From the NCBI GenBank assembly GCA_027886175.1, contig JAJNNQ010000023.1, forward strand, positions 6,899,001 to 6,963,000: DNA of 64,000 nucleotides. Reading direction: 5' to 3'. Below, piece after piece: positions 1-64,000 of the stretch (its first letter is position 1; every line of letters starts with the position of its first letter). Source of the stretch: Phylloscopus collybita (lineage: Eukaryota > Chordata > Aves > Passeriformes > Phylloscopidae). The notes below the pieces were generated by a model that worked only from the letters and a program-made list of their open reading frames with translations, was not told the origin of the DNA and did not search any database. The translations under genes were made by a program, and so were the position numbers.

Positions 1-1150
1 CTGTTTCCACAGCGGGGGCACCGGGAGAGGGGGGGACTCGCCCGCTCCGCACGAACCGGGGGCGGCCGGTGGGGACGCGCCCGCTCCCTCCGCGGCCGCT
101 GGGTAGCGCTCGGGGCCGCGCCGTCTCCCCGCCTCCCCGGCTCGGGCTGCCCCCGGCTCTGCCGAGCGCCGCCGCCGCCGCTCACTCCGCCGCCGCACAG
201 CCCAGGAGAAGCAGCAGCGGCCGGAGCGCCGAGAGGGGTCGGCGCGGCGCCGCCAGCCCGCCCGCCGCGCAGCGCCGGCGGCTCCGAGCGGGACCCCGCG
301 CCGCCTCCCGACGCTGCCGCACTTTCCCCCATTCCCCGCCGGGGACGAATCCTCTCTCTGTCGCCCGGAGCCGCCTAGGAGGGGATGTCCCTAGGCAAGA
401 GCTGAGCGCTGGGGAGGGGCCGCCCCCCGCCCCCAAACTTTTCGCTCGGCCCCGGAGCGGCGGGGACCCGGCCCCCATGGAGCCCGGGCGGGCAGGAGGG
501 GCCGGGGGCGCGGCGCCCTGCGCTTCCCGTCCCCTTCCCTGACGCGGGGCGCAGCGCTCGGGGAGGGGCTCGGCTGCCGGCTCCGCTCCGGATTTGGTGG
601 TCCCGGCTCCGCACGTCCCTGGGGAAGCTGCCGATGGTGGGGAGCTGCCTGCGGACCGCCCCCAGCCTCACGAGGAGCCTTTCACCCCGGCGCCTTCGCC
701 TCCCCCTGAGCAGCACTGCTGCGGGGATCCCTGCGCCGAAGCCGCCCGGATTATAAAGTCGGGGAAGTTCTCCCCCCGCAACCCCCTCAGCTTGTCTCGG
801 CAGAGCCATGGCCCGGCTCCAGAGCTGGGGGCTGCTCTGCTTCGCCGTGCTTGCCCTGCCCGGCCCCCCGGGAGCCGGCGCCCAAGGTAAGGGGATGCGG
901 AGGGCGGCGGGAGATGGACCATGGAGAGATGGGGGGTCCCCGCGCTGCACCCCTCAACCGAGCCTGTTGCTACCCCGGGCTGGGAGATCGGTGCTCCAAT
1001 CGGGGGGGTGGGAGCGAGGAGGCTCCGAAGCTCCTACCGGGGGAAGAGCAGCATCCGTGATATTTGCAAAGCCTCCCCGGAGCCAGGACGCGGGGCCCGC
1101 CGGTGCTGGGCGCAGCGCGGTGTCCGTCGTGGTTCAGGGGGACGAGCAGC
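1..1150 (+). promoter_or_regulatory. SDK2: CpG-island promoter and 5' UTR region of SDK2
   Basis: The first kilobase is extremely GC- and CpG-rich and ends just after coding exon 1, as expected for a CpG-island promoter. A TATA-like TATAAA lies at 752-757, about 50 bases before the start codon. If used, it would give a very short leader, so starts further upstream in the island are as likely. Open reading frames on both strands here reflect high GC content and are not genes. The transcription start cannot be placed from sequence alone. Confidence 0.6.
808..886 (+). CDS. SDK2: SDK2 exon 1: signal peptide
   Basis: The ATG at 808 follows GCC (GAGCCATGG, a good Kozak context) and opens a 26-residue leader: MARLQ, then a leucine-rich hydrophobic core, then a Gly/Ala/Pro-rich end before the cleavage region at GAGAQ. 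The exon ends at CAAG with donor GTAAGG in phase 1. It joins exon 2 to give [11 protein letters not shown], the expected mature N-terminus of Sidekick proteins. The leader differs from mammalian SDK2, which is normal for signal peptides. Confidence 0.85.
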
Positions 1151-4100
1151 GGGGCTCTGCTCTGCCTCCCCGTTCCCCATAAGTGCCCTCAGGCTGGGGT
1201 TAGGGGGAACGTGTTGCTCTGAGCATGAGGTTGAGTCTGTGCTGGACCACCTTCCAGAGGGTGAGCAACCCCGAGGGGTAAGGATTGCCCATTCCGCCGC
1301 CCCCGCCCCCCCCCCGGGTTGTACCTCAAAACCCAGGGTGCAAGTTTGGGGGATTCCCAGGGAGAAGCTCATACCCTGATGTTGGTCCCGTGGACTTCCA
1401 GCCACTGGTATGAACTGGCAGGGGGCTGGGGGGTCTGCACCCCCGAGCCCTGGGTGCCTGGGGCTCCCATTGCACCCCAACAATCCTTGGAGGCTGCGGG
1501 GCTGCCGGGCAGAGTGAGCCCCTCTCTGCTCAGCCTCTGGGCTCAGGCACAGCACAAGCTGCTTTTAGCTGCTCCGCTACCCCCACAGGGACATAAAAAT
1601 AGTTTGTGGCCCTTTGGGGTGCAGCTCGGCTTCAGAGGGGCCGGGAGGATCCTGTGGTCCCCTTCCTGGCCGTGAGGGTCCCTGCAGGCCCAGAGAGGAG
1701 GCTCCTGGCTGGCAGGGCTGCAGCGTGGCTGCCTCTGTCCCTGCGCTTGGGCTGAGCAGATCCAGACTGGAGATGGGGGGGGCACAGCTGAGCGCAGCGC
1801 CGGGGGTCCTCACCCACGACATTTCTTGCCCTTGTTTGTGGCAGCAAGTGGAGCCAGAAGTCCCTGTGCGCTCCCGTGCTCCCGCTCCCCCTGAGCCTCC
1901 CCCAGCACTGCTATAATTTCTCAGTAATTAAGTTCAGAACATAACATCTAAAGCGGCAGTATATTATCCGGGCAGGCCCTGTGTGGGGAGCTCTGAAGGT
2001 CTCTTTGATTGATTCACTCCCTTGCCGAGTTTTCTTCTCCTGGCTGGCGTCTCTGGCTGGCGGGTCCCCTGTGATCTGCTCTTTCCCTGTCTGCGGGACA
2101 GGCTCCCGGGGTGACCCAATCTCCTTCCCTTTATCTGTGGGGCTGCGGGGTCTCGCTGTGGGGTGGAAGGTGTGGGGCTGCCTGTGCCCCAGCGCTCGGG
2201 AGGGGTGGGGAAGGGGCTTTGCTCCGCTCTCCTGGCGCAGGAGCCGAGCTTTGCAGCCCTGGCTCTCTGCGGTGCGTGTCACGTCCTCGCGGGCGCTGTG
2301 ACATTGCTCGGTGCCCGGCCCCGGCGTGGCAGCGGCCACGAGCGAGCTGGACGTGCTGGAGGGATCATTTCCAAAGCCTGGCATGTGCCCGCCTCCCCTG
2401 CCGCGGGTGGCACTGGGGATGTGCCAGCAGGGTCACCTCCCGGCTGCAGTGCCCATGGGGTGCCGGCGCTCTCCAGGATGGACGGGGAGCAGGGTGATGG
2501 AGCTGGGAACATTCCCAGCCTGGCATGTAGCTCCAGGCTCTGGTTTGCCCCTCTGTGGTGGGGCAGGCAGAGGTGGCAGTGAGGGACAGCAGCGCTTTGT
2601 GCCGGGGCTATTGATTCTGGCAGCCAAGGAAAATGGGATCAATAAGGAAGGGAAGGAGGAGGCGACGGCGCGAGACCTCCCCGGCCAGGGCGCGGGGCTG
2701 CCCGGGCACGGGGTGAGGCACCTCCCTACCTGTGGTTGGTAAAAAAAAAGGCCCCTTGCTGCCCGTGAGAAAGAGGATGGAAGTTTAATTACAACCCATC
2801 TGTGCTGTGTAATTATTAATTACCTGTGGCAAAAAATAACTTATTGATTAGGGGCCTGGCGCTAATTACCCGGAGCCCAATGCAGAGCCGGGGGAAGGCT
2901 CAGCCGGCAGCGCTGCCCGGGTGGGAGCTGTCGCAGTGCGACCTATGCCAGGCCCGGGGACTGTGCCAGGGCTGGGGGCACGGGCAGCCCACCCCGCCAG
3001 CAAAAGCCCCTTCAGCTGATGAACAAAGCAATAAAGGGCTCCTCAAGAGCTGGGGGGAGTCTGGGGGTCCCCAGCCCTCTTCTGCTCACTTGCTGTAGAT
3101 TTTCTGCCACCCAGAGATGTGGTTTCCCCCCATCCAGTGCTGGGGGTGCAGCCTGGGACCCCCCATGCTGGCACAGCACCTCTAATGGGATTGAGGAGGC
3201 TGCGGCCAGTCCCAGGAGGGATTTGGGCAGCTTAAGGTTCCAGACGGGATTTGGGGCAGGGGCCTGCCATGGGCAGCTTCCACCAAAGAGGCTTATTAGA
3301 GATGGCAGCAGGGGAGTTCCAGCATCTTCTGTGCCCGTGTGTGGGGCTTGGGCACGTCTGCACACACGGTGCCCTGTGGGGCTGGGCGGGAGGGGGCAAG
3401 GACGAGCCCCTGCCCTTCCTGGGGACGTGGTGCTGGTGCCAGGTTCACGCCAGGACTTTGGTGATGGGAGCTGCTGGTTCAGGACAGGAGGGGATGGCCG
3501 AGCGCGGGGTCTCCTGCCCTGGCTCCCCTGTCCCTGCCCAGCACTGCCACATTCGCTGGTGGCCTCGTGCAAGGCTCTGGCTCAGGAAGGAGAGTGGCTT
3601 TTAGGGGAGAGGAAGGGAAGATTAAAATTTGATGCTGCTTGGGAAGCCATTAGTGCCTGGGCACAGTGATGATGAAATTTTGATGACCTGATAACCGTAA
3701 GGGAGGGGGATACGGTCTGGTCCCGGGCAGGCTGTGCCACTGTGCCTGTCACTGCCCTGGTCCCCAAAGGTTTGGGGTGCCAGCTGAGGGAAGGAACAGG
3801 CAGGATGAGAGCTGTCAGTGGGGTGGAAATGGCACTTGTGGGCAGGGAAAGCTGGCGGTGGCTGAGCAGCTCCTGCCCCGGTGCCATCCGGGGACCAGGG
3901 TGAGTGACAACGTCAAGTGCTGCTGGTCCCTTAGTGAAGGGGAATGGGCTGCGGTGGCATTTCCGCCCAGCGGGAGCACAGGCAGGAGCTCGAGGAGAGC
4001 GGGAAGGAGGGAGCAGGCGGATGCTTGGCTGCTTGAGAACCTGGGAAAATGCTGATAATTAAACCGGGAGGAGGGAGGCCGGCGGGTGCTGTGACAAGGG

Positions 4101-7100
4101 GTGACCCTGCCTCTGCCACTTCACGAGCTGTGTCCTTGTCCCCAGCCTGTGCCTGTGGCTGGTTCCCGCCTGGGGATGAGCTCCAGCCACACACACATTG
4201 CTGTAGGCCCTACGCCAACTGGTTTGGGGGTGTGTTGGTTGGAGCAGCAGCACAGGCAGTTCCTGGGGTGAAATGGCCCCATGGGGCAGCACCGTGTGGG
4301 AGCAGAACCCCCTGGGTGCTGGGTGGGTGGGTGAGCGGAGGGTGCCCTCCCCTCTGAGGCCTTGTTACTGCCCCAAGCTCATTAACGAGTGGCTGGCGTG
4401 TGGCTGGGTGAGAAACGGCCGGGGAGAAATATGCTGCTGTCAGTGGTGATGTGATTGTGCTAACGAAGGGCGAGCTGAGCCCCTGCCGTGCCCGCGGTTG
4501 TGCCAGGGCTGGTGGCTCTGGTGCTCCGCTGGTGCCTCATGGCACTGGGCCTTGGACTTCCAAAGCAGCCGGGGGGATCCAGCAGCCCTGGGGAGCTGGG
4601 ATGGCTCAGGGTGGTGGGCACTGGGGTGTCCTGGGAGCTGCTCTGCCGGTGCAGTGGAGCTGCTGGAAAGGACATGGGGTCAGGATCACTCAGATGTGGT
4701 GGTAATGCCAGGGACCACCCTCATCCCCGTGGCTGCTGCTCTGAGTTGGGGTTCCCCCCATCCATGGAGGTGGATCCAGCCTCAGGATGTGTTCCTATCA
4801 CTCTGCCCGGCAGGAATGTGCTGGCAGCAGCTTCCAGCCGTGCTGGCCATGCTTGGCATCCCTCATAGCCCCCTGGCATCCCTCACACCCCGAGCATGCT
4901 GGCGATGCTACTGGCATGGGCACTGCCCTCAGCACCCTCCCTGGGTTTGAGGACCGGCTCTTGGGGGTGCATTTCCCACCCCTGCACCCCTCTCCCAGTG
5001 CTACCTCACCTTCCAGCCCCTCTCCCCAGCCTGGCTCCCAGCACCTGCCTGTGCCCCGGGCAGGCTGTGGCCCCCTTGGCGGCCCCTGCCCCACCCTCCC
5101 CTCGCCCCCAGCCCCGGGGGTGCAGGAATGCCTGCCTGGAAAGCCATGCCGGGCTCGGGTTGCCTGGGAACTGGGAAACCTGATCCCTGGGAACGGGGGC
5201 CGAGGGCAGGGGACATTCCCGGGCTGCAGCTGGTCCCCGGCCCCTTTGTCTCTCTGCTCTGATGAGGCCCCCAGGAATGGAGATTTGGGGCGTGGGGGCT
5301 CTTGGCTCGAGCAGGGCCGTCCCCGGGGACACTGGGGCTGGATGCTCTGGGGTGTCACCTTCACGTGTGGACCAGTGCCACCACCATGGGCCAGGTTGGA
5401 CAGGGCTTGGAGGAACCTGCTCTAGAGGAAGGTGTGCCTGCCCATGGCAGGGGTGGGACGAGATGAAGTTTCAGCCCCTTCCAACCCAAACCATTCCAGG
5501 ACTCTCTGCAGGCCCTGGGATCAGCTGCTGCTGCATGCCAGCAGCTGGGCATCCCGGCTGGCCACAGGGATGGCACGGTGGCCATTCCAGGAATGCTGGG
5601 GTCCCCCGTGCTGAAGCCACTCTCCCTCCCTGCCTGCTGGCCGTCATTGTCCCCACCACCCACCCTGACACATGGTAGCTCCTGAGCATGGCTGGAGCTT
5701 CCCTCCAGTCTGGGCAGCAGGGGGAAACTGAGGCACAGGCCAGGGATGGTGGTGGGGACGGTGGGATGGGGACAATGGGGCTGGCTGGTGTCTTGCTGCC
5801 TGGTGGCACTGGGGACAGCGGGAAGGGGACCCACGGGAGCTGCTGCTTTGGCTCCCATCCCTCTCTCCCGTGCAGAAGCCCCGGGTGTAGGGAAGCCTTG
5901 ATGAGTTTGACCATTAGCAGAAGAAGCCGCTGAGCTAATTTTAGCCCTGGTAGCTAATTGCTTTCTGCACTGCTGGGTGAGCCCACAACCTGCCAGTCCT
6001 CAGCTGTAACCTTGAGCCCTCCCGGCTCCCTGCACCTTGGTCCTGCCAGGGCAGGGAGCAGGATGGGGATCCTTCTGTGGGGTCACTGGGCCCTGGAGGG
6101 GTTTCTCTGGGACATTGGGGGGTACAAAGCTGGGAGGGGTTGGGGTGCCTGGCAGGGTCCTGCTGCCCGTAGCTTGGGGCGGTGTCCCTTGTGCCTTGTG
6201 TGGAATGGGGACACGTGGTGTGGGACGACTCTGGCTGCCAGGGGTGGCCATGGGGTGTGGACTTCATGTGATGGGTCCGTGACTAATTTCCTTCAGCTTG
6301 ATGAAGGGAAATGCTGGGTTTGGACCCCCTTAACTGGGAATTGCTGGATCCAGAGGGCAAGAGTAAGGCTGGGGACACACGTGCTCCCTGTTCCTGGCTG
6401 CGGGACGGAGCTCTTCCCGGGACGCCCCATCCTGCAGGCCCACCCCCAGCACATCCCAGCTCATTGACTGGAATCTGGGGCACGGGCTGGGGGTTTCTGG
6501 GGACATTTGTGTTCCTTCTAGGAGCCCATGTCCCCCTGCAGGGAGCAATCCAGTACTGGGTGCTGCGGGTGGCTGCCCCCAGGGGTCTCTGCAGGGTGGG
6601 TTGCTCCATGCTTCCCCTCCTCCTCCTCCTCCTCCTCCTCCTCCTCCTTGCCTGGGCTTATCAGGAGTCAGGCTCAGAGCTTGGAAGGAGGTGACAGGGT
6701 CCTGCCTGGATCTGGCATCCCCAGCTGCTGGCAGTCCATGAAGGGCTGGTTGGGGATGGAGCAGGATGCAGAGACGACGCCGGCTCCTGGCCCAGCGTGG
6801 GGCTGGGATGGATGGATGGATGGATGGATGGATGGATGGATGGATGGATGGCAGGCTGGCTGGCTGGCTGGCTGGGGGGGGGGCTGGGACCGGCGGACAC
6901 AATAGCTCTGGTTTCAGCACCCCGCCTCCTGCATGCCTGAAAAACAGCTGATGGCCGTGAGGGGGATGAAATGGGATTAGCTGCTGCTTCCAAAGGGAGC
7001 GCGTCCTCCCGAGCTGGACAATGCGCCCGCTCTGCCCCGCGTCCCACCCCAGCCCTGCCCAGAGGGTCTCGGCGCTGTCCCCTGCCCTGGCTGTCCCCGG

Positions 7101-9468
7101 CGGGACCTGCCACCCTCCCGTGCGCTCCAGCACTGGGCGCTGCACAGACTCCCGGGGCTGCTGGAGACCCTGGGGCGGCGTGGGCGCTTCTCGGTGCTAC
7201 CTCCAGCACCAGCAGCTCCCAGGGGAGCTGTTGGGCTGGCAGGAGCTCGGAGCTGTGCCACCCCGGCCACCACTGGGTGCCCGCCCTGGAGCCCCGTAGT
7301 GAAAGGGAGAGGCGAACCTCGTGGCACGAAGGGCTTGGCAGGGTGGGCACCTCTGCCCCGGCCCGCCCGGTGTGTGCCGGGGCAGGGCGGGGACCCGCGG
7401 GGTGTCCCGGGGCGGGAGCCACGCGCGGCCGCAGCTGCGGCGCTGCCGGGGCGTGCGGTGCCGTGCTCGGTGGAGTGAACTGATGTTTATTTTGATAATG
7501 AGTTCTCAATGCATTCGCAAACTAATAAAATCAACTCATTAGGGTGGGATGTTTCGTTCCGAGCTCTGCCGCCGTTGGGAGCGCCCTCCCCAGCGGGAAG
7601 CGCTCGGCACCCGGCCCCGGAGGGGAGGGAGAGGATGGGTGCCTTGGTCGCCTCCTTGTCTCCGTTTTCCTCTCTGGCAGGGCGGGCGGAGGGGCTGTGC
7701 AGGGCGGTGGAAGCAAGACGCGTGCGGGGAGCAGGGCACGGAGCTGCCGGAGCCCTTCCCCCGGGGCGCCGGGGGACTCTCGCTCGCTTGGCTTCTCCCC
7801 ATAAGCTTCACGTCAGGCTGGAATCGCTGGCGCGGCGTTGGCTGGAAAAGCCCCTCTGGCTGGGAGAGCCACAAGTGTGTGAATAAATGCGGTGACCAGA
7901 GTTTGCTGCGCTGCCCTGGAAATTCAGGGCTGACTGCGGGGGAATGCCAGGCTGCCCGTTCTTCCCCCACCCGAGAACGGAGCTGTCTGGGAAGGAAAAG
8001 CTTGGGGAAAAAAAAAAAAAAAAAAAGCTTTTCCAAGGAAAACTCATGTTTGCTGTCATGCTACAGCTATTTCTGTTTCAAGTGAGCAATGCGATGACTA
8101 ATTAATACTTAGGAAAAAGGATGTCTGGGCAACACCCCAGTAAATGGGCCAGTACCCGGTGCCCGCTGGCTCGGGGCCATGCCGCGGGGAGGGGGACTCC
8201 GGTCACCAGCATCTTCCATCCCGCCTGGCACGGGCAGAGTGGGAGCTGGCAGGGCTTTTTCCATCCCGCGGGGCTGGGGACGCGATTGCGTCAGTGCCCT
8301 GGGAAGGGCTGAGTGGGGTTTTTCTTGTGGTTTCTCCTCTTCTGTTTTTCTTTCCCCGCCTCGTTGGGATTCTCGGGGCGAAGTCTGGGAAGCGGCTGTT
8401 GTGTGTTTGTCTGTCCGTCTGCTGAGCATCCTGCGGGGCCGGGGGAGGTGGGACACAGTGCCCCTGGCAGGACGGACATCTCAGGTGCTGTGGTGGCTCC
8501 CGCAGGGCAGGCCTGTGGTGGCTTTGCTTTCCCATCCCTTTATGGCCACTGTGACCCCGGGAGTTTCCACGGCTCAGGGCTGTGGTGTCCTTCCAGGAAT
8601 TCCTCGAGGATGCACTCAGCGTGTTCCATGGGGCCAAACCCAGCCCTGAGCTGTGCCGTGCTGCCCTGGGCTTGTGTGTCCCTTGCTGGGGTGGGTGACA
8701 GCGGACATCCCCCTGCGGATGGGGTCTGGTCTCTTGGGACCTCCACCTCACTTGGCAGCTGGGTGTGGAGTCTGTTCCTGCCAAAGCCAGGTGAGGAAGC
8801 TCCGGGTTGTGCTGGGGAGGGCTGAAGTGCAGGACAGGGGATGCACTTTGACCCCTTCTCCTGCCCGGGGGTGTCTGGCTGCTGGCTGGTGGGGGGTCTG
8901 CAGGTGATGTCCATCGATCCTTCCCTTCCTCGGTGTTTTGAAGCCTCTCCCAGGAAAATCAGCCACAGGATCCGGCCCCTCTAATAGCGTTGAGTCACTC
9001 TCCGGGTGTCCGTGACTCACAGCAGTGACCCAGATACGGCGGAGCTGCGTAATCGCGGGCTTCACAGGATTCCTGCCATCGGAAGGAGTTTTGTCCAGAG
9101 CCTGGAGCTCGTTAAACATCCCCAGCCGGGGACGGGGCTGTGTCCTGCGGGGGGACAGGCTCAGCAGGACAAGCAGGACAGTGTCTGTCCGTGCCACCCA
9201 CAGCAGGGCAGCCCTGGGGATGTCCCCTGGGCTGGGGGGGCTCCTGTCCCTTGTCCCCGCCAGGATGATCCCTTTGCTGCAGGTCCCTTCCAGCTCCTGG
9301 CAGCTCCACGCGGTTGGGTTTGGAGCTTCGTGCCCTGGGGCCAGGATTGCGATCAGACTCCGGGCTCCGTGTGCTCACAGCCAGCTGTGGGGGTCCGTGG
9401 GGGCTGCCCGGTGCACAAAGCTCTTCTTGTCGGCCCCGCGGGCTCGGGGCTGGGCGCGCACAAGGCGG

Positions 9469-9510
<42 letters not shown>

Positions 9511-12500
9511 CTGTTTGGGGTTTCCCGGGAGGGAAATGTTGGTTTTTCCAGCCGCAGGGATGGGCAGGCACACAGCCCCGCTGTTCCCGGCCATGGGGAT
9601 GAATAAATCCCTGTTTCCCGGCCAGGGCTGATGTTTCTCCGTTGGTTCCCAGGAGCATTTCAAGCCTTACCTTACCCACCTTTGTCACCGGGGCGCACCT
9701 GGCTGTGTCCCCAGTGCCACAGTGGTGAGGACTGAGGGCTGTCCCGGGCTGTGGTCCATGGGAATCCTGAGGGGATAATGCTGGCATGGCCCTGGGTCTG
9801 CTGCAGGGTCTGCCACCAGGTTTGGGACCCCTGATGACCGGGGACATGGGCTGGGAGCTGCTGGGGTGTTGGAGAAGGGATTGCCAGGGTGAGACTGCAG
9901 GGAAAGGTGGCTTCATCTGCAGCACTGCTACTGGGAGGAGGGAGATTCTGCACCTTTTTCCAACTCCCCTTGTCCTGGGGGAGCTGGGCTCCCCCCTCCC
10001 CACATCCCCCATCCCTGGAGGGGTTCACCCGGGCATGGTGAGGCTGCCCATGGCCCGCTGAGCCTGCCAAGAGCCCCGGCTGTGGAAGAGGAGCTTGTTA
10101 TGGAGCCATCTTGCTTTTAATTAACAAATTAAAATCCTAGTTAACAATCCAGCCCCAGGGCTGTTGGAGGCTGGGAGAAGCTGGAGCGTTTGTTATGGAA
10201 ACAGCAGTTAATTAACAAATAAATAAATAAGTATGGGCCTGGAGACAGATGTGGGAGGAGGAGGAAGGGGCAATGGCAGCGTGGTCGAGGTGTCCCACCG
10301 GCCTGGCCTGGCAGGATGCAGTGAGGGAGCAGGATATCCATCCATCCATCCATCCATCCATCCATCCATCCATCCATCCATCCATCCATCCATCCATTTG
10401 TCCTGGAGGCTGCCACGGTCTGGGTGGGCATTGCCAGCTCAGTTCAGAGCCACTGAGTGCAGGGGGCTCGTGCTGGCAGTGCCAGGACAGATCTGGCCAT
10501 GTTCCATGCCAGGGCCACCCTGGCTGGGCTTGCAGATCCCGGTCTCTGCCTGGGCTTTTCCTGAGCGCCGCCGGCTCCAGGAATCCACCCCCACTCCCCT
10601 GCAGCCTCTACCCCCACCCTGGGACCGGGAAGCAGCAGGACAGATCTCCAGCAGAGATGGATGAGGTGTGACACCGGCAGAACTGCTGTGCAGCCCGCAG
10701 GTGACACCAGGGACTGCAGGAGGAGGGGGCAGTGCTCGAGGGGCAGCGCTCGGGGGCTGCTCCTGCCTCCCTGCGCAGGGACTGCCGTGGTCCCCATTGG
10801 TGTCACCTCTGTCCCGGGGTAGGGCCGTGTGGAGGGTCTGGGGAGTGCTGGGGGCTGCCAGGGAGGGGGTGCAGAGGCTGTGGCCTCCCTGACCGTGCCC
10901 TGCAGTGGTCAGCTTGGATCAGCCGCAGGGATGTCACCGAGAGCCCCGGGCGGTGTCTGCTGCCAGAGGGGATTATCACTGTGGGTGGCTGGTGGGTGCT
11001 GATGGGGCCCTGCGGGGGTTCGAGGTCACTGTGCTGCTCCCCGAGGCGCTGCGGGGTCACCTGGAGGTCTCCCTGCCAGTGTCACAGGCAGGGGTGGCTG
11101 TGGGTGTGACCCAGTGCCACAGGCAGGGGTGGCTGTGGGATGTACTCAGTGCCACAGGCAGGGGTGGCTGTGGGCACCAATGTGGGGATGTGAGCCGGTG
11201 CCTGTGTGAGGACGTGGGTGGCTAAAGGGGTCACCGTGGGGACATGAGCCCTCTGCCAGCCCACACTGGAGCCCTGCAGGGTTTTTGTGGGGTGAGGAGG
11301 GGGCAGAGCCCACATCCCTCCTGCAGCTTCACCTTTCCAAAGGCTTAAGGGAAGGAAATCAGTTTAAGCTGCAGCTCTGCAAATCCTGCCATGTCACACG
11401 GGCGGGAGCCCTGCTCCGCTGAGCAGCTCCTCCAGGTTTGCATCTCCCTCAGCCTCCCCCTTAATCCAGTTACCACACCTCTGCAATCAGCTTACGGTGT
11501 GTAGGGAACCCCAAATCCTCTCCGAGGGAGGTGCAGGGAGCAGAGCAGCGGTGCCAGAGCTCCAGGCTCTGCCAGGCCCAGCCTGGCTCCTCACTGGGGT
11601 GGTAATGGCAGCTCCAGCTCCAGCTCCAGCTCCCCTCCTTTGCCAGCCCTCCTGGGTTCACGGGCACATACATGTCCTTGCACCCTTTATGGGAGGTGTC
11701 CCCACATCCCCAGAGCTACCCAGGACCCAAAAAGCCTTTTTCCCGTGTCAGGGAGTTGCTAAAGCAGCTGCACGGGTAAGCAGGGGGTAAGATGAGCCGC
11801 CCACCTCCAGCCGTGTCCCTCCAGCTGGGCAGGAGCTGTGACCTGAGCCCATGGCCAGCAGCCCCCTCGTGCTGCCCGTGCCCCTTCCCCATGGCAGAGC
11901 AGCAGCTCCCAGTACTGTGGGCAACCCGGCAGCTCGGAACAAGGACGGATGTGTCCTGGCAGCAAGGCCATGGCAGGGCACCTGCTGATGGCAGCTGGAG
12001 GGCACTGGTGCCAGCCCTTGGAGCCTCCCAGCTTTTCCCTCACCACGGGCAGGATGGGCACAGCACCTGGCAGGGCCCTGGGCTCTGCTGCTGGAGGGAT
12101 GTGGCCGCTGGGAGATGCTCCTGCATCCCCGGGCGCCGGCAGCGCTTCCCTGCCCCACAGGGGGGTTTGTTTTTATCCCTGTGATCCCGGTGGGATTGGA
12201 GCCGGGCGAGGGGGGCTGTCCAGGATGCTCTGCCTAGGCTGAAAACCCCCTTAGCTCCTTTTTGGTGTCTCCTGGGTGTCTCCTGGCCCCAGCTGGAGCC
12301 CCCCGTGCCCATCTGAGCCCACCAGGAGGACAGGGACTCCCCTGCCAAGAAGGAAAATCATGTCCAGCCCTGTTGTTTTCCACATGGCAAAGGAGGGGGC
12401 TGGAATGAGCAGCCTCAGAAGCTGCAGGGCACCATGTCCCCCTCTGTGGCTGCTGTCTGGGAATTCTGTGGGGTTGGGGAACTAGCGCCTCAGAGATGGG

Positions 12501-15500
12501 CTGGAGTGTGGGGAGAAGGAAAACCTGGTGGGACAGCCGAGGCTGGGGGACTGGAGGGATGGTGTTCTCCAGCCTTCTGCTGAAACTGCAGCACTATGAG
12601 CTCACCAGTCCAGGAACTGACCCCCCCAAAAACTGCGCCTCCTTCCCACACCCCCAGCTCTGGCAGGAGGGCTTCCCAGCACGGCTCTCGCCGCCTCCGA
12701 GCACCGAACCCCTCCTAAATAATTCAGGAAGGCGAGTGCCGTCCGCAGGGGCTGCGGATAAACGTGGTAAATGGCTGAGAAATGGAGCGTGTCCCTCGGG
12801 AGCCACCTCCGCGCCGGGTGGCCGGGCCCCTCTCCTCCCTCCCGGCCCAGGTGGTGACTCCGGGCCCGCACAGGTACGGGCGCTGCGGAGGAGGGGCCGG
12901 AGCGGAGCTGCCGGGGCCACTGGAGCATTGGGAATTGCATTTCACGGCTGGGCGGGCTGGGATACCAACCCGGCCCTGTGCGCCGGGTGCTTGGAGAGGA
13001 GATAAGATTTGATTAAGAAGGCTGCTATTAATTTATGGCAAGTACACTCACGGCAGTGGAGAGGTTGCTTTTAATTAATAGCCAGAAGGAGAGTTTTAAA
13101 GCTCTTGGTCTCAGTGGGGGGGAGAAGGGAGGGAGGGGAAAGCAGGGAAGGAAGGGAACAAAGTAAGTTGGGAGGATTAATGGTCACATCTGCAATTATA
13201 AGTCTTTTTCTTAGTAAAAAGGGCAAAAAACCCCAGATCAAAAGACGCGCAGTGGGTGGGGGTGTGCGGGGCAGCCGGGCTGATCCCTGGGGATGGGATG
13301 GGTGGGACCGTGCTGGTGCCTTTGGCGCTGCCCCGTGGCACCAACCCAGCCTGGGGGGACAGCAAGGGACAGCTGGGTGTCCTCGTGGCTGCTCCAGGGC
13401 CAGCTCTGCTGGGATCAGGACCGAGGGCCAATGCTGGGATGCATCTCACAGAAAAAATTATTTATTTTGAGGGTGGTGAGACCCTGGAAAAGAATTCCCA
13501 GAGCAGCTGTGGCTGCCCCTGGATCCCTGGCAGTGTCCAGGGCCAGGTTGGACACTGGGGCTTGGAGCAGCCTGGGACAGTGGCAGGTGTCCCTGCCCAT
13601 GGCAGGGGTGGGTCTGGATGGATTCTGAGGACTTCCCCAACCAAAACCACTCTGGTGTTCAGTGACTGTGATTTTGGCGGTGGTGGGGATGGGATGAGGA
13701 GGATGGAGCCGCCTTGCCCCGCCGCCAACCCTGTGGGATTCCCTGGAGGCTGCAGGGGGTGGCTCAGGCTGCTCTGCACCTGCCCAGGTGTAGGGAGGAG
13801 AGCGAGCAGGGCTCAGCCAAGCTTCCCAAACCATACTGCCTCATTCCTGGCTCCATCCTCAGCACCCCCAGCTGCAGACTGGTCCCCCCAGTCCCCGCCT
13901 GGCAGCGCGGTCGCGCTCCATGACTCCCCAGGTGCCGGCAGCGCTCGGCATTTCAATTCCGTGTTTGCTTTTTATTAAGGGGATGGAGCCGTGCCTCAGG
14001 AATACTAATGGCCCCGGCACGGCAGAGAGAGCCACTGACCGTGCACCTGCCACCTGCCACCGGGGACCCCGGCAGGGGAGGAGTCCCCACCTGGGGACAC
14101 CGGGAGCACCGGGGGCCGTGCCCGGGCCTGGCGTTGGCTCCGTGCCCTCGGGGACACGTGGGCCATTGGATCGACCTGGTGGCTTCACCAGCATCCACTG
14201 AAAAATTGGTGCTTCCCGACCTCACCTGGCACCTGGCAAGACGGGAATGGGACTTAGCCAAGGGGCGGCTGCTTGGGCAGGGGTTCACTTGTCTCCAGGG
14301 CCACCGTGTCCCCTTGGATGGCCAGGATGGATCCCCTGGGGCCACCTCTCCTTGCACCCAGGTGAGGCTGTGCCCCCTTAGGGTGCTCAGGGACATTCTG
14401 GTCCCCCATGGGTGCTGTTCTTGGGGGCCGTGGGTGACGTTCCCCCCTCCCCAGCCCACCCCCCCCAGATGTGGCGCGGCTGCGGCGGCGCCGGGGAACC
14501 GCGGGACGAATATGTTCCACAAATGAATAATAAAAACAAAGGAAAATTACCCTCTTATTGAAACTCGTTTTATGAATAAAACAATTATTCTGGTAATTGA
14601 AAAAATGTGTCGTTAAATTAAATGCAGTGGTTCCTATTAAAATTTTAGTGGATTTCTTCTTCTCCTCTGTTTCTTTTTCCCCCTTTTTCCTTGCCTCCCT
14701 CCCTCCTGCCTCCGCTGGCGGCTAAAGGCTGGTAATTATAGCGGAGGGTTTCGCTTTCTCTTTATTGTTTTTTAATCTCTTCGTGCTGCGGAGCCAGCGA
14801 GAGTCTGATGCCGAGGAGATTTAGCTCCATCTCCCCGTGCTGGGGGGGGCCGGGGTGGGAGCTGCTTGGTGGCAGTGCCAGGTGGCCATGCCACCGCTCC
14901 TGGTGGGGTGGCATCTTCTCTACTGGGCTGGCATCCTCCTCTCCAGGCTGCCATCCTCCTTTTTGGGTGGTGGTGCCCCGGGAAGGATGGGGGAGCTCTG
15001 GGAAGCTGTGAGGGGAGCAAGGACGTGGCTCTGTCCCCTCGCTGTGGTCCAGGTGGGGTGTGGGCAGTGCACTGGGCACTTCCCAGGGCTGCACAGGACA
15101 CATCCTGGTGGGACCAGAGAAGGGTTGTTGGGAAGGAGGAAGAGGATGGAGATGTTTTCCCTGAGGCAGGTGCTGCTCCCTGGTGTTGGATGGGCACTGT
15201 TGGGTACCTGGAGCCTGCAGGTAAAGGTGGGCTGGGTTCAGGACATCCCCCAGGCATCGGCTCCGTTGGGCTTCCTGGTGCGTCCTGCTGGATCGTGACC
15301 AGCAGGAATGGGCTGGTCACCCTCCAGTGGGTGAGCTGGGCAGGGCATGGATGTCACTCCTGTCCCCAAGCGGCAGTGGAGGTGACACTGTGCTGAGCAC
15401 AAGCAAAGATGGGGACTGTGCTGTCCCTTGGATGGTGGTGCCAGGCAGGAGGGGACCCGGGTGCCCCACGAGCTGCTGGTGCTTCGGGGCTGGCCAGGGG

Positions 15501-18500
15501 GGACCAGTGGAATTGGATCTCCTGCCCCCATCCCCATCTTGCCTCTGAAAGGGAAGGGGAAATGAGGGGGCTGCACCCTCGGTCCCCACCACCCCCCTGC
15601 CAGCAGCTGCCAGGCAGAGCCGTTCCCTTGGCAGCCATTCTGGGATTCCTCCAGGCTTAAAACTCTCCGTCCCTTCCCATCAAGAGGGATTTGAAGCCGG
15701 GGAGAGGGGAGCTTAGTTCCCAGCTCACCCATTAGGGCCGGGAATTAGGATCCATTACGGCTCTTTGGGGAGCCCTGCCCTACATCCGCGCTGTAATGCC
15801 CCGCCGGCCCTGATGTAACTAAAGTGCAGGGGCCAAGATTGTGATCCCATTAGGCGGGATTAGTGCCGTGCCAGGGCCTGGCATTAGATTGTCATTGGCA
15901 GGGGAGGGAGCTGGGACTGTGCCTGTCCCTGTCCCTGTCCCCCTTCCCTGTTGCCAGCCCTTGGAATCCCATCCGTCACCGCTGGCAGCTCGGCTCAGCC
16001 CCGGGGTCAGCGGTGAGGGCAGGATGGGGACAGATGGGTTTGGTGGCACCTTTCTGGGTGCCTGGGGACATGGGGTGGTGTGGCAGGGGGTGGCACAGCA
16101 GCCCCGCAGGGTCCCGTGCTGCCGGCAGACGTGCAGATGTTCCCGGAGACGCCCCTTGCTGCCGCCTGTGTTTGGAAAGTGATGAATTTCTGCACCAACT
16201 AATTAGCCTCTAATTAGCAAGTGGAGTGTAAACAGTCACAACAGATGGGGGAGAGGCAGAATGAGCAGTAATGACCCTTCGTTTGGGGGGGATGTGGCTG
16301 TCACCCACTGGGAGCCCTCCCCCTGGGCCCTGGGGCTGCGGGACTGGCAGCTCCCACCCATGCTGGCTCTGTGGTGACACGGTGAGAGCTCCATGAGCCT
16401 GGATTTGGTGGTGCCAAGGCCTGTTAGGGATGGTGGGAGAGTGCAGCTGCCCCCAGGGAGCAGAGCTGGTGCAGCTGGAGAGGGAAACTGAGGCCAGGGG
16501 GCTGCAGAAGGAGCTGGGCACGAGGGGGACAGCGCTGCTCAGCAGTGGGGCCCCCCACTCTTCTCCCCTCCAAGAGCTGGTGTGGCACCCCCTGGGAGCA
16601 CCAGGGACACCTGGTCCTGTCCCTGGAGACCTGGGAATTAACAGGCCACATTCCCCTCCCTGGACCCCTCCTCTCCTCCGGCCACCCCTGCACTTGGTGG
16701 CTTGGGCTCCTTGGAGGGGCACGGGGCTCCCAGGAGGATGAGAAGGATTCCACTCGAGCTCAGCACCACCCTCACCCCTCACAGGGAGCCCCCAGGAGCC
16801 CCATCCCTGCTGTCCCCTGCCGTGGTGGGGGTGGGTTTGCCTTTCTGGGGGCCGTGACCTTGGCGAGAGAATCACCACTGAGCGATCCCCGTGGAATTAG
16901 GAGCTGCCTCTCCTCCTCTGCGCCGTTTTTCACCCCTTAATGCAGAACAGATGGCTGGGGCGCTTCAAAGCGTGATGAGCCTTAGCTGCTTAAAATCAAA
17001 TTAGGATGGATGCAAACGGCGGGCGGGCCCAGGGGAAGGTGTGCCAGCAGCACCCTGCTTCCCAAACACTTCCCAAACGCTTCCCAAACACCTCGCAGGC
17101 ATCTCCAGGACACCTCCCAGACCCTGGGTGCTGGCTGGGTGCAGGGGGTGCACCAGGCACGCCAGGTCTCTGTCCCACTGTGCCATGGCAGCGCTTGGCT
17201 GGGCCCTGGCAGCACAGCCTGGTGCTCCTGAGGGATCAGCATTCCCTGGGGATCAGCCCCTTGTGCCCTGCTTGGATTGTCCCTGCAGCTGCACCCCAGG
17301 CAGGTGCATGGCTCATTTCCTGGTGTCCTGCAGGAGGTGTTTGGATCTGGAGCTGCCATCTGGCTGTGCCACGTCCCCTGGTGCCATAATCCCAAAGTCC
17401 CCAGGGTGGCGTGGGCGAAGCCCTGGCCTTGCAGGTCACGCCCTGGTGGGGACACGTGCGGCCACCGCCCTGCACAGGTGACACAGATCCTGCCCTGGGG
17501 TGTTCCCGTGAGCCCTGTGATGCCTGTGTCCCCACTCCTGGGGCACCCTGAGGGCTGCAGGGCTGCCATGAGCTCCCCAGACCAGGGAACAGCGTGGCCA
17601 TGGGTGGGGCTGGCAGCAGTGGTGCCAAACCCCACAGCCAGGGCACCGAGCTGCCAGTGGGCACCACTCTGCCCCTGTGCCACCCGGGACGGGCTGAGCT
17701 GCCTGCCCTGATGCCCCAATACCTGAATCCATCTGGGATCTAAGGCAGGGACACCAGGAGGAGTGAGGGCTGCCCCTTCCAGCCGGCGTTGCTGAAAGTC
17801 AGAGAGGAAGATTAAATTAACGAGCCACAAGCTGTTCCTTCCTAATGACTCGCCTGGCATCCAGCACCACCTGTGCCCTCCCCTTTGCCAGGCAAGGTGG
17901 TGTAAATCCACTGGGCTTTCCCATGTGGGTGTGCAGGAGCCAGGACTGAGGAGAGGGACCCCCAGTGCAGCTCTGGGGGTTCTCTGGGTGCCTTTCAGCT
18001 CCCACAAACTCCTGTCACACCCCCGGGGTGGTGGGCACTGCCTCAGTGCTGCTCACGGCACGGGGATCCACAGCAGGAATTCAGCTCGAGCAGACAAGAA
18101 AGCAAAGCCCTACCCCAAAGAAAAAACCCAGAGCTGTGATTGAACGTGCACTTGAAAGCTGCTGGGGAATATGAATGTGCCTTTGAAGTAAAAGGGCTTC
18201 CATTTGTTAAGCAGAAAATGGAGCTGTGCGGTTCGATTTATAGTTTTACTTAGCAAATAAAACAGGAGAGGAGTAAGTGGTTCTGCCTCGCTCCGCTCGC
18301 AGCCCCTCCACCCCTTCACCCCCCGAGTTAAAAGCTCGGAGATGCTACAAAGGGAGCCGGGAATAAAGCAAAGAAGCAGCTTAGATAAACCTGCAGCGGG
18401 CTGAGCCCTTGTGGATGGGCTGCTGGAATGGCTCAGGGAGGAACAAGGGACAGGGGAGGGGGCTGGGTGGCCTGGCTGGGGCAGGGGGTGGGGAGGCGGC

Positions 18501-21500
18501 TGCGGGGTGATGGCGATGCCGATGGAATCATGGAACGGTTTGGGTCGGAGGGGAACCTTAACGATCATTTTGCAGCAGTGCTGAGCGATCCGTGGGGCTG
18601 GCAGGGCCCTGATCCCTCTCCCTCCTCTCTCCACAGACGATGTCTCCCCGTACTTCAAGACGGAGCCGGTGAGGAGCCAGGTGCACCTGGAGGGGAACCG
18701 GCTGGTGCTGACCTGCATGGCCGAGGGCAGCTGGCCCCTCGAGTTCAAGTGGCTGCACAACAGCCGGGAGCTCACCAAGTTCTCCCTGGAGTACCGGTGA
18801 GTCTGGGAAGGCGGCCAGGCATCGGAAGGGGCTGCCCAGGGAGCTTTGGAGTCCCCATCCCTGCGGGTGTCCAAGGAAAAGTGGAAGTGGCACTCTGAGC
18901 TCTGGGCTGGGGACAAGGCACGGATTGGGACACGATGACCTTGGAGGTCTGTCTTTTCCAGCCTCGGTGACGCTGGGATTCTGAGTCTTCCCGAGCATCC
19001 TGTGGCAAATCCTGCCCGTCATGCTGGTTCCTGGCAGGTGCCTGTGCTAGGGCTGCCGTCCTGGGAGGCGGCACAGAGGCAGCACTTGGCAGCCCGGGAG
19101 CTGCCAGCTCTGTTTGCAGAGCCAGCGGGGAGTTGAAGCAGGTCAACACCAGGGACAAGGTGTTTGCACAAGCGGATTAACACCTCAATGCTGGGCTGTG
19201 GATCACAGCCCGTCCATGGCTCCCTGGGAACAGCCAGGCTGGGAAGGGGCAAGGCAGGCTGGTGTCAGAGAGTGCCCAGATCCAGCCCCGAGTGCCAACA
19301 CATGCTGGCACTGAGCAGCTCCAGCCCCTTGGAGATGGCCTTTAAATCAGGGTGGGCACCTCTTGCCGTCTCCTCTGAGTGTGTGTGTGTCATCCTCTCT
19401 GTTTTAATCAATAATTCAGGTCGAGACGAGCCGTTCCCCCTTTCCAGGCGTCGAATCCAAAGGCTTCGTGTTGCTGTAGCAACGCGGAGCTGCTCCGGGA
19501 TGCCGGGAACGCAGAGAGAGTGGCTGGGTGACGTCGTGTGCCGTGCTGGGATCCTGCAGCCCGCGCCCTCCTTGGGGACCCTGGGGACTGTCCCCTCCTG
19601 AGCCGTGGTGGCTGCAGCTCTGCAAAGCCCTGAGTCCCTGGCTGAGGCCCTGGGAGACACCCTTGTCCCTTGTCATGGTGTGGAAGCTCAGAGACCTGTT
19701 GAGCCCCACAATTCCCACAGCTCCCTCCTGTCAGAAATGCAGCTCTTTCCCAGGCAGGAGAAAGGAGCCAGGACCCTGATCCTGGGCCTAGCTCTGCCCT
19801 GGGAGTGGGTTGGAGTGCCTGGGGGGTCACCTCCAAACCCAGAATGGGGATTCTGACTCCTTTTCCTGACTTTCTCCTGGGTTTGATCCTTGCTTCAGTA
19901 GGAAGGGGCCCAGCAGTGGTGTCTGTGCTCTGGGATGTCCGGCAGCTCCACATCCTTGCACCCCTGCACCAGATCCAGCCCCTGCACCCCTGCACCCCTG
20001 CATCCCTGCACCCCTGCTCCAAGGTGACTCCCCTCCCACCAGAGCCCTCAGCCCCCAGCTCCAGCATCCAGGCAGAAAGGGATTAAGGAAGGAAGCGAGA
20101 AACCAAACAAACAAACACGTGGGGAAAACCCAAACAAACCCAGCGCAGTCAATGGAGCAGAGAAGCCGCCGTGCAAATCCCTGCTGGGCTCCCCTGGAAC
20201 CTGCCAGCATCCCTTGGCTCTGCCCGTGGCTCCGTGGGGATTTGGAGTGTGGAGATGAGGGTTTGGCTGTCTTGCCTGGCACTGGAGGCTGCTGGTGAGA
20301 AGGCAAAGGACCAGAATTAGTTATGATGGGCAGAAATTGAATTTTAATAGAGCTGTCGGTGGCGCGGAGCCAGCCCGCTCAGGCAGTGGGAAGGTTGTAA
20401 TTAAAAGTTAACGAGTTTAGAAACAGAGTAATCCTTGGAGAGGGGAGGGCTGCTGCTGATGGCCAGGGAGGCTCAGGGATGTTCTTGGCCACGTGGGGCT
20501 GGGGATGGCTCTGGGTCCGTGGGTGCCGTAGGTGAGGGCTTTGGGGTGCACCAGTCCCTCCCAGCTCGGTGCTGCCGTGTGTCTCCTGGTGCAGGGACAG
20601 GGGGACATCCCCAGAGCCTGGCTGTGCCCACGAGGGAGGCTTTGGAGAAGACAATATGCTGGGGAGGGGGGGGACTGTGCCCAGGGACTGGCTGGGCTTG
20701 GTGGCATCGCCTCGTGATTCCCAGCAAGGCTTGGTGGCATCAGCTTGCAGTTCCCAGCCTGGGCTGTGTCTCCAAGCATTCCATCCTCATCATCCCCACC
20801 GCTGTTCCCCAGCTCCTCTCCTGAGCCGGGCATCCCTCCGGCACCGCCGGCTGCAGTGGTCCTGGTGCATTTCCCCCGTTTTGGGGGGCAGCGGGCAGGG
20901 GCTCGCTGTCCCCCCGCCCCCCTCGAGGCGCCCCACTTGGTGCTCGCCGGTGGTCGGAGGAGCTCACGCCGTGTTTCCAGGGAAGGAGCCGCTCTCCCAG
21001 TTTGGCAGCGTTTCCATGGCGACCGCCCTTTCCTTCCCGTAGCGGTTCCGCCGCCACCGGAGCGGCTCTTGGCGTTCGCCGAGGGCCGGGTGGGCAGCGG
21101 GCTCGGCCGGACCCTGGTCGCGAGCCCGGCAGGGCCACGGCGGTGCCTCTGCGTGGAGCTGATCCCTCGGGAGCATCCCCGGGAAGCACGGCGGGATCAC
21201 TCGGCTCTATGAGCATTTGGAGCCAACCTCCCTGAGGAGCATCCCAGGGGATTGGGTGTGATGAGAGACTCCTGAGGGGGCCAGCCTGGGGCTGTGTGCT
21301 TGTGGAGTCAGCCCCCCCCGGGAGCCGTCCCTGGGGGCTGTGGGAGATCAGGCAGCAGCCTGGCTTGGTGTGTGATCATGGAGCCTTCCCCTGCAGCATC
21401 CCTGGGGACGGGAGCATCCCAGTTTGGTTCCACACGCATGCAGAGCTCAGGAGGGTCCCAGGGGATGGAACAGGATGAGGGACCCCCAAAGGATTGAGCA

Positions 21501-24115
21501 GCAGCCTGGCTCTGTGTGTGTGTGTGGGGGCAGGGAGGGGGGGGACATCCTGCCTCGGGAGCATCCCTGGGGCCTGTGGGGGGCTCAGGGATCAGCCTGG
21601 CTCTGTGTGTGCCCACAGAGCTGTGATGCCAGGCACATCCCTGGTGTTTGGAACAGGGTCAGGGACCACCTGCCTTCCCCTCTCCTTGCTCCCTCCATTC
21701 CCTGCCGCTGCCATGGGGTGCAGGGGGCCCTTCTCCATGGGATCCCTGCTGCCTCCTGCTCTGGGGACCCCACAGTGACACCCCTCCAGTGCCCACTGAG
21801 GTGACAGCACAGCACGCTGGGGTGCCCTGGCCCTGCTGCCCAGGGCCAGCTCAGTTTTCCCCTGCAGGATCTCTCTGGTGCCAGGCTCTCCGGAGCCTGG
21901 AGGAGCTCCGGAGCCTCTCGTATGAGGAATCATAACATGCAAATCAGGCAGCTTGATGTCTTTAATGAAATCCTCGGAAGGAAGGCGCTTCTCTGGTGAA
22001 TTGAGGATATTTATTTCTCATACAAGAAATTTAACATGCAGATTAGTTGGGTCTGGTAATTTATCACATGAGATTGTCCTATTAAGGGCTGCATCGAGTC
22101 CTGCTGCCTTCGGAAATTACCTAACACATAGATTACCTCTGGACAGACTCCCATCCATAGGGATGCATCCTCCTGCTCCTAAATCAGCCCTCGTGCCTCT
22201 CCTCATGGCCTCCACAGCTGGTGCAGGAGTCCAGCAGCTACTGAAGGATTCCCTACCTTCTCTCAAGAGCCCAAATCCCCTTTTGCTGGAGTTTGGAGAA
22301 ATGTAATTCCATCTCCGACTCGGGCTGGCTTTGCCCCAGCTGCTGCCAGCCAAGCAGGGCTGGCACAGCTGAGTCTCCCCGTGCCACCCCCTGCCAGCCC
22401 TGGGGTGGGTTTTGCAGCACGTGGGGTCTCTGATCCATCATCATCTCCTTCCAGGAGCCTTTCTGCGTGGGCTCACTGAGATTTGGGGCAGATTTGGGGC
22501 TCTTTCAACCCCAGCTCCTCAATGGGCTGTTTTGGAGTGTCCCCAAGGGTTGCAGGGACACAAGTGGCTGCACACACAGGACTCTGACGTGCTTTTAGGC
22601 CTGGTGAGGATCCCAAATGTTTGATGCCCAGAGGTTGTCCCCAAATTATGTAAAATACAGAGCCAGGAGCCTCTGAAAAGCCCAGATCTAGGGCAACAGG
22701 AAGGATCATCTCTGGATTCCTGCTGGAATCTCGGCCTGTGCTGCTGCTCACTGGGAGCTTATCCCTGCTCTGGTGGGCCCAACCCTTTGCCAGCCCAGGT
22801 GTGAAGCCCATCCCTCTGCCTTGGGGAGCTAATTACCATGCAAGGAGTTAATTAGTGGGAGCTGAAGAACGTTGGAAGGGTGGCATCCAGGCTGGGGGGA
22901 AGCCCAGCAGGGCGTTCCTGCTTCTTGTGACACCTTTGGCATCACCACAGGTGGCAAAGCCCCAGGAGGAGTGTGGGCAGCAGGGGGGGAGGTTTTCCTC
23001 GGAATGCTTGTGCAGGGGGGGCTCCTGCCTGTCTCTGTGCCTTGATTGGAACTGGGGAGACACTTGAGAACTTGGGGGGACTTTTGAATGTTGGCATGAG
23101 GAGCCGTGGGCACAGGGCAGTGGTGCCAGTGAACCATGGCAGTGTCAGGGCTGGCAGGAGGCACGAGCTGGGGTGGCAGCAGAAGGAATCTCCTTGCGGG
23201 GGTCTCAGAGGGGCTCAGGAGCCACGGTGGAGAGGACAGGGAGCTGTCGGAGTGGGAGGTGCCACCGGAGCTGGGAGGTGGCCAAGCTCGTGGTTTGCAA
23301 TGCACCAAAGCCCTCCGGATGCCGCAGCACGGATCGAGGCTTGCTCCGGCCCTGCTCTGCAGGAAGGAGGCTGATTAATACACGGGCATTAATTATTAAA
23401 TGGCTCGTTGTTCTGGAAGGGCCAATTGAGGCAGCGATTTACGGGGCTGCCCAATTCCCACGGCCGAGGGAGAACACTCCGGGCAGGAGGAGAGGCAGCG
23501 GCCACGTGGATGCAAACAGATCCAATCGGGAGTTAATTGAGATCCAATAGCCCAGTTAAGCAGGGCTGATGGAGCTCCAGGGGGGTGCTCACCGCCTCAT
23601 CGAGCGCTGGCCCGGAGCAGGGGCCGGGACACCCGCTCGGATGCCTCGAGTCGTTAAACCTCTGCTAAGTGTGTTTTAATGCTCACTTGACATTTCATTA
23701 TCCCACAGTAACTATTCAAACACACGTCCCCTCTAGAATTAATTAGTCGTTATACAGGATATTAATCAAAGGGGACTGTGCCAGTCTGCTTCCATCCCAA
23801 ATCCGATCCAGCTGTTGCTGTTACTGGGCGGCATTGGAAGAACCTCACAGATTTCTGCGCTCTTCTGGCTTTCAATTTGATGGATCAAATCCTTTGGCTG
23901 CTGCTTTTCCCGGCCCTTCTCCACCCCCTCAATCTAAGAATAATTCGGCAGCGTCAGCCCCACGCTCCTCAGCAACCCTACAATAACAGAGGCACGGCAG
24001 CAGCAGCCGGGGCTGGGGCACGGCTGTGCCGGAGCCACGGGGACAATCCAGGATGGCACGGAGAGGAGCTGGGCACGCTGCCGGGCACTGCCCTGCCCTG
24101 CTGACGGGATCAGGG

Positions 24116-24151
<36 letters not shown>

Positions 24152-27100
24152 ATGGATGGACGGACAGGTTGTCATTCCCGGCATGCAGCCATCCGTCTGT
24201 CAAACGGATCCGGTGCCAAAGCTGCTGCTGCAAACCCGCCGGTCCCCCGGCACGGGGCTCCTGCCTGCGCTGCCCCCTCCTGACCCCGGGGCTGAGCGGG
24301 GCGCAGCCGCTTCCTGGCGGAGCAGTGCGGGTCAGCGCTCGCTGTGGAAGGGCTTTTCCCCACGGACGATGCCCTGTCAACCTCCGTCTTCACAGAGAAG
24401 CCAAACAAACCCCTGGAACAGCGGAGTCAGCAGCCAGGGCTGTGCCAGGAGCTGGGCCAGCTTCACCTCCATCCCGGCAGGAGCAGGGGCCGATGGACAA
24501 AGCCACCCGGCTGGAGCACCGGGATCGGTCCCAGCTGGAGGAGCTGCTTCCCTGCATGGAACAATGGCCCTGGAGCTCCTGGCTGTGAAGCTGTGGCACG
24601 AACTGGGGGGGATATATAGGGTGACCTCCACCCCTCCTGCCTGCAGCACATCCCCTGTCGGGGGGTGACAGGAGGGTGAGTGACATTGGGGGTGAAATGA
24701 ATTCCCGTCCCCTTCCAGCGTGATGGGGGGAGGAAATCAAATCCGAGCGCTCTTGGATAAAAGCCTCGGTGGAAGGAGAGCGGGAGAGAACAAAGTCTGT
24801 GCTGGTTTGGTTGATGACTGCGGGCTGGGCTGCGCCGGGAATTGATTTCCTTTCTCCGGGCTATTTTCAGCTGCTGAGGTGTGTGTGGAAGTGCTGCTGC
24901 TTCAATAACTCCTCCAGCTCCCGTGTCTGGGGACCAGGCCCCCTTCACTGCATCTGCTGGAGTGTCCCGGGCTGGGGGACAATGTGTGGGCCCATGGAGG
25001 TGTCCTGCCCGTGGGGACACGGTGCTGCCAGGGCTCTGCACTGAAGGTGCTCCCTGTGACCTGCTTTGTGTCCCTTGGGCTGTGCCAGTGCCGGTGGCTT
25101 TGCATTGTCCCCGTCCCGGAATGAGGGGACACGGCAGCGAGGACATGGATCTGTTTGGGGACACGCGTGTCCCTCTGCTGCTGCGTGTCCATCCATCCGT
25201 CCATGGGCGTGCGTGTGCTCGGGAGTCACGGTGTGATTTATTAACGAGGACACCGCAAGGAGAGCGGGCCCATTATTCCTGGCGTCTGCAGCCGCTCCTG
25301 ACAGCTCCGTGGAATTGAAATATCTTATTTAAAGCCTCTGGGGAGCGTTTTTAAATATCAGCCGTGACACTCAAGGACTCGTTCCCAAAGGGCACCCTCC
25401 CTCCTCCCGCGGGGACGGGTGACCCCGGCACGCCGCCTGGGTGGGCGGCTGGGTGGGTGTCACCGCGGGTTTGGTGCCGCTGCCGCCGTGCCCGCCCATC
25501 CCCGCGGTGCCAGGGGGGAGCCCTGTGTCCCCTGTGTCCCCTGTCACCCGCTCCCGTGCGGGGAGGTGGGCGCGGGGCCCCGCTGCGCTCCCGGCACAGG
25601 GAACGCGCTCACTCCTCAGGTCTTATGAAAGTTTAATTTACGCTCAGTTCTCAGAAGAACAAACAAAGCTCTGCCGAAAGAGCCCGCGGCGGGTTTTAAC
25701 GCAAGATTAGATTTTGGGCAAGGAGGGCTGAGCTTACTTTATTTATTCCCTCTCTGCTTTATCTCGCAGCGCTCCCCATCGGGGACGGCGACGCTGCAGC
25801 GCCTGCCCGCCCCCCCAGAGGCTCCCCCGGCTGTTCTGGGGGGGATGAAACAGGAGCTCCAGGGGTGGGGACTGCCCGGGGAGGTCTGGCGGCAGCAGGG
25901 TCCGGCTTGGGGACGGCGGCGATGCTCGGGGAGTGGCCGAGTGGAGATGTGGTGATTTCCTTTATCTCCTCACCGGCTGCTGGCCCTGGCGGCTGATAAG
26001 AGCAGGCGTGGGGGTGATAAGGGGGTTCAGCCAGGATTCATGGGAGCAGTGGCTGACTTGGCCGCTCTCAGCTCCGGGCTGAGTGACACCAGCAGACCGC
26101 AGTGTCACTGTGGGGCTGGGGCAGGGCTCAGGACAGCGGGTCCCAGGGTGATGGGTCACATCCAGCCCCTGGGCCGGGAGGGTGACAGTCACCAGCTTGT
26201 GCACAGTGGAGGCACCCCCAATGTGGGTGGCTGCGAGTCCCTGTGTGGCAGTGAGGGACCCTGGGGTGTCCCCCCAGCCTGCACGGCCACGCACATCCAA
26301 GCAGTGCACACACCTCCAGCAGCAGCTCCTCAGGGAGAAGGAGCTCCTGGCACGGGTGCAGTGAATCAGGAGGGTGTGTGGGACCTGCAGCCTCTCTGGG
26401 GGCTGTGACAGTGACACGGATGTCCCCTCACTGCTGATACCCCTCCCGCAGGTACATGATCACCTCGCTGGACCGCACCCACGCTGGTTTCTACCGCTGC
26501 ATCGTCCGCAACCGCATGGGAGCCCTGCTGCAGCGCCAGACCGAGGTGCAGGTGGCCTGTAAGTGACTGTCCTGCTCTGTGGGGACCGCACGGGGACACC
26601 CAGCTCCCAGCACTGAGGGACAGCTCTAGTGCTGGTGCCACTTGTGGCCAGCATGTGCGAGCCTGCAGCGTCCCTGGGGTGATGCTGGCAGGGACATCGG
26701 AGCATCTCTGGGGTGACACTTGGCAGGGACATTGTGGCTTCCCTGCAGCGATGCCATGAGGGACATCTGAAGCATCCATGGGGTGACAGTGACAGGGATG
26801 TCCTGAGATTTGCTGAGGCCTGGGATGGTGGCTCTGTCCCCCCTCTCTGTCACCCCTTGCCTCTGGGATGCCCCCGATCCCATCCCCTTAAACACCTCCT
26901 GAGGAGCAGTGACAAATCAGGAGGGTAATGAGAAATTAATAAGGCAGCTGTGCTAACAACTAATGATAATGGCAAAGTCGTTAAAAAAGGATTCTTTACA
27001 TGTTTTTAATTACAGCAATTAAGGAAGTCAATAAAAATTCCCTGTCCCACTCCCCTCCTCCATGCCCCCCGCTTCCCTCAGTCTCCCACAACTGCTGTGT

Positions 27101-30100
27101 GCTTCCAGCCTGGGAATGGCAGGCTGGGATGGAGGCAGCTGTGCCTTGTCCTGTCCCTGGAGCCAGGGTCATGCTGGGATGCTCCCGGCACTGGCATGTG
27201 GGATGGGGAATGGAGAGAAGCTGGGGAGCCCTGGGACTGGGCCCTTCCTGCTGTGGCTGCAGCCTGTCTCTGGTGGGGGACACTCGGACTGGGATCCCTG
27301 ACCCAGCACAAGGGGGATGGAGCTCCAGGTGCTGCAGGGATGGATCACAGCCGGTGGGATCTGAGCCACCCCCACATCCCACACCCTGAGCCAGCCACAC
27401 CACCCCAAGCCGAGGAGGGGACCAGGAGCAGCCCCTCTGCATCATCCCCTGGGAAGCCCATCCCACAAACCCTGCCCTGCTGCCTGGCCAGACCCGGACC
27501 CCCAGCCCCTGCCACGGTTCTCTCCCCTGTTCTGCAGACATGGGGAGCTTCGAGGACAGCGAGACGCAGCAGAGCGTGTCCCATGGGGAGGCGGCCGTCA
27601 TCCGCGCGCCCCGCATCGCCAGCTTCCCGCAGCCCCAGGTCACCTGGTTCCGCGACGGGAGGAAGATCTCCCCCAGCAGCCGCATGTGAGCACCCCCAGG
27701 ATCCACCGGGAACCCCCCTGGAGCCCCCCAGCATCCCGGGGGCTGCCTTTCCCCTTGTCCCCCACGCGAAGGGTGTTTAACCAACATCTCCAGCACATCG
27801 TGCTAAAACTCAGGGACATGCTCGGTGACTAATGACTGTGTTTGTCACCAGAGAAAGGGATTTCCTAACAAAAAATGAAAACAAGAGGGAGAGAGGGAGG
27901 AAGGCAAGGGAGAGGGTGGGACAGAGACAAGCATGGCACACACCCGTGTGCCAGGTGTCCCCACGGAACTGTGGCAGATCCAGGTGCTGCCGGAGCCCTG
28001 GCAGCCACAGCCTGCAGGAATTGAATTTGTAACCCCCATTATGCAGGAATTGAACTGGTCTCCTTTCGATTTGCAAAGCGGGATTGAGGAGATAAAACTC
28101 CTTTATCTCATATTTAATGGTAAAAAAAACCATCTTCCCCACAGCATTTTATGTTTCCGGCAGATTAGATTGCTCCATTAAGTAAAAAATGAAAAAAAAA
28201 AAAAAAAAAAAAAGAGGAGAAATGCTTGGAATCTCCACCATCCTTTGGGATGGTCAGAGGGACAGAGGGGTGCAGGGCTTGGTCCCCCCATCCTGGGGTT
28301 GGCACCTGGGGCAGGTGTGGGGGAGGCTGGAGGTCCCACGTGGGTGCCCCCAGGCAGGTGAGGGTGCTGGGTGGGGAGCAAGGGATGGATTCACTGCCAC
28401 GACCCCCTTGTCCCCCAGAGCCACCACGCTGGAGAACACCCTGGTCATCCTGTCCACGGTGGCGCCGGACGCGGGACGTTACTACGTGCAGGCGGTGAAT
28501 GACAAGAACGGGGACAACAAGACGAGCCAGCCCATCACCCTGACTGTGGCCAGTGAGTGTGGGGGGCACTGCCCCCGCTCCCCCCATCCCCTGCCTTGCC
28601 CCCAAATTCCATTTGCAGTAAATCTCTTCAGAGGCTCTGGCTTCTGCTGACTTAACAGTTCAGCTGGCTCAGAATTTATCTAGGAGCCCGTGGCTGTGCT
28701 GCAGGCGCTGGTGTGTCACAGGCAGAGCTGCTCCAGCTGCATCCAGCCCCAGGATGGGCTGTGGAATGGGGGCTGCAGTGTCACCCCATGGACACCCTCC
28801 TCACCCCTGTCCCTGTCCCCCTGTCAGCTCCTGGTGTTCTGGAGCAGCCTCTGCCTGGGGGACACCCCTGTGGCTTCATCCCTCCCGTTCTTTGGGCCCT
28901 CCAGGATTTCCAGGGACCTCCCAGGCCCTGGGTGGTGACATCCCATCCCATGGGACGTGCCCTGAAGTGACATCAGCCTGTCACACTCTCCCCCATCTCC
29001 CCTCCTGCTGCTGCACGGGGCTAGGATAGGTTATCTCTGTCTGTGGCGGGCTCTGCCTGTCTCCCATCCCCATTAATCTGTTTTCCCATCCCTCGGCATC
29101 CTGGAGCGCCATAAACATCCCGGAGCCCCTGTTTATGGATTCAGCTCTATCAGCAGCTTTCGAGCCGATCGCGATTTTACAGCGCCTACACGAGGGTTTT
29201 TTATTGTTGCCATCATTTTGCTTTATGGACTCCCTGCTCCCTCCTCCCTGCTGCCACCAGCCTGGTGGCCCTGCCCAGGCGTGCCGGGGCTCCCACGGGA
29301 GGACACAGCTTAGGGACACCTGGGAAAGCACCCCGATGCCACCAGGATGGCATCAGGTCCCTGTCACCTTTGTCTCCTCCAAGCAGAGCAGCTGGGGGTT
29401 TGGGTGCCCTCTCTGGGGACACCCCAGGGTGGGCAGGGGATGCTCATGGCTGTCCCTCTGGCCTCCTTCTCCCCAGACGTGGGTGGCCCAGCTGATCCCA
29501 TCGCACCCACCATCATTGTCCCACCCAGGAACACCAGCGTGGTGGCTGGGACCTCGGAGGTGACCATGGAGTGTGTGGCCAATGCCAGGTGAGCCGGGGT
29601 GGGGATGGGGATGGGGAATCTCCCTGTTGGCATTGCCCAGCCTTGGGGTTGGGTGTCCCTAAATCCATTCCCACCATGCTTCTGGAACCTGTGCAATGGA
29701 GGGAGGTCCCTTCCCACCTGAGTCCTGCAGGATGGAGGGAGCTGGGATCCTCCAGGGAAGCTGGAGCTGGCTCTTGACACGCCCCTGGCCCCCCAGGCCA
29801 CTGATCAAGCTGCACATCATCTGGAAGAAGGATGGGGTGCCCGTGTCCAGCGGGATCAGTGACTACAGCCGCCGGCTGACCATCCTGCACCCCACTCTGA
29901 GTGACAGCGGCTTCTACGAGTGCGAGGCTGTGCTGCGCAGCAGCAGTGTCCCCGCCGTGACTGCCGGCGCCTACCTGTCCGTGCTGGGTGAGCTCCTGCC
30001 CATGGGCACCTCCCTGTCCGTGCTGGGTGAGCTCCTGCCCGTGCTGGGTGAGCTCCTGCCCATGCTGGGTGAGCTCCTGTCTGTGCTGGGTGAGCTCCTG

Positions 30101-33100
30101 CCCATGCTGGTGAGCTCCTGCCCCCAGGCACCTCCCTGTCTGTGCTGGGTGAGCTCCTGCCCATAGGCACCTCCCTGTGCTTGCTGGGTGAGCTCCTGTC
30201 CATGCTGGGTGAGCTCCTCCTGTCCGTGCTGGGTGAGCTACTGCCCCTGGGCACCCCCCTGTCCGTGCTGGGTGAGCTCCTGTCTGTGCTGGGTGAGCTC
30301 CTGCCCCATGGCACCTCCCTATCTGTGCTGGGTGAGCTCCTGTCCATGCTAGGTGAGCTCCTCCCCACAAGCAGCCCAGAACCACGTGTGCCATGAGCTG
30401 GGGTGGGCTCAGCCCTGGGGCTGGGATGGGAGGTGACAGGAGGAGCACTGGTCAGCCCAAGGACCCTGGGGAGAGGCTCTGTCTCCCTTCCTATTTCCTG
30501 GTTCCCTTGGCAGAGCCCCCACAGTTCATCAGGGAGCCAGAGAGGCACATCATGGCCGAGATGGAGAAGGTGGTGGCCATCCCCTGCCAAGCCAAGGGTG
30601 AGCTGCTCCCCGGCACCCTCTGTGTGCTGCTGCCATCCCGTGCCTGACGTAGCTGTACCCCTGCAGGCGTCCCCCCTCCCGAGATGGCCTGGTACAAGGA
30701 TGCTGCCCTCCTGCACCTGGAGAAGATGTCCCGCTTCCAGCTGCTGGAGGATGGCAGCCTGCAGATCAGCGGGCTGCTCCCTGATGACACCGGAATGTTC
30801 CAGTGCTTCGCCCGCAACGCGGCCGGCGAGGTGCAGACCACCACGTACCTGGCTGTGACCAGTAGGTGCCAGTCCCCCTCTGCCCTGGGGGTGCCACCTC
30901 TGGGTGGTGGGCGGGATGTGCCCCTGGATGAGTCCCACATGGGGCTCAGGCACCCCAGGAAATTCTGGGTCAGGCCCAGGCTGGGCACAGGGAGGGAATT
31001 CAGGGGGGGGCTGTGCGCCTCTGTGCCCCACAGGCATCGCCCCCAACATCACGCGGGGTCCCCAGGACAGCACGGTGATCGATGGCATGTCTGTCATCCT
31101 CAACTGCGAGACGTCGGGGGCGCCGCGCCCGGCCATCACCTGGCAGAAAGGTAAAGGGCTGGGGACAAGCCTGTCCTCTGAGCCCTGCCCTGGGGCTCGG
31201 TGACCACCACAACGGTGGCCATGGCGCTGATGGGGCTCTGCCGTGTCCCCAGGGGAGCGGGTCCTGGCCAGCGGCTCCGTGCAGCTGCCGCGCTTCACCC
31301 TGCTGGAGTCGGGCAGTCTCCTGGTGAGCCCCGCGCACCTGCCCGACGCCGGCACCTACACCTGCCTGGCCACCAACTCCCGTGGTGTGGATGAGGCCTC
31401 TGCAGACCTGGTGGTCTGGGGTAAGGGACTCACGCTGGGCCCGTGTCACCTACAGCCAGGAGGGAGGGACCCTGTCTGGCTCCAGGCACCACCCCGGGTG
31501 ATGTGGGATGGAGCTCTCTGGGGGTGGGTGCTGGGTTTTGGGGTGCAAAGGGGGACAGCCCCCTGCTGGTGCCACCCCTGCAGTGCCTGTGATTCGTTGT
31601 GTCCCCCCGCAGCAAGGACACGGATCACAGACCCGCCACAGGACCAGAGTGTCATCAAAGGCACCAAGGCTGTCATGAGCTGCGGGGTCACCCACGACCC
31701 CAGCGTGGACGTCAGGTGAGTGAGAGGGTTGGGAAGTCCAGGCACCCCTGGCTGCTCTCACCACTGTCTTGGGGAGGGAGATGGGGGTCCTCCTCCTCAG
31801 CCTCGCGCTGGTGGTCCTGCAGTGCCACCTGCTGCCCTGTGACCGAGGCCTCTGGTCCCCTCTGCTCACTGGGGACCTGCGGGGCACTGGCACACCTGGG
31901 TCCCCCTGGCACAGGTACGTCTGGGAGAAGGACGGGGCACCGCTGGGCCCCGAGAGTGGCCCTCGGGTGCGCCTGGACGAGGTGGGCACCCTGCACATCT
32001 CCCAGACCTGGTCGGGTGACATCGGCACCTACACCTGCAAGGTGATCTCGGCTGGGGGCAACGACTCGCGCAGCGCCCACCTCCGTGTCCGGTGAGACCC
32101 CGCCCACCCCATCGATACATCCCCGCCTGGGGCTGTGCCCCCTCCCTCCTGCCCTCCCTAACCCCCCTGTCCAGGCAGCTCCCCCACGCCCCCGAGAGCC
32201 CAGTGGCCGCCCTGAGCTCGCAGGAGAAACGGGCCATCAACCTCACCTGGGCCAAGCCCTTTGACGGCAACAGCCCCCTGCTCCGCTACATCGTGGAGGT
32301 CTCCGAGAACAGTAAGGGGCTGCTCCCACCCCCTGGCACTGCTGGCACTGGGACAAGTCCCCAGCGTCACCCTGGTGCAGGGAACACCCCAGGGAGCTTG
32401 GGGACCCCGGGCAGTGTCCTGCAGGTCAGGTCCTCACCCTGCTGTCTCCTCTTCCCCCAGACGCGCCCTGGACCGTGCTGCTGGCCAGCGTGGACCCCGA
32501 GGTGACATCGGTGACAGTGCGAGGCTTGGTCCCCGCCCGCTCCTACCAGTTCCGCCTGTGTGCTGTAAATGACGTGGGCAGGGGGCAGTTCAGCAAGGAC
32601 ACGGAGAGGTGAGTCCTGGCCGGGGCTCCTGGGGGTGCTGGCGGCCCTGGGTGCTCACCCTGCCCTGTCCCTGCAGGGTGTCCCTGCCCGAGGAGCCGCC
32701 CTCTGCGCCCCCGCAGAACGTCATCGCCAGCGGCCGCACCAACCAGTCCATCATGATCCAGTGGCAGCCACCCCCTGAGAGCCACCAGAATGGGGTCCTC
32801 AAAGGCTACATCATCCGGTAGGAGCCAGCAGGGATGCCCAAGGGCCCCAAACCTGGTGTGGGTGGGGATAATGGCAGCTCTGATGGCTCCCGGTCCCCAG
32901 GTACTGCCTGGCTGGGCTGCCCGTGGGGTACCAGTTCAAGAACATCACCAATGCTGAGGTCAACAACCTCCTTCTGGAGGACCTCATCATCTGGACCAAC
33001 TACGAGATCGAGGTGGCTGCCTACAACAGCGCCGGCCTGGGGGTCTACAGCATGAAGGTGACGGAGTGGACCCTGCAGGGAGGTAGGCAGGCACAATCAG

Positions 33101-36100
33101 GGGTGGGCAGGGGCTTGGTGGTGCCATTGGGGTGGTGGGATGGGAGGCAGGAGGGTAGGTGTGGAGGTCGCAGGGGGACTGGGATGTGCTGGGCAGGGAT
33201 GACCTGGGGTTAGCACCCAGCTGATGGAGGGGACCTCGTGGAGCTGTCCCTGTGAGCTGTCCCTTCATCCTGGCAGTGCCCACAGTGCCTCCAGGGAATG
33301 TGCAGGCTGAGGCCACCAACTCCACCACCATCCGCTTCACCTGGAACCCCCCCAGCCCCCAGTTCATCAATGGCATCAACCAGGGCTACAAGGTGAGGGT
33401 GATTCCCAAAAAACAGAACAGCTTGTGGGGAAAACTTAGTTCAACCTTCACAAACTGTCTTGGCTCCTCCTCTCCGAAATCCCAGATTTTAATTGGATCT
33501 CTCCTGACTGTTAAAAGAATATTTACTAGGATGTTTTTGTTATTTAACACTTGCATAGGCTCGGAGTCTCCCATGCTCTATAATTAATTCCAAATTGCAA
33601 TTAATTCAAATTTACATTAATGAAATTGAATTAAAACATTAAACTTGTGTCTTAATCCACTCGAAAGAAGTTCGGGAATTTAATTGCTGCTGGATGAGAT
33701 AACCAGCGTGAGTAGGATATTTAACATTCTTATTAAATGCCACTTAGTATTTTTGATTAGTATTTTTAGGGCCTAATTAGTGTTTAATTAAGTTGCTAGA
33801 GGCTATCTTGCACAATACCAATTAAATGCCCGGCCATCCCTCCTGGATGCGGGCAACGGGGGGATCCCGTGCCGTTATCGATGGAGATAATCACAGCTCT
33901 GTAAACAGTGCTGGCACAGGCATCGGGTGCTCCCCTCACTGTTAATTGATCGTTAATCAAGGCTGAATTAATAAGAAGAGGCCGGTGTTTGTGGCACGGC
34001 TGTGGTGCGGCCGCAGCGCCAGGAATGCTCATCCCAGTTCCCTCCTCTGGCAGCTGATCGCCTGGGAGCCAGAGCACGAGGACGAGGCCACGGTGGTGAC
34101 GGTGCGCCCCAACTTCCAGGACAGCGTCCACGTGGGCTACGTGGCGGGGCTGCGCAAGTTCGCCGAGTACTTCACCTCGGTGCTGTGCTTCACCACGCCC
34201 GGGGACGGCCCGCGCAGCCCGCCCCAGCTGGTGCGCACCCACGAGGACGGTACGGGGAGGCTCCGACTCCCGCGGGATGGGCCCTGCCTGCCCGCCGGCT
34301 CCGTCCCGCTGCCAAGCCCCGTCCAAGGGGAGCCCCTCCCCGCTCGCTCCTCCTGGGGGGGTCCCGTGGGTGCTGAGGGCTCCCGCGTGCTTGCGTGTTG
34401 AGTCTGGGTTTCTTCGGGCAGTGCCTGGCCCCGTGGGACACCTCAGCTTCAGTGACATCCTGGATACATCCCTGAAGGTCAGCTGGCAGGAGCCGCTGGA
34501 GAAGAACGGAATCCTGACGGGTAAGGGAGCACTAGCAGGGGCTGGTTCTGTCATCCGTCCCTTTCTCACCCCATGGCATCTCCCCCTTTTCCTGTCCCAT
34601 TCCCACCCTGCAGCATCTCCCCTGTGTCCCATTCCCACCCCACAGCCTCTCCCACCTGTGCTGTCCCAGCCCTGTCCCCAGCGCAGCCCCCGGGTGGGCG
34701 ATGCGGGGGTGACACGGGGGGTGTGTTCCAGGCTACCGGATCTCGTGGGAGGAGTACAACCGCACCAACACGCGGGTGACACATTACCTGCCCAACGTCA
34801 CCCTGGAGTACCGCGTCACCGGCCTCACCGCCCTCACCACATACACCATCGAGGTGGCTGCCATGACCTCCAAGGGACAGGGACAGCTCTCCTCCTCCAC
34901 CATCTCCTCAGGGGTCCCCCCAGGTGAGCACAGTTGAGCTGGGGTGCCGGAGAGCTGTGCGAGGTGCTGGAGGCAAGCAGCCAGTTCCACCCACCTTGCC
35001 CTATCCCCACAGAGCTCCCCGGTGCCCCCACCAACCTGGGCATCTCCAACATTGGCTCTCGCTCCGTCACCATCCAGTTTCGCCCGGGTTACGATGGCAA
35101 AACCTCCATCTCCCGCTGGCAGGTGGAGGCACAGGTACAGGGTGGCTCGGGAAGGGGGGACAGGGGGCGTCTGGGGGCAGCTCGCCCCACTCAGCCCCCT
35201 GCCATCCCATAGGTGGACCAGAACGGCGAGGCTGGCGAGTGGGGGCTCGTGCACCAACTGGCCAATGAGCCCGACACCCGCTCCATGGAGGTGCCCAACC
35301 TGAAGCCCTACACCTACTACAGGCAAGTGCCAGGGCAGTGCCACACTGCCATCCCCAGGGGGACGGAGCCCTGGGGGAATGGGTCCCCCACTCTGACCCT
35401 ATCTCAGTGTCCTCTCCAGGGGACTAGAGCCCTCTTGTCCCCCCCTGTGACCCCCCCTCTCCTCTCTCAGTTTCCGCATGCGGCAGGTGAACATTGTGGG
35501 CACCAGCCCCCCCAGCCTCCCCTCCCGGAGGATCCAGACCCTCCAAGCGCCCCCAGACATGGCCCCTGCCAACGTCACCCTGAGGACGGCCAGCGAGACC
35601 AGCCTGTGGCTGCGCTGGATGGTGAGGGGCAGCTGTGGGGCAGGGGGGTCTGTGCCTGCGTAGGCTGAAGGGGGATGGAGCTGGGGGGCCTGTGGGACAT
35701 CAGGAGTGACGGTGCCTGTCCCTGCCAGCCCCTCCTGGAGCAGGAGTACAATGGGAACCCCGACTCGGTGGGGTACAGGATCCGGTACGCGCGGGCAGAC
35801 GGGCGGGGGCAGCTGATGCTCCACATCATCCGCGACCGTGTGGAGCGGGAATTCACCATCGAGGACCTGGAGGAGTGGACGGAGTACCGGGTGCAGGTCC
35901 AGGCCTTCAACGCCATCGGCTCTGGGCCCTGGAGCCCCTCGGTGCTGGGACGCACCCGGGAGTCAGGTACCGCTGCCCACCCGGGCGCTGGGCACCCACC
36001 TCGGCCAGTCCGGCCACTGAGCCCCTCTGTTGCCCCCCTCCAGTCCCCTCCTCCGGCCCCAGCAATGTGTCGGCAGTGGCCACCTCCTCCAGCAGCCTGC

Positions 36101-39100
36101 TGGTCCGATGGAGTGACATTCCCGAGGCTGACTGCAATGGGCTCATCCTGGGCTATAAGGTGAGCTCCTGCCCAGGGGCAGCACAACTTTCCCTGGGGGA
36201 ATCTCCCTGCAGGCCGTGGGGTCCCGGCTGTGCCAGCCCCGGGAGCTGGTGCCCCTCAGTGCCAGGCTGGCCTGGCTGTGTCACACGGGCTGTGTTGCAG
36301 GTGCTGTACAAGGAGAAGGGCTCGGAGGTGCGTGCCCAGTTCTGGCTGGTGGAGGGCAACGCCTCCCGCAGCGCCCAGCTCAGCGGGCTGGCCAAGTACA
36401 CCCTGTACGAGGTGCGGGTGCTGGCCTTCACCAGGATCGGCGATGGTGTCCCCAGCCGGCCTCCCATCCTCGAGAGGACGCTGGATGACGGTGGGTGACA
36501 GCACCTGGGTGGCCTGGGGGCGTCCCCTGGATGCCTAATCCCGTCCTCTCCCTGTTCCCTGGGGCGATCCCCCTCCCCCTGACTGGGACACCCAGGGCTC
36601 CCATTCCCAGGGGATAGGATCAGCCACTTTTCCCCACTCCCCAGTGACTCCAGTCTCTCCCCCTGTAGTGCCCGGGCCCCCCGTAGGGCTCCTCTTTCCT
36701 GAAGTGAGGACCACCTTGGTGCGGCTCATCTGGCAGCCGCCGGCAGCACCCAACGGCGTTATCCTGGGTAGGTGGGGAGCATCCCGGGCCAGCTGCACGG
36801 GGGTGCTCTGCAGAGGGATGCAGAGGTTCTGTGGGAGCAGAGATTGGCGTCGGGAGGCAGGGACCAGCTCCCTGGGATGCCCAGAGCATCTCGGAGCCCC
36901 CAGGGGTGAAGTTCCCTGCTCGGATGTTGGTCCCGGGCTGGGTGTGAGCTCTCCCGTGAAAAGGTTGGGATGGAGGGGGCGGCACGGGGAGGGGCCCAGG
37001 CTGGTGTCCCCTCCCCAGCGCCACCTCTCTACTCCCTCCCCGCAGCCTACCAGGTCAGCCACCGCCTGAACACCTCGGCGGTGGCCGCGGCTGCCGTGGA
37101 GGTGCTGGAAGCCGGCGCCCGGCAGTTCACGGCCACCGGCCTCCAGCCCGAGGCCACCTACCTGTTCCGTGTCACCGCGCAGACCCGCAAGGGCTGGGGC
37201 GAGGCGGCCGAAGCCCTGGTGGTCACCACAGAGAAGAGAGGTAACGATGGGGGGCCCAGCTGGTGGGGGGGGGCCTGGCGGTTCCCCCGCAGTGCTCCCA
37301 GCCCCTCGCCTCCCCCAGCCCGGCCGCAGCCCCCCGGGAAGCCGCTGGCACAGCAGGAGGAGGTGCGAGCCCGGAGCGTGCTGCTGTCCTGGGAGCCGGG
37401 CAGCGACGGCCTCTCCCCCGTGCGCTACTACACCGTGCAGAGCCGCGAGCTGCCCGACGGCGAGTGGGCCCTGCACTCCGCCCCCGTCAGCCACAACGCC
37501 ACCGCCTTCGTCGTGGACAGGTGAGAGGCTGGGACTGCAGCGGGTGATGATGCCTGGGGTGGTTTCCCCGTGCCTCAGTTTCCCCATCTCATGAGAGGTG
37601 CTGGTACGAGGCTGGGGAGTGATGCCCAGTGGGAGGGAGGGTGCCTCGGGGGCGTCGCAGTACGACGTGAAAGTAACGACACTCACGCACTGAGATGTTC
37701 AAGGCAAAAAAAGAGGGCAGTTTATTTACACACCTCGACAACTATAGAATTCCAGCAATGACCATGGATGGGAGGAAGAAAATCTTCCTCTCCAACCACA
37801 CTGGTCAAGGATTTGTGTGAAAATCCGTGAGAAACCCCATTGTAAAAAGTAAATCACCAGAAGGCTGAAAAAACAGGGTGACACGGGGGCTGCCCTGTCC
37901 CCATCCCTCTCTGCTCCCTGCAGGCTGAAACCCTTCACCTCCTACAAGTTCCGGGTGAAGGCGACCAACGACATCGGGGACAGCGAGTACAGCGAGGAGT
38001 CGGAGTCGCTCACCACCCTGCAGGCGGGTCAGCACCTCCTGGGGCAGGGACAGCACGCACCCACATGCCCAAGGGAATTCCTCCTTTGCCCTGGGCACCT
38101 CTGGAGCCTCACCACCCTCTTCTCCCCCACAGCCCCTGAGGAGGCTCCCACCATTCTCTCCATCACCCCCCACACCACCACGTCGGTGCTCATCCGCTGG
38201 CAGGTACCGTCCCCTCTGCCCTGCCCTGCCCTGCCCTGCCCTGCCCTGCCCTGCCCGGGGAGGTGGCAGCTCACAGTGCCAGGGAGCCCTGGATCAGAGC
38301 AGCCTCTGACTGCCTTCCCTCCCTGCCCTTGCAGCCTCCAGCTGAGGACAAGATCAATGGGATCCTGCTGGGGTTCCGGCTGCGCTACCGGGAGCTGGTA
38401 TACGACAGCCTGAGGGGCTTCTCCCTGCGCAGCCTTGGCCACCCCAGCACCGGCTGGGCCGAGCTCACCCGTGAGTGCCCACGGCCCCACCGACCCTGGG
38501 GACAGGGGCTGGGGTGGCCTGGGGGTGGCAGGTGGGGATCTGAGCAGTGCAGCATGCAGGAGGATGCTCCATGGCATCTCCCAGGTCAGGGAGTGCCTGC
38601 TGGAGCTGTTACCAGCTCCCCTGTGCCACCAGCTCGGTGGTCCCTGACATCCTTTTGTGTTGTCACTGGCTCTGTCTCACTGTGTCCCTGTGGCTGAGGT
38701 GTCAACAAATCTGAGCCCAACACGGGTGTCTGCACCTAACACGGGCTGTGTGACATCCTGCTGTGTGTCCAGGTGTGCTGCTGTCCTCAGGCCCACAGGG
38801 AAGAGGGTCACATCCACTCTGGGGGCAGCAGGGACATGAGTGACAAGGGCGGAGCACAAGGCAGGACCTGGCCCTGCCCTCTGTGGGGACCCCAGTGCAC
38901 CAACCCAGCTCATGGCACTCGGGATGGGGCTGGAGGATGGAAAGGCTTCTTGGAGCTGTGGCAGCCCCGTTGGCACCTGGGGGTGCCAGGGCCCTTGCAG
39001 GGGAGCCCTGGCCTGCGCTGGGGTGGGGGCTGTGCTGGGGAGGGGGCTCAAAGGCAGGAGCCCACCCCTGCCCTGCTCTAACCCCCGCCTGCTCTCCTGC

Positions 39101-42100
39101 CCAGCCGTCTATGCTGTGCACAACCTCAGCGAGGTGTCCCTCACCCAGTACGAGCTGGACAGTAAGTGACCACCCCCTGTGTCCCCCACCTCCCTCTGCG
39201 TGTCCCCCACTGCCACCCCTGTGTGTCCCTGCTCTGCAGGGCGAGCTGGAATCCCTCTGCCTGTCCCCTCCGGCTGCTCCTTGGGGACAGCCCCTCCTTC
39301 CTGACAAGGGGGGCTCTGCCAGGTGCCCTCGGGCTGCCCCATCATGGGGGGAGGGTCTCGCTCACCCTTTGTCCCCCAGACCTGAGCAAGCACCGGCGCT
39401 ACGAGATCCGGATGAGCGTCTACAACGCCGTGGGCGAGGGACCCCCCAGCCCCCCCCAGGAGGTGTTTGTGGGGGAAGCAGGTGAGTCCTGGCAGGGGTG
39501 CCTCTGTTGGGGGCTGCGGGAAGGGGGGCTCGGCTGTCCTGGAAGCCCCCATCGCCCAGCCAAGGCAGTGCACGCCCGGAATCAGCGCGGTGACACTGTC
39601 CCCTCCCTCGGCACAGTGCCCACCGCAGCGCCACTGAACGTGGCCGTGCAGGCGGCCACCGCCACCCAGCTGGATGTCACCTGGGAACCACCCCCCGTCG
39701 AGAGCCAGAACGGGGACATACAGGGCTACAAGGTACCGCCTGTCACCTGGCGACACGGGCGGCTCTGGGGAGGTGCTGAGTCCCTGGCGGGCACAGGGTG
39801 GGTGGCACTGGGGGTGCTGTGAGAGCTTTTCGGAAAGGTGTTCTGGGGACGTGCTGGGGGTCCCGAGGAGATCCCGGGTGTCCCATCCCGGTGCCGAGCG
39901 GCGCCGGGGCAGCAGATGGCGCCGTCGGCCCTGGAATGAGGCCGGGATGCAGCCGGGATGCAGCGGGACAGAGCTGGGATGTGTCGGGACAGAGCTGGGA
40001 AGTGTCGGGATGCATTAGGGTGCAGCCGGGGTAGCCAGCCACATGCTCCAGACGCCTCCTGGTCCCCATCCCTTGGGATTCCCCCCCGCTTGCCCCCATC
40101 CCTCGGGAATCAGGCACGGTGGTCTCAGCACACACCGGTGATGTGAGCCGTGTCCGATGCTTGGCACAGCCTTGAGCCCTCCTGGAGGAGAGACTGTTCC
40201 GTTTCCTTCAGCGCACTTGGCTGGGACAGGGGCTCAGGAACCCGGGCAGGGGAGTTCGAGCAGAGCCAAGGGCTCGGGGGAGGCGAGCTGGGTTGGATCC
40301 GTGCCTGATCCAGCTCCCCACGCCCCCTCCCGCAGATCCACTTCTGGGAGGAGCAGCGCCAGAACGAGAGTGCGCGGGTCAAGACCCTTTTCCTGCCCGA
40401 GACCGGGGTGAAGCTGAAGAACCTGACGGGCTACACCTCCTACTGGGTCAGCGTGGCCGCCTTCAACGCCGCAGGGGACGGGCCCCGCAGCGCCCCCGTG
40501 AAGGCACGGACACAGCAGGCAGGTGGGGCCCGTGCCACGGCACCCCGAGCACCCTCCTGCCCCTGGGCTCCGTGGGGAGGTGTCTCCATGGGTCCAGCTC
40601 CAGGGACTCCTTCTCACCCTGCAACCCCGAGCAGAACATCCCTGGGCTCACCCCAGCGGGTTTGTGGGGTGGGGGCACACAGAGATGAATGTTCAGGCTG
40701 AGGCTTGAGAAGGATGAAGGTCTTGGGAGGAGAGACAAGGAGCAGCAGGCTCATTCCTCTGTGGAATCTTTGCTGCAGCAGGGAGGGGGCCCGGGGGGTG
40801 TGAGTTGATGATCAGTATTAGGGTGGAGGCAGGGAGAGGGGCTGGGGATGTCTCCAGGAGCTCTGAGCTGGCCCTGCCACCCTGTCCCCTCACAGCCCCC
40901 AGCGCTCCTGGCTCCATCCGCTTCAGTGAGCTGACCACCACGTCAGTGAACGTGTCCTGGGAGCCACCACCGCTGCCCAACGGTGTCCTCGAGGGCTACA
41001 GGCTGGTCTACGAGCCCTGCACGCCCGTGGATGGTGAGGGCTTGGCCAGGGGGAGCGGGGCGGGCTCGGGGGGACCCGGCTCAGACTCTGCCCCCACAGG
41101 CGTGAGCAAGATCGTGACGGTGGATGTGAAGGGGAACAGCCCGCTGTGGATGAAAGTCAAGGACCTGGCCGAGGGCGTCACATACCGCTTCCGAATCCGG
41201 GCCAAGACCTTTGCCTACGGGCCGGACGTTGAGGCCAACATCACCACGGGGCCCGGGGAAGGTACGGGGGACAGGCAGGGGGGACACGAGGGGTGAAGGA
41301 GGAGATGGGGTGGGGGCTGGCACAGCTCTGTACCCCCTGGTTTGTACCCCCTGCCTCCAGCTGTGCTCTGGTGCCCAGGTGCCCCCGGGCCCCCCGGAGA
41401 GCCCTTCATCTCCCGCTATGGCTCGGCCATCACCATCCACTGGTCCAGCGGGGACCCTGGCCAAGGGCCCATCACCAGATACGTCATCGAGGCACGGCCC
41501 TCAGGTACCACAGCTGCCTCTGCTCTCTGTCTCCACCTCGGGGCTCAGGAGAGGGGGAAACTAAGGCAGGGAGTGCTGCCCTGGGTGGGGCATTAGGAGC
41601 AGGTGTCTGGGGGATTGTCCGTGTGCTGATCCATGAGGAAAACGATGGTGAGTGTGATCCCTTGAGGAGTTATCCAGAACACAGGCTGAACAGAGTTAAA
41701 GGAATCAAGGAGGGATTTGTTAAAAAGCCTTCAAAGGAGGCACCTTGGGCAGTGCAAGAGCTTGCCCTGGGCTACACCCACGATGGATTCTGAGTCAGGA
41801 GTTTTCACACTTTTATAAGTCTTGGTCCCTTTCCATATTGGGGTTCATTGTCCAATTACAGCTACAGGTGATGCAGTCCCACCCTCCCAGTTTGGTCTCC
41901 TCAGTTTGTTGTTTATACTTTCTGGGCCTGAAGGAGCAGCGGTGTCCTTGATTCTGGGGCTGGAAAAAGATTGTTGTGTCTGAGCTGTGAGGAGAACTTG
42001 CTAGCACTTTATATGAAGTTCAGAGTTATGTACCAATGCAGTACAGAATCTGGAAAATACGGAATGTAAAACTTGGGGCATCAAGTGGGGCTGATGGAAG

Positions 42101-45100
42101 GGGCAGCACCTGGAGGGCTGGGGGATGGAGGGACATCACCCCTTGCCCTGGGGTGTCCTGCAGAGCCAGCCCTCCTCTCCCAGCCCCGTTGTCTCTTCCA
42201 GATGAGGGGCTCTGGGACATCCTCATCAAAGACATCCCCAAGGAGGTGACCTCCTACACCTTCAGCATGGACATCCTCAAGCAGGGGGTCAGCTATGACT
42301 TCCGTGTCATTGCCGTGAACGACTATGGCTACGGGACCCCCAGCACCCCTTCCCCGTCCGTGTCAGGTGTGTTCCCAGGGGATTCTGTCTCCCTGAGCCA
42401 GAGGGAGGCTCCTGGTGTTGCTCTGTTCTCGTGGATATCGCTGAACCCCTCTCCTGGCTCCTACAGAGTCCCAAATCCCACTGCCCCTTTTCCAAATCCA
42501 GCCCTCTTCCTTTCCTGTGGATCCAGGTCTCACAAAGCTCCCCAGTGACCCTGTGCTCTGCAGAGGGGTGTCCCCATCCAGACTAGTTGTCCCCTGCCCC
42601 TCTCTGATCCTCCCTGCTGTGCCCCAGCCCAGAAAACCAACCCGTTCTATGAGGAGTGGTGGTTCCTGGTGGTCATTGCCCTGGTGGGGCTCATCTTCAT
42701 CCTCCTCCTCGTCTTCGTGCTCATCATCCGTGGCCAGAGCAAGAAGTACTCCAAGAAGTCGGACTCAGGTGAGTGAGGGAGCGTGGTGGGTGGGGACAAG
42801 ACCCTCCTGCTCCCAGGAGCCTCTTGGGGGTCTCTTCCTGCCTTTGGGGTCTGGTGGGAGTGGTGGGAGCCTCCCCTCCTGCCCGCCTTGGGAACAGATC
42901 CTGCAGAGCCCCAGTGCCAACCCATAACGATGCTGTGGCTTCCCGGAGAGCGCTGGGAGCTCCAGCTGAAATAAAAGCCTTGTCCCACAGACAGCTGCGG
43001 AGGCAGAGCAGCCCCGGGGGCTCGCAGAGGTCACCGGGATTAGCCAAACACGGCTCTGTTTTCTTAGCTCTGTCAAGGGCTCAAATTGTGGGGAAAATCC
43101 AGCCCTCCTCGTTAAGCAAACAGCCCGGAGTGGGGAGCTGGGGGCGCTGGGGCAGGGGGCTGGGCCAGGGCAGGCCTGGCACCTCCTGGCTGTCCCCAGG
43201 CTGTGGAAGCAGCACCATCCCCCCCCACTCCCCAGCCCCCTGTGCAGGGCCCAGCCCCCCTCGCTGTGCTGTGCTGCCTGCGGAGGGGCTGGGGGAGGCT
43301 GAGCATCCCATCCCCCAGGGAACAGCTCCAAGGCGGCTGCCCTGAGCCACGGGGAGATGGTGAGCCTGGATGAGGGCAGCTTCCCCGCCCTGGAGCTCAA
43401 CAACCGCCGCCTCTCCGTCAAGAATTCCTTCTGCCGGAAGAACGGCATCTACACCCGGTAGGGACCCCCTGCCACAGCCCCCTCCCCGGGCAGGGGCAGC
43501 ATTTTTGGTCCCTGTGCCCACCCCTGCTCCATCACGGGGTGGGGAGGGCTTGGATCCCGAGGGGCTGACCCTGATCTGCCCGGTGTACCCCTTGAAAGGC
43601 CCTGGGGTCAGGGTTCTTTGGGAGGAGGCTGGCACAGCTGAGGGGTGTTCCCTGAGCCGACCCTGTGCATGTGCTGGGGTTGTCCCCAAGTGGGCCAGCC
43701 CCGAGCAGAGAGGACACACGCTGAGCACCTTCCCTGCGTGTCCCCGAGGTCCCCACCCCGGCCCAGCCCCGGCAGCCTGCACTACTCGGACGAGGACGTG
43801 ACCAAGTACAACGACCTGATCCCCGCCGAGAGCAGCAGCCTGACCGAGAAACCCTCCGAGGTCTCCGACTCCCAGGTGACCCGCGGGGCTGCACACGGGG
43901 ACAGGGGCCTGGGGCGGGGTGGAGGGCGCCGGGAGGTGCCCTGAGAGCATCAGCCCTTCCCTCTGCCCGCCGCGAGAGCAGGAACTGCACGTTCGGGAAC
44001 TGCGCTGCTGCTCCTGCCACATCCCGCCCTGCAGGCAGCAGCAGCATCCCTGTGGCTCCGTGGCACTGAGCCGGAGTGAAGCTGGCACGGCCCCCGGCCC
44101 GTGTGCTGGGGATGTGACACCGCGGGGGGCTCCCGGGGCATGGGAGGTCAGCGGGGCTGGGGGCTGTCCCGCTGCCCGGTCGCTGCTGGCAACGTCCGCG
44201 GCTCTGCCAACTCCACAAAATGCCACCTTTGTCTTGTCCCGGGGCCGCGGGCAGCTGTGGCCGGGCAGGAGCGTGGAGCCCCAGGGAGGCCGTGGGACCG
44301 TCACCCCCAGGGTGGCTCCTGAGAGGCTGACACCCAGGGGAAGGTCCTGTGGGTCCCTAGGGCTGTCCCCGAGCAGGAGGGGACCGTGCCCAGGGGGCCC
44401 CCCCGCTGCTGCCCGCACCGGCTGTTTCCTTGGCAGATGCCGGCTCCTCTCGCTGCGGCCCGAGCGGGGCTCGAGTGGCTTTTGAGGAGCTGTGAAGAGC
44501 TGCGGGAGCTGGCGCTGGCGCGGGGCAGTTCCCACCGCCCTCAATGGGCCCTTTGTGCGCCGCCGGAGAAGCTGAATCCAATTACCGGCAGAGCCCAAAA
44601 ACAGCCTCCCCGCCAGCCCGGAGGCATCGCGGCCTAGGCAGGGCTCAGGAACCTTTTGTATGAGGTTTTATTTTGTTTTAGCGAAAGGCAGAAAACCCCC
44701 AGCGATGCTGCAGCCGTCCCAGCCTTTAAATACTTTCGGGATGTGCTCGCCAGCATTCCCAAGAGCACTGGGAAAGCACCAGGAAAGCACTGGAAATCAC
44801 AGCATCGTTTAGGCTGGAAAAGACCTCTGAAGATCACCGAGTGCCAGCTGTGCCCGATCCCCACCTTGTCCCCAGCCCAGAGCACTGAGTGACACGTGCA
44901 AGCCTTCCTTTGACAGCTCCAGGGATGGGGACTCCAAACCTCCCCAGGCAGCCCTTGCCAATGCCTGGCCACCCTTTCCATGGGGAAATTCCTCCTGGTG
45001 TCCCTGGTGTCCCCTGGTACAGCTTGGGGCCGTTCTCTCTCATCCCATTGCTGGGAGCAGAGCCCGACCCTGTTGAATTTTGGGGCTGTTGAGTGATGTC

Positions 45101-45492
45101 CCCACCCCCCCACATTTCCCCGTGCTGTTTTTCAGGGCAGCGACAGCGAGTACGAGATGGACCCCGGGCACCAGAAGGCGCATTCCTTTGTCAACCACTA
45201 CATCAGCGACCCCACCTACTACAACTCGTGGCGGCGGCAGCAGAAGGGCATCTCCCGGGCACAGGCTTACAGCTACACCGAGAGCGATTCGGGAGAGCCC
45301 GACCACACCCCGCTCTCCAACAGCACCTCCACGCAGCAGGGCAGCCTGTTCCGCCCCAAAGCCAGCAGGACTCCCACCCCCCAGACCCCCGGCAACGCCC
45401 CCAGCAGCCAGCCCGGGACCCTGTACCGCCCGCCCAGCAGCCTGGCCCCCGGCTCCAGAGCCCCCATCGCTGGGTTTTCCTCTTTCGTTTGA
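808..45492 (+). CDS. SDK2: Sidekick-2 (sidekick cell adhesion molecule 2), complete, 45 coding exons
   Basis: SDK2 is a large single-pass immunoglobulin-superfamily protein. In known vertebrates it mediates homophilic adhesion at synapses and directs lamina-specific wiring in the retina. Forty-five exons were joined by hand. Every junction keeps frame and the sum is 6,537 nt, giving 2,178 aa against about 2,172 in human. The order is signal peptide (1-26), six Ig domains (27-592), thirteen FN3 domains (592-1924), a membrane helix (about 1936-1958) and a 220-residue tail ending GFSSFV, a PDZ ligand. Paralogue SDK1 was considered. SDK2 is preferred because the protein follows human SDK2 along its whole length and the neighbours CDC42EP4 and CPSF4L flank SDK2, not SDK1. 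Most domains are encoded by two exons, with domain-border introns mostly in phase 1. Exon coordinates are in the module entries below. No frameshift or stop was seen. Exons are certain from homology; UTR limits are not. Confidence 0.97.
5388..5508 (+). mobile_element. CR1 LINE 3'-end fragment
   Basis: The stretch GGCCAGGTTGGACAGGGCTT, then the CCTGCCCATGGCAGG core and TTCCAACCCAAACCATTC, matches the familiar 3' terminal part of avian CR1 in sense orientation. The body and the terminal octamer repeats are missing or decayed. This is a typical 5'-truncated dead copy. Confidence 0.85.
6616..6648. repeat. (CTC)n microsatellite
   Basis: Eleven or so uninterrupted CTC/TCC triplets lie in SDK2 intron 1. 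The poly-Ser and poly-Leu readings across it are repeat translations, not genes. Confidence 0.9.
6806..6880. repeat. (ATGG)n, (GGCT)n and G-run compound microsatellite
   Basis: About eleven ATGG units (6806-6851) pass directly into GGCT units (6853-6874) and a run of G. It is a compound tetranucleotide repeat in SDK2 intron 1. Confidence 0.9.
7994..8035. repeat. A-tract bounded by a 10-bp inverted repeat
   Basis: GGAAAAGCTT (7994-8003) is followed by GGGG and a long A run, then the exact inverse AAGCTTTTCC (8026-8035). The arms could form a hairpin with an A-rich loop. It lies beside an AT-rich island in intron 1. No function is assigned. Confidence 0.6.
9471..9509. repeat. (GT)n microsatellite
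   Basis: An uninterrupted run of about 19 GT dinucleotides in SDK2 intron 1. Confidence 0.95.
10090..10235. promoter_or_regulatory. Duplicated AT-rich module, candidate intronic enhancer
   Basis: The 13-mer TTAATTAACAAAT occurs at 10117-10129 and again at 10208-10220. Each copy is preceded by TTGTTATGGA (10095-10104 and 10190-10199) at nearly the same distance. TTAATTAA is a typical homeodomain target. The two-part repeat in an otherwise GC-rich intron suggests a duplicated regulatory module; this is inference. Confidence 0.35.
10337..10397. repeat. (ATCC)n microsatellite
   Basis: About fifteen ATCC units lie in SDK2 intron 1. ORFs reading MDGW or HPSI repeats across this stretch are repeat translations. 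Confidence 0.95.
11074..11176. repeat. Triple 38-40 bp tandem repeat
   Basis: Three copies of a unit containing CACAGGCAGGGGTGGCTGTG follow one another, with small differences between copies. It is a short minisatellite in intron 1. Confidence 0.75.
13466..13655 (+). mobile_element. CR1 LINE 3'-end fragment
   Basis: The sequence from GAGGGTGGTGAGACCCTGG through AGGGCCAGGTTGGACACTGG to CCCTGCCCATGGCAGGGGTG and the degraded TTCCCCAACC end follows the 3' region of avian CR1 in sense orientation. It is diverged and non-coding. Confidence 0.8.
14515..14780. promoter_or_regulatory. AT-rich island in intron 1, candidate conserved non-coding element
   Basis: About 265 bases of AT-rich sequence with short A and T tracts, TTTATGAATAAAACAATTATTC and TAATTATAG motifs, set sharply in GC-rich flanks. 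It contains no transposon signature that I recognise and no splice-bounded ORF. Enhancer function is inferred only from composition and motif content. Confidence 0.3.
18521..18571 (-). mobile_element. CR1 LINE end fragment next to SDK2 exon 2
   Basis: GGAATCATGGAACGGTTTGG followed by TCGGAGGGGAACCTTAACGATCAT is the CR1 3' end in antisense orientation. It ends about 65 bases before the exon 2 acceptor and may overlap the branch-point region. Confidence 0.75.
18637..26558 (+). CDS. SDK2: SDK2 exons 2-3: Ig domain 1
   Basis: Exon 2 is 18637-18796 and exon 3 is 26452-26558 (residues 27-115). They encode the first Ig domain, with cysteines in VLTCMAEGS and FYRCIVRN and the Trp of FKWLHN. The junction within the domain is phase 2 (CG|G gives Arg) and the exon 3 donor is phase 1. 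In known Sidekicks, Ig1-Ig4 form the horseshoe that mediates homophilic recognition. Confidence 0.95.
18825..18985 (+). mobile_element. CR1 LINE 3'-end fragment
   Basis: GGGGCTGCCCAGGGAGCTTTGG, CATCCCTGCGGGTGTCCAAGG and GATGACCTTGGAGGTCT followed by a degraded GATTCT end follow the CR1 3' region in sense orientation. Together with the antisense piece at 18521-18571 it brackets exon 2. Confidence 0.8.
21925..22165. promoter_or_regulatory. AT-rich island with POU octamer, candidate intronic enhancer
   Basis: A perfect octamer ATGCAAAT lies at 21937-21944. It is followed by AT-rich sequence with further CATGCAGATTAG and GGTAATTTATC motifs. The island is unlike its GC-rich flanks, has no recognised transposon features and cannot be an exon of SDK2. 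The enhancer role is inferred. Confidence 0.35.
23640..23960. promoter_or_regulatory. AT-rich island with TCF/LEF-like and homeodomain-like sites
   Basis: This stretch contains AGAATTAATTAGTCG, ATTAATCAAAGG (a TCF/LEF-type core next to TAAT) and a second GGATCAAATCCTTTGG. Composition and motif density differ from the surrounding intron. It is a candidate enhancer of SDK2 or a neighbour; function is inferred. Confidence 0.35.
24114..24165. repeat. (ATGG)n microsatellite
   Basis: About twelve ATGG units with two ACGG variants at the ends, in SDK2 intron 2. Confidence 0.9.
26559..29476 (+). other. SDK2: SDK2 introns 3-5, non-coding parts
   Basis: Intron 3 (26559-27537) has a degenerate repeat of about 40-45 bases near 26640-26800 and an AT-rich patch at 26925-27045. 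Intron 4 (27686-28418) has an AT-rich segment at 27840-28190 ending in a run of 22 A at 28192-28213. Intron 5 (28553-29476) has an AT-richer patch at about 29085-29230. No extra exon or RNA gene was recognised. Confidence 0.6.
27538..28552 (+). CDS. SDK2: SDK2 exons 4-5: Ig domain 2 (no canonical disulfide)
   Basis: Exon 4 is 27538-27685 and exon 5 is 28419-28552 (residues 116-209). The domain has the Trp in QVTWFRDG and the usual [11 protein letters not shown] end. Both cysteine positions are other residues: AAVIRAPRI and RYYVQAV. Human SDK2 has the same substitutions, so this is a family trait and not damage. Exon junctions: AT|A gives Ile; the 3' border is phase 1. Confidence 0.93.
29477..29987 (+). 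CDS. SDK2: SDK2 exons 6-7: Ig domain 3
   Basis: Exon 6 is 29477-29588 and exon 7 is 29797-29987 (residues 210-310). Cysteines are in TMECVANAR and FYECEAVL, with Trp in HIIWKKDG. Exon 7 ends AYLSVL plus one base (CTGG|GTGAGC, phase 1). This donor is the founder of the tandem array that fills the start of intron 7. Confidence 0.95.
29980..30366 (+). repeat. Minisatellite made of duplicated 5' splice sites in SDK2 intron 7
   Basis: The end of exon 7 and its donor (GTGCTGGGTGAGCTCCTG) are repeated in tandem. GTGAGCT occurs 14 times, including the normal donor. Units are mostly 21 or 39 bases, both multiples of three. Donors at 29988, 30027, 30048, 30069 and 30090 are all in the same phase; the sixth (30110) is one base short. 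Use of donors 2-5 would add 13, 20, 27 or 34 residues in frame between Ig3 and Ig4. Confidence 0.9.
30514..30861 (+). CDS. SDK2: SDK2 exons 8-9: Ig domain 4
   Basis: Exon 8 is 30514-30597 and exon 9 is 30667-30861 (residues 311-403). The domain begins [10 protein letters not shown], with cysteines in VAIPCQAKG and MFQCFARN and Trp in EMAWYKD. Both outer borders and the internal junction are phase 1. The separating intron is only 69 bases. This domain closes the Ig1-4 horseshoe. Confidence 0.95.
31034..31420 (+). CDS. SDK2: SDK2 exons 10-11: Ig domain 5
   Basis: Exon 10 is 31034-31150 and exon 11 is 31253-31420 (residues 404-498). Cysteines are in VILNCETSG and TYTCLATNS, with Trp in AITWQKG. 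All junctions are phase 1. Confidence 0.95.
31613..32091 (+). CDS. SDK2: SDK2 exons 12-13: Ig domain 6
   Basis: Exon 12 is 31613-31715 and exon 13 is 31915-32091 (residues 499-592). Cysteines are in AVMSCGVTH and TYTCKVIS, with Trp in YVWEKDG. The 3' border is phase 2, not phase 1; this and the next domain border are the only outer borders in that phase. Confidence 0.95.
32175..33082 (+). CDS. SDK2: SDK2 exons 14-17: FN3 domains 1-2
   Basis: Exons are 32175-32311, 32461-32608, 32677-32817 and 32901-33082 (residues 592-794). FN3-1 has the core Trp in NLTWAKP and the [10 protein letters not shown] strand. FN3-2 has MIQWQPPP and [13 protein letters not shown]3-1 is bounded by phase 2 introns on both sides. 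These FN3 repeats form the stalk between the Ig head and the membrane. Confidence 0.95.
33277..34923 (+). CDS. SDK2: SDK2 exons 18-21: FN3 domains 3-4
   Basis: Exons are 33277-33392, 34054-34249, 34422-34520 and 34732-34923 (residues 795-995). FN3-3 reads RFTWNPPSP and [17 protein letters not shown]3-4 reads KVSWQEP and [15 protein letters not shown]3-3 is split by the phase 0 intron 18, which carries an unusually AT-rich block. Confidence 0.95.
33393..34053. promoter_or_regulatory. SDK2: AT-rich intron 18, candidate regulatory element
   Basis: Unlike the roughly 70-200 bp GC-rich introns nearby, this 661-base intron is strongly AT-rich from about 33480 to 33830 and around 33950. It is packed with TAATTA-type motifs such as TATAATTAATTCC, GCAATTAATTC and CTAATTAGTG. 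I see no LTR ends, LINE end or poly(A) tail. A homeodomain-bound intronic enhancer is plausible; a decayed insertion is the alternative. Confidence 0.4.
35013..35966 (+). CDS. SDK2: SDK2 exons 22-25: FN3 domains 5-6, including a GC-AG intron
   Basis: Exons are 35013-35134, 35213-35322, 35471-35621 and 35729-35966 (residues 996-1202). FN3-5 starts [12 protein letters not shown]3-6 starts in exon 24 at [10 protein letters not shown] and ends GRTRES. Exon 23 ends TACTACAG followed by GCAAGT, so intron 23 is of the GC-AG class. The join gives [10 protein letters not shown], the sequence expected from other Sidekicks. No GT donor nearby gives a correct frame. Confidence 0.93.
36044..38027 (+). CDS. 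SDK2: SDK2 exons 26-31: FN3 domains 7-9
   Basis: Exons are 36044-36159 and 36301-36490 (FN3-7), 36669-36767 and 37046-37240 (FN3-8), 37319-37520 and 37924-38027 (FN3-9), residues 1203-1504. Core motifs are [17 protein letters not shown] and [10 protein letters not shown], with strand motifs [18 protein letters not shown] and YKFRVKATN. Outer borders are phase 1. The exon 31 donor is GTCAGC, a weak variant of the consensus. An LTR-like insertion lies in intron 30. Confidence 0.94.
37655..37880 (-). mobile_element. LTR-like fragment in SDK2 intron 30
   Basis: Read on the minus strand, this stretch has GTAAATAAACTGCCCTC, an AATAAA poly(A) signal in the setting of a retroviral LTR, followed by TTTGCCTTGAACATCTC. 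Its composition differs from the exon-rich surroundings. I take it as a partial endogenous-retrovirus LTR with undefined ends. No viral coding sequence is present. Confidence 0.5.
38133..39481 (+). CDS. SDK2: SDK2 exons 32-35: FN3 domain 10, split over four exons
   Basis: Exons are 38133-38203, 38335-38470, 39105-39161 and 39380-39481 (residues 1505-1626). This is the only domain spread over four exons. It reads [19 protein letters not shown], a long variable loop around [10 protein letters not shown], then LTQYELDN and [14 protein letters not shown]. Exon 34 is only 57 bases. The loop sequence differs from human, while its flanks are well conserved. Confidence 0.93.
38216..38256. repeat. (CTGCC)n pentanucleotide repeat
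   Basis: Eight CTGCC units lie in the 131-base SDK2 intron 32, beginning 12 bases after the exon 32 donor. Confidence 0.9.
38471..40895 (+). other. SDK2: SDK2 introns 33-37, non-coding parts
   Basis: Intron 33 (38471-39104), intron 36 (39733-40335) and intron 37 (40523-40895) are GC-rich and hold no recognised element. Intron 36 has a short run of GGGAT/CGGGACAGAGCTGGGA-type repeats near 39950-40030. Confidence 0.6.
39617..42366 (+). CDS. SDK2: SDK2 exons 36-41: FN3 domains 11-13
   Basis: Exons are 39617-39732 and 40336-40522 (FN3-11), 40896-41033 and 41100-41261 (FN3-12), 41379-41504 and 42202-42366 (FN3-13), residues 1627-1924. Motifs are DVTWEPPP and [20 protein letters not shown] and [20 protein letters not shown] and [12 protein letters not shown]. 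All outer borders are phase 1. Intron 40 carries an LTR insertion. Confidence 0.95.
41635..42083 (-). mobile_element. Solo LTR of an endogenous retrovirus in SDK2 intron 40
   Basis: The block from about 41635 to 42083 is AT-richer than its flanks. It contains stretches such as CACCTTGGGCAGTGCAAGAG and ACTTTATATGAAGTTCAGAG that I recall from LTRs common in songbird genomes. On the minus strand it would begin TGATGCCCC at 42083. The other end is not certain and no target duplication was identified. No viral gene is present, so it is a solo LTR, antisense to SDK2. Confidence 0.6.
42628..42768 (+). CDS. SDK2: SDK2 exon 42: transmembrane segment
   Basis: Residues 1925-1971. After NPFYEEWW comes an uncharged stretch of about 23 residues rich in Leu, Val, Ile and Phe ([12 protein letters not shown] and so on, about 1936-1958), then [10 protein letters not shown], a positively charged cytoplasmic stop-transfer sequence. 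Both exon ends are phase 1. Confidence 0.96.
42769..45135 (+). other. SDK2: SDK2 introns 42-44, non-coding parts
   Basis: Intron 42 (42769-43318) and intron 43 (43458-43748) are GC-rich and show nothing beyond splice sites. Intron 44 (43876-45135) ends with an antisense CR1 fragment about 90 bases before exon 45. Long minus-strand ORFs here (up to about 500 codons) are GC artefacts. Confidence 0.6.
43319..45492 (+). CDS. SDK2: SDK2 exons 43-45: cytoplasmic tail and PDZ ligand
   Basis: Exons are 43319-43457, 43749-43875 and 45136-45492 (residues 1972-2178). Conserved tail blocks are [60 protein letters not shown] and the C-terminal IAGFSSFV. Known Sidekick tails bind MAGI-family PDZ scaffolds through this end for synaptic targeting. 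The intron 44 junctions are phase 0 (SQ|GSDSEY). Stop TGA is at 45490-45492. Confidence 0.96.
44794..45047 (-). mobile_element. CR1 LINE fragment before the last SDK2 exon
   Basis: AATCACAGCATCGTTTAGGC and TGGAAAAGACCTCTGAAGATC, then CTCCAGGGATGGGGACTCC and CTTGGGGCCGTTCTCTCTC, follow avian CR1 in antisense orientation over about 250 bases. It is the longest CR1 piece in the window and ends about 90 bases from the exon 45 acceptor. Confidence 0.9.
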
Positions 45493-46465
45493 TATTTAAA
45501 CAGAAGAAGAAAAAACAAACAAACAAACAACTCAAACATCAAAACAGGAGATGGGGCAGGGGAAAAAAATTAGGAAAAAAGAAAAGGAAAAAAAAAAAAA
45601 GAAGCAAAAGCAAAGCACCAAGAAATTAAGAGAAGAGGAAAAAGCAGTGAGGGGCAGAAGAGGAGGAGGAGGAAGAGGAGCAGCCCCAGGCTCCAGGGGT
45701 TTTCTGCTTTCTCTGCAGCACCAGAGCTGGAGCCAAGCGCTGTCCCTGGGGCTGGGGAGCAAACCCAGGCCCCCTCCTTGGCCAAAGCTTCTGTGTCACA
45801 GACACCTCGGGCCGGGGGGCTCGGGGTGCACTGACATTGTCCTTGGCACCCATCAGGGCTGCCCCGGACCTGCTGCTGCACTCAGTGGGTGCTGGGGGCT
45901 GGGTGAGGGGCTCCTGCCATGCCAAACCCTGGCCCCTCCACTCGTGGCTCCCCCAGGACGTGGGGACAAGTGGTGACACCGAGACCCCCAGCTGCAGAGG
46001 GCGAGAGGAACTCTGCTGATCTTAAAAACCTCTGGACTAGAACCCCCCCACTCGGGATCCCCACAGCCTTTGGGAGAAGGGGGAAGGAGCCCAGGGGACA
46101 GTATATTCCTCCTCTCCTTTGTGCCTGGCCCAGCACAGCCCCCCCGGGAGAACCCTGCAGGGTGCACGTGGTGCTCAACCCCCCCTGATTTTGCACCTCG
46201 GGGGCTCTGCTGAGGACTCGGATGAGGCAACTGGAGCCTCCCCTTGGCATTTCTGGTGGTTTGGGGCTTTTTCATGGGGTTTTGTGCAGAGGCCTGGGGG
46301 TGTTTGGGGGTGTTGATGCTCGGGAGGGTCCATGGCTATTTTGGGGGTGTCTACACAGCACAGCCCCCGCAGTGCCTGTGGGTGAGCCAGCACCAGCCCG
46401 GCAGGGCCGCGGCACCCGGGCTGAGCCAAGGGTGATGCCAATAAACAGCCTGAGGACGAGTGTGT
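45493..46465 (+). other. SDK2: SDK2 3' UTR, proximal form
   Basis: After the stop codon the sequence is A-rich (45495-45640), then GC-rich. A canonical AATAAA lies at 46440-46445, followed by GT-rich sequence (GTGTGTCCCC and more near 46505), a good poly(A) context. No ORF here looks like a gene. Confidence 0.6.
46440..46445 (+). terminator. SDK2: Poly(A) signal AATAAA, SDK2 proximal
   Basis: Canonical hexamer about 950 bases after the SDK2 stop codon, with T/G-rich sequence downstream. Confidence 0.6.
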
Positions 46466-46469
46466 CCCC

Positions 46470-49400
46470 TCTCTGTCACCTTGCTCTGCCAGAGAAAGGA
46501 CCAATGCTGTGTGTCCGTGTGTCCTGCTGCCCCACTGGGCTTGTGGCAGCCCCATGGCACCAGGGAAGGACCCGGGCACGGGGTGCCAGAGGGGCTGGAT
46601 GGAGCCCAGAAGGGTGCAGGGAGCTGTGGTGGCCATGTCCCACATGTTCCCATCACAGTGGGGTCTGGAGCTGCTGGGAAAGGGGGTGATGGGACAGGAG
46701 GCCCCCCTGCACCAGTGCTCTGGGCACTGCCAGCAGCAGCCCTGGCACTGGGGCTGTCTCCTGGGCTGGTTCACAGCCGTCCTCTCTTGCTCTGCCCTTC
46801 AGGCCTGGCAGGAAAATCCAGGTGAGGTGTTTAGGTTTCATCACCTGTCCCCAGCGGGGGCTGGGAGTGGGGAGGGCTCTGACGGTGCTGGCAGAACACC
46901 AGGGGCTGCCAGGGCTTGTGGGGCCTGCAAAGTCCCTGTCACAGCACCTGGGAGCCCCTGGAAGCTGCATCCCAGGACCCTCACCCTGGCGTGGGCCAGG
47001 GGCTGCCAGGGGAGCGCTCACCCAGTGCTGCAGCTGCCCCTGGGGCTGGCAGAACTGGGCTGCAGTGGTGGCCTTGCTGCTGAGCCACAGTCACCATCTG
47101 TCCCCTTGCTGGCTCACGGTGTCCCCAGAGCAGCAGGCAGTGCTGGTGGGTGACTCCTTGGACCCGCTTGGAGCCCAAGGCAGCACCCAGGGGTGCCTGT
47201 CCCCTCCTGGGCAGCATGGGGAGCCCCGAGCCCCACTTGTGGGACAGGGGATTCTGAGCCTGGCTGGACAAATCCTGCCCCTCATGTGCAGCCCAGCTCT
47301 AGCCCCGGGTGTCCCGGTTGTGCAAGAGGGACCTTCCTCCCACCGGGGTGGGACACGGAGCCGCCGGAGACATGGGGCAGAGCAGGTCTGGGGAGTCGAG
47401 CAGCACGGGGGAGTTCCCAGTGCAAGGAATGCTCTTTGTGCAAGGAATGCTCCTTGTGCAAGGCGTGCCAGCCGTGCAAGGGACATCCCCTGTGCCAGAG
47501 GTGCTTCTGGGATCGGGGCTGATCCCTGGGCGAGGGCTGGTCCCTCCTGCAAGGGCTGTGCCGGTCCTGCCAGCAGTGAGCCCCGAGTTCCCCAGACACA
47601 GAGACATCACCAGACACCTCTCCCACAGGGAGCAGGGAGATGCAGGTGCTGCATCCCATCCCTCAGGATTTCCCTGTGCTGGGACAGAGCAGAACCCGGG
47701 CCCCGCTCGCCTGCCCTGCCCCATCTGGTCCCTGGCTGCCAGGAGGAGCCGGAGGGTGCAGCCACACCCGTGGCAGGTTTGGGAGGTGACACCGGCGGTG
47801 TGGCTGTGGCTGGATCGCCGGTGGCCGCGGCGGGAGGAGCCCTCTGAGCCCGTGGTTTCCCACGGCTGAGGGATGCAGCGCCTGAGGAAATGGGGGAGAT
47901 ACCACATCCCACCACAGCCAAGGGTTGGGCCTCTGCTCCCAGGGATGCTGTGCAGTGCCCAGGGCCCACTTTGGGCACAGCAGGGATGGGCTGAGTGCCA
48001 GTGGCACTGCTCAGAGCTCTAGCTCGGCTGTGCTGCCTCAGTTTCCCCGTGGAATAGAAGGAACCAGCCAGGCTGGCAGAGGAGGACACTGAGCCCAGCC
48101 GCCTCTCTTGCACCTCCGCTTCCAGCTCTTTCTCAAATTCCCTCTCCACCATCCCGGCCCCTCCAGGCAGGTGGGAGCTGCCCATTCCATTCCCGGCGCT
48201 CCCCGGGCTGCTCCGTGCCGCAGTCAGGCAGGGTGAGCTGTCAGCGCCGATCACTCCCCGGGGACCAAATTGGCCTTGACGTTTCTCCCAGCGCCGCTCC
48301 CTGGCTCGCGGTTCTCCCAAGGGCAGAGCAGTGCTCGCTGTCAGGGCCGGGAGAGCCAAAGGGGGGCACAGGGGAGACGAGGCACCCCCAGATGTTCGTG
48401 GGTGGATGGGGCAGCATAGGAGCAAGAGCTGCTCCCTGCTCCAGGTGTGACAGGGAGATGTCGATGAGCCAGAAACGAGGGTTGTGGCCGTTAAAGCTGG
48501 GCTGAAATCTGTGGTTTGTTTTAACTTATTTATTTTAGAAGCAGTCCTGCAGCCTGGGCTCTCCCTGTCCTCCAGATATCTTCGGTTCCCTGCCAGCTCC
48601 TGGGACAGAGCCAAGCGTGTCATGTCCCCACCTTTCCCTTGCCTTGGGGACAGGGACAGCCCCTCCTGCCACGCCGGGGGCCAGACGGGACTCGGCGCAT
48701 CCTCAGAGCCCCAGTGCCCGGGGCACTGCTCCGTGCCAGGGGTGGCAGGAGAGGAGAGCAGCGGAGAGGACGGAGCCAGGTCTGTGCCCCCTGTCCCACC
48801 CCCCTGGAGGGATCCCTGTGCCAGGGCAGGGGCTTTACATGGGCGCTGCAGAAGCCACGCTCCAGGTGGGATCGTGGAATCATGGAATGGTTTGGGTTGG
48901 AAGGGGCTTTAGATACCATCCAGTTCCAGGCTGGCAAGGCAGGTGAGCTGGGAGAGGCCGGGCTGGCTGCAGCCCATCCAGGTGATGGTTTCCTGGGGGG
49001 CAGCGGGTTGGGGGAGCCCATTCCCTGGCACTGCTGGCCAGGAGAAGGTTCCAGCTGGGAAAGGTGAGAGGCTGCAGGAAGAACCTGCCCATGACACCCC
49101 CAGCTTGTCCTGGTGCCCACCTGGCCCGGAGTGTCCTGCCAGGATTCTCTGGGTAACTGCTCACCCATGGCTGAAGAACGTGGGGAAGGGGCTGAAGCCC
49201 CTGGCTGTGGGTGGGTGTCTGTGGCGTTGCTGGGGAGGTTTCTGGCGGCAGCCAGTGCTGGGCCCTGGGGCTGGAGGGGCTTGGGGGGGCTGTGGGGACA
49301 GTGCTTTGTTCTGGCACACCGGGGTGTCGGGACAGTGATCCCCAGCACTGGGGCTCAGGGAGAGCTCCCCGCCGGCTCGGCAGACAAAGCTGGCAGGCGG

Positions 49401-51200
49401 TGGCAGCAGGAGGAGGGGACGGGGCTGCTGGGGACTGAGGCGCTTCTCCCTGCCCTGCTTTTCAAAGTGCTTTTCAAGCCTTTTCTTTTCTTCCTCTCCG
49501 CTTTCAAAAGCTGCTGAGAAGCAGCAAAAGGAGCCGGCGATGGCTGAGGAAGGGCGGGAGCGATCCGCGCTCCTCCAGAGCCGCCCAGCACCCCGAGCTC
49601 GCCTCCCCAGGGCCGGCTGCAGCCGCGGGGCTCTGCGCGGCAGGAAAGGGGAGGGGGCCCGTCTCTCCCAGGCGGTTTTTCAAGTTGAGTGGGTGCCTGC
49701 TCTTCCCAGCCCCAGCCAGGCCAGCCCGCGGGAGCCTTGCCGGCGGCTCCCACCAGCCGGGTGATGTTAATCCGTCCCGACTGCGCTGTCTCAGCCATCT
49801 CCACGCTCCCGTGACAGCGTCAGGTGAGGAGAGCAGCGCTGCACCGGTGTGCCACCAGCCTGGCAGGACGTACTTTGTCTCCACCTGACTGGGTCGAGGT
49901 GCTGCTGCGGGCTGGGGCTGACCCTCCTCCTCTTCCTCGCCTACCAAAACTCCACTGTTGCACCCAGAGGTGGCCCCCTCCTCAACTGCGGGCCCGGGGT
50001 TTTGCCTCTGGCCTCGGTTTCTCTGTGTGGAGAGGAAGGAAAATAAAAATTGCCAATAAAAGGGGCTGTGAAAGCAGCGCTGAAGGAAGCAGCACAGCCC
50101 AGGATGGAGACATGAGCGGGATGGTGCTGGACACCCGGGCTGGGGGCAGAGGCTCTGCCCTGGTGCCAATCCCAGCAGCTCCGCAGTGCCTCGCTGGCCC
50201 TCACTGCCCACCGGAGCACCGGCTCCGCGGGGACACCGCTTCCCTTCCGATGGAGGCAAGTGCCAGCCCCAGATGAGCCATCCCAGGGCCCGGTGCTGTC
50301 ACAACCGGCCCCCTTCGGGGACTGGCGCTCCTTGCACCGGTGACACGAGAAGCCTCCGGACCTCACAGCGTCACCCGAGACCCCAAGAGCGGCGTGGCCA
50401 GAGGATCCCAGCGCCCCACTCCCCGCCCCGCCCCGCCACCCTCCACAGAGACGCCAGATTCTCCGGAATGGCCAAGAAACGCTGCATTAGGCAGGTTCGG
50501 GATCACCTCGGCTCCCCCGCCCCTTTTCTCCCACAAAGGTCTTGTCTTAATCCCAGTGAGCAGCAGCTGTGCAGCCCAGCGCTCTCCCTTTCAGCGCAGT
50601 GTCAGTGGGGCTGGGATGATCGTGGAATTCACTGCCAGTGCCGGAGGGGCTGCATTGGCCGTGGAATCCATCCCGGGGGCCGTGGAGCCCCGCACCAGCA
50701 CCAGACACCTGGGGTGACCCCGGATCCCCTGCCGTCGTGTCCCGGCCACCGCTCACCCAACCCACGCACGGCCTGGAGGGACCCCACAGCCCCGCAGAAG
50801 GGATCGAGCAGTGGGACGGGCCGGGGACAAGGAGATGAGGGCAGTGGAGGGATGTGGGTGCAGCCTCGTGGCTGTCACGGTCACGAGTGGAACGAGGTCA
50901 TCGCTGCTGCCCTGCGGCTGATGCCTCCTCTCGGCATCTCAGCGCTGCTCTTAATTCCCCTTAATTAATTCGGGTCGGGCACCCACCACCTCCTGAACCC
51001 CGCCGCTCTGCCAGGGGCACGGCCGACTCCTCGCTCTGCCCCCGGAGATCCCACCCGTGACCCCCGGGGGAAGGGACCTGTGAACCCCCGCCCCACCGAC
51101 CCCTTCACCCCCCGGGAGGTGCCGAGCCCCTCTCCTGACCCCTCTCCCGTCCCCGCTCCCCCGGGACCCGGCGGGCGGGGCCGAGGGTTCCACCCCCCCC
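46470..51200. other. Interval between SDK2 and CDC42EP4, possible distal 3' UTR
   Basis: No protein or RNA gene was recognised. It contains a small 18-bp tandem repeat (about 47420-47485), a CR1 end fragment (48868-48940), and a pair of poly(A) hexamers AATAAA at 50042-50047 and 50055-50060. These could end a roughly 4.6-kb SDK2 3' UTR, since mammalian SDK2 has a multi-kilobase one. Cys-rich and Gly/Pro-rich ORFs have no splice support or recognised domain. Confidence 0.55.
48868..48940 (-). mobile_element. CR1 LINE end fragment
   Basis: GGAATCATGGAATGGTTTGG and TTGGAAGGGGCTTTAGATACC, then ATCCAGTTCCAG, are the antisense CR1 3' end. It is a short, well-preserved remnant. Confidence 0.88.
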
Positions 51201-52700
51201 CCACCCCCCCCCCGGGTTTGAATGGAGGGCGTGGGACCGCCCCGTGACGTGGCGCTGCGCCATTGGCCCGGGCGGGGCGATGATGTCATCGGCGGGGGGG
51301 GCGCGCTCCGTTCCGGCGCGGCGCGGCCATGGACCGGCGGCGGCGGCGGGGCCCGGGCGAGCAGGTACGGGGGGGACACCGGGGTCTCCGGGGGTCGCGG
51401 CGGCCCGGCCGGACTCGGCCCCGCTCAGCCAGGTCCGGCCCGGCTGGGCTCGTCCCGGCGCGGCGGGAGCCCGCGGCGCTCAGCTCTGCTATTGTCCGGC
51501 GGGCGGGCGGGGTCCACGGCGCTGCCGCGCTCCGGTACCGGGCAGAGGGGCGGCCGAGACCCCCCGCCTTATTCTCCGCCGGGCCGTGGGGCCGGTGCCC
51601 CGCGCGGTTGGGCGAAGGGGTTAACAGGATGCGGAGCGCTGTTTGCCCAGCGCGGGGCACCGGCCCGGCTCACCCCACCCCGCCCCACCGGCGATCGGCG
51701 CCCGTTCGCCTGCGGCTCCGCCGAGCCCCGCGCGGGGATGGCGGTGGCCGGAGCGGTGGTGGTCGCGGCCGGGGCGGTGGCTGCCCGCGGCCCGTCTCGG
51801 GAAGGTGGATCCTCGTCGCGCTGGAGCGGGTCCAGCAGCACCCCGGGGCTGGCCGGAGCTGGGCGCCGGCGGCTGCTGAGTCAGAGCCGCCCGAAATCCC
51901 CGTCCCGCTCATCCCCCGGTGGCCCGGACAGGGAGTCCCGGCTGAGAGCAGCCCGCCCTCCGCCCTGCTGCCCGTCCCTGGGCGGCACACGGCGCTGCCA
52001 CGGGAGCCCCGGAGAGAGGAACTGCCCGGCTCTGCCAGCGCTGGGCACGGGGCTAGCTCCCAGACCGGCTCCGGTGCCCGTAGAACTGCGGGCCGGTGGG
52101 CAGCGACCGCTCGCGGGGCGCTGGACTCGTCCCACGCCCGCCCTGGTTTGACCCCGGCAGCAGCAGCAGTGCAGTATAGATGTTTCCAAGCGCCGAATCT
52201 ATGGATCAGGAAGGCTGTTCCAAAGGGAGTTGGGATCTATAGAGCAGGAGAGCTGTTCTAAAGGGATCGTTAATGGGCTGTGGGGGGAAACTGAGGCACA
52301 GCGTGCGATCTCTGCAGCCAGGACAGGGCTTGCTCTGCAGCCGGGCACGCAGCAAACAAATCTGTTTTGGGCGCAGCTCCCTCGGAAACCGTGGAGCGAC
52401 TCTAGGTGAGGTTTAGCACCGAGGAGGCTCCGTGTGTTTGGGTCTGGGGGTGCAGAGCGAGCCTGGCCTGACCCCCGATCCCCGGGGCAGCCTCCCCAGC
52501 TCCGTGCCCGGGGCTGAGCGGCCGCGGGGCTCCCTCCCCGGCCCCCAGCGCCAGCCCCGCTGCCGCCGGCGTTGTGCTGACCGTGCCGGTCGCTCCCTTT
52601 GTTCGCTGGGTTTTGTCCCGAGCACAAACAGCCGCCGAGGGCCCCCCGAGCCGGCCGGCTGCGGGCTCCGCGCCCCCGGCAGGTAAGGGAGCCGTGGCCG
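51200..52700 (+). promoter_or_regulatory. CDC42EP4: CpG-island promoter of CDC42EP4
   Basis: A dense CpG island begins near 51000. Before the 5' exon lie a CRE-like TGACGT (51245-51250), an inverted CCAAT box ATTGG (51262-51266) and the palindrome GATGATGTCATC (51280-51291), an ATF/CREB-type site. There is no TATA box. The spacing to the proposed exon 1 (donor at 51365) fits a CpG promoter. Confidence 0.65.
51300..51364 (+). other. CDC42EP4: CDC42EP4 5' untranslated exon 1 (5' limit approximate) with upstream ORF
   Basis: The donor CAG|GTACGG at 51365 can be joined to the acceptor CCCTTAG at 56402. CDC42EP genes usually have a non-coding first exon and one coding exon. The exon contains an ATG at 51329 in strong context (GGCCATGG), opening MDRRRRRGPGEQ. 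The first codons of exon 2 (GAG TGA) end it, giving a 13-codon upstream ORF. The transcription start is a guess. Confidence 0.55.
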
Positions 52701-55700
52701 CGCTGTGGGAAGTCTGCCTGCTCACTTCCCGTCCACCCCAGCGAAACCGCAGGAATTCGGAGCCCGGCGCGGGTCGGGAGGTCTGTTCAGCCCCGGTATC
52801 CTGTCGAAGCCCGGCCAGCCCCTGTTGCAGGAGACCAGGGTCAGCGAGGAGATAACCTCTCCCCCCCGGAAACGTCCCCTCCTGGCCCTGCAGAGCCGCG
52901 GGCTGCTTCGTGGCCCCGGAGCTGGAGGATTTATGGCCCTGTGCGTGTTCTGGCGCGTCCTGCCAGTGGTTCCTTGCTGAACTCTGGCTACCTCCTGGCT
53001 GTTGGCAGTCCCTCGGGGAGCGCTTCTCTGCTTTTGGCACTGGCGCTGAGTTCCCAGCCCGGTGCTGCTCCGTGTGCTGGGAGCCCTGGTGAGAGCCGAG
53101 CTTCTCCTCCCTCCCCGTGTGCCGTCTCTCCATGCCCGGCTCTGCTACTCGCTGGCAGTGGCTTTTCCACTTCCAGAGGCTGCTCCGTGCAGCCCAGGGT
53201 TGCCAGGGACAGGACCAGACCTGTCACCGCGCCGGGGTGGGGGCGGTCACCGGGGCGCCGGGGCTGCCCGCACTGACAGGACTGTCTGCCCCCAGGCCCT
53301 GGGAAGACTCACTGGGGAGCCCGACCGAGGGTGTGACAGCGGCTGTGTCCCCTGCTGGGCCGGCGGTGGCAGGGTGTGATCCGGGCCCTGGCTCCAGCTG
53401 CTGTCTGCCAGGCTCCAACATCAAAGGATCAAAGGCTCCCTGAGGGGCAGCGCACCCCAAAGCGGGGCTGAGAGCAGGCGGGGTGACCTCCCTGTCCCGT
53501 GTTCTCCCTGGCCCTGGGCAGCGTGGGGGACCCGACCGGTCGGGCACAGCCCCTGCCCCAGCACCCGGCAGGGCAGGGAGAGCATCCTCTGATCTCGGGG
53601 TGCTGCCTGGGGAGCTCAGCACGGGGAAGCAGGGGAGCTCGTTTGGAGCCGGCTGGGCCGGCCAGGATGCTTTCCCAGTTTGGCTTTCCCAGCCTGTGAG
53701 CGGGAAGAGCTGGGGGCAGGATGCACTTGGCGTCTCTCCTGTGTGCACTCATTCACTGGCCTCCTTCTTTGAGCCACTTTCGCTCTGGTCCCCAGGGGTG
53801 CCTGATGGTGAGGGGTTGAGATAGAGGAGGGCTCCTTGTGGGAAGCCTGCACCATCAGGGCACGTGTGCCTGGCCAGGGCTGTCCCAGTTCTGAGCTGGC
53901 TCCACTGTCCTACAAGCAAACATTCATTTGCAGGGACAATTGTGTCCCTGGGCGCTTCAGGTTCTCACTCCTCAGAGCCCGTGATCCTACAGGGCTCAGA
54001 GGGTAGGTGGGAAGCAGCACAGGGCTGTCAGTACAAGTTATCCCTCTTGTCCTTGACCTGTGTGTGCGGGTCCTGTCCCCTCCCCTTGCCCAAAGCCCCA
54101 CTGGGGCTTGGCTCTGCTCTGGGCTCGCTGCCCCGGGATGGGCAGCGCTGCCAGGTGCCTGTGAAGTCTCTCGGGTTACCAGCAGCTTCCCCTGGTAGGT
54201 GGCTGGAGAGGCAGCGCCAGCGATGCCTCCCTGGCCTGCTTTCCTTTGTGAAAGCGCCGGCAGCGGGAATGTCACAGGATCTGCTCTCCCCAAGCGAGAG
54301 GAGGAGAAAAGGGCTCTGTGTCCGGCGCCCCGGGGCCGGGCTGTGTGGGCAGCAGCGTCCATCTGTGCTGCCATTGCCTCTCAGGGCGAGCTGGGAGTGA
54401 AACACCGAGGGATAGGGGCAGATTTTGGCTGCTGGGATGAGGCTCCATGGGCTGGAGCGTTTAGGGGAGAGGGACATGGTGATGGAGCACTGCTGGCCTG
54501 GCCGGGACCGCTCCAACCTCCCGGTGGCCCCTTTGCCGCGGCTTGCAAAGTATCTCACAAATGCTGAACTTGGCCCCGAAATCTAAATACAAGGGAGGGA
54601 CAGTCCCCAGATGGCCTAAATCAGCAGCACGGTTGCCTGGCCCAGCTGGGGAGCTCGCCGGGAGTGTTTGTTTTATGGAAGACCAAAGGCTGGAGGAATG
54701 CTGGCCTGGAAGGAGACGTTGGAAGAGGAAAGCGTTCGTGCCATGCACACGCTCCCGGGAGATCCCAGAGAGGGAGCGGGGTCCAGCGAGCTGCTCCTCT
54801 GTGTTGGGATGGGCTGAGGGGGGGAGGAATTCCCCTGGCTCCCGGTCTGAGGTGCAGGGAAGGGGATGTGGCTCCTTGGTGGCTTCCCGCAGCTGCTGGG
54901 GATGAACTGGGGGCTCCCCATGTGCCATCATCCCCCTGAGAGGCCCTGGGGGTTCAGGCTGGGCCTCCCTGGGGTGGTGGGATCCTGCACAGGGCTGGAC
55001 AGGGAGCTGGGCCATGTGCCACCAGCGCCGTGCCAGGGGCACTCCTGCCCCGGCCGGGCCCATCCCAGAGCCGCGCACGGCAGGGTTGGGCAACGGGACT
55101 TTGCCCCAGCGTGGGGCCAGAGTCCATCCCGCCCGGACACAGCCTGCCTGAGATGCTGCTGCTCCTGCAGGGGACAGCGGGGTGTCACAGCGTGGCTGTG
55201 GGGAGGGAAGGGGGGGCAGAGGTGTCCCCTCACCGTGCTGGCAGCTGTGGGGTGGGTGCTGTGGCTCCTGGTGCTGTCCAGCCGGGCAGGATGGGGCTGT
55301 GCTGGGACCATCCCTGCCCGTGGGCTGTGGGGCCGGGCTTGCCTCCAGCTACACCCTGGGGCCGGGTGGGCATTGGGAGGGGGAGGTGGCTCCCACCCCA
55401 CGGCTCGCTCCGAGGACACATGTCCGTCCCTTCCCGTGCGTGTCATGGGGCGCGGTGTCGCCGGCGGTGCCTGGAGGGAGGAAGAGGGCGGCCACGAGCC
55501 CTTCCTCCCCGGCAGCCTCTCCCGGGACCACCTGGGGCTGCCTGGCGCCACGGGATGGCAGCGACACCGTCGCTGTCCTTGTCCCCTCCTGCGTGGCTAC
55601 GGGCGCAGGGCTGGACAGGTCGGCTGGTGGCCCCGAGGTGGCCGAGGGAAGGGCTAACGTGCCTGTTCCACTGTGTTCAGGCAGAGCCCTCGTCACTTCT

Positions 55701-56402
55701 GTCACCTCTGAGTCACAGCAGTGACCATGAGACGGCTGGGGAATGGTCAGGCATGGACTCAGCTCCGAGGAGCAGCACTGAGGGCTTTGAGGGGGCTCCA
55801 GGCCAGCAGCAAAGCCGTGTCCCCCGCGTCCCCATCCTGCCAAGCATGGTGGGGTCTCCATCCTGGTCCCCCCGTCCCCCTGCTCGGCTGGTGGTGCCTC
55901 CCGGGGGCTCTACGCCCTCCTCACACACTTCCTGCCGTCTGTTTCCAATTCCTCCTGGCGTCTGCTCCTCCCTGCTTTCTTCCAATTAGGGAAAAAAAAA
56001 AAAAAAGAAATCCCAGGCATCTTCTCAGCGCACAGCTCGCAGAGGCTGGAGCTGCTGTGCCCCGTGCGGGAGGGCTGGGGCTGCACGAGGACGGGACAGG
56101 GGGTGCCCAGGGTGCCCTGCATCTCTTTTGGTGCCCATTCACGTGGGGCACAGAGTCAGGGATCATCCTGAGGGATTTCTGTGCCCGGGTCTTTCTCCTG
56201 AAGTTCTCTGTGCTCCGGGGATGGGTCTGGGGGTGTGGGGAATTCAGGGGGGGTCTGAGGATGGGACGATGATGGAGCCAATTCCCAGGAGAGCCAAGCA
56301 GCTGGTGGGCACAGGGTCACATTTTGCAGCTTGCTGGGATGAAATCTGGTGCCCGCCCACACTCTCCAAAGCCTGACCATGTCCCTCCCTCCTGTCCCTT
56401 AG
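51365..56402 (+). other. CDC42EP4: CDC42EP4 5' UTR intron
   Basis: This 5-kb intron begins in the CpG island and becomes less CpG-rich downstream. It holds a run of A near 55990-56005 and no recognised transposon, RNA or protein gene. Several long ORFs on both strands in the GC-rich half lack any domain or splice logic. Confidence 0.55.
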
Positions 56403-56504
56403 GAGTGACCCAAGCGTGACGCCGGTGGGATCCCGGCTGTGGAGCCCCAGCTGCGAGCAGCAGGCGCGGGAGCCGGCGTGGCACAGCCTCCCCTGGCCGC
56501 CACC

Positions 56505-57446
56505 ATGCCCATCCTCAAGCAGCTCGTGTCCAATTCGGCGCACTCCAAGCGCCGCTCGCGGGCCGACCTGACGGCCGAGATGATCAGCGCGCCCCTGGGG
56601 GACTTCCGCCACACCATGCACGTGGGGCGCGCCGGGGACGCCTTTGGGGACACCTCCTTCCTCACCAGCAAGGCTGGGGAGCCGGTGCCCGAGGTGGGAG
56701 AGGAGCCGGGAGCCTCCAAGCCCAGCCTGCTGTCCCGCCGCTTCCGCAGCAGCAAGCGTTCGCAGTCGGTGACGCGCGGGGACCGGCGGGACATGCTGGG
56801 CTCGCTGCGGGACTCGGCGCTCTTTGTCAAGAATGCCGTGTCCCTGCCCCAGCTCAACGAGAAGGACGTGGACAGGAGCGCGGGGCAGCTGCCCAAGAGC
56901 CTCTCCTCCAGCCCCGTGAAGAAGCTGCCCGAGGAGATGAGCCCTGAAGAGCAGCAGCGCCCGAACGGGGCAGCCGCGGGGCCGCTGAGCCCCGCCTTGG
57001 ATGAGCGCGACTTTGGGGACATCACAGACCTGCCCGTGGTGGTGGCCAAGGGCGGGGCAGGCTTGAAGCACGCCGAGTCCATCATGTCCTTCCACATCGA
57101 CCTGGGGCCCTCCATGCTCGGGGACGTGCTGAGCATCATGGATAAGGATCAGTGGGAGCAGGATGAAGATCCTGAGGCGGAAGAGAGCCGCGAGGAGGAG
57201 GAGGAAGGGGAGCCTGCCCCGCCTGGCTCCCCGCTGGTGGCCGTGGCAGCCCAGCCCAGCCAGAGCCCAGCCCGCGGCGCCGGTGGCCGCAGCCCCAGGG
57301 ACAGCAGTCCGGCATCCAGCTGCACCTCGGGGCCCGAGGAGCGCAGCCCCGTCCCCAGGCCACTGAGCCAGCGGGGAGCAGCCCTGAAACGCCCTGACAA
57401 GGAGTTCTCGTTCGCCGACGAGGATGATGATGAGATCCGGGTATAA
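56505..57446 (+). CDS. CDC42EP4: CDC42 effector protein 4 (BORG4), complete, single coding exon
   Basis: The 313-residue protein starts at the ATG in GCCGCCACCATGC, an ideal Kozak context. CDC42EP/BORG proteins bind GTP-CDC42 and septins and affect actin and cell shape. The basic N-terminus MPILKQLVS...KRRSRADLT is followed by the CRIB motif ISAPLGDFRHTMHVG (about 27-41) and GDAFGDTSFL. Further BORG-homology blocks are SLRDSALFVKNAVSLPQL, KSLSSSPVKK and SIMSFHIDLGPSMLGDVL. The C-terminus EFSFADEDDDEIRV is conserved. Human CDC42EP4 has 356 aa; the difference lies in the variable acidic and Pro/Ser-rich linkers. Exon 2 starts at 56403. The ORF could be read from an upstream ATG at 56439, but homology and Kozak favour 56505. 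Confidence 0.97.
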   Translation: MPILKQLVSNSAHSKRRSRADLTAEMISAPLGDFRHTMHVGRAGDAFGDTSFLTSKAGEPVPEVGEEPGASKPSLLSRRFRSSKRSQSVTRGDRRDMLGSLRDSALFVKNAVSLPQLNEKDVDRSAGQLPKSLSSSPVKKLPEEMSPEEQQRPNGAAAGPLSPALDERDFGDITDLPVVVAKGGAGLKHAESIMSFHIDLGPSMLGDVLSIMDKDQWEQDEDPEAEESREEEEEGEPAPPGSPLVAVAAQPSQSPARGAGGRSPRDSSPASSCTSGPEERSPVPRPLSQRGAALKRPDKEFSFADEDDDEIRV

Positions 57447-58245
57447 AGGCCGAGCCGAGGGTCTGCTCGCACTATGGTTGCTCGAACATAGGGCTGAACA
57501 CCCCAGCTGGTGGCACTGGGGAAGACTGGACTCCTGCCTCGTTCCCTTTCTGTGCTGCAAAAGGACAGCACCCTGCTCCCGGGGCCAGGGGACGTCTGTC
57601 AGCCCCTGGAGAGCTCCAGCACTTCCAGGGAAGGGGAAGCAGACTCGATTTTGGTTCTTTCTGTTGGACTTTGGATATTAGCTCCTTTCTCCTGCTCCCC
57701 CTGCCCGTGTAAAGCGATTTAGGATCCAACAAGACGAGTCTTTGGAGTTTTAGCCCCTTTAGTAATATATATATATATTTTCCACCATACAGTTTTTACT
57801 GTTTTCTGATTTGTACTTACCTTTCTCTACTCTCTTTTGGTATTAACTGAGGCAAGATTTCCCATGAGGAAGAACTTGGCTCTGGAGCTTAGAGGTGGCC
57901 TGGAACTATGGGCAGCTCCAGCTTCCTGGGTTTCTTGGGGACTTTCTGCAGACCAAGAGCCTCCCAGTGCCGTGGCAGGTGCTCGCTCCCCATCCCTCAG
58001 ATGGATGGATGGTTCCATCCCAGATGCTTGACCCTCCAACCAGCCTGGGGGTCGCAGGGATGCTCCCAGCCAGCTCCAGGGATCCTGATGGGTCTGTCCC
58101 CTGCGGGAGGAGCCCCTGGAAGCCGCCGGAGCCTGGGAATTCCGGTGTCCCGGTGTGGCTGGGCAGTGCCGGGAGCAGGCGGCTGGAGCAGGTTTTATAC
58201 CGTGTATGTACAAATGCAAGGAATAAAAGGAAATGGTAGTGACTG
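57447..58245 (+). other. CDC42EP4: CDC42EP4 3' UTR
   Basis: About 800 bases from the TAA stop to just past the AATAAA at 58222-58227. It includes a (TA)n run at 57767-57778 and T-rich sequence, less GC-rich than the coding exon. Downstream GT-rich sequence supports cleavage near 58245. Confidence 0.7.
58222..58227 (+). terminator. CDC42EP4: Poly(A) signal AATAAA of CDC42EP4
   Basis: Canonical hexamer in GCAAGGAATAAAAGG, about 780 bases after the stop codon, with TGGTAGTGACTGCAGTGT downstream. Confidence 0.75.
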
Positions 58246-58249
58246 CAGT

Positions 58250-60679
58250 GTCAGAGTTCCTGAGGGGTGAAACACACGGGGGGGGCCTCCTGCCCAAGCA
58301 GGACTGGTGTCTCTGTGCTGCCCCCACCTTCCCTGCCCATCCCTGGCCGCAGTTGGGGCACCTGCCGTGGCTGAGCTTTCTCTGCCCGCTGCCTGAGGAA
58401 GCGGGAGAGCTCCTGCTGGCCGGATCTGGCTCGGGGCTGGGACCCTGGGGCCAGGCGCCTCCTGCCAAGGGCCGGCTCTGCCAAGGCTCCCCTCTCCTCC
58501 CCCAGCCCTGCTCCCTCCAGCCGGGGAGGCGGGGACGGTGCTGGGGGGGCAGGACAGGCTGTCCCTGCTCCCACGGGCCGGGGGCCAAGGGCTGCCCTGG
58601 GGGTTCCTGGCCCCGTGGGGCTGCCGTGGCCCTGGATGATCCTGGGGCAGGCCAGGTCGTTCCCATCCCACAGCCAGCTTCCCACAGCTCGGCCAGTGGG
58701 GAAATGGGGGCTCTGCCAGTGCTGGGAATGACTTCCTTCTCCAGCCTCTTGGATGGAGCTGGGCTGAGATGGGGCAAAGTGCCAGGAATGGCCCCACAGC
58801 CTTTCCCTGAGCACTGGCCAGGCTCTGACTGGAGAGAGGGAATGATTTATCCCCCTAAACATCTCCCAGCCCTGGGAGGGGCTGGATGCCCCTGTCCGCC
58901 CAAATTGATCTCCCTGCAGAAGCCAGGGGAGCGAGCAAATGCTGTGCCACACTGGGGACACAATGGGGTCCTGTCCTGTCACCCTGGGCAGGGGACATTG
59001 GGCCATTGTCTGGGACAGGGAGAACAACAGCAGCTGCAGCTGGAGACTCTGAGCTCACCAGGCTGCCTCTGCCCCGGTCACCGTGCCCCTCTGCCCTCTG
59101 CCAGGGTCCCGTGTCCCACCCCCTGAGCCAATGATCCTGGTCACTGTCACCTGGGAGGTCACCAGGCTGCTGGGGGACAGCTGGCTCCTCTTGTCCCTCA
59201 GGGCTGCCGTGGCACGAAGCAGTGAGGTTTGCTCCCTGGGGTTTGGCCCCGTTGTTCCCCGGGGCTGTGGAGCGGGGAGGAGCCCTGGGGTGACACTTTA
59301 CGGGCCGCCTGCCACTGTCACTTGGCCGCCCTGATCTTTGTGACGCCTGTCAGCTCCAGGCTTGGGCTCGGCAGCGCCTCGGTGCCGCGAGCTGATGGGG
59401 CAGAAACAGCGTGTGCGGGGCTGCCGAGCACGGCCGGGACACGGCCCCGCTGCACGGGACAGGGCGTGGCCCTGGGACCCCGGCAGGGAGCGGGGACAGG
59501 GACAGTGCCAGGTGTCCTGGGCTAGGGTGGAGTGACACCAGCGCCGCCAGTGTCTGGCCAGTGCCGGCCACAGGGAGCTCAGCTGCAGCCCCAGCCTCCC
59601 CAAACCCCTCGGTGGGCACAGTGACATCTGTCACATCCCCGGGGTGGCACCTGGGCTGTCCCACAGGGCTGCCGGGTGGGCGGTGGGTGCCCAGCACCCT
59701 GCAGCACCCACGGGCAGCGCCGTGGCAGTGCTGGTCCAGTGGTTTGATGGCAAGTGACAGAATGGGAGCAGGGCTCCATGGGCCGTGGCAGCCCACGGCG
59801 CCCCGGGCGCTGAGCGTGGCCGCGGGAGCCGCGTGATGGAGCAGGGATGGAGCTTTGGGATAAATCCAGGGGCTCTGGGGCTGCACCAGCCATGGAGCCC
59901 CGGTCATGGCCAGGATGTGCCACCGGAGCCTGGCACCCATGAAAGCCCCAAAGCAGGGGTGCAAAGGGGCATCTGGGCAGCCCAGTGGAAGTGTCCCTGC
60001 CTGTAGATGGAACAAGAAGGGTTTCAAGGAGCATTCCACAAGAGACTATTCCATGATTCTGTCATTTGTTGGGGTGCAGGGTGTGACTCCTTCCAGGGAT
60101 GTGGGTCTGTCCTGCCAGGCGCTGGAGAGCAGGCCTGGGGTGGTGCTCACAGTGCTCACAGAGCCCGGCAAAACACACCCAGCACCCATTCCCATTGAGC
60201 TGGGAATGCTCAGTCCCAGCACTCCGGCTCTATCTGCCTCCATTTAAGGCCTTGAAGTGAGGGGTTAACCCAGCTCAGAGCCAGCCCCAGCCGCATTTTC
60301 TGGAGGAGAAGCAGATGTGGGAGCGGGGAGGCTGCGAGGGGCTGGCTGGGGCCCGGGGCTGAGCTCCCCGGCTGCGGCACCAGGCAATCAGGGCTGCAAA
60401 TTGGGATCAGATGTGGGCAACTTCCCCCTCTAAATGCAGCACTCCAGGGCTGCTTGGGCTGGTTCTGCTCTGCCTGGGGAGGAGGAGGAGGTGGAGGGTT
60501 TTGCAGTGTTCTGGAGTGTTGCTGGGGCCTGGGGTGGCTGCAGGGACCCCCAGAGCGTGGTGCTCCCCTAGGAGAGCTGTGTTTTCCTTGGGGAGTGCTC
60601 CTGCCAGCCCCGGGAGCTCTGCTGCCCTGCCTCTTCCCCTGCCTGTGCCAGGCTGGAGTGGGCTCTTCCTGGAGCAGGG
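58250..60679. other. CDC42EP4-CPSF4L intergenic interval
   Basis: GC-rich, with no recognised gene. A possible decayed CR1 end is at 59996-60064 (sense: TGTCCCTGCC, then TTCCATGATTCTG). The CPSF4L promoter and 5' UTR must lie near 60,250-60,680. I see no TATA box or CpG island there, which fits a tissue-restricted gene. Confidence 0.5.
59996..60064 (+). mobile_element. Possible CR1 LINE 3' end, strongly decayed
   Basis: The order TGTCCCTGCC, TGGAACAAGAAGG, CCACAAGAGACTATTCCATGATTCTG resembles the last 70 bases of CR1 in sense orientation, with many changes. Confidence 0.45.
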
Positions 60680-63600
60680 ATGATGCAGGAGCTGGTGACT
60701 GGCATGGAAAAGATCAGGATTGACTCAGAGGCTGATGTGGAGGAGCTCAGAACTCGGCCCCTGCCCTTCCCAGGGGTGGACAGTAAGTTGGGGACATTTT
60801 TGGAGGGTGACAGGGCTGTAGGAGCTTTTGGGGTTCTCCTCCTTCTTCCCTCCAGCAACACCTGGGTGGTTTTTGTCTTGGCTCTGGGCATTGCTCCCTC
60901 AGGGATGCAGCTGGCAAAGCTCTTGGAGGGGCTGCCAGGGTCCCCAGTGTCCCAGCACTGGGGGTGGCAGGTGAAGCCCTCCCCACCCCGGGGCTGTAGG
61001 TGCAGGCAGAGCTGGGGCAGTGGGCACAGGCTGGCTGTGACAGGGGTGTCCCAGGTGTGCAGGGCCAGCTGTGGGGCTGGCTGTGACAGGGATGTCCCAG
61101 GTGTGCAGGGCCAGCTGTGGGGCTGGCTGTGACAGGGGTGTCCCAGGTGTGCAGGGTCATCTGTGGGGCTGGCTGTGACAGGGGTGTCCCAGGTGTGCAG
61201 GGTCATCTGTGGGGCTGGCTGTGACAGGGGTGTCCCAGGTGTGCAGGGTCACCTGTGGGGCTGGCTGTGACAGGGGTGTCCCAGGTGTGCAGGGCTGGCT
61301 GTGACAGGGGTGTCCCAGGTGTGCAGGGTCATCTGTGGGGCTGGCTGTGACAGGGGTGTCCCAGGTGTGCAGGGCCAGCTGTGAGGCTGGCTGTGACAGG
61401 GTTGTCCCAGGTGTGCAGGGCCAGCTGTGGGGCTGGCTGTGACAGGGGTGTCCCAGGTGTGCAGGGCTGGCTGTGACAGGGGTGTCCCAGGTGTGCAGGG
61501 CCAGCTGTGACAAGGATGTCCCAGGTGTGCAGGGCCACTCCTGGCACTGTGGGGCCAAGCCCGCGGTGTGCACGCATTGGCTTCGAGGGCTCTGCAAGAG
61601 GGGCGACGGCTGCGATTTCCTGCACGACTGCGAGGCGGGCGGGATGCCCGGGGGCTGTTTCTGCTCCAAGCTCGGTAGGAGCGGGGCTGGGCATTCCCGG
61701 GAGCCTCTCCCGTCCCTCGGGCCTGGCCTGGAGCAAGCGGCTGATGCCACCTCCTGACTGCGGGAAGAAGCGCCACTGTCACCCAGTCAGGGTCACTGTC
61801 CCCACCCACCCCAGCCAAACCTGGCTGTTCTGAGTGTTATAAATGTGAATAAAATAAACGACAAATTTTAAATTTAGTGGTAATTTTAATAGCAATTTAA
61901 TGTAAAATTAAGTATATACGAAAATTTGGCAATGATTATTTAAATCCGGTGAAGGTTTTGATAAGGCAGGAGCAAAACTAATCGGGGTACGGGGAGGGCT
62001 TTTTACTTTATGTACAAAACAGAGCAATTTAAACTATACTTATCTACTCTATGCTAATACCTATTTATCAATGTTTTTCGTAAGTTTTTTCTTATTTTTT
62101 GATTCTAAAAATTTATGTTACCATATTGTATGGCACATGCTTGACTTGTTGCTAGGGGGTCTTTTGTCTTCTTTTGGTGGTTTTTTGGATGAAGGCTTAC
62201 ATTTTTTTCATTGTCTTCTGAATAACCTTACAGGCTGCGCATGTGCCCCAAGCCTTGTGTTAAACATTGTATTCTAAAAATAAGCTTTATAAAAACACAA
62301 CTTAAATTCTGTACTTGGAACCATTCTAATTGTCCATCTCAAGGCCGATTTTCCAATCATCCTAAGACTTATTCTGTTGTGGGATATTTTACTTATCTCA
62401 AACTACATCTTGTATCCTATTTTTTTTTATAAACATCTGCAAACATTTCTTTTGTGACACTAATCAAAAATCGTTTACTTTTTTTTCTAAAATATTAATA
62501 TAGTTACAATTTAGCTAGCATGAAATCGTATTCATTTATCACAGCAGGGACACGCCCATTCCTCGAGCGATTCCCGCTGCGTTCAGCTCGAGCGAGCATT
62601 GTCCCCAAATGTCCCACGCCTTGCTCCCGCAGGTGAGTGCCGCGACGACGACTGTCCCTTCCTGCACGTCGGTGCCACCGCCAGCCCCGCGGGCTGTCCC
62701 TGGTACGACCGAGGCTTCTGCAGGCACGGTGAGCGGGCACGGGGGGGATCGGGGCTCGGGGCTGAGCCCGGAACCCGGTGGGGATTGGGGCTCGGGGCTG
62801 AGCCCGGAACCCGGTGGGGATTGGGGCTCGGGGCTGAGCCCGGAACCCGGTGGGGATTGGGGCTCGGGGCTGAGCCCGGAACCCGGTGGGGATTGGGGCT
62901 CGGGGCTGCAGGAGCTGCTGGGGCTCGGGGCTGAGCCCAGAACCCGGTGGGGACTGGGGCTGAGCCCAGAACCCGGTGGGGATTGGGGCTCGGGGCTGAG
63001 CCCAGAACCCGGTGGGGACTGGGGCTCGGGGCTGAGCCCAGAACCCGGTGGGGACTGGGGCTCGGGGCTGAGCCCAGAACCCGGTGGGGACTGGGGCTCG
63101 GGGCTGAGCCCAGAACCCGGTGGGGACTGGGGCTCGGGGCTGAGCCCAGAACCCGGTGGGGACTGGGGCTCGGGGCTGAGCCCAGAACCCGGTGGGGACT
63201 GGGGCTCGGGGCTGAGCCCAGAACCCGGTGGGGATTGGGGCTGAGCCCAGAACCCGGCGGGGATTCAGGGCTGCAGGGGAAGCAGAGCTCCCACAATCCT
63301 GGGGTGCTGCAGTTCCCACAGCCCTGAGTGTCCTGCCAGGCTGGCACTGAATCCTCAGAGGGGAAACTGAGGCAAGGACAAAGACAAAAGGCACTCTTTA
63401 GTCTCAGGAACAGTCCCACAGTTTAATGCAGAACCTACACTTTGGGGTCCTGACGAGAGTAAGAGGCCGAGCACGTGGCTTGGAGTGGTTTTGTGTCCTT
63501 TGGGAAGGGGAGGGGGGAGGTGAGGGGTCACCCGGCCAATGGGGACTGACCCAGGGGGACGTGAGGCACAGGTGGTGTCAAGTGAGTGGCGTAGGGATTC

Positions 63601-63832
63601 TTGGGAAAGGTAGTGTGTGGAGATGCATATATATATATATAACCCAAACCACCCAGTGGAAATGTAACAAAACCACTTAGTGCAATACAACCCCGGGCGA
63701 TGGCGTGTCCCTGTGAGTGTCCCCTCTCTGCCCGGCAGGTCCCCTGTGCAAGTACAAGCACACCAGGAGGGTGATGTGTGCCAACTACCTGGTGGGCTTC
63801 TGCCCGGAGGGACCCAAGTGCAAATTCGTGCA
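60680..63832 (+). CDS. CPSF4L: CPSF4-like CCCH zinc-finger protein, partial (3' end outside window), apparently lacking finger 1
   Basis: CPSF4L is a paralogue of CPSF4 (CPSF30), which binds the poly(A) signal in the cleavage complex; its own role is poorly known. Exon 1 is 60680-60782 (MMQELVTG...PLPFPGVD). The second ATG at 60683 may be the true start, as human begins MQE. Further exons are about 61525-61674 (finger 2, [20 protein letters not shown]; start of finger 3), 62633-62728 (rest of finger 3, [12 protein letters not shown]; start of finger 4) and 63739-63832 (finger 4, PLCKYKH; finger 5, [15 protein letters not shown]). Phases agree throughout. The exon for finger 1 (VCxFFxKxxC type) is absent; a minisatellite lies in its place. 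The last codon starts CA and is split, so whether finger 5 ends in His or Gln is unknown. Finger 3 has its first Cys shifted by one position. Synteny next to CDC42EP4 supports the name. It could be a decaying gene, but no stop or frameshift is seen. Confidence 0.85.
61025..61530 (+). repeat. 46/34-bp minisatellite made of 3' splice-site-like units in CPSF4L
   Basis: Twelve copies of GGCTGGCTGTGACAGGGGTG followed by TCCCAGGTGTGCAG. Most copies are 46 bases, some 34 with an internal deletion. Each has CCCAG|GTGTGCAG, an acceptor-like sequence. The last copy (acceptor AG at 61523-61524) joins directly to the finger 2 exon; with exon 1 the frame is kept (GACA|GTGTGCAG). Confidence 0.9.
61835..62543 (-). 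mobile_element. AT-rich 709-bp insertion in CPSF4L, probable solo LTR
   Basis: A sharply bounded AT-rich block in GC-rich sequence. Its ends are imperfectly inverted: TGTTATAAATG at 61835 and CATTTATCACA ending at 62543, i.e. TG...CA like an LTR. No flanking target duplication and no ORF with a known domain were found. The orientation is a guess from the LTR-like start on the minus strand. A DNA transposon remnant with inverted ends is the alternative. Confidence 0.5.
62740..63265 (+). repeat. 36-bp minisatellite in CPSF4L intron
   Basis: Fourteen units of GGGGATTGGGGCTCGGGGCT followed by GAGCCCGGAACCCGGT. Units 1-4 carry CCCGGAACCC and later ones CCCAGAACCC, mostly with ACTGGGG in place of ATTGGGG, so copies have homogenised in blocks. 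The unit is 12 codons long, which explains long repetitive ORFs on both strands. It lies between the finger 3/4 and finger 4/5 exons. Confidence 0.93.
63395..63700 (-). mobile_element. LTR-like sequence in CPSF4L intron
   Basis: Read on the minus strand there is a TATA-rich run (63628-63643), then GC-richer sequence, then TGCATTAAACTGTGGG, an ATTAAA poly(A)-like signal. This layout is that of a retroviral LTR. The ends are undefined and no coding sequence is present. Low certainty. Confidence 0.35.
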
Positions 63833-64000
63833 GTACGTACCGGGCAGCCTGGGGGGCTTGGAACGTGGCTGGGGGGGCAAAATCCCCTCTCTGAGGTGGC
63901 TCTGGCCCTTGTAGGGTCAGGGACAAGGACAAAAAGGGTCTGAAGGAACCAAACCTCGCACCCAAGCTGTGCTGCTGACAGCAGGGTCAGCGGTGTGTGG
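63833..64000 (+). other. CPSF4L: CPSF4L intron at the right edge
   Basis: From the donor GTACGT at 63833 to the window end the sequence is intronic. The remaining CPSF4L exon or exons lie outside. Confidence 0.7.

What the first reader, a model, noticed from the sequence alone, without database searches (positions are those of the whole stretch)
29980..30366. Tandem array of 14 splice donors in SDK2 intron 7
Seen: the end of exon 7 with its donor is repeated so that GTGAGCT occurs 14 times in about 380 bases. Units of 21 and 39 bases keep the first five donors in one phase, so donor choice would add 13, 20, 27 or 34 residues of the type [13 protein letters not shown] between Ig3 and Ig4, in the homophilic recognition region. 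A later one-base loss breaks the phase. Inference: this could create length isoforms of a synaptic recognition protein, or individuals may differ in copy number. It may equally be ignored by the splicing machinery in favour of the first donor.
Basis: partly seen in the sequence, partly recalled or inferred. Interest (0 to 1): 0.8.

Follow-up and report, generated by a model that had tools for sequence, protein, structure and literature searches.

The report
Repeated splice-donor minisatellite in bird SDK2
In this genome, which looks like a bird's, a short stretch spanning the end of one SDK2 exon and the start of the next intron has been copied into 14 near-identical splice sites, a local repeat expansion of a kind already described in birds, and nothing yet shows that the extra sites are used.

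Summary
In detail: fourteen GTGAGCT sites lie at 29988-30353, mostly 39 or 21 bases apart, in sidekick-2. The 39-base unit is the exon's last 22 bases plus the intron's first 17. Donors 2-5 would insert 13, 20, 27 or 34 residues in frame; donors 6-7 shift the frame; donors 8-14 include a stop. The insertion point corresponds to mouse L285/E286, at the Ig3-4:Ig3-4 contact. Among 128 related proteins retrieved, 57 read through this junction and none shows a second copy. Of 18 aligned, 11 fit best after the LAST donor. The array is therefore probably a lineage-specific expansion. A 2026 chicken study describes such arrays as 'exon stuttering', and human IFI6 uses repeat units as donors. I had no RNA data and saw no clear sign of coding constraint. 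The donors are nearly equal in strength, so low-level use of donors 2-5 is plausible; regulated isoforms are unsupported. Verdict: real, a new example of a known kind.

The parts
29797..29987 (+).
   Evidence: AG before 29797; translation matches mouse SDK2 chain
29966..30367 (+). minisatellite of 39- and 21-base units that begins in the last 22 bases of the exon
   Evidence: Tandem Repeats Finder rows with periods 39, 21, 60; unit listing
29988..29994 (+). donor 1, at the exon end shared with relatives
30027..30096 (+). donors 2-5 (30027, 30048, 30069, 30090), same phase; would add 13, 20, 27, 34 residues
30110..30155 (+). donors 6 and 7 (30110, 30149), phase shifted after the 20-base unit
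   Evidence: donor 6 has CTGGTGAGC instead of TGGGTGAGC
30188..30359 (+). donors 8-14 (30188, 30209, 30233, 30272, 30293, 30332, 30353); use would include the stop TAG at 30164-30166
30128..30148 (+). possible 21-nt in-frame microexon (acceptor-like TGCCCCCAG before it, donor 7 after it); hypothetical
   Evidence: sequence and frame check; no RNA evidence
30167..30187 (+). second possible 21-nt in-frame microexon (TGCCCATAG before it, donor 8 after it); hypothetical
   Evidence: no RNA evidence
30353..30513 (+). single-copy remainder of the intron, continuous with the intron of relatives
   Evidence: 11 of 18 aligned read-through frames fit best here
30514..30597 (+). next SDK2 exon (start of Ig4)
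30667..30826 (+). first 160 nt of the following SDK2 exon, as used in the frame tests (its end was not mapped)

Best explanation
A young, lineage-specific minisatellite made by repeated local duplication of a 39-bp segment straddling the exon/intron junction (22 bases of exon plus 17 of intron). The 21-base units look like internal 18-base contractions of the 39-base unit. This is 'exon stuttering' as described for chicken. Likely working: the spliceosome meets 14 donors of nearly equal strength. Most mRNA is probably joined from donor 1, or from one of the first few donors that keep the exon short. Leaky use of donors 2-5 would give a minority of longer Ig3-Ig4 linkers, and use of donors 6-14 would give frame-shifted or stop-bearing mRNA that would be degraded. 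No selected function is needed. Shown: array structure, exon origin, frames, absence in the relatives sampled. Inferred: duplication mechanism, age, donor usage, lack of function.
For: Exon end recurs 5 times in the intron at 18-20/22; the second unit matches the junction at 36/39. Relatives: of 128 proteins retrieved by two searches, 57 read through the junction and 0 of 57 has a second copy within 45 residues; 0 of 128 holds more than one of the array's peptide motifs. Of 18 aligned, 11 fit best after donors 13/14. No clear coding signature in the units. No excess RNA structure (z -0.13). Another minisatellite starts 11 bases after a donor in a CPSF4-like gene of the same window, and one in L016 starts at a possible exon end, judged by eye. 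The same class is described in PMC12954441: copied blocks span the exon-intron border and carry the donor.
Against: The chicken phenomenon is concentrated on dot chromosomes (190 of 236 introns; 10 on other microchromosomes), while this contig is 12.01 Mb. By that paper's cut-off (hit of at least 20 bases, above 42.1 bits) this locus would be missed: the best exon-intron hit here is 14 bases, 28.2 bits. Of the 18 aligned frames 7 do not fit best after the last donor, among them P0004, whose exon looks bird-like. Equal donor strength makes 'only donor 1 is used' far from certain. The relatives are mostly unnamed protein frames, and short-read assemblies break at repeats.
Confidence: 0.78

Rival explanations
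1. A working isoform generator: donors 2-5 are used at substantial, perhaps cell-type-specific levels, giving SDK2 proteins with 13-34 extra residues between Ig3 and Ig4 that alter dimer geometry or strength.
For: Donors 1-5 share the identical 9-mer TGGGTGAGC and equal U1 duplex energy, -9.3 kcal/mol. Additions are in frame and stop-free. The insertion sits beside residues corresponding to mouse E286 and P287. Precedent: human IFI6 isoforms from repeat units used as donors.
Against: No RNA. No clear third-position bias. 9 of 13 extra donors are out of frame. No insert in any of the 6 spliced relatives retrieved (P0001, P0002, P0006, P0013, P0015, P0018), of which the named ones are a lemur, a kiwi, a frog and two fishes. 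Array not seen in relatives.
Confidence: 0.13
2. A brake on SDK2: downstream donors (6-14) are often chosen, giving frame-shifted or stop-bearing mRNA that is degraded, so array length tunes SDK2 dosage between individuals.
For: 9 of 14 donors lead to frameshift or stop. The last donor, 30353 (TAGGTGAGC), has marginally the best U1 pairing, -9.5. That intron-proximal donors can win when strengths are equal is recalled, not tested.
Against: Exon length would rise from 191 to 313-556 nt. No RNA data. Strong loss would be expected to be removed by selection in a synaptic gene (inference).
Confidence: 0.06
3. Assembly or collapse artefact.
For: Repeats of this kind are error-prone; PMC12954441 warns of this.
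Against: Units differ in sequence and length, with 13 variable positions within the 21- and 39-base classes. No N bases. The exact copy number may still be wrong.
Confidence: 0.03

Closest known systems
'Exon stuttering' in chicken introns (PMC12954441, Genome Biol Evol 2026; sections 7 and 9 read in full, section 8 part 1 of 2, other passages)
   Same: Local tandem copies of an exon edge with its splice donor, confined to the adjacent intron, imperfect units of tens of bases, GC-rich setting.
   Different: Here the exon part is short (22 bases), the contig is 12 Mb, and the locus falls below that screen's cut-off. Copy-number variation untested. SDK2 does not occur in the main text; the supplement listing the 115 genes was not read.
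IFI6 (6-16) minisatellite that provides multiple splice donors (Turri 1995; the paper is not held; its title and a sentence about it seen in PMC4526556, passages)
   Same: Repeat units that act as alternative donors; that the additions are in frame there is recalled.
   Different: Use of the extra donors is reported for IFI6, not shown here. Unit length and repeat number of IFI6 are recalled, not read.
Internal tandem repeats at exon-intron boundaries of human duplicated genes (PMC2812944, passages)
   Same: Minisatellite expansion at a boundary can alter splicing.
   Different: Those lie in segmental duplications and are reported to form novel introns.

Membership tests
Avian exon stuttering (PMC12954441) | Intron holds tandem, imperfect copies of the adjacent exon edge, spanning the exon-intron border | tested here: met
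Avian exon stuttering (PMC12954441) | Passes the published screen: blastn-short hit of at least 20 bases above 42.1 bits | tested here: not met
   best hit 14 bases, 28.2 bits; cut-off read. I take this as a detection threshold of the screen, not a definition of the phenomenon
Avian exon stuttering (PMC12954441) | Exon body itself unaltered | tested here: met
   the exon to 29987 aligns to mouse SDK2 without gaps
Avian exon stuttering (PMC12954441) | Location preferentially on dot chromosomes | tested here: inconclusive
   contig of 12.01 Mb, chromosome not named; the paper has 46 of 236 introns off the dots
Avian exon stuttering (PMC12954441) | Length varies between individuals | not testable with these tools
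   one assembly only
Minisatellite with multiple used splice donors (IFI6 type) | Repeat units carry a donor-like sequence and begin near the exon end | tested here: met
Minisatellite with multiple used splice donors (IFI6 type) | Transcripts use more than one unit as donor | not testable with these tools
   no RNA data for this species

The most novel reading that the evidence does not exclude
A minisatellite has turned one constitutive donor of SDK2 into a length-variable, multi-donor cassette, so that individuals of this species differ in the set of Ig3-Ig4 linker isoforms of a synaptic recognition protein; two array units may also have gained acceptor-like ends, making 21-nt in-frame microexons.
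Probability: 0.12. Interest if true: 0.75.

Novelty: new member of a known kind. Interest (0 to 1): 0.33.

Why it matters
It is a clean natural experiment on donor choice: 12 identical 9-mer donors and two near-identical ones in series, in one gene, on a 12-Mb contig rather than the dot chromosomes where most such arrays were described. If donors 2-5 are used, a repeat would be editing the dimer interface of a synaptic adhesion protein. If only donor 1 is used, the locus shows how strongly position overrides donor strength.

Tried and rejected
Coding constraint on the units: no clear third-position bias (6, 5 and 2 variable sites at third, first and second positions, from the six 21-base and five 39-base units; the 20- and 24-base units were left out, and the codon frame applies only up to the phase shift). 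RNA structure as a selector: fold no better than shuffles (7 of 20 shuffles at least as good); all donors predicted closed, 9-base unpaired probability at most 0.004. A dispersed repeat family: only two weak hits elsewhere in the own genome (counts are lower bounds by the tool's own note). L002 is a different array of 20-base units without GTGAG. L003 is an 18-base array of CTGGGTGAGCTGGTTTT on another contig; no Pfam domain in three of its frames. Other alleles or species with the array: a search with the array's own frame gave one hit at E 0.72. A genome-wide census of donor arrays could not be made: the pattern search did not complete. A first frame table used exon starts off by one; one search replaced it. 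Donor-strength programs such as MaxEnt were not at hand.

Literature searches and papers found: (4; 2; 2; 8; 14; 4; 7; 1; 1), 96 (10 listed of 11,141; only PMC12954441 of the 10 holds the stuttering terms). I do not claim that the SDK2 array is absent from print; only the main text of PMC12954441 was searched for SDK2 (0 hits).

Full report
Observation. The window holds 14 copies of GTGAGCT between 29988 and 30353. Chance is excluded for practical purposes: in 20 simulated windows no 380-base stretch held more than 2. The window lies on contig C23 (12.01 Mb) of a 1.247 Gb genome in 517 contigs. GC is 58-69% in 4-kb steps.

Gene. The joined exons 29797-29987, 30514-30597 and the one from 30667 match mouse sidekick-2 over all 157 residues given (E 1.8e-87) and sidekick-1 less well (9.3e-61). 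In the numbering of PMC5045292 the junction lies between L285 and E286. I inferred this by fitting the alignment to residues named in section 7 of that paper: Q289, E293 and R296 in Ig4, Y245, N253 and T255 in Ig3. That section reports hydrogen bonds N253-P287 (both proteins) and T255-E286 (Sdk2) in the Ig3-4:Ig3-4 part of the dimer, which is formed in some crystal forms only; the Discussion says it adds only a small amount of binding energy (passages). In this species N253 is replaced by H, while the counterparts of T255, E286, P287, Q289, E293 and R296 are kept.

Structure of the array. The 39-base unit is the last 22 bases of the exon plus the first 17 of the intron; the second unit matches the junction at 36 of 39. 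The 21-base unit reads as the 39-base unit without an 18-base middle part (by eye). The order of spacings is 39, 21, 21, 21, 20, 39, 39, 21, 24, 39, 21, 39, 21. The exon's last 22 bases recur 5 times in the intron at 18-20 identities; in the window outside 29966-30380 the best match is 16.

Origin. Two protein searches gave 147 hits (120 listed) and 55 hits (all listed), together 128 different proteins. In 63 of these 128 the end of this exon could be found: 6 are spliced to the next exon with no insert, 57 run on into the intron, and 0 of 57 shows a second copy of the junction within 45 residues, some tails being shorter than that; 0 of 128 holds more than one of the array's peptide motifs. 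For 18 read-through frames that fitted a narrower pattern I compared the tail with the DNA after each of the 14 donors: 11 of 18 fit best after donors 13/14, which share most of the compared DNA (scores 24-71; one of the 11, P0040, looks mammal-like and may be chance). Seven do not: five that look mammal-like, one with a tail of only 8 residues, and P0004, whose exon looks bird-like. No shuffled control was run for these scores. I conclude that one donor is the ancestral state and that the old intron start follows the last copy. Most of these proteins carry no species name; that they include birds is inferred from sequence and from the named kiwi protein. Short-read assemblies break at repeats, so absence in them is weak evidence. 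A search with the array's own open frame gave a single hit at E 0.72.

Splicing. Twelve of 14 donors share TGGGTGAGC; 30110 has CTGGTGAGC and 30353 TAGGTGAGC. U1 duplex energies are -9.3 for those 12, -8.1 for 30110 and -9.5 for 30353. Donors 2-5 add 13, 20, 27 and 34 residues. Donors 6 and 7 shift the frame, without a stop in the part tested (84 + 160 nt). Donors 8-14 include the stop at 30164-30166. Two units end in AG before GCACCTCC (30127, 30166) and could define 21-nt in-frame microexons; this is a possibility only. Nothing I measured chooses between donors: no structural difference of note, no clear coding bias. Sidekicks are said to have several splice variants of unknown significance (PMC7479261, passages); the passages seen name none at this site.

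Surroundings. In the window a 36-base array begins at 62740, 11 bases after the donor at 62729 of a CPSF4-like zinc-finger gene. In a 200-kb sample of the same contig (20 stretches, 20 of 80 requested; 2,661 bases read N) 22 minisatellite arrays were found. Two of the 22 hold at least six GTRAG copies on one strand, L007 (7) and L016 (6). On the other strand the L016 array starts at what looks like an exon end, but no protein domain supports that exon. For L007 no exon was looked for. So arrays next to donors may be common here, but arrays proven to copy a donor were not counted. A genome-wide census failed for technical reasons.

Known kinds. [quoted passage not shown] More than 90% of sources lie within 1 base of the exon border. 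It says that donors are copied and may create alternative transcripts; I saw no test of that in the sections read. 183 of 192 such introns vary in length between chickens. The SDK2 locus fits this kind in structure, but is shorter than that screen could detect. IFI6 is the precedent for use of such copies (an introduction that cites Turri 1995).

Judgement. Real, interpretable, a new example of a known kind. The isoform idea is testable with ordinary RNA data, but at present rests on frame arithmetic and equal donor strength.

Noticed in passing
window 61443-62728 (+): Two CCCH zinc-finger exons like CPSF4 (joined: E 6.2e-31 to CPSF4 chain 6fuw_C), diverged; probably the CPSF4L neighbour of SDK2 (name recalled). 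Exon limits not mapped except the donor at 62729.
   Followed up: partly
window 62740-63273: A 36-base minisatellite, about 14 copies, starts 11 bases after a donor of the CPSF4-like gene; unlike the SDK2 array it does not include the donor.
   Followed up: partly
window 61029-61537: 46-base minisatellite, about 10 copies, just upstream of the first CPSF4-like exon.
   Followed up: no
L003 1405-1683 (- strand), contig C31: An 18-base array whose unit also carries CTGGGTGAGCT, about 15 copies; no domain found in three frames, so it may not be at an exon.
   Followed up: partly
L016 5381-5882, contig C23: 83-base array, 6 copies, abutting a possible exon end (AAGAACG then GTGAGTTCC) on the + strand; on the - strand each unit carries CAGCAGGTGAGG.
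   Followed up: partly
window 29856-31355 (-): Antisense frame of 499 codons without a stop runs through exon and array; probably a by-product of high GC.
   Followed up: no
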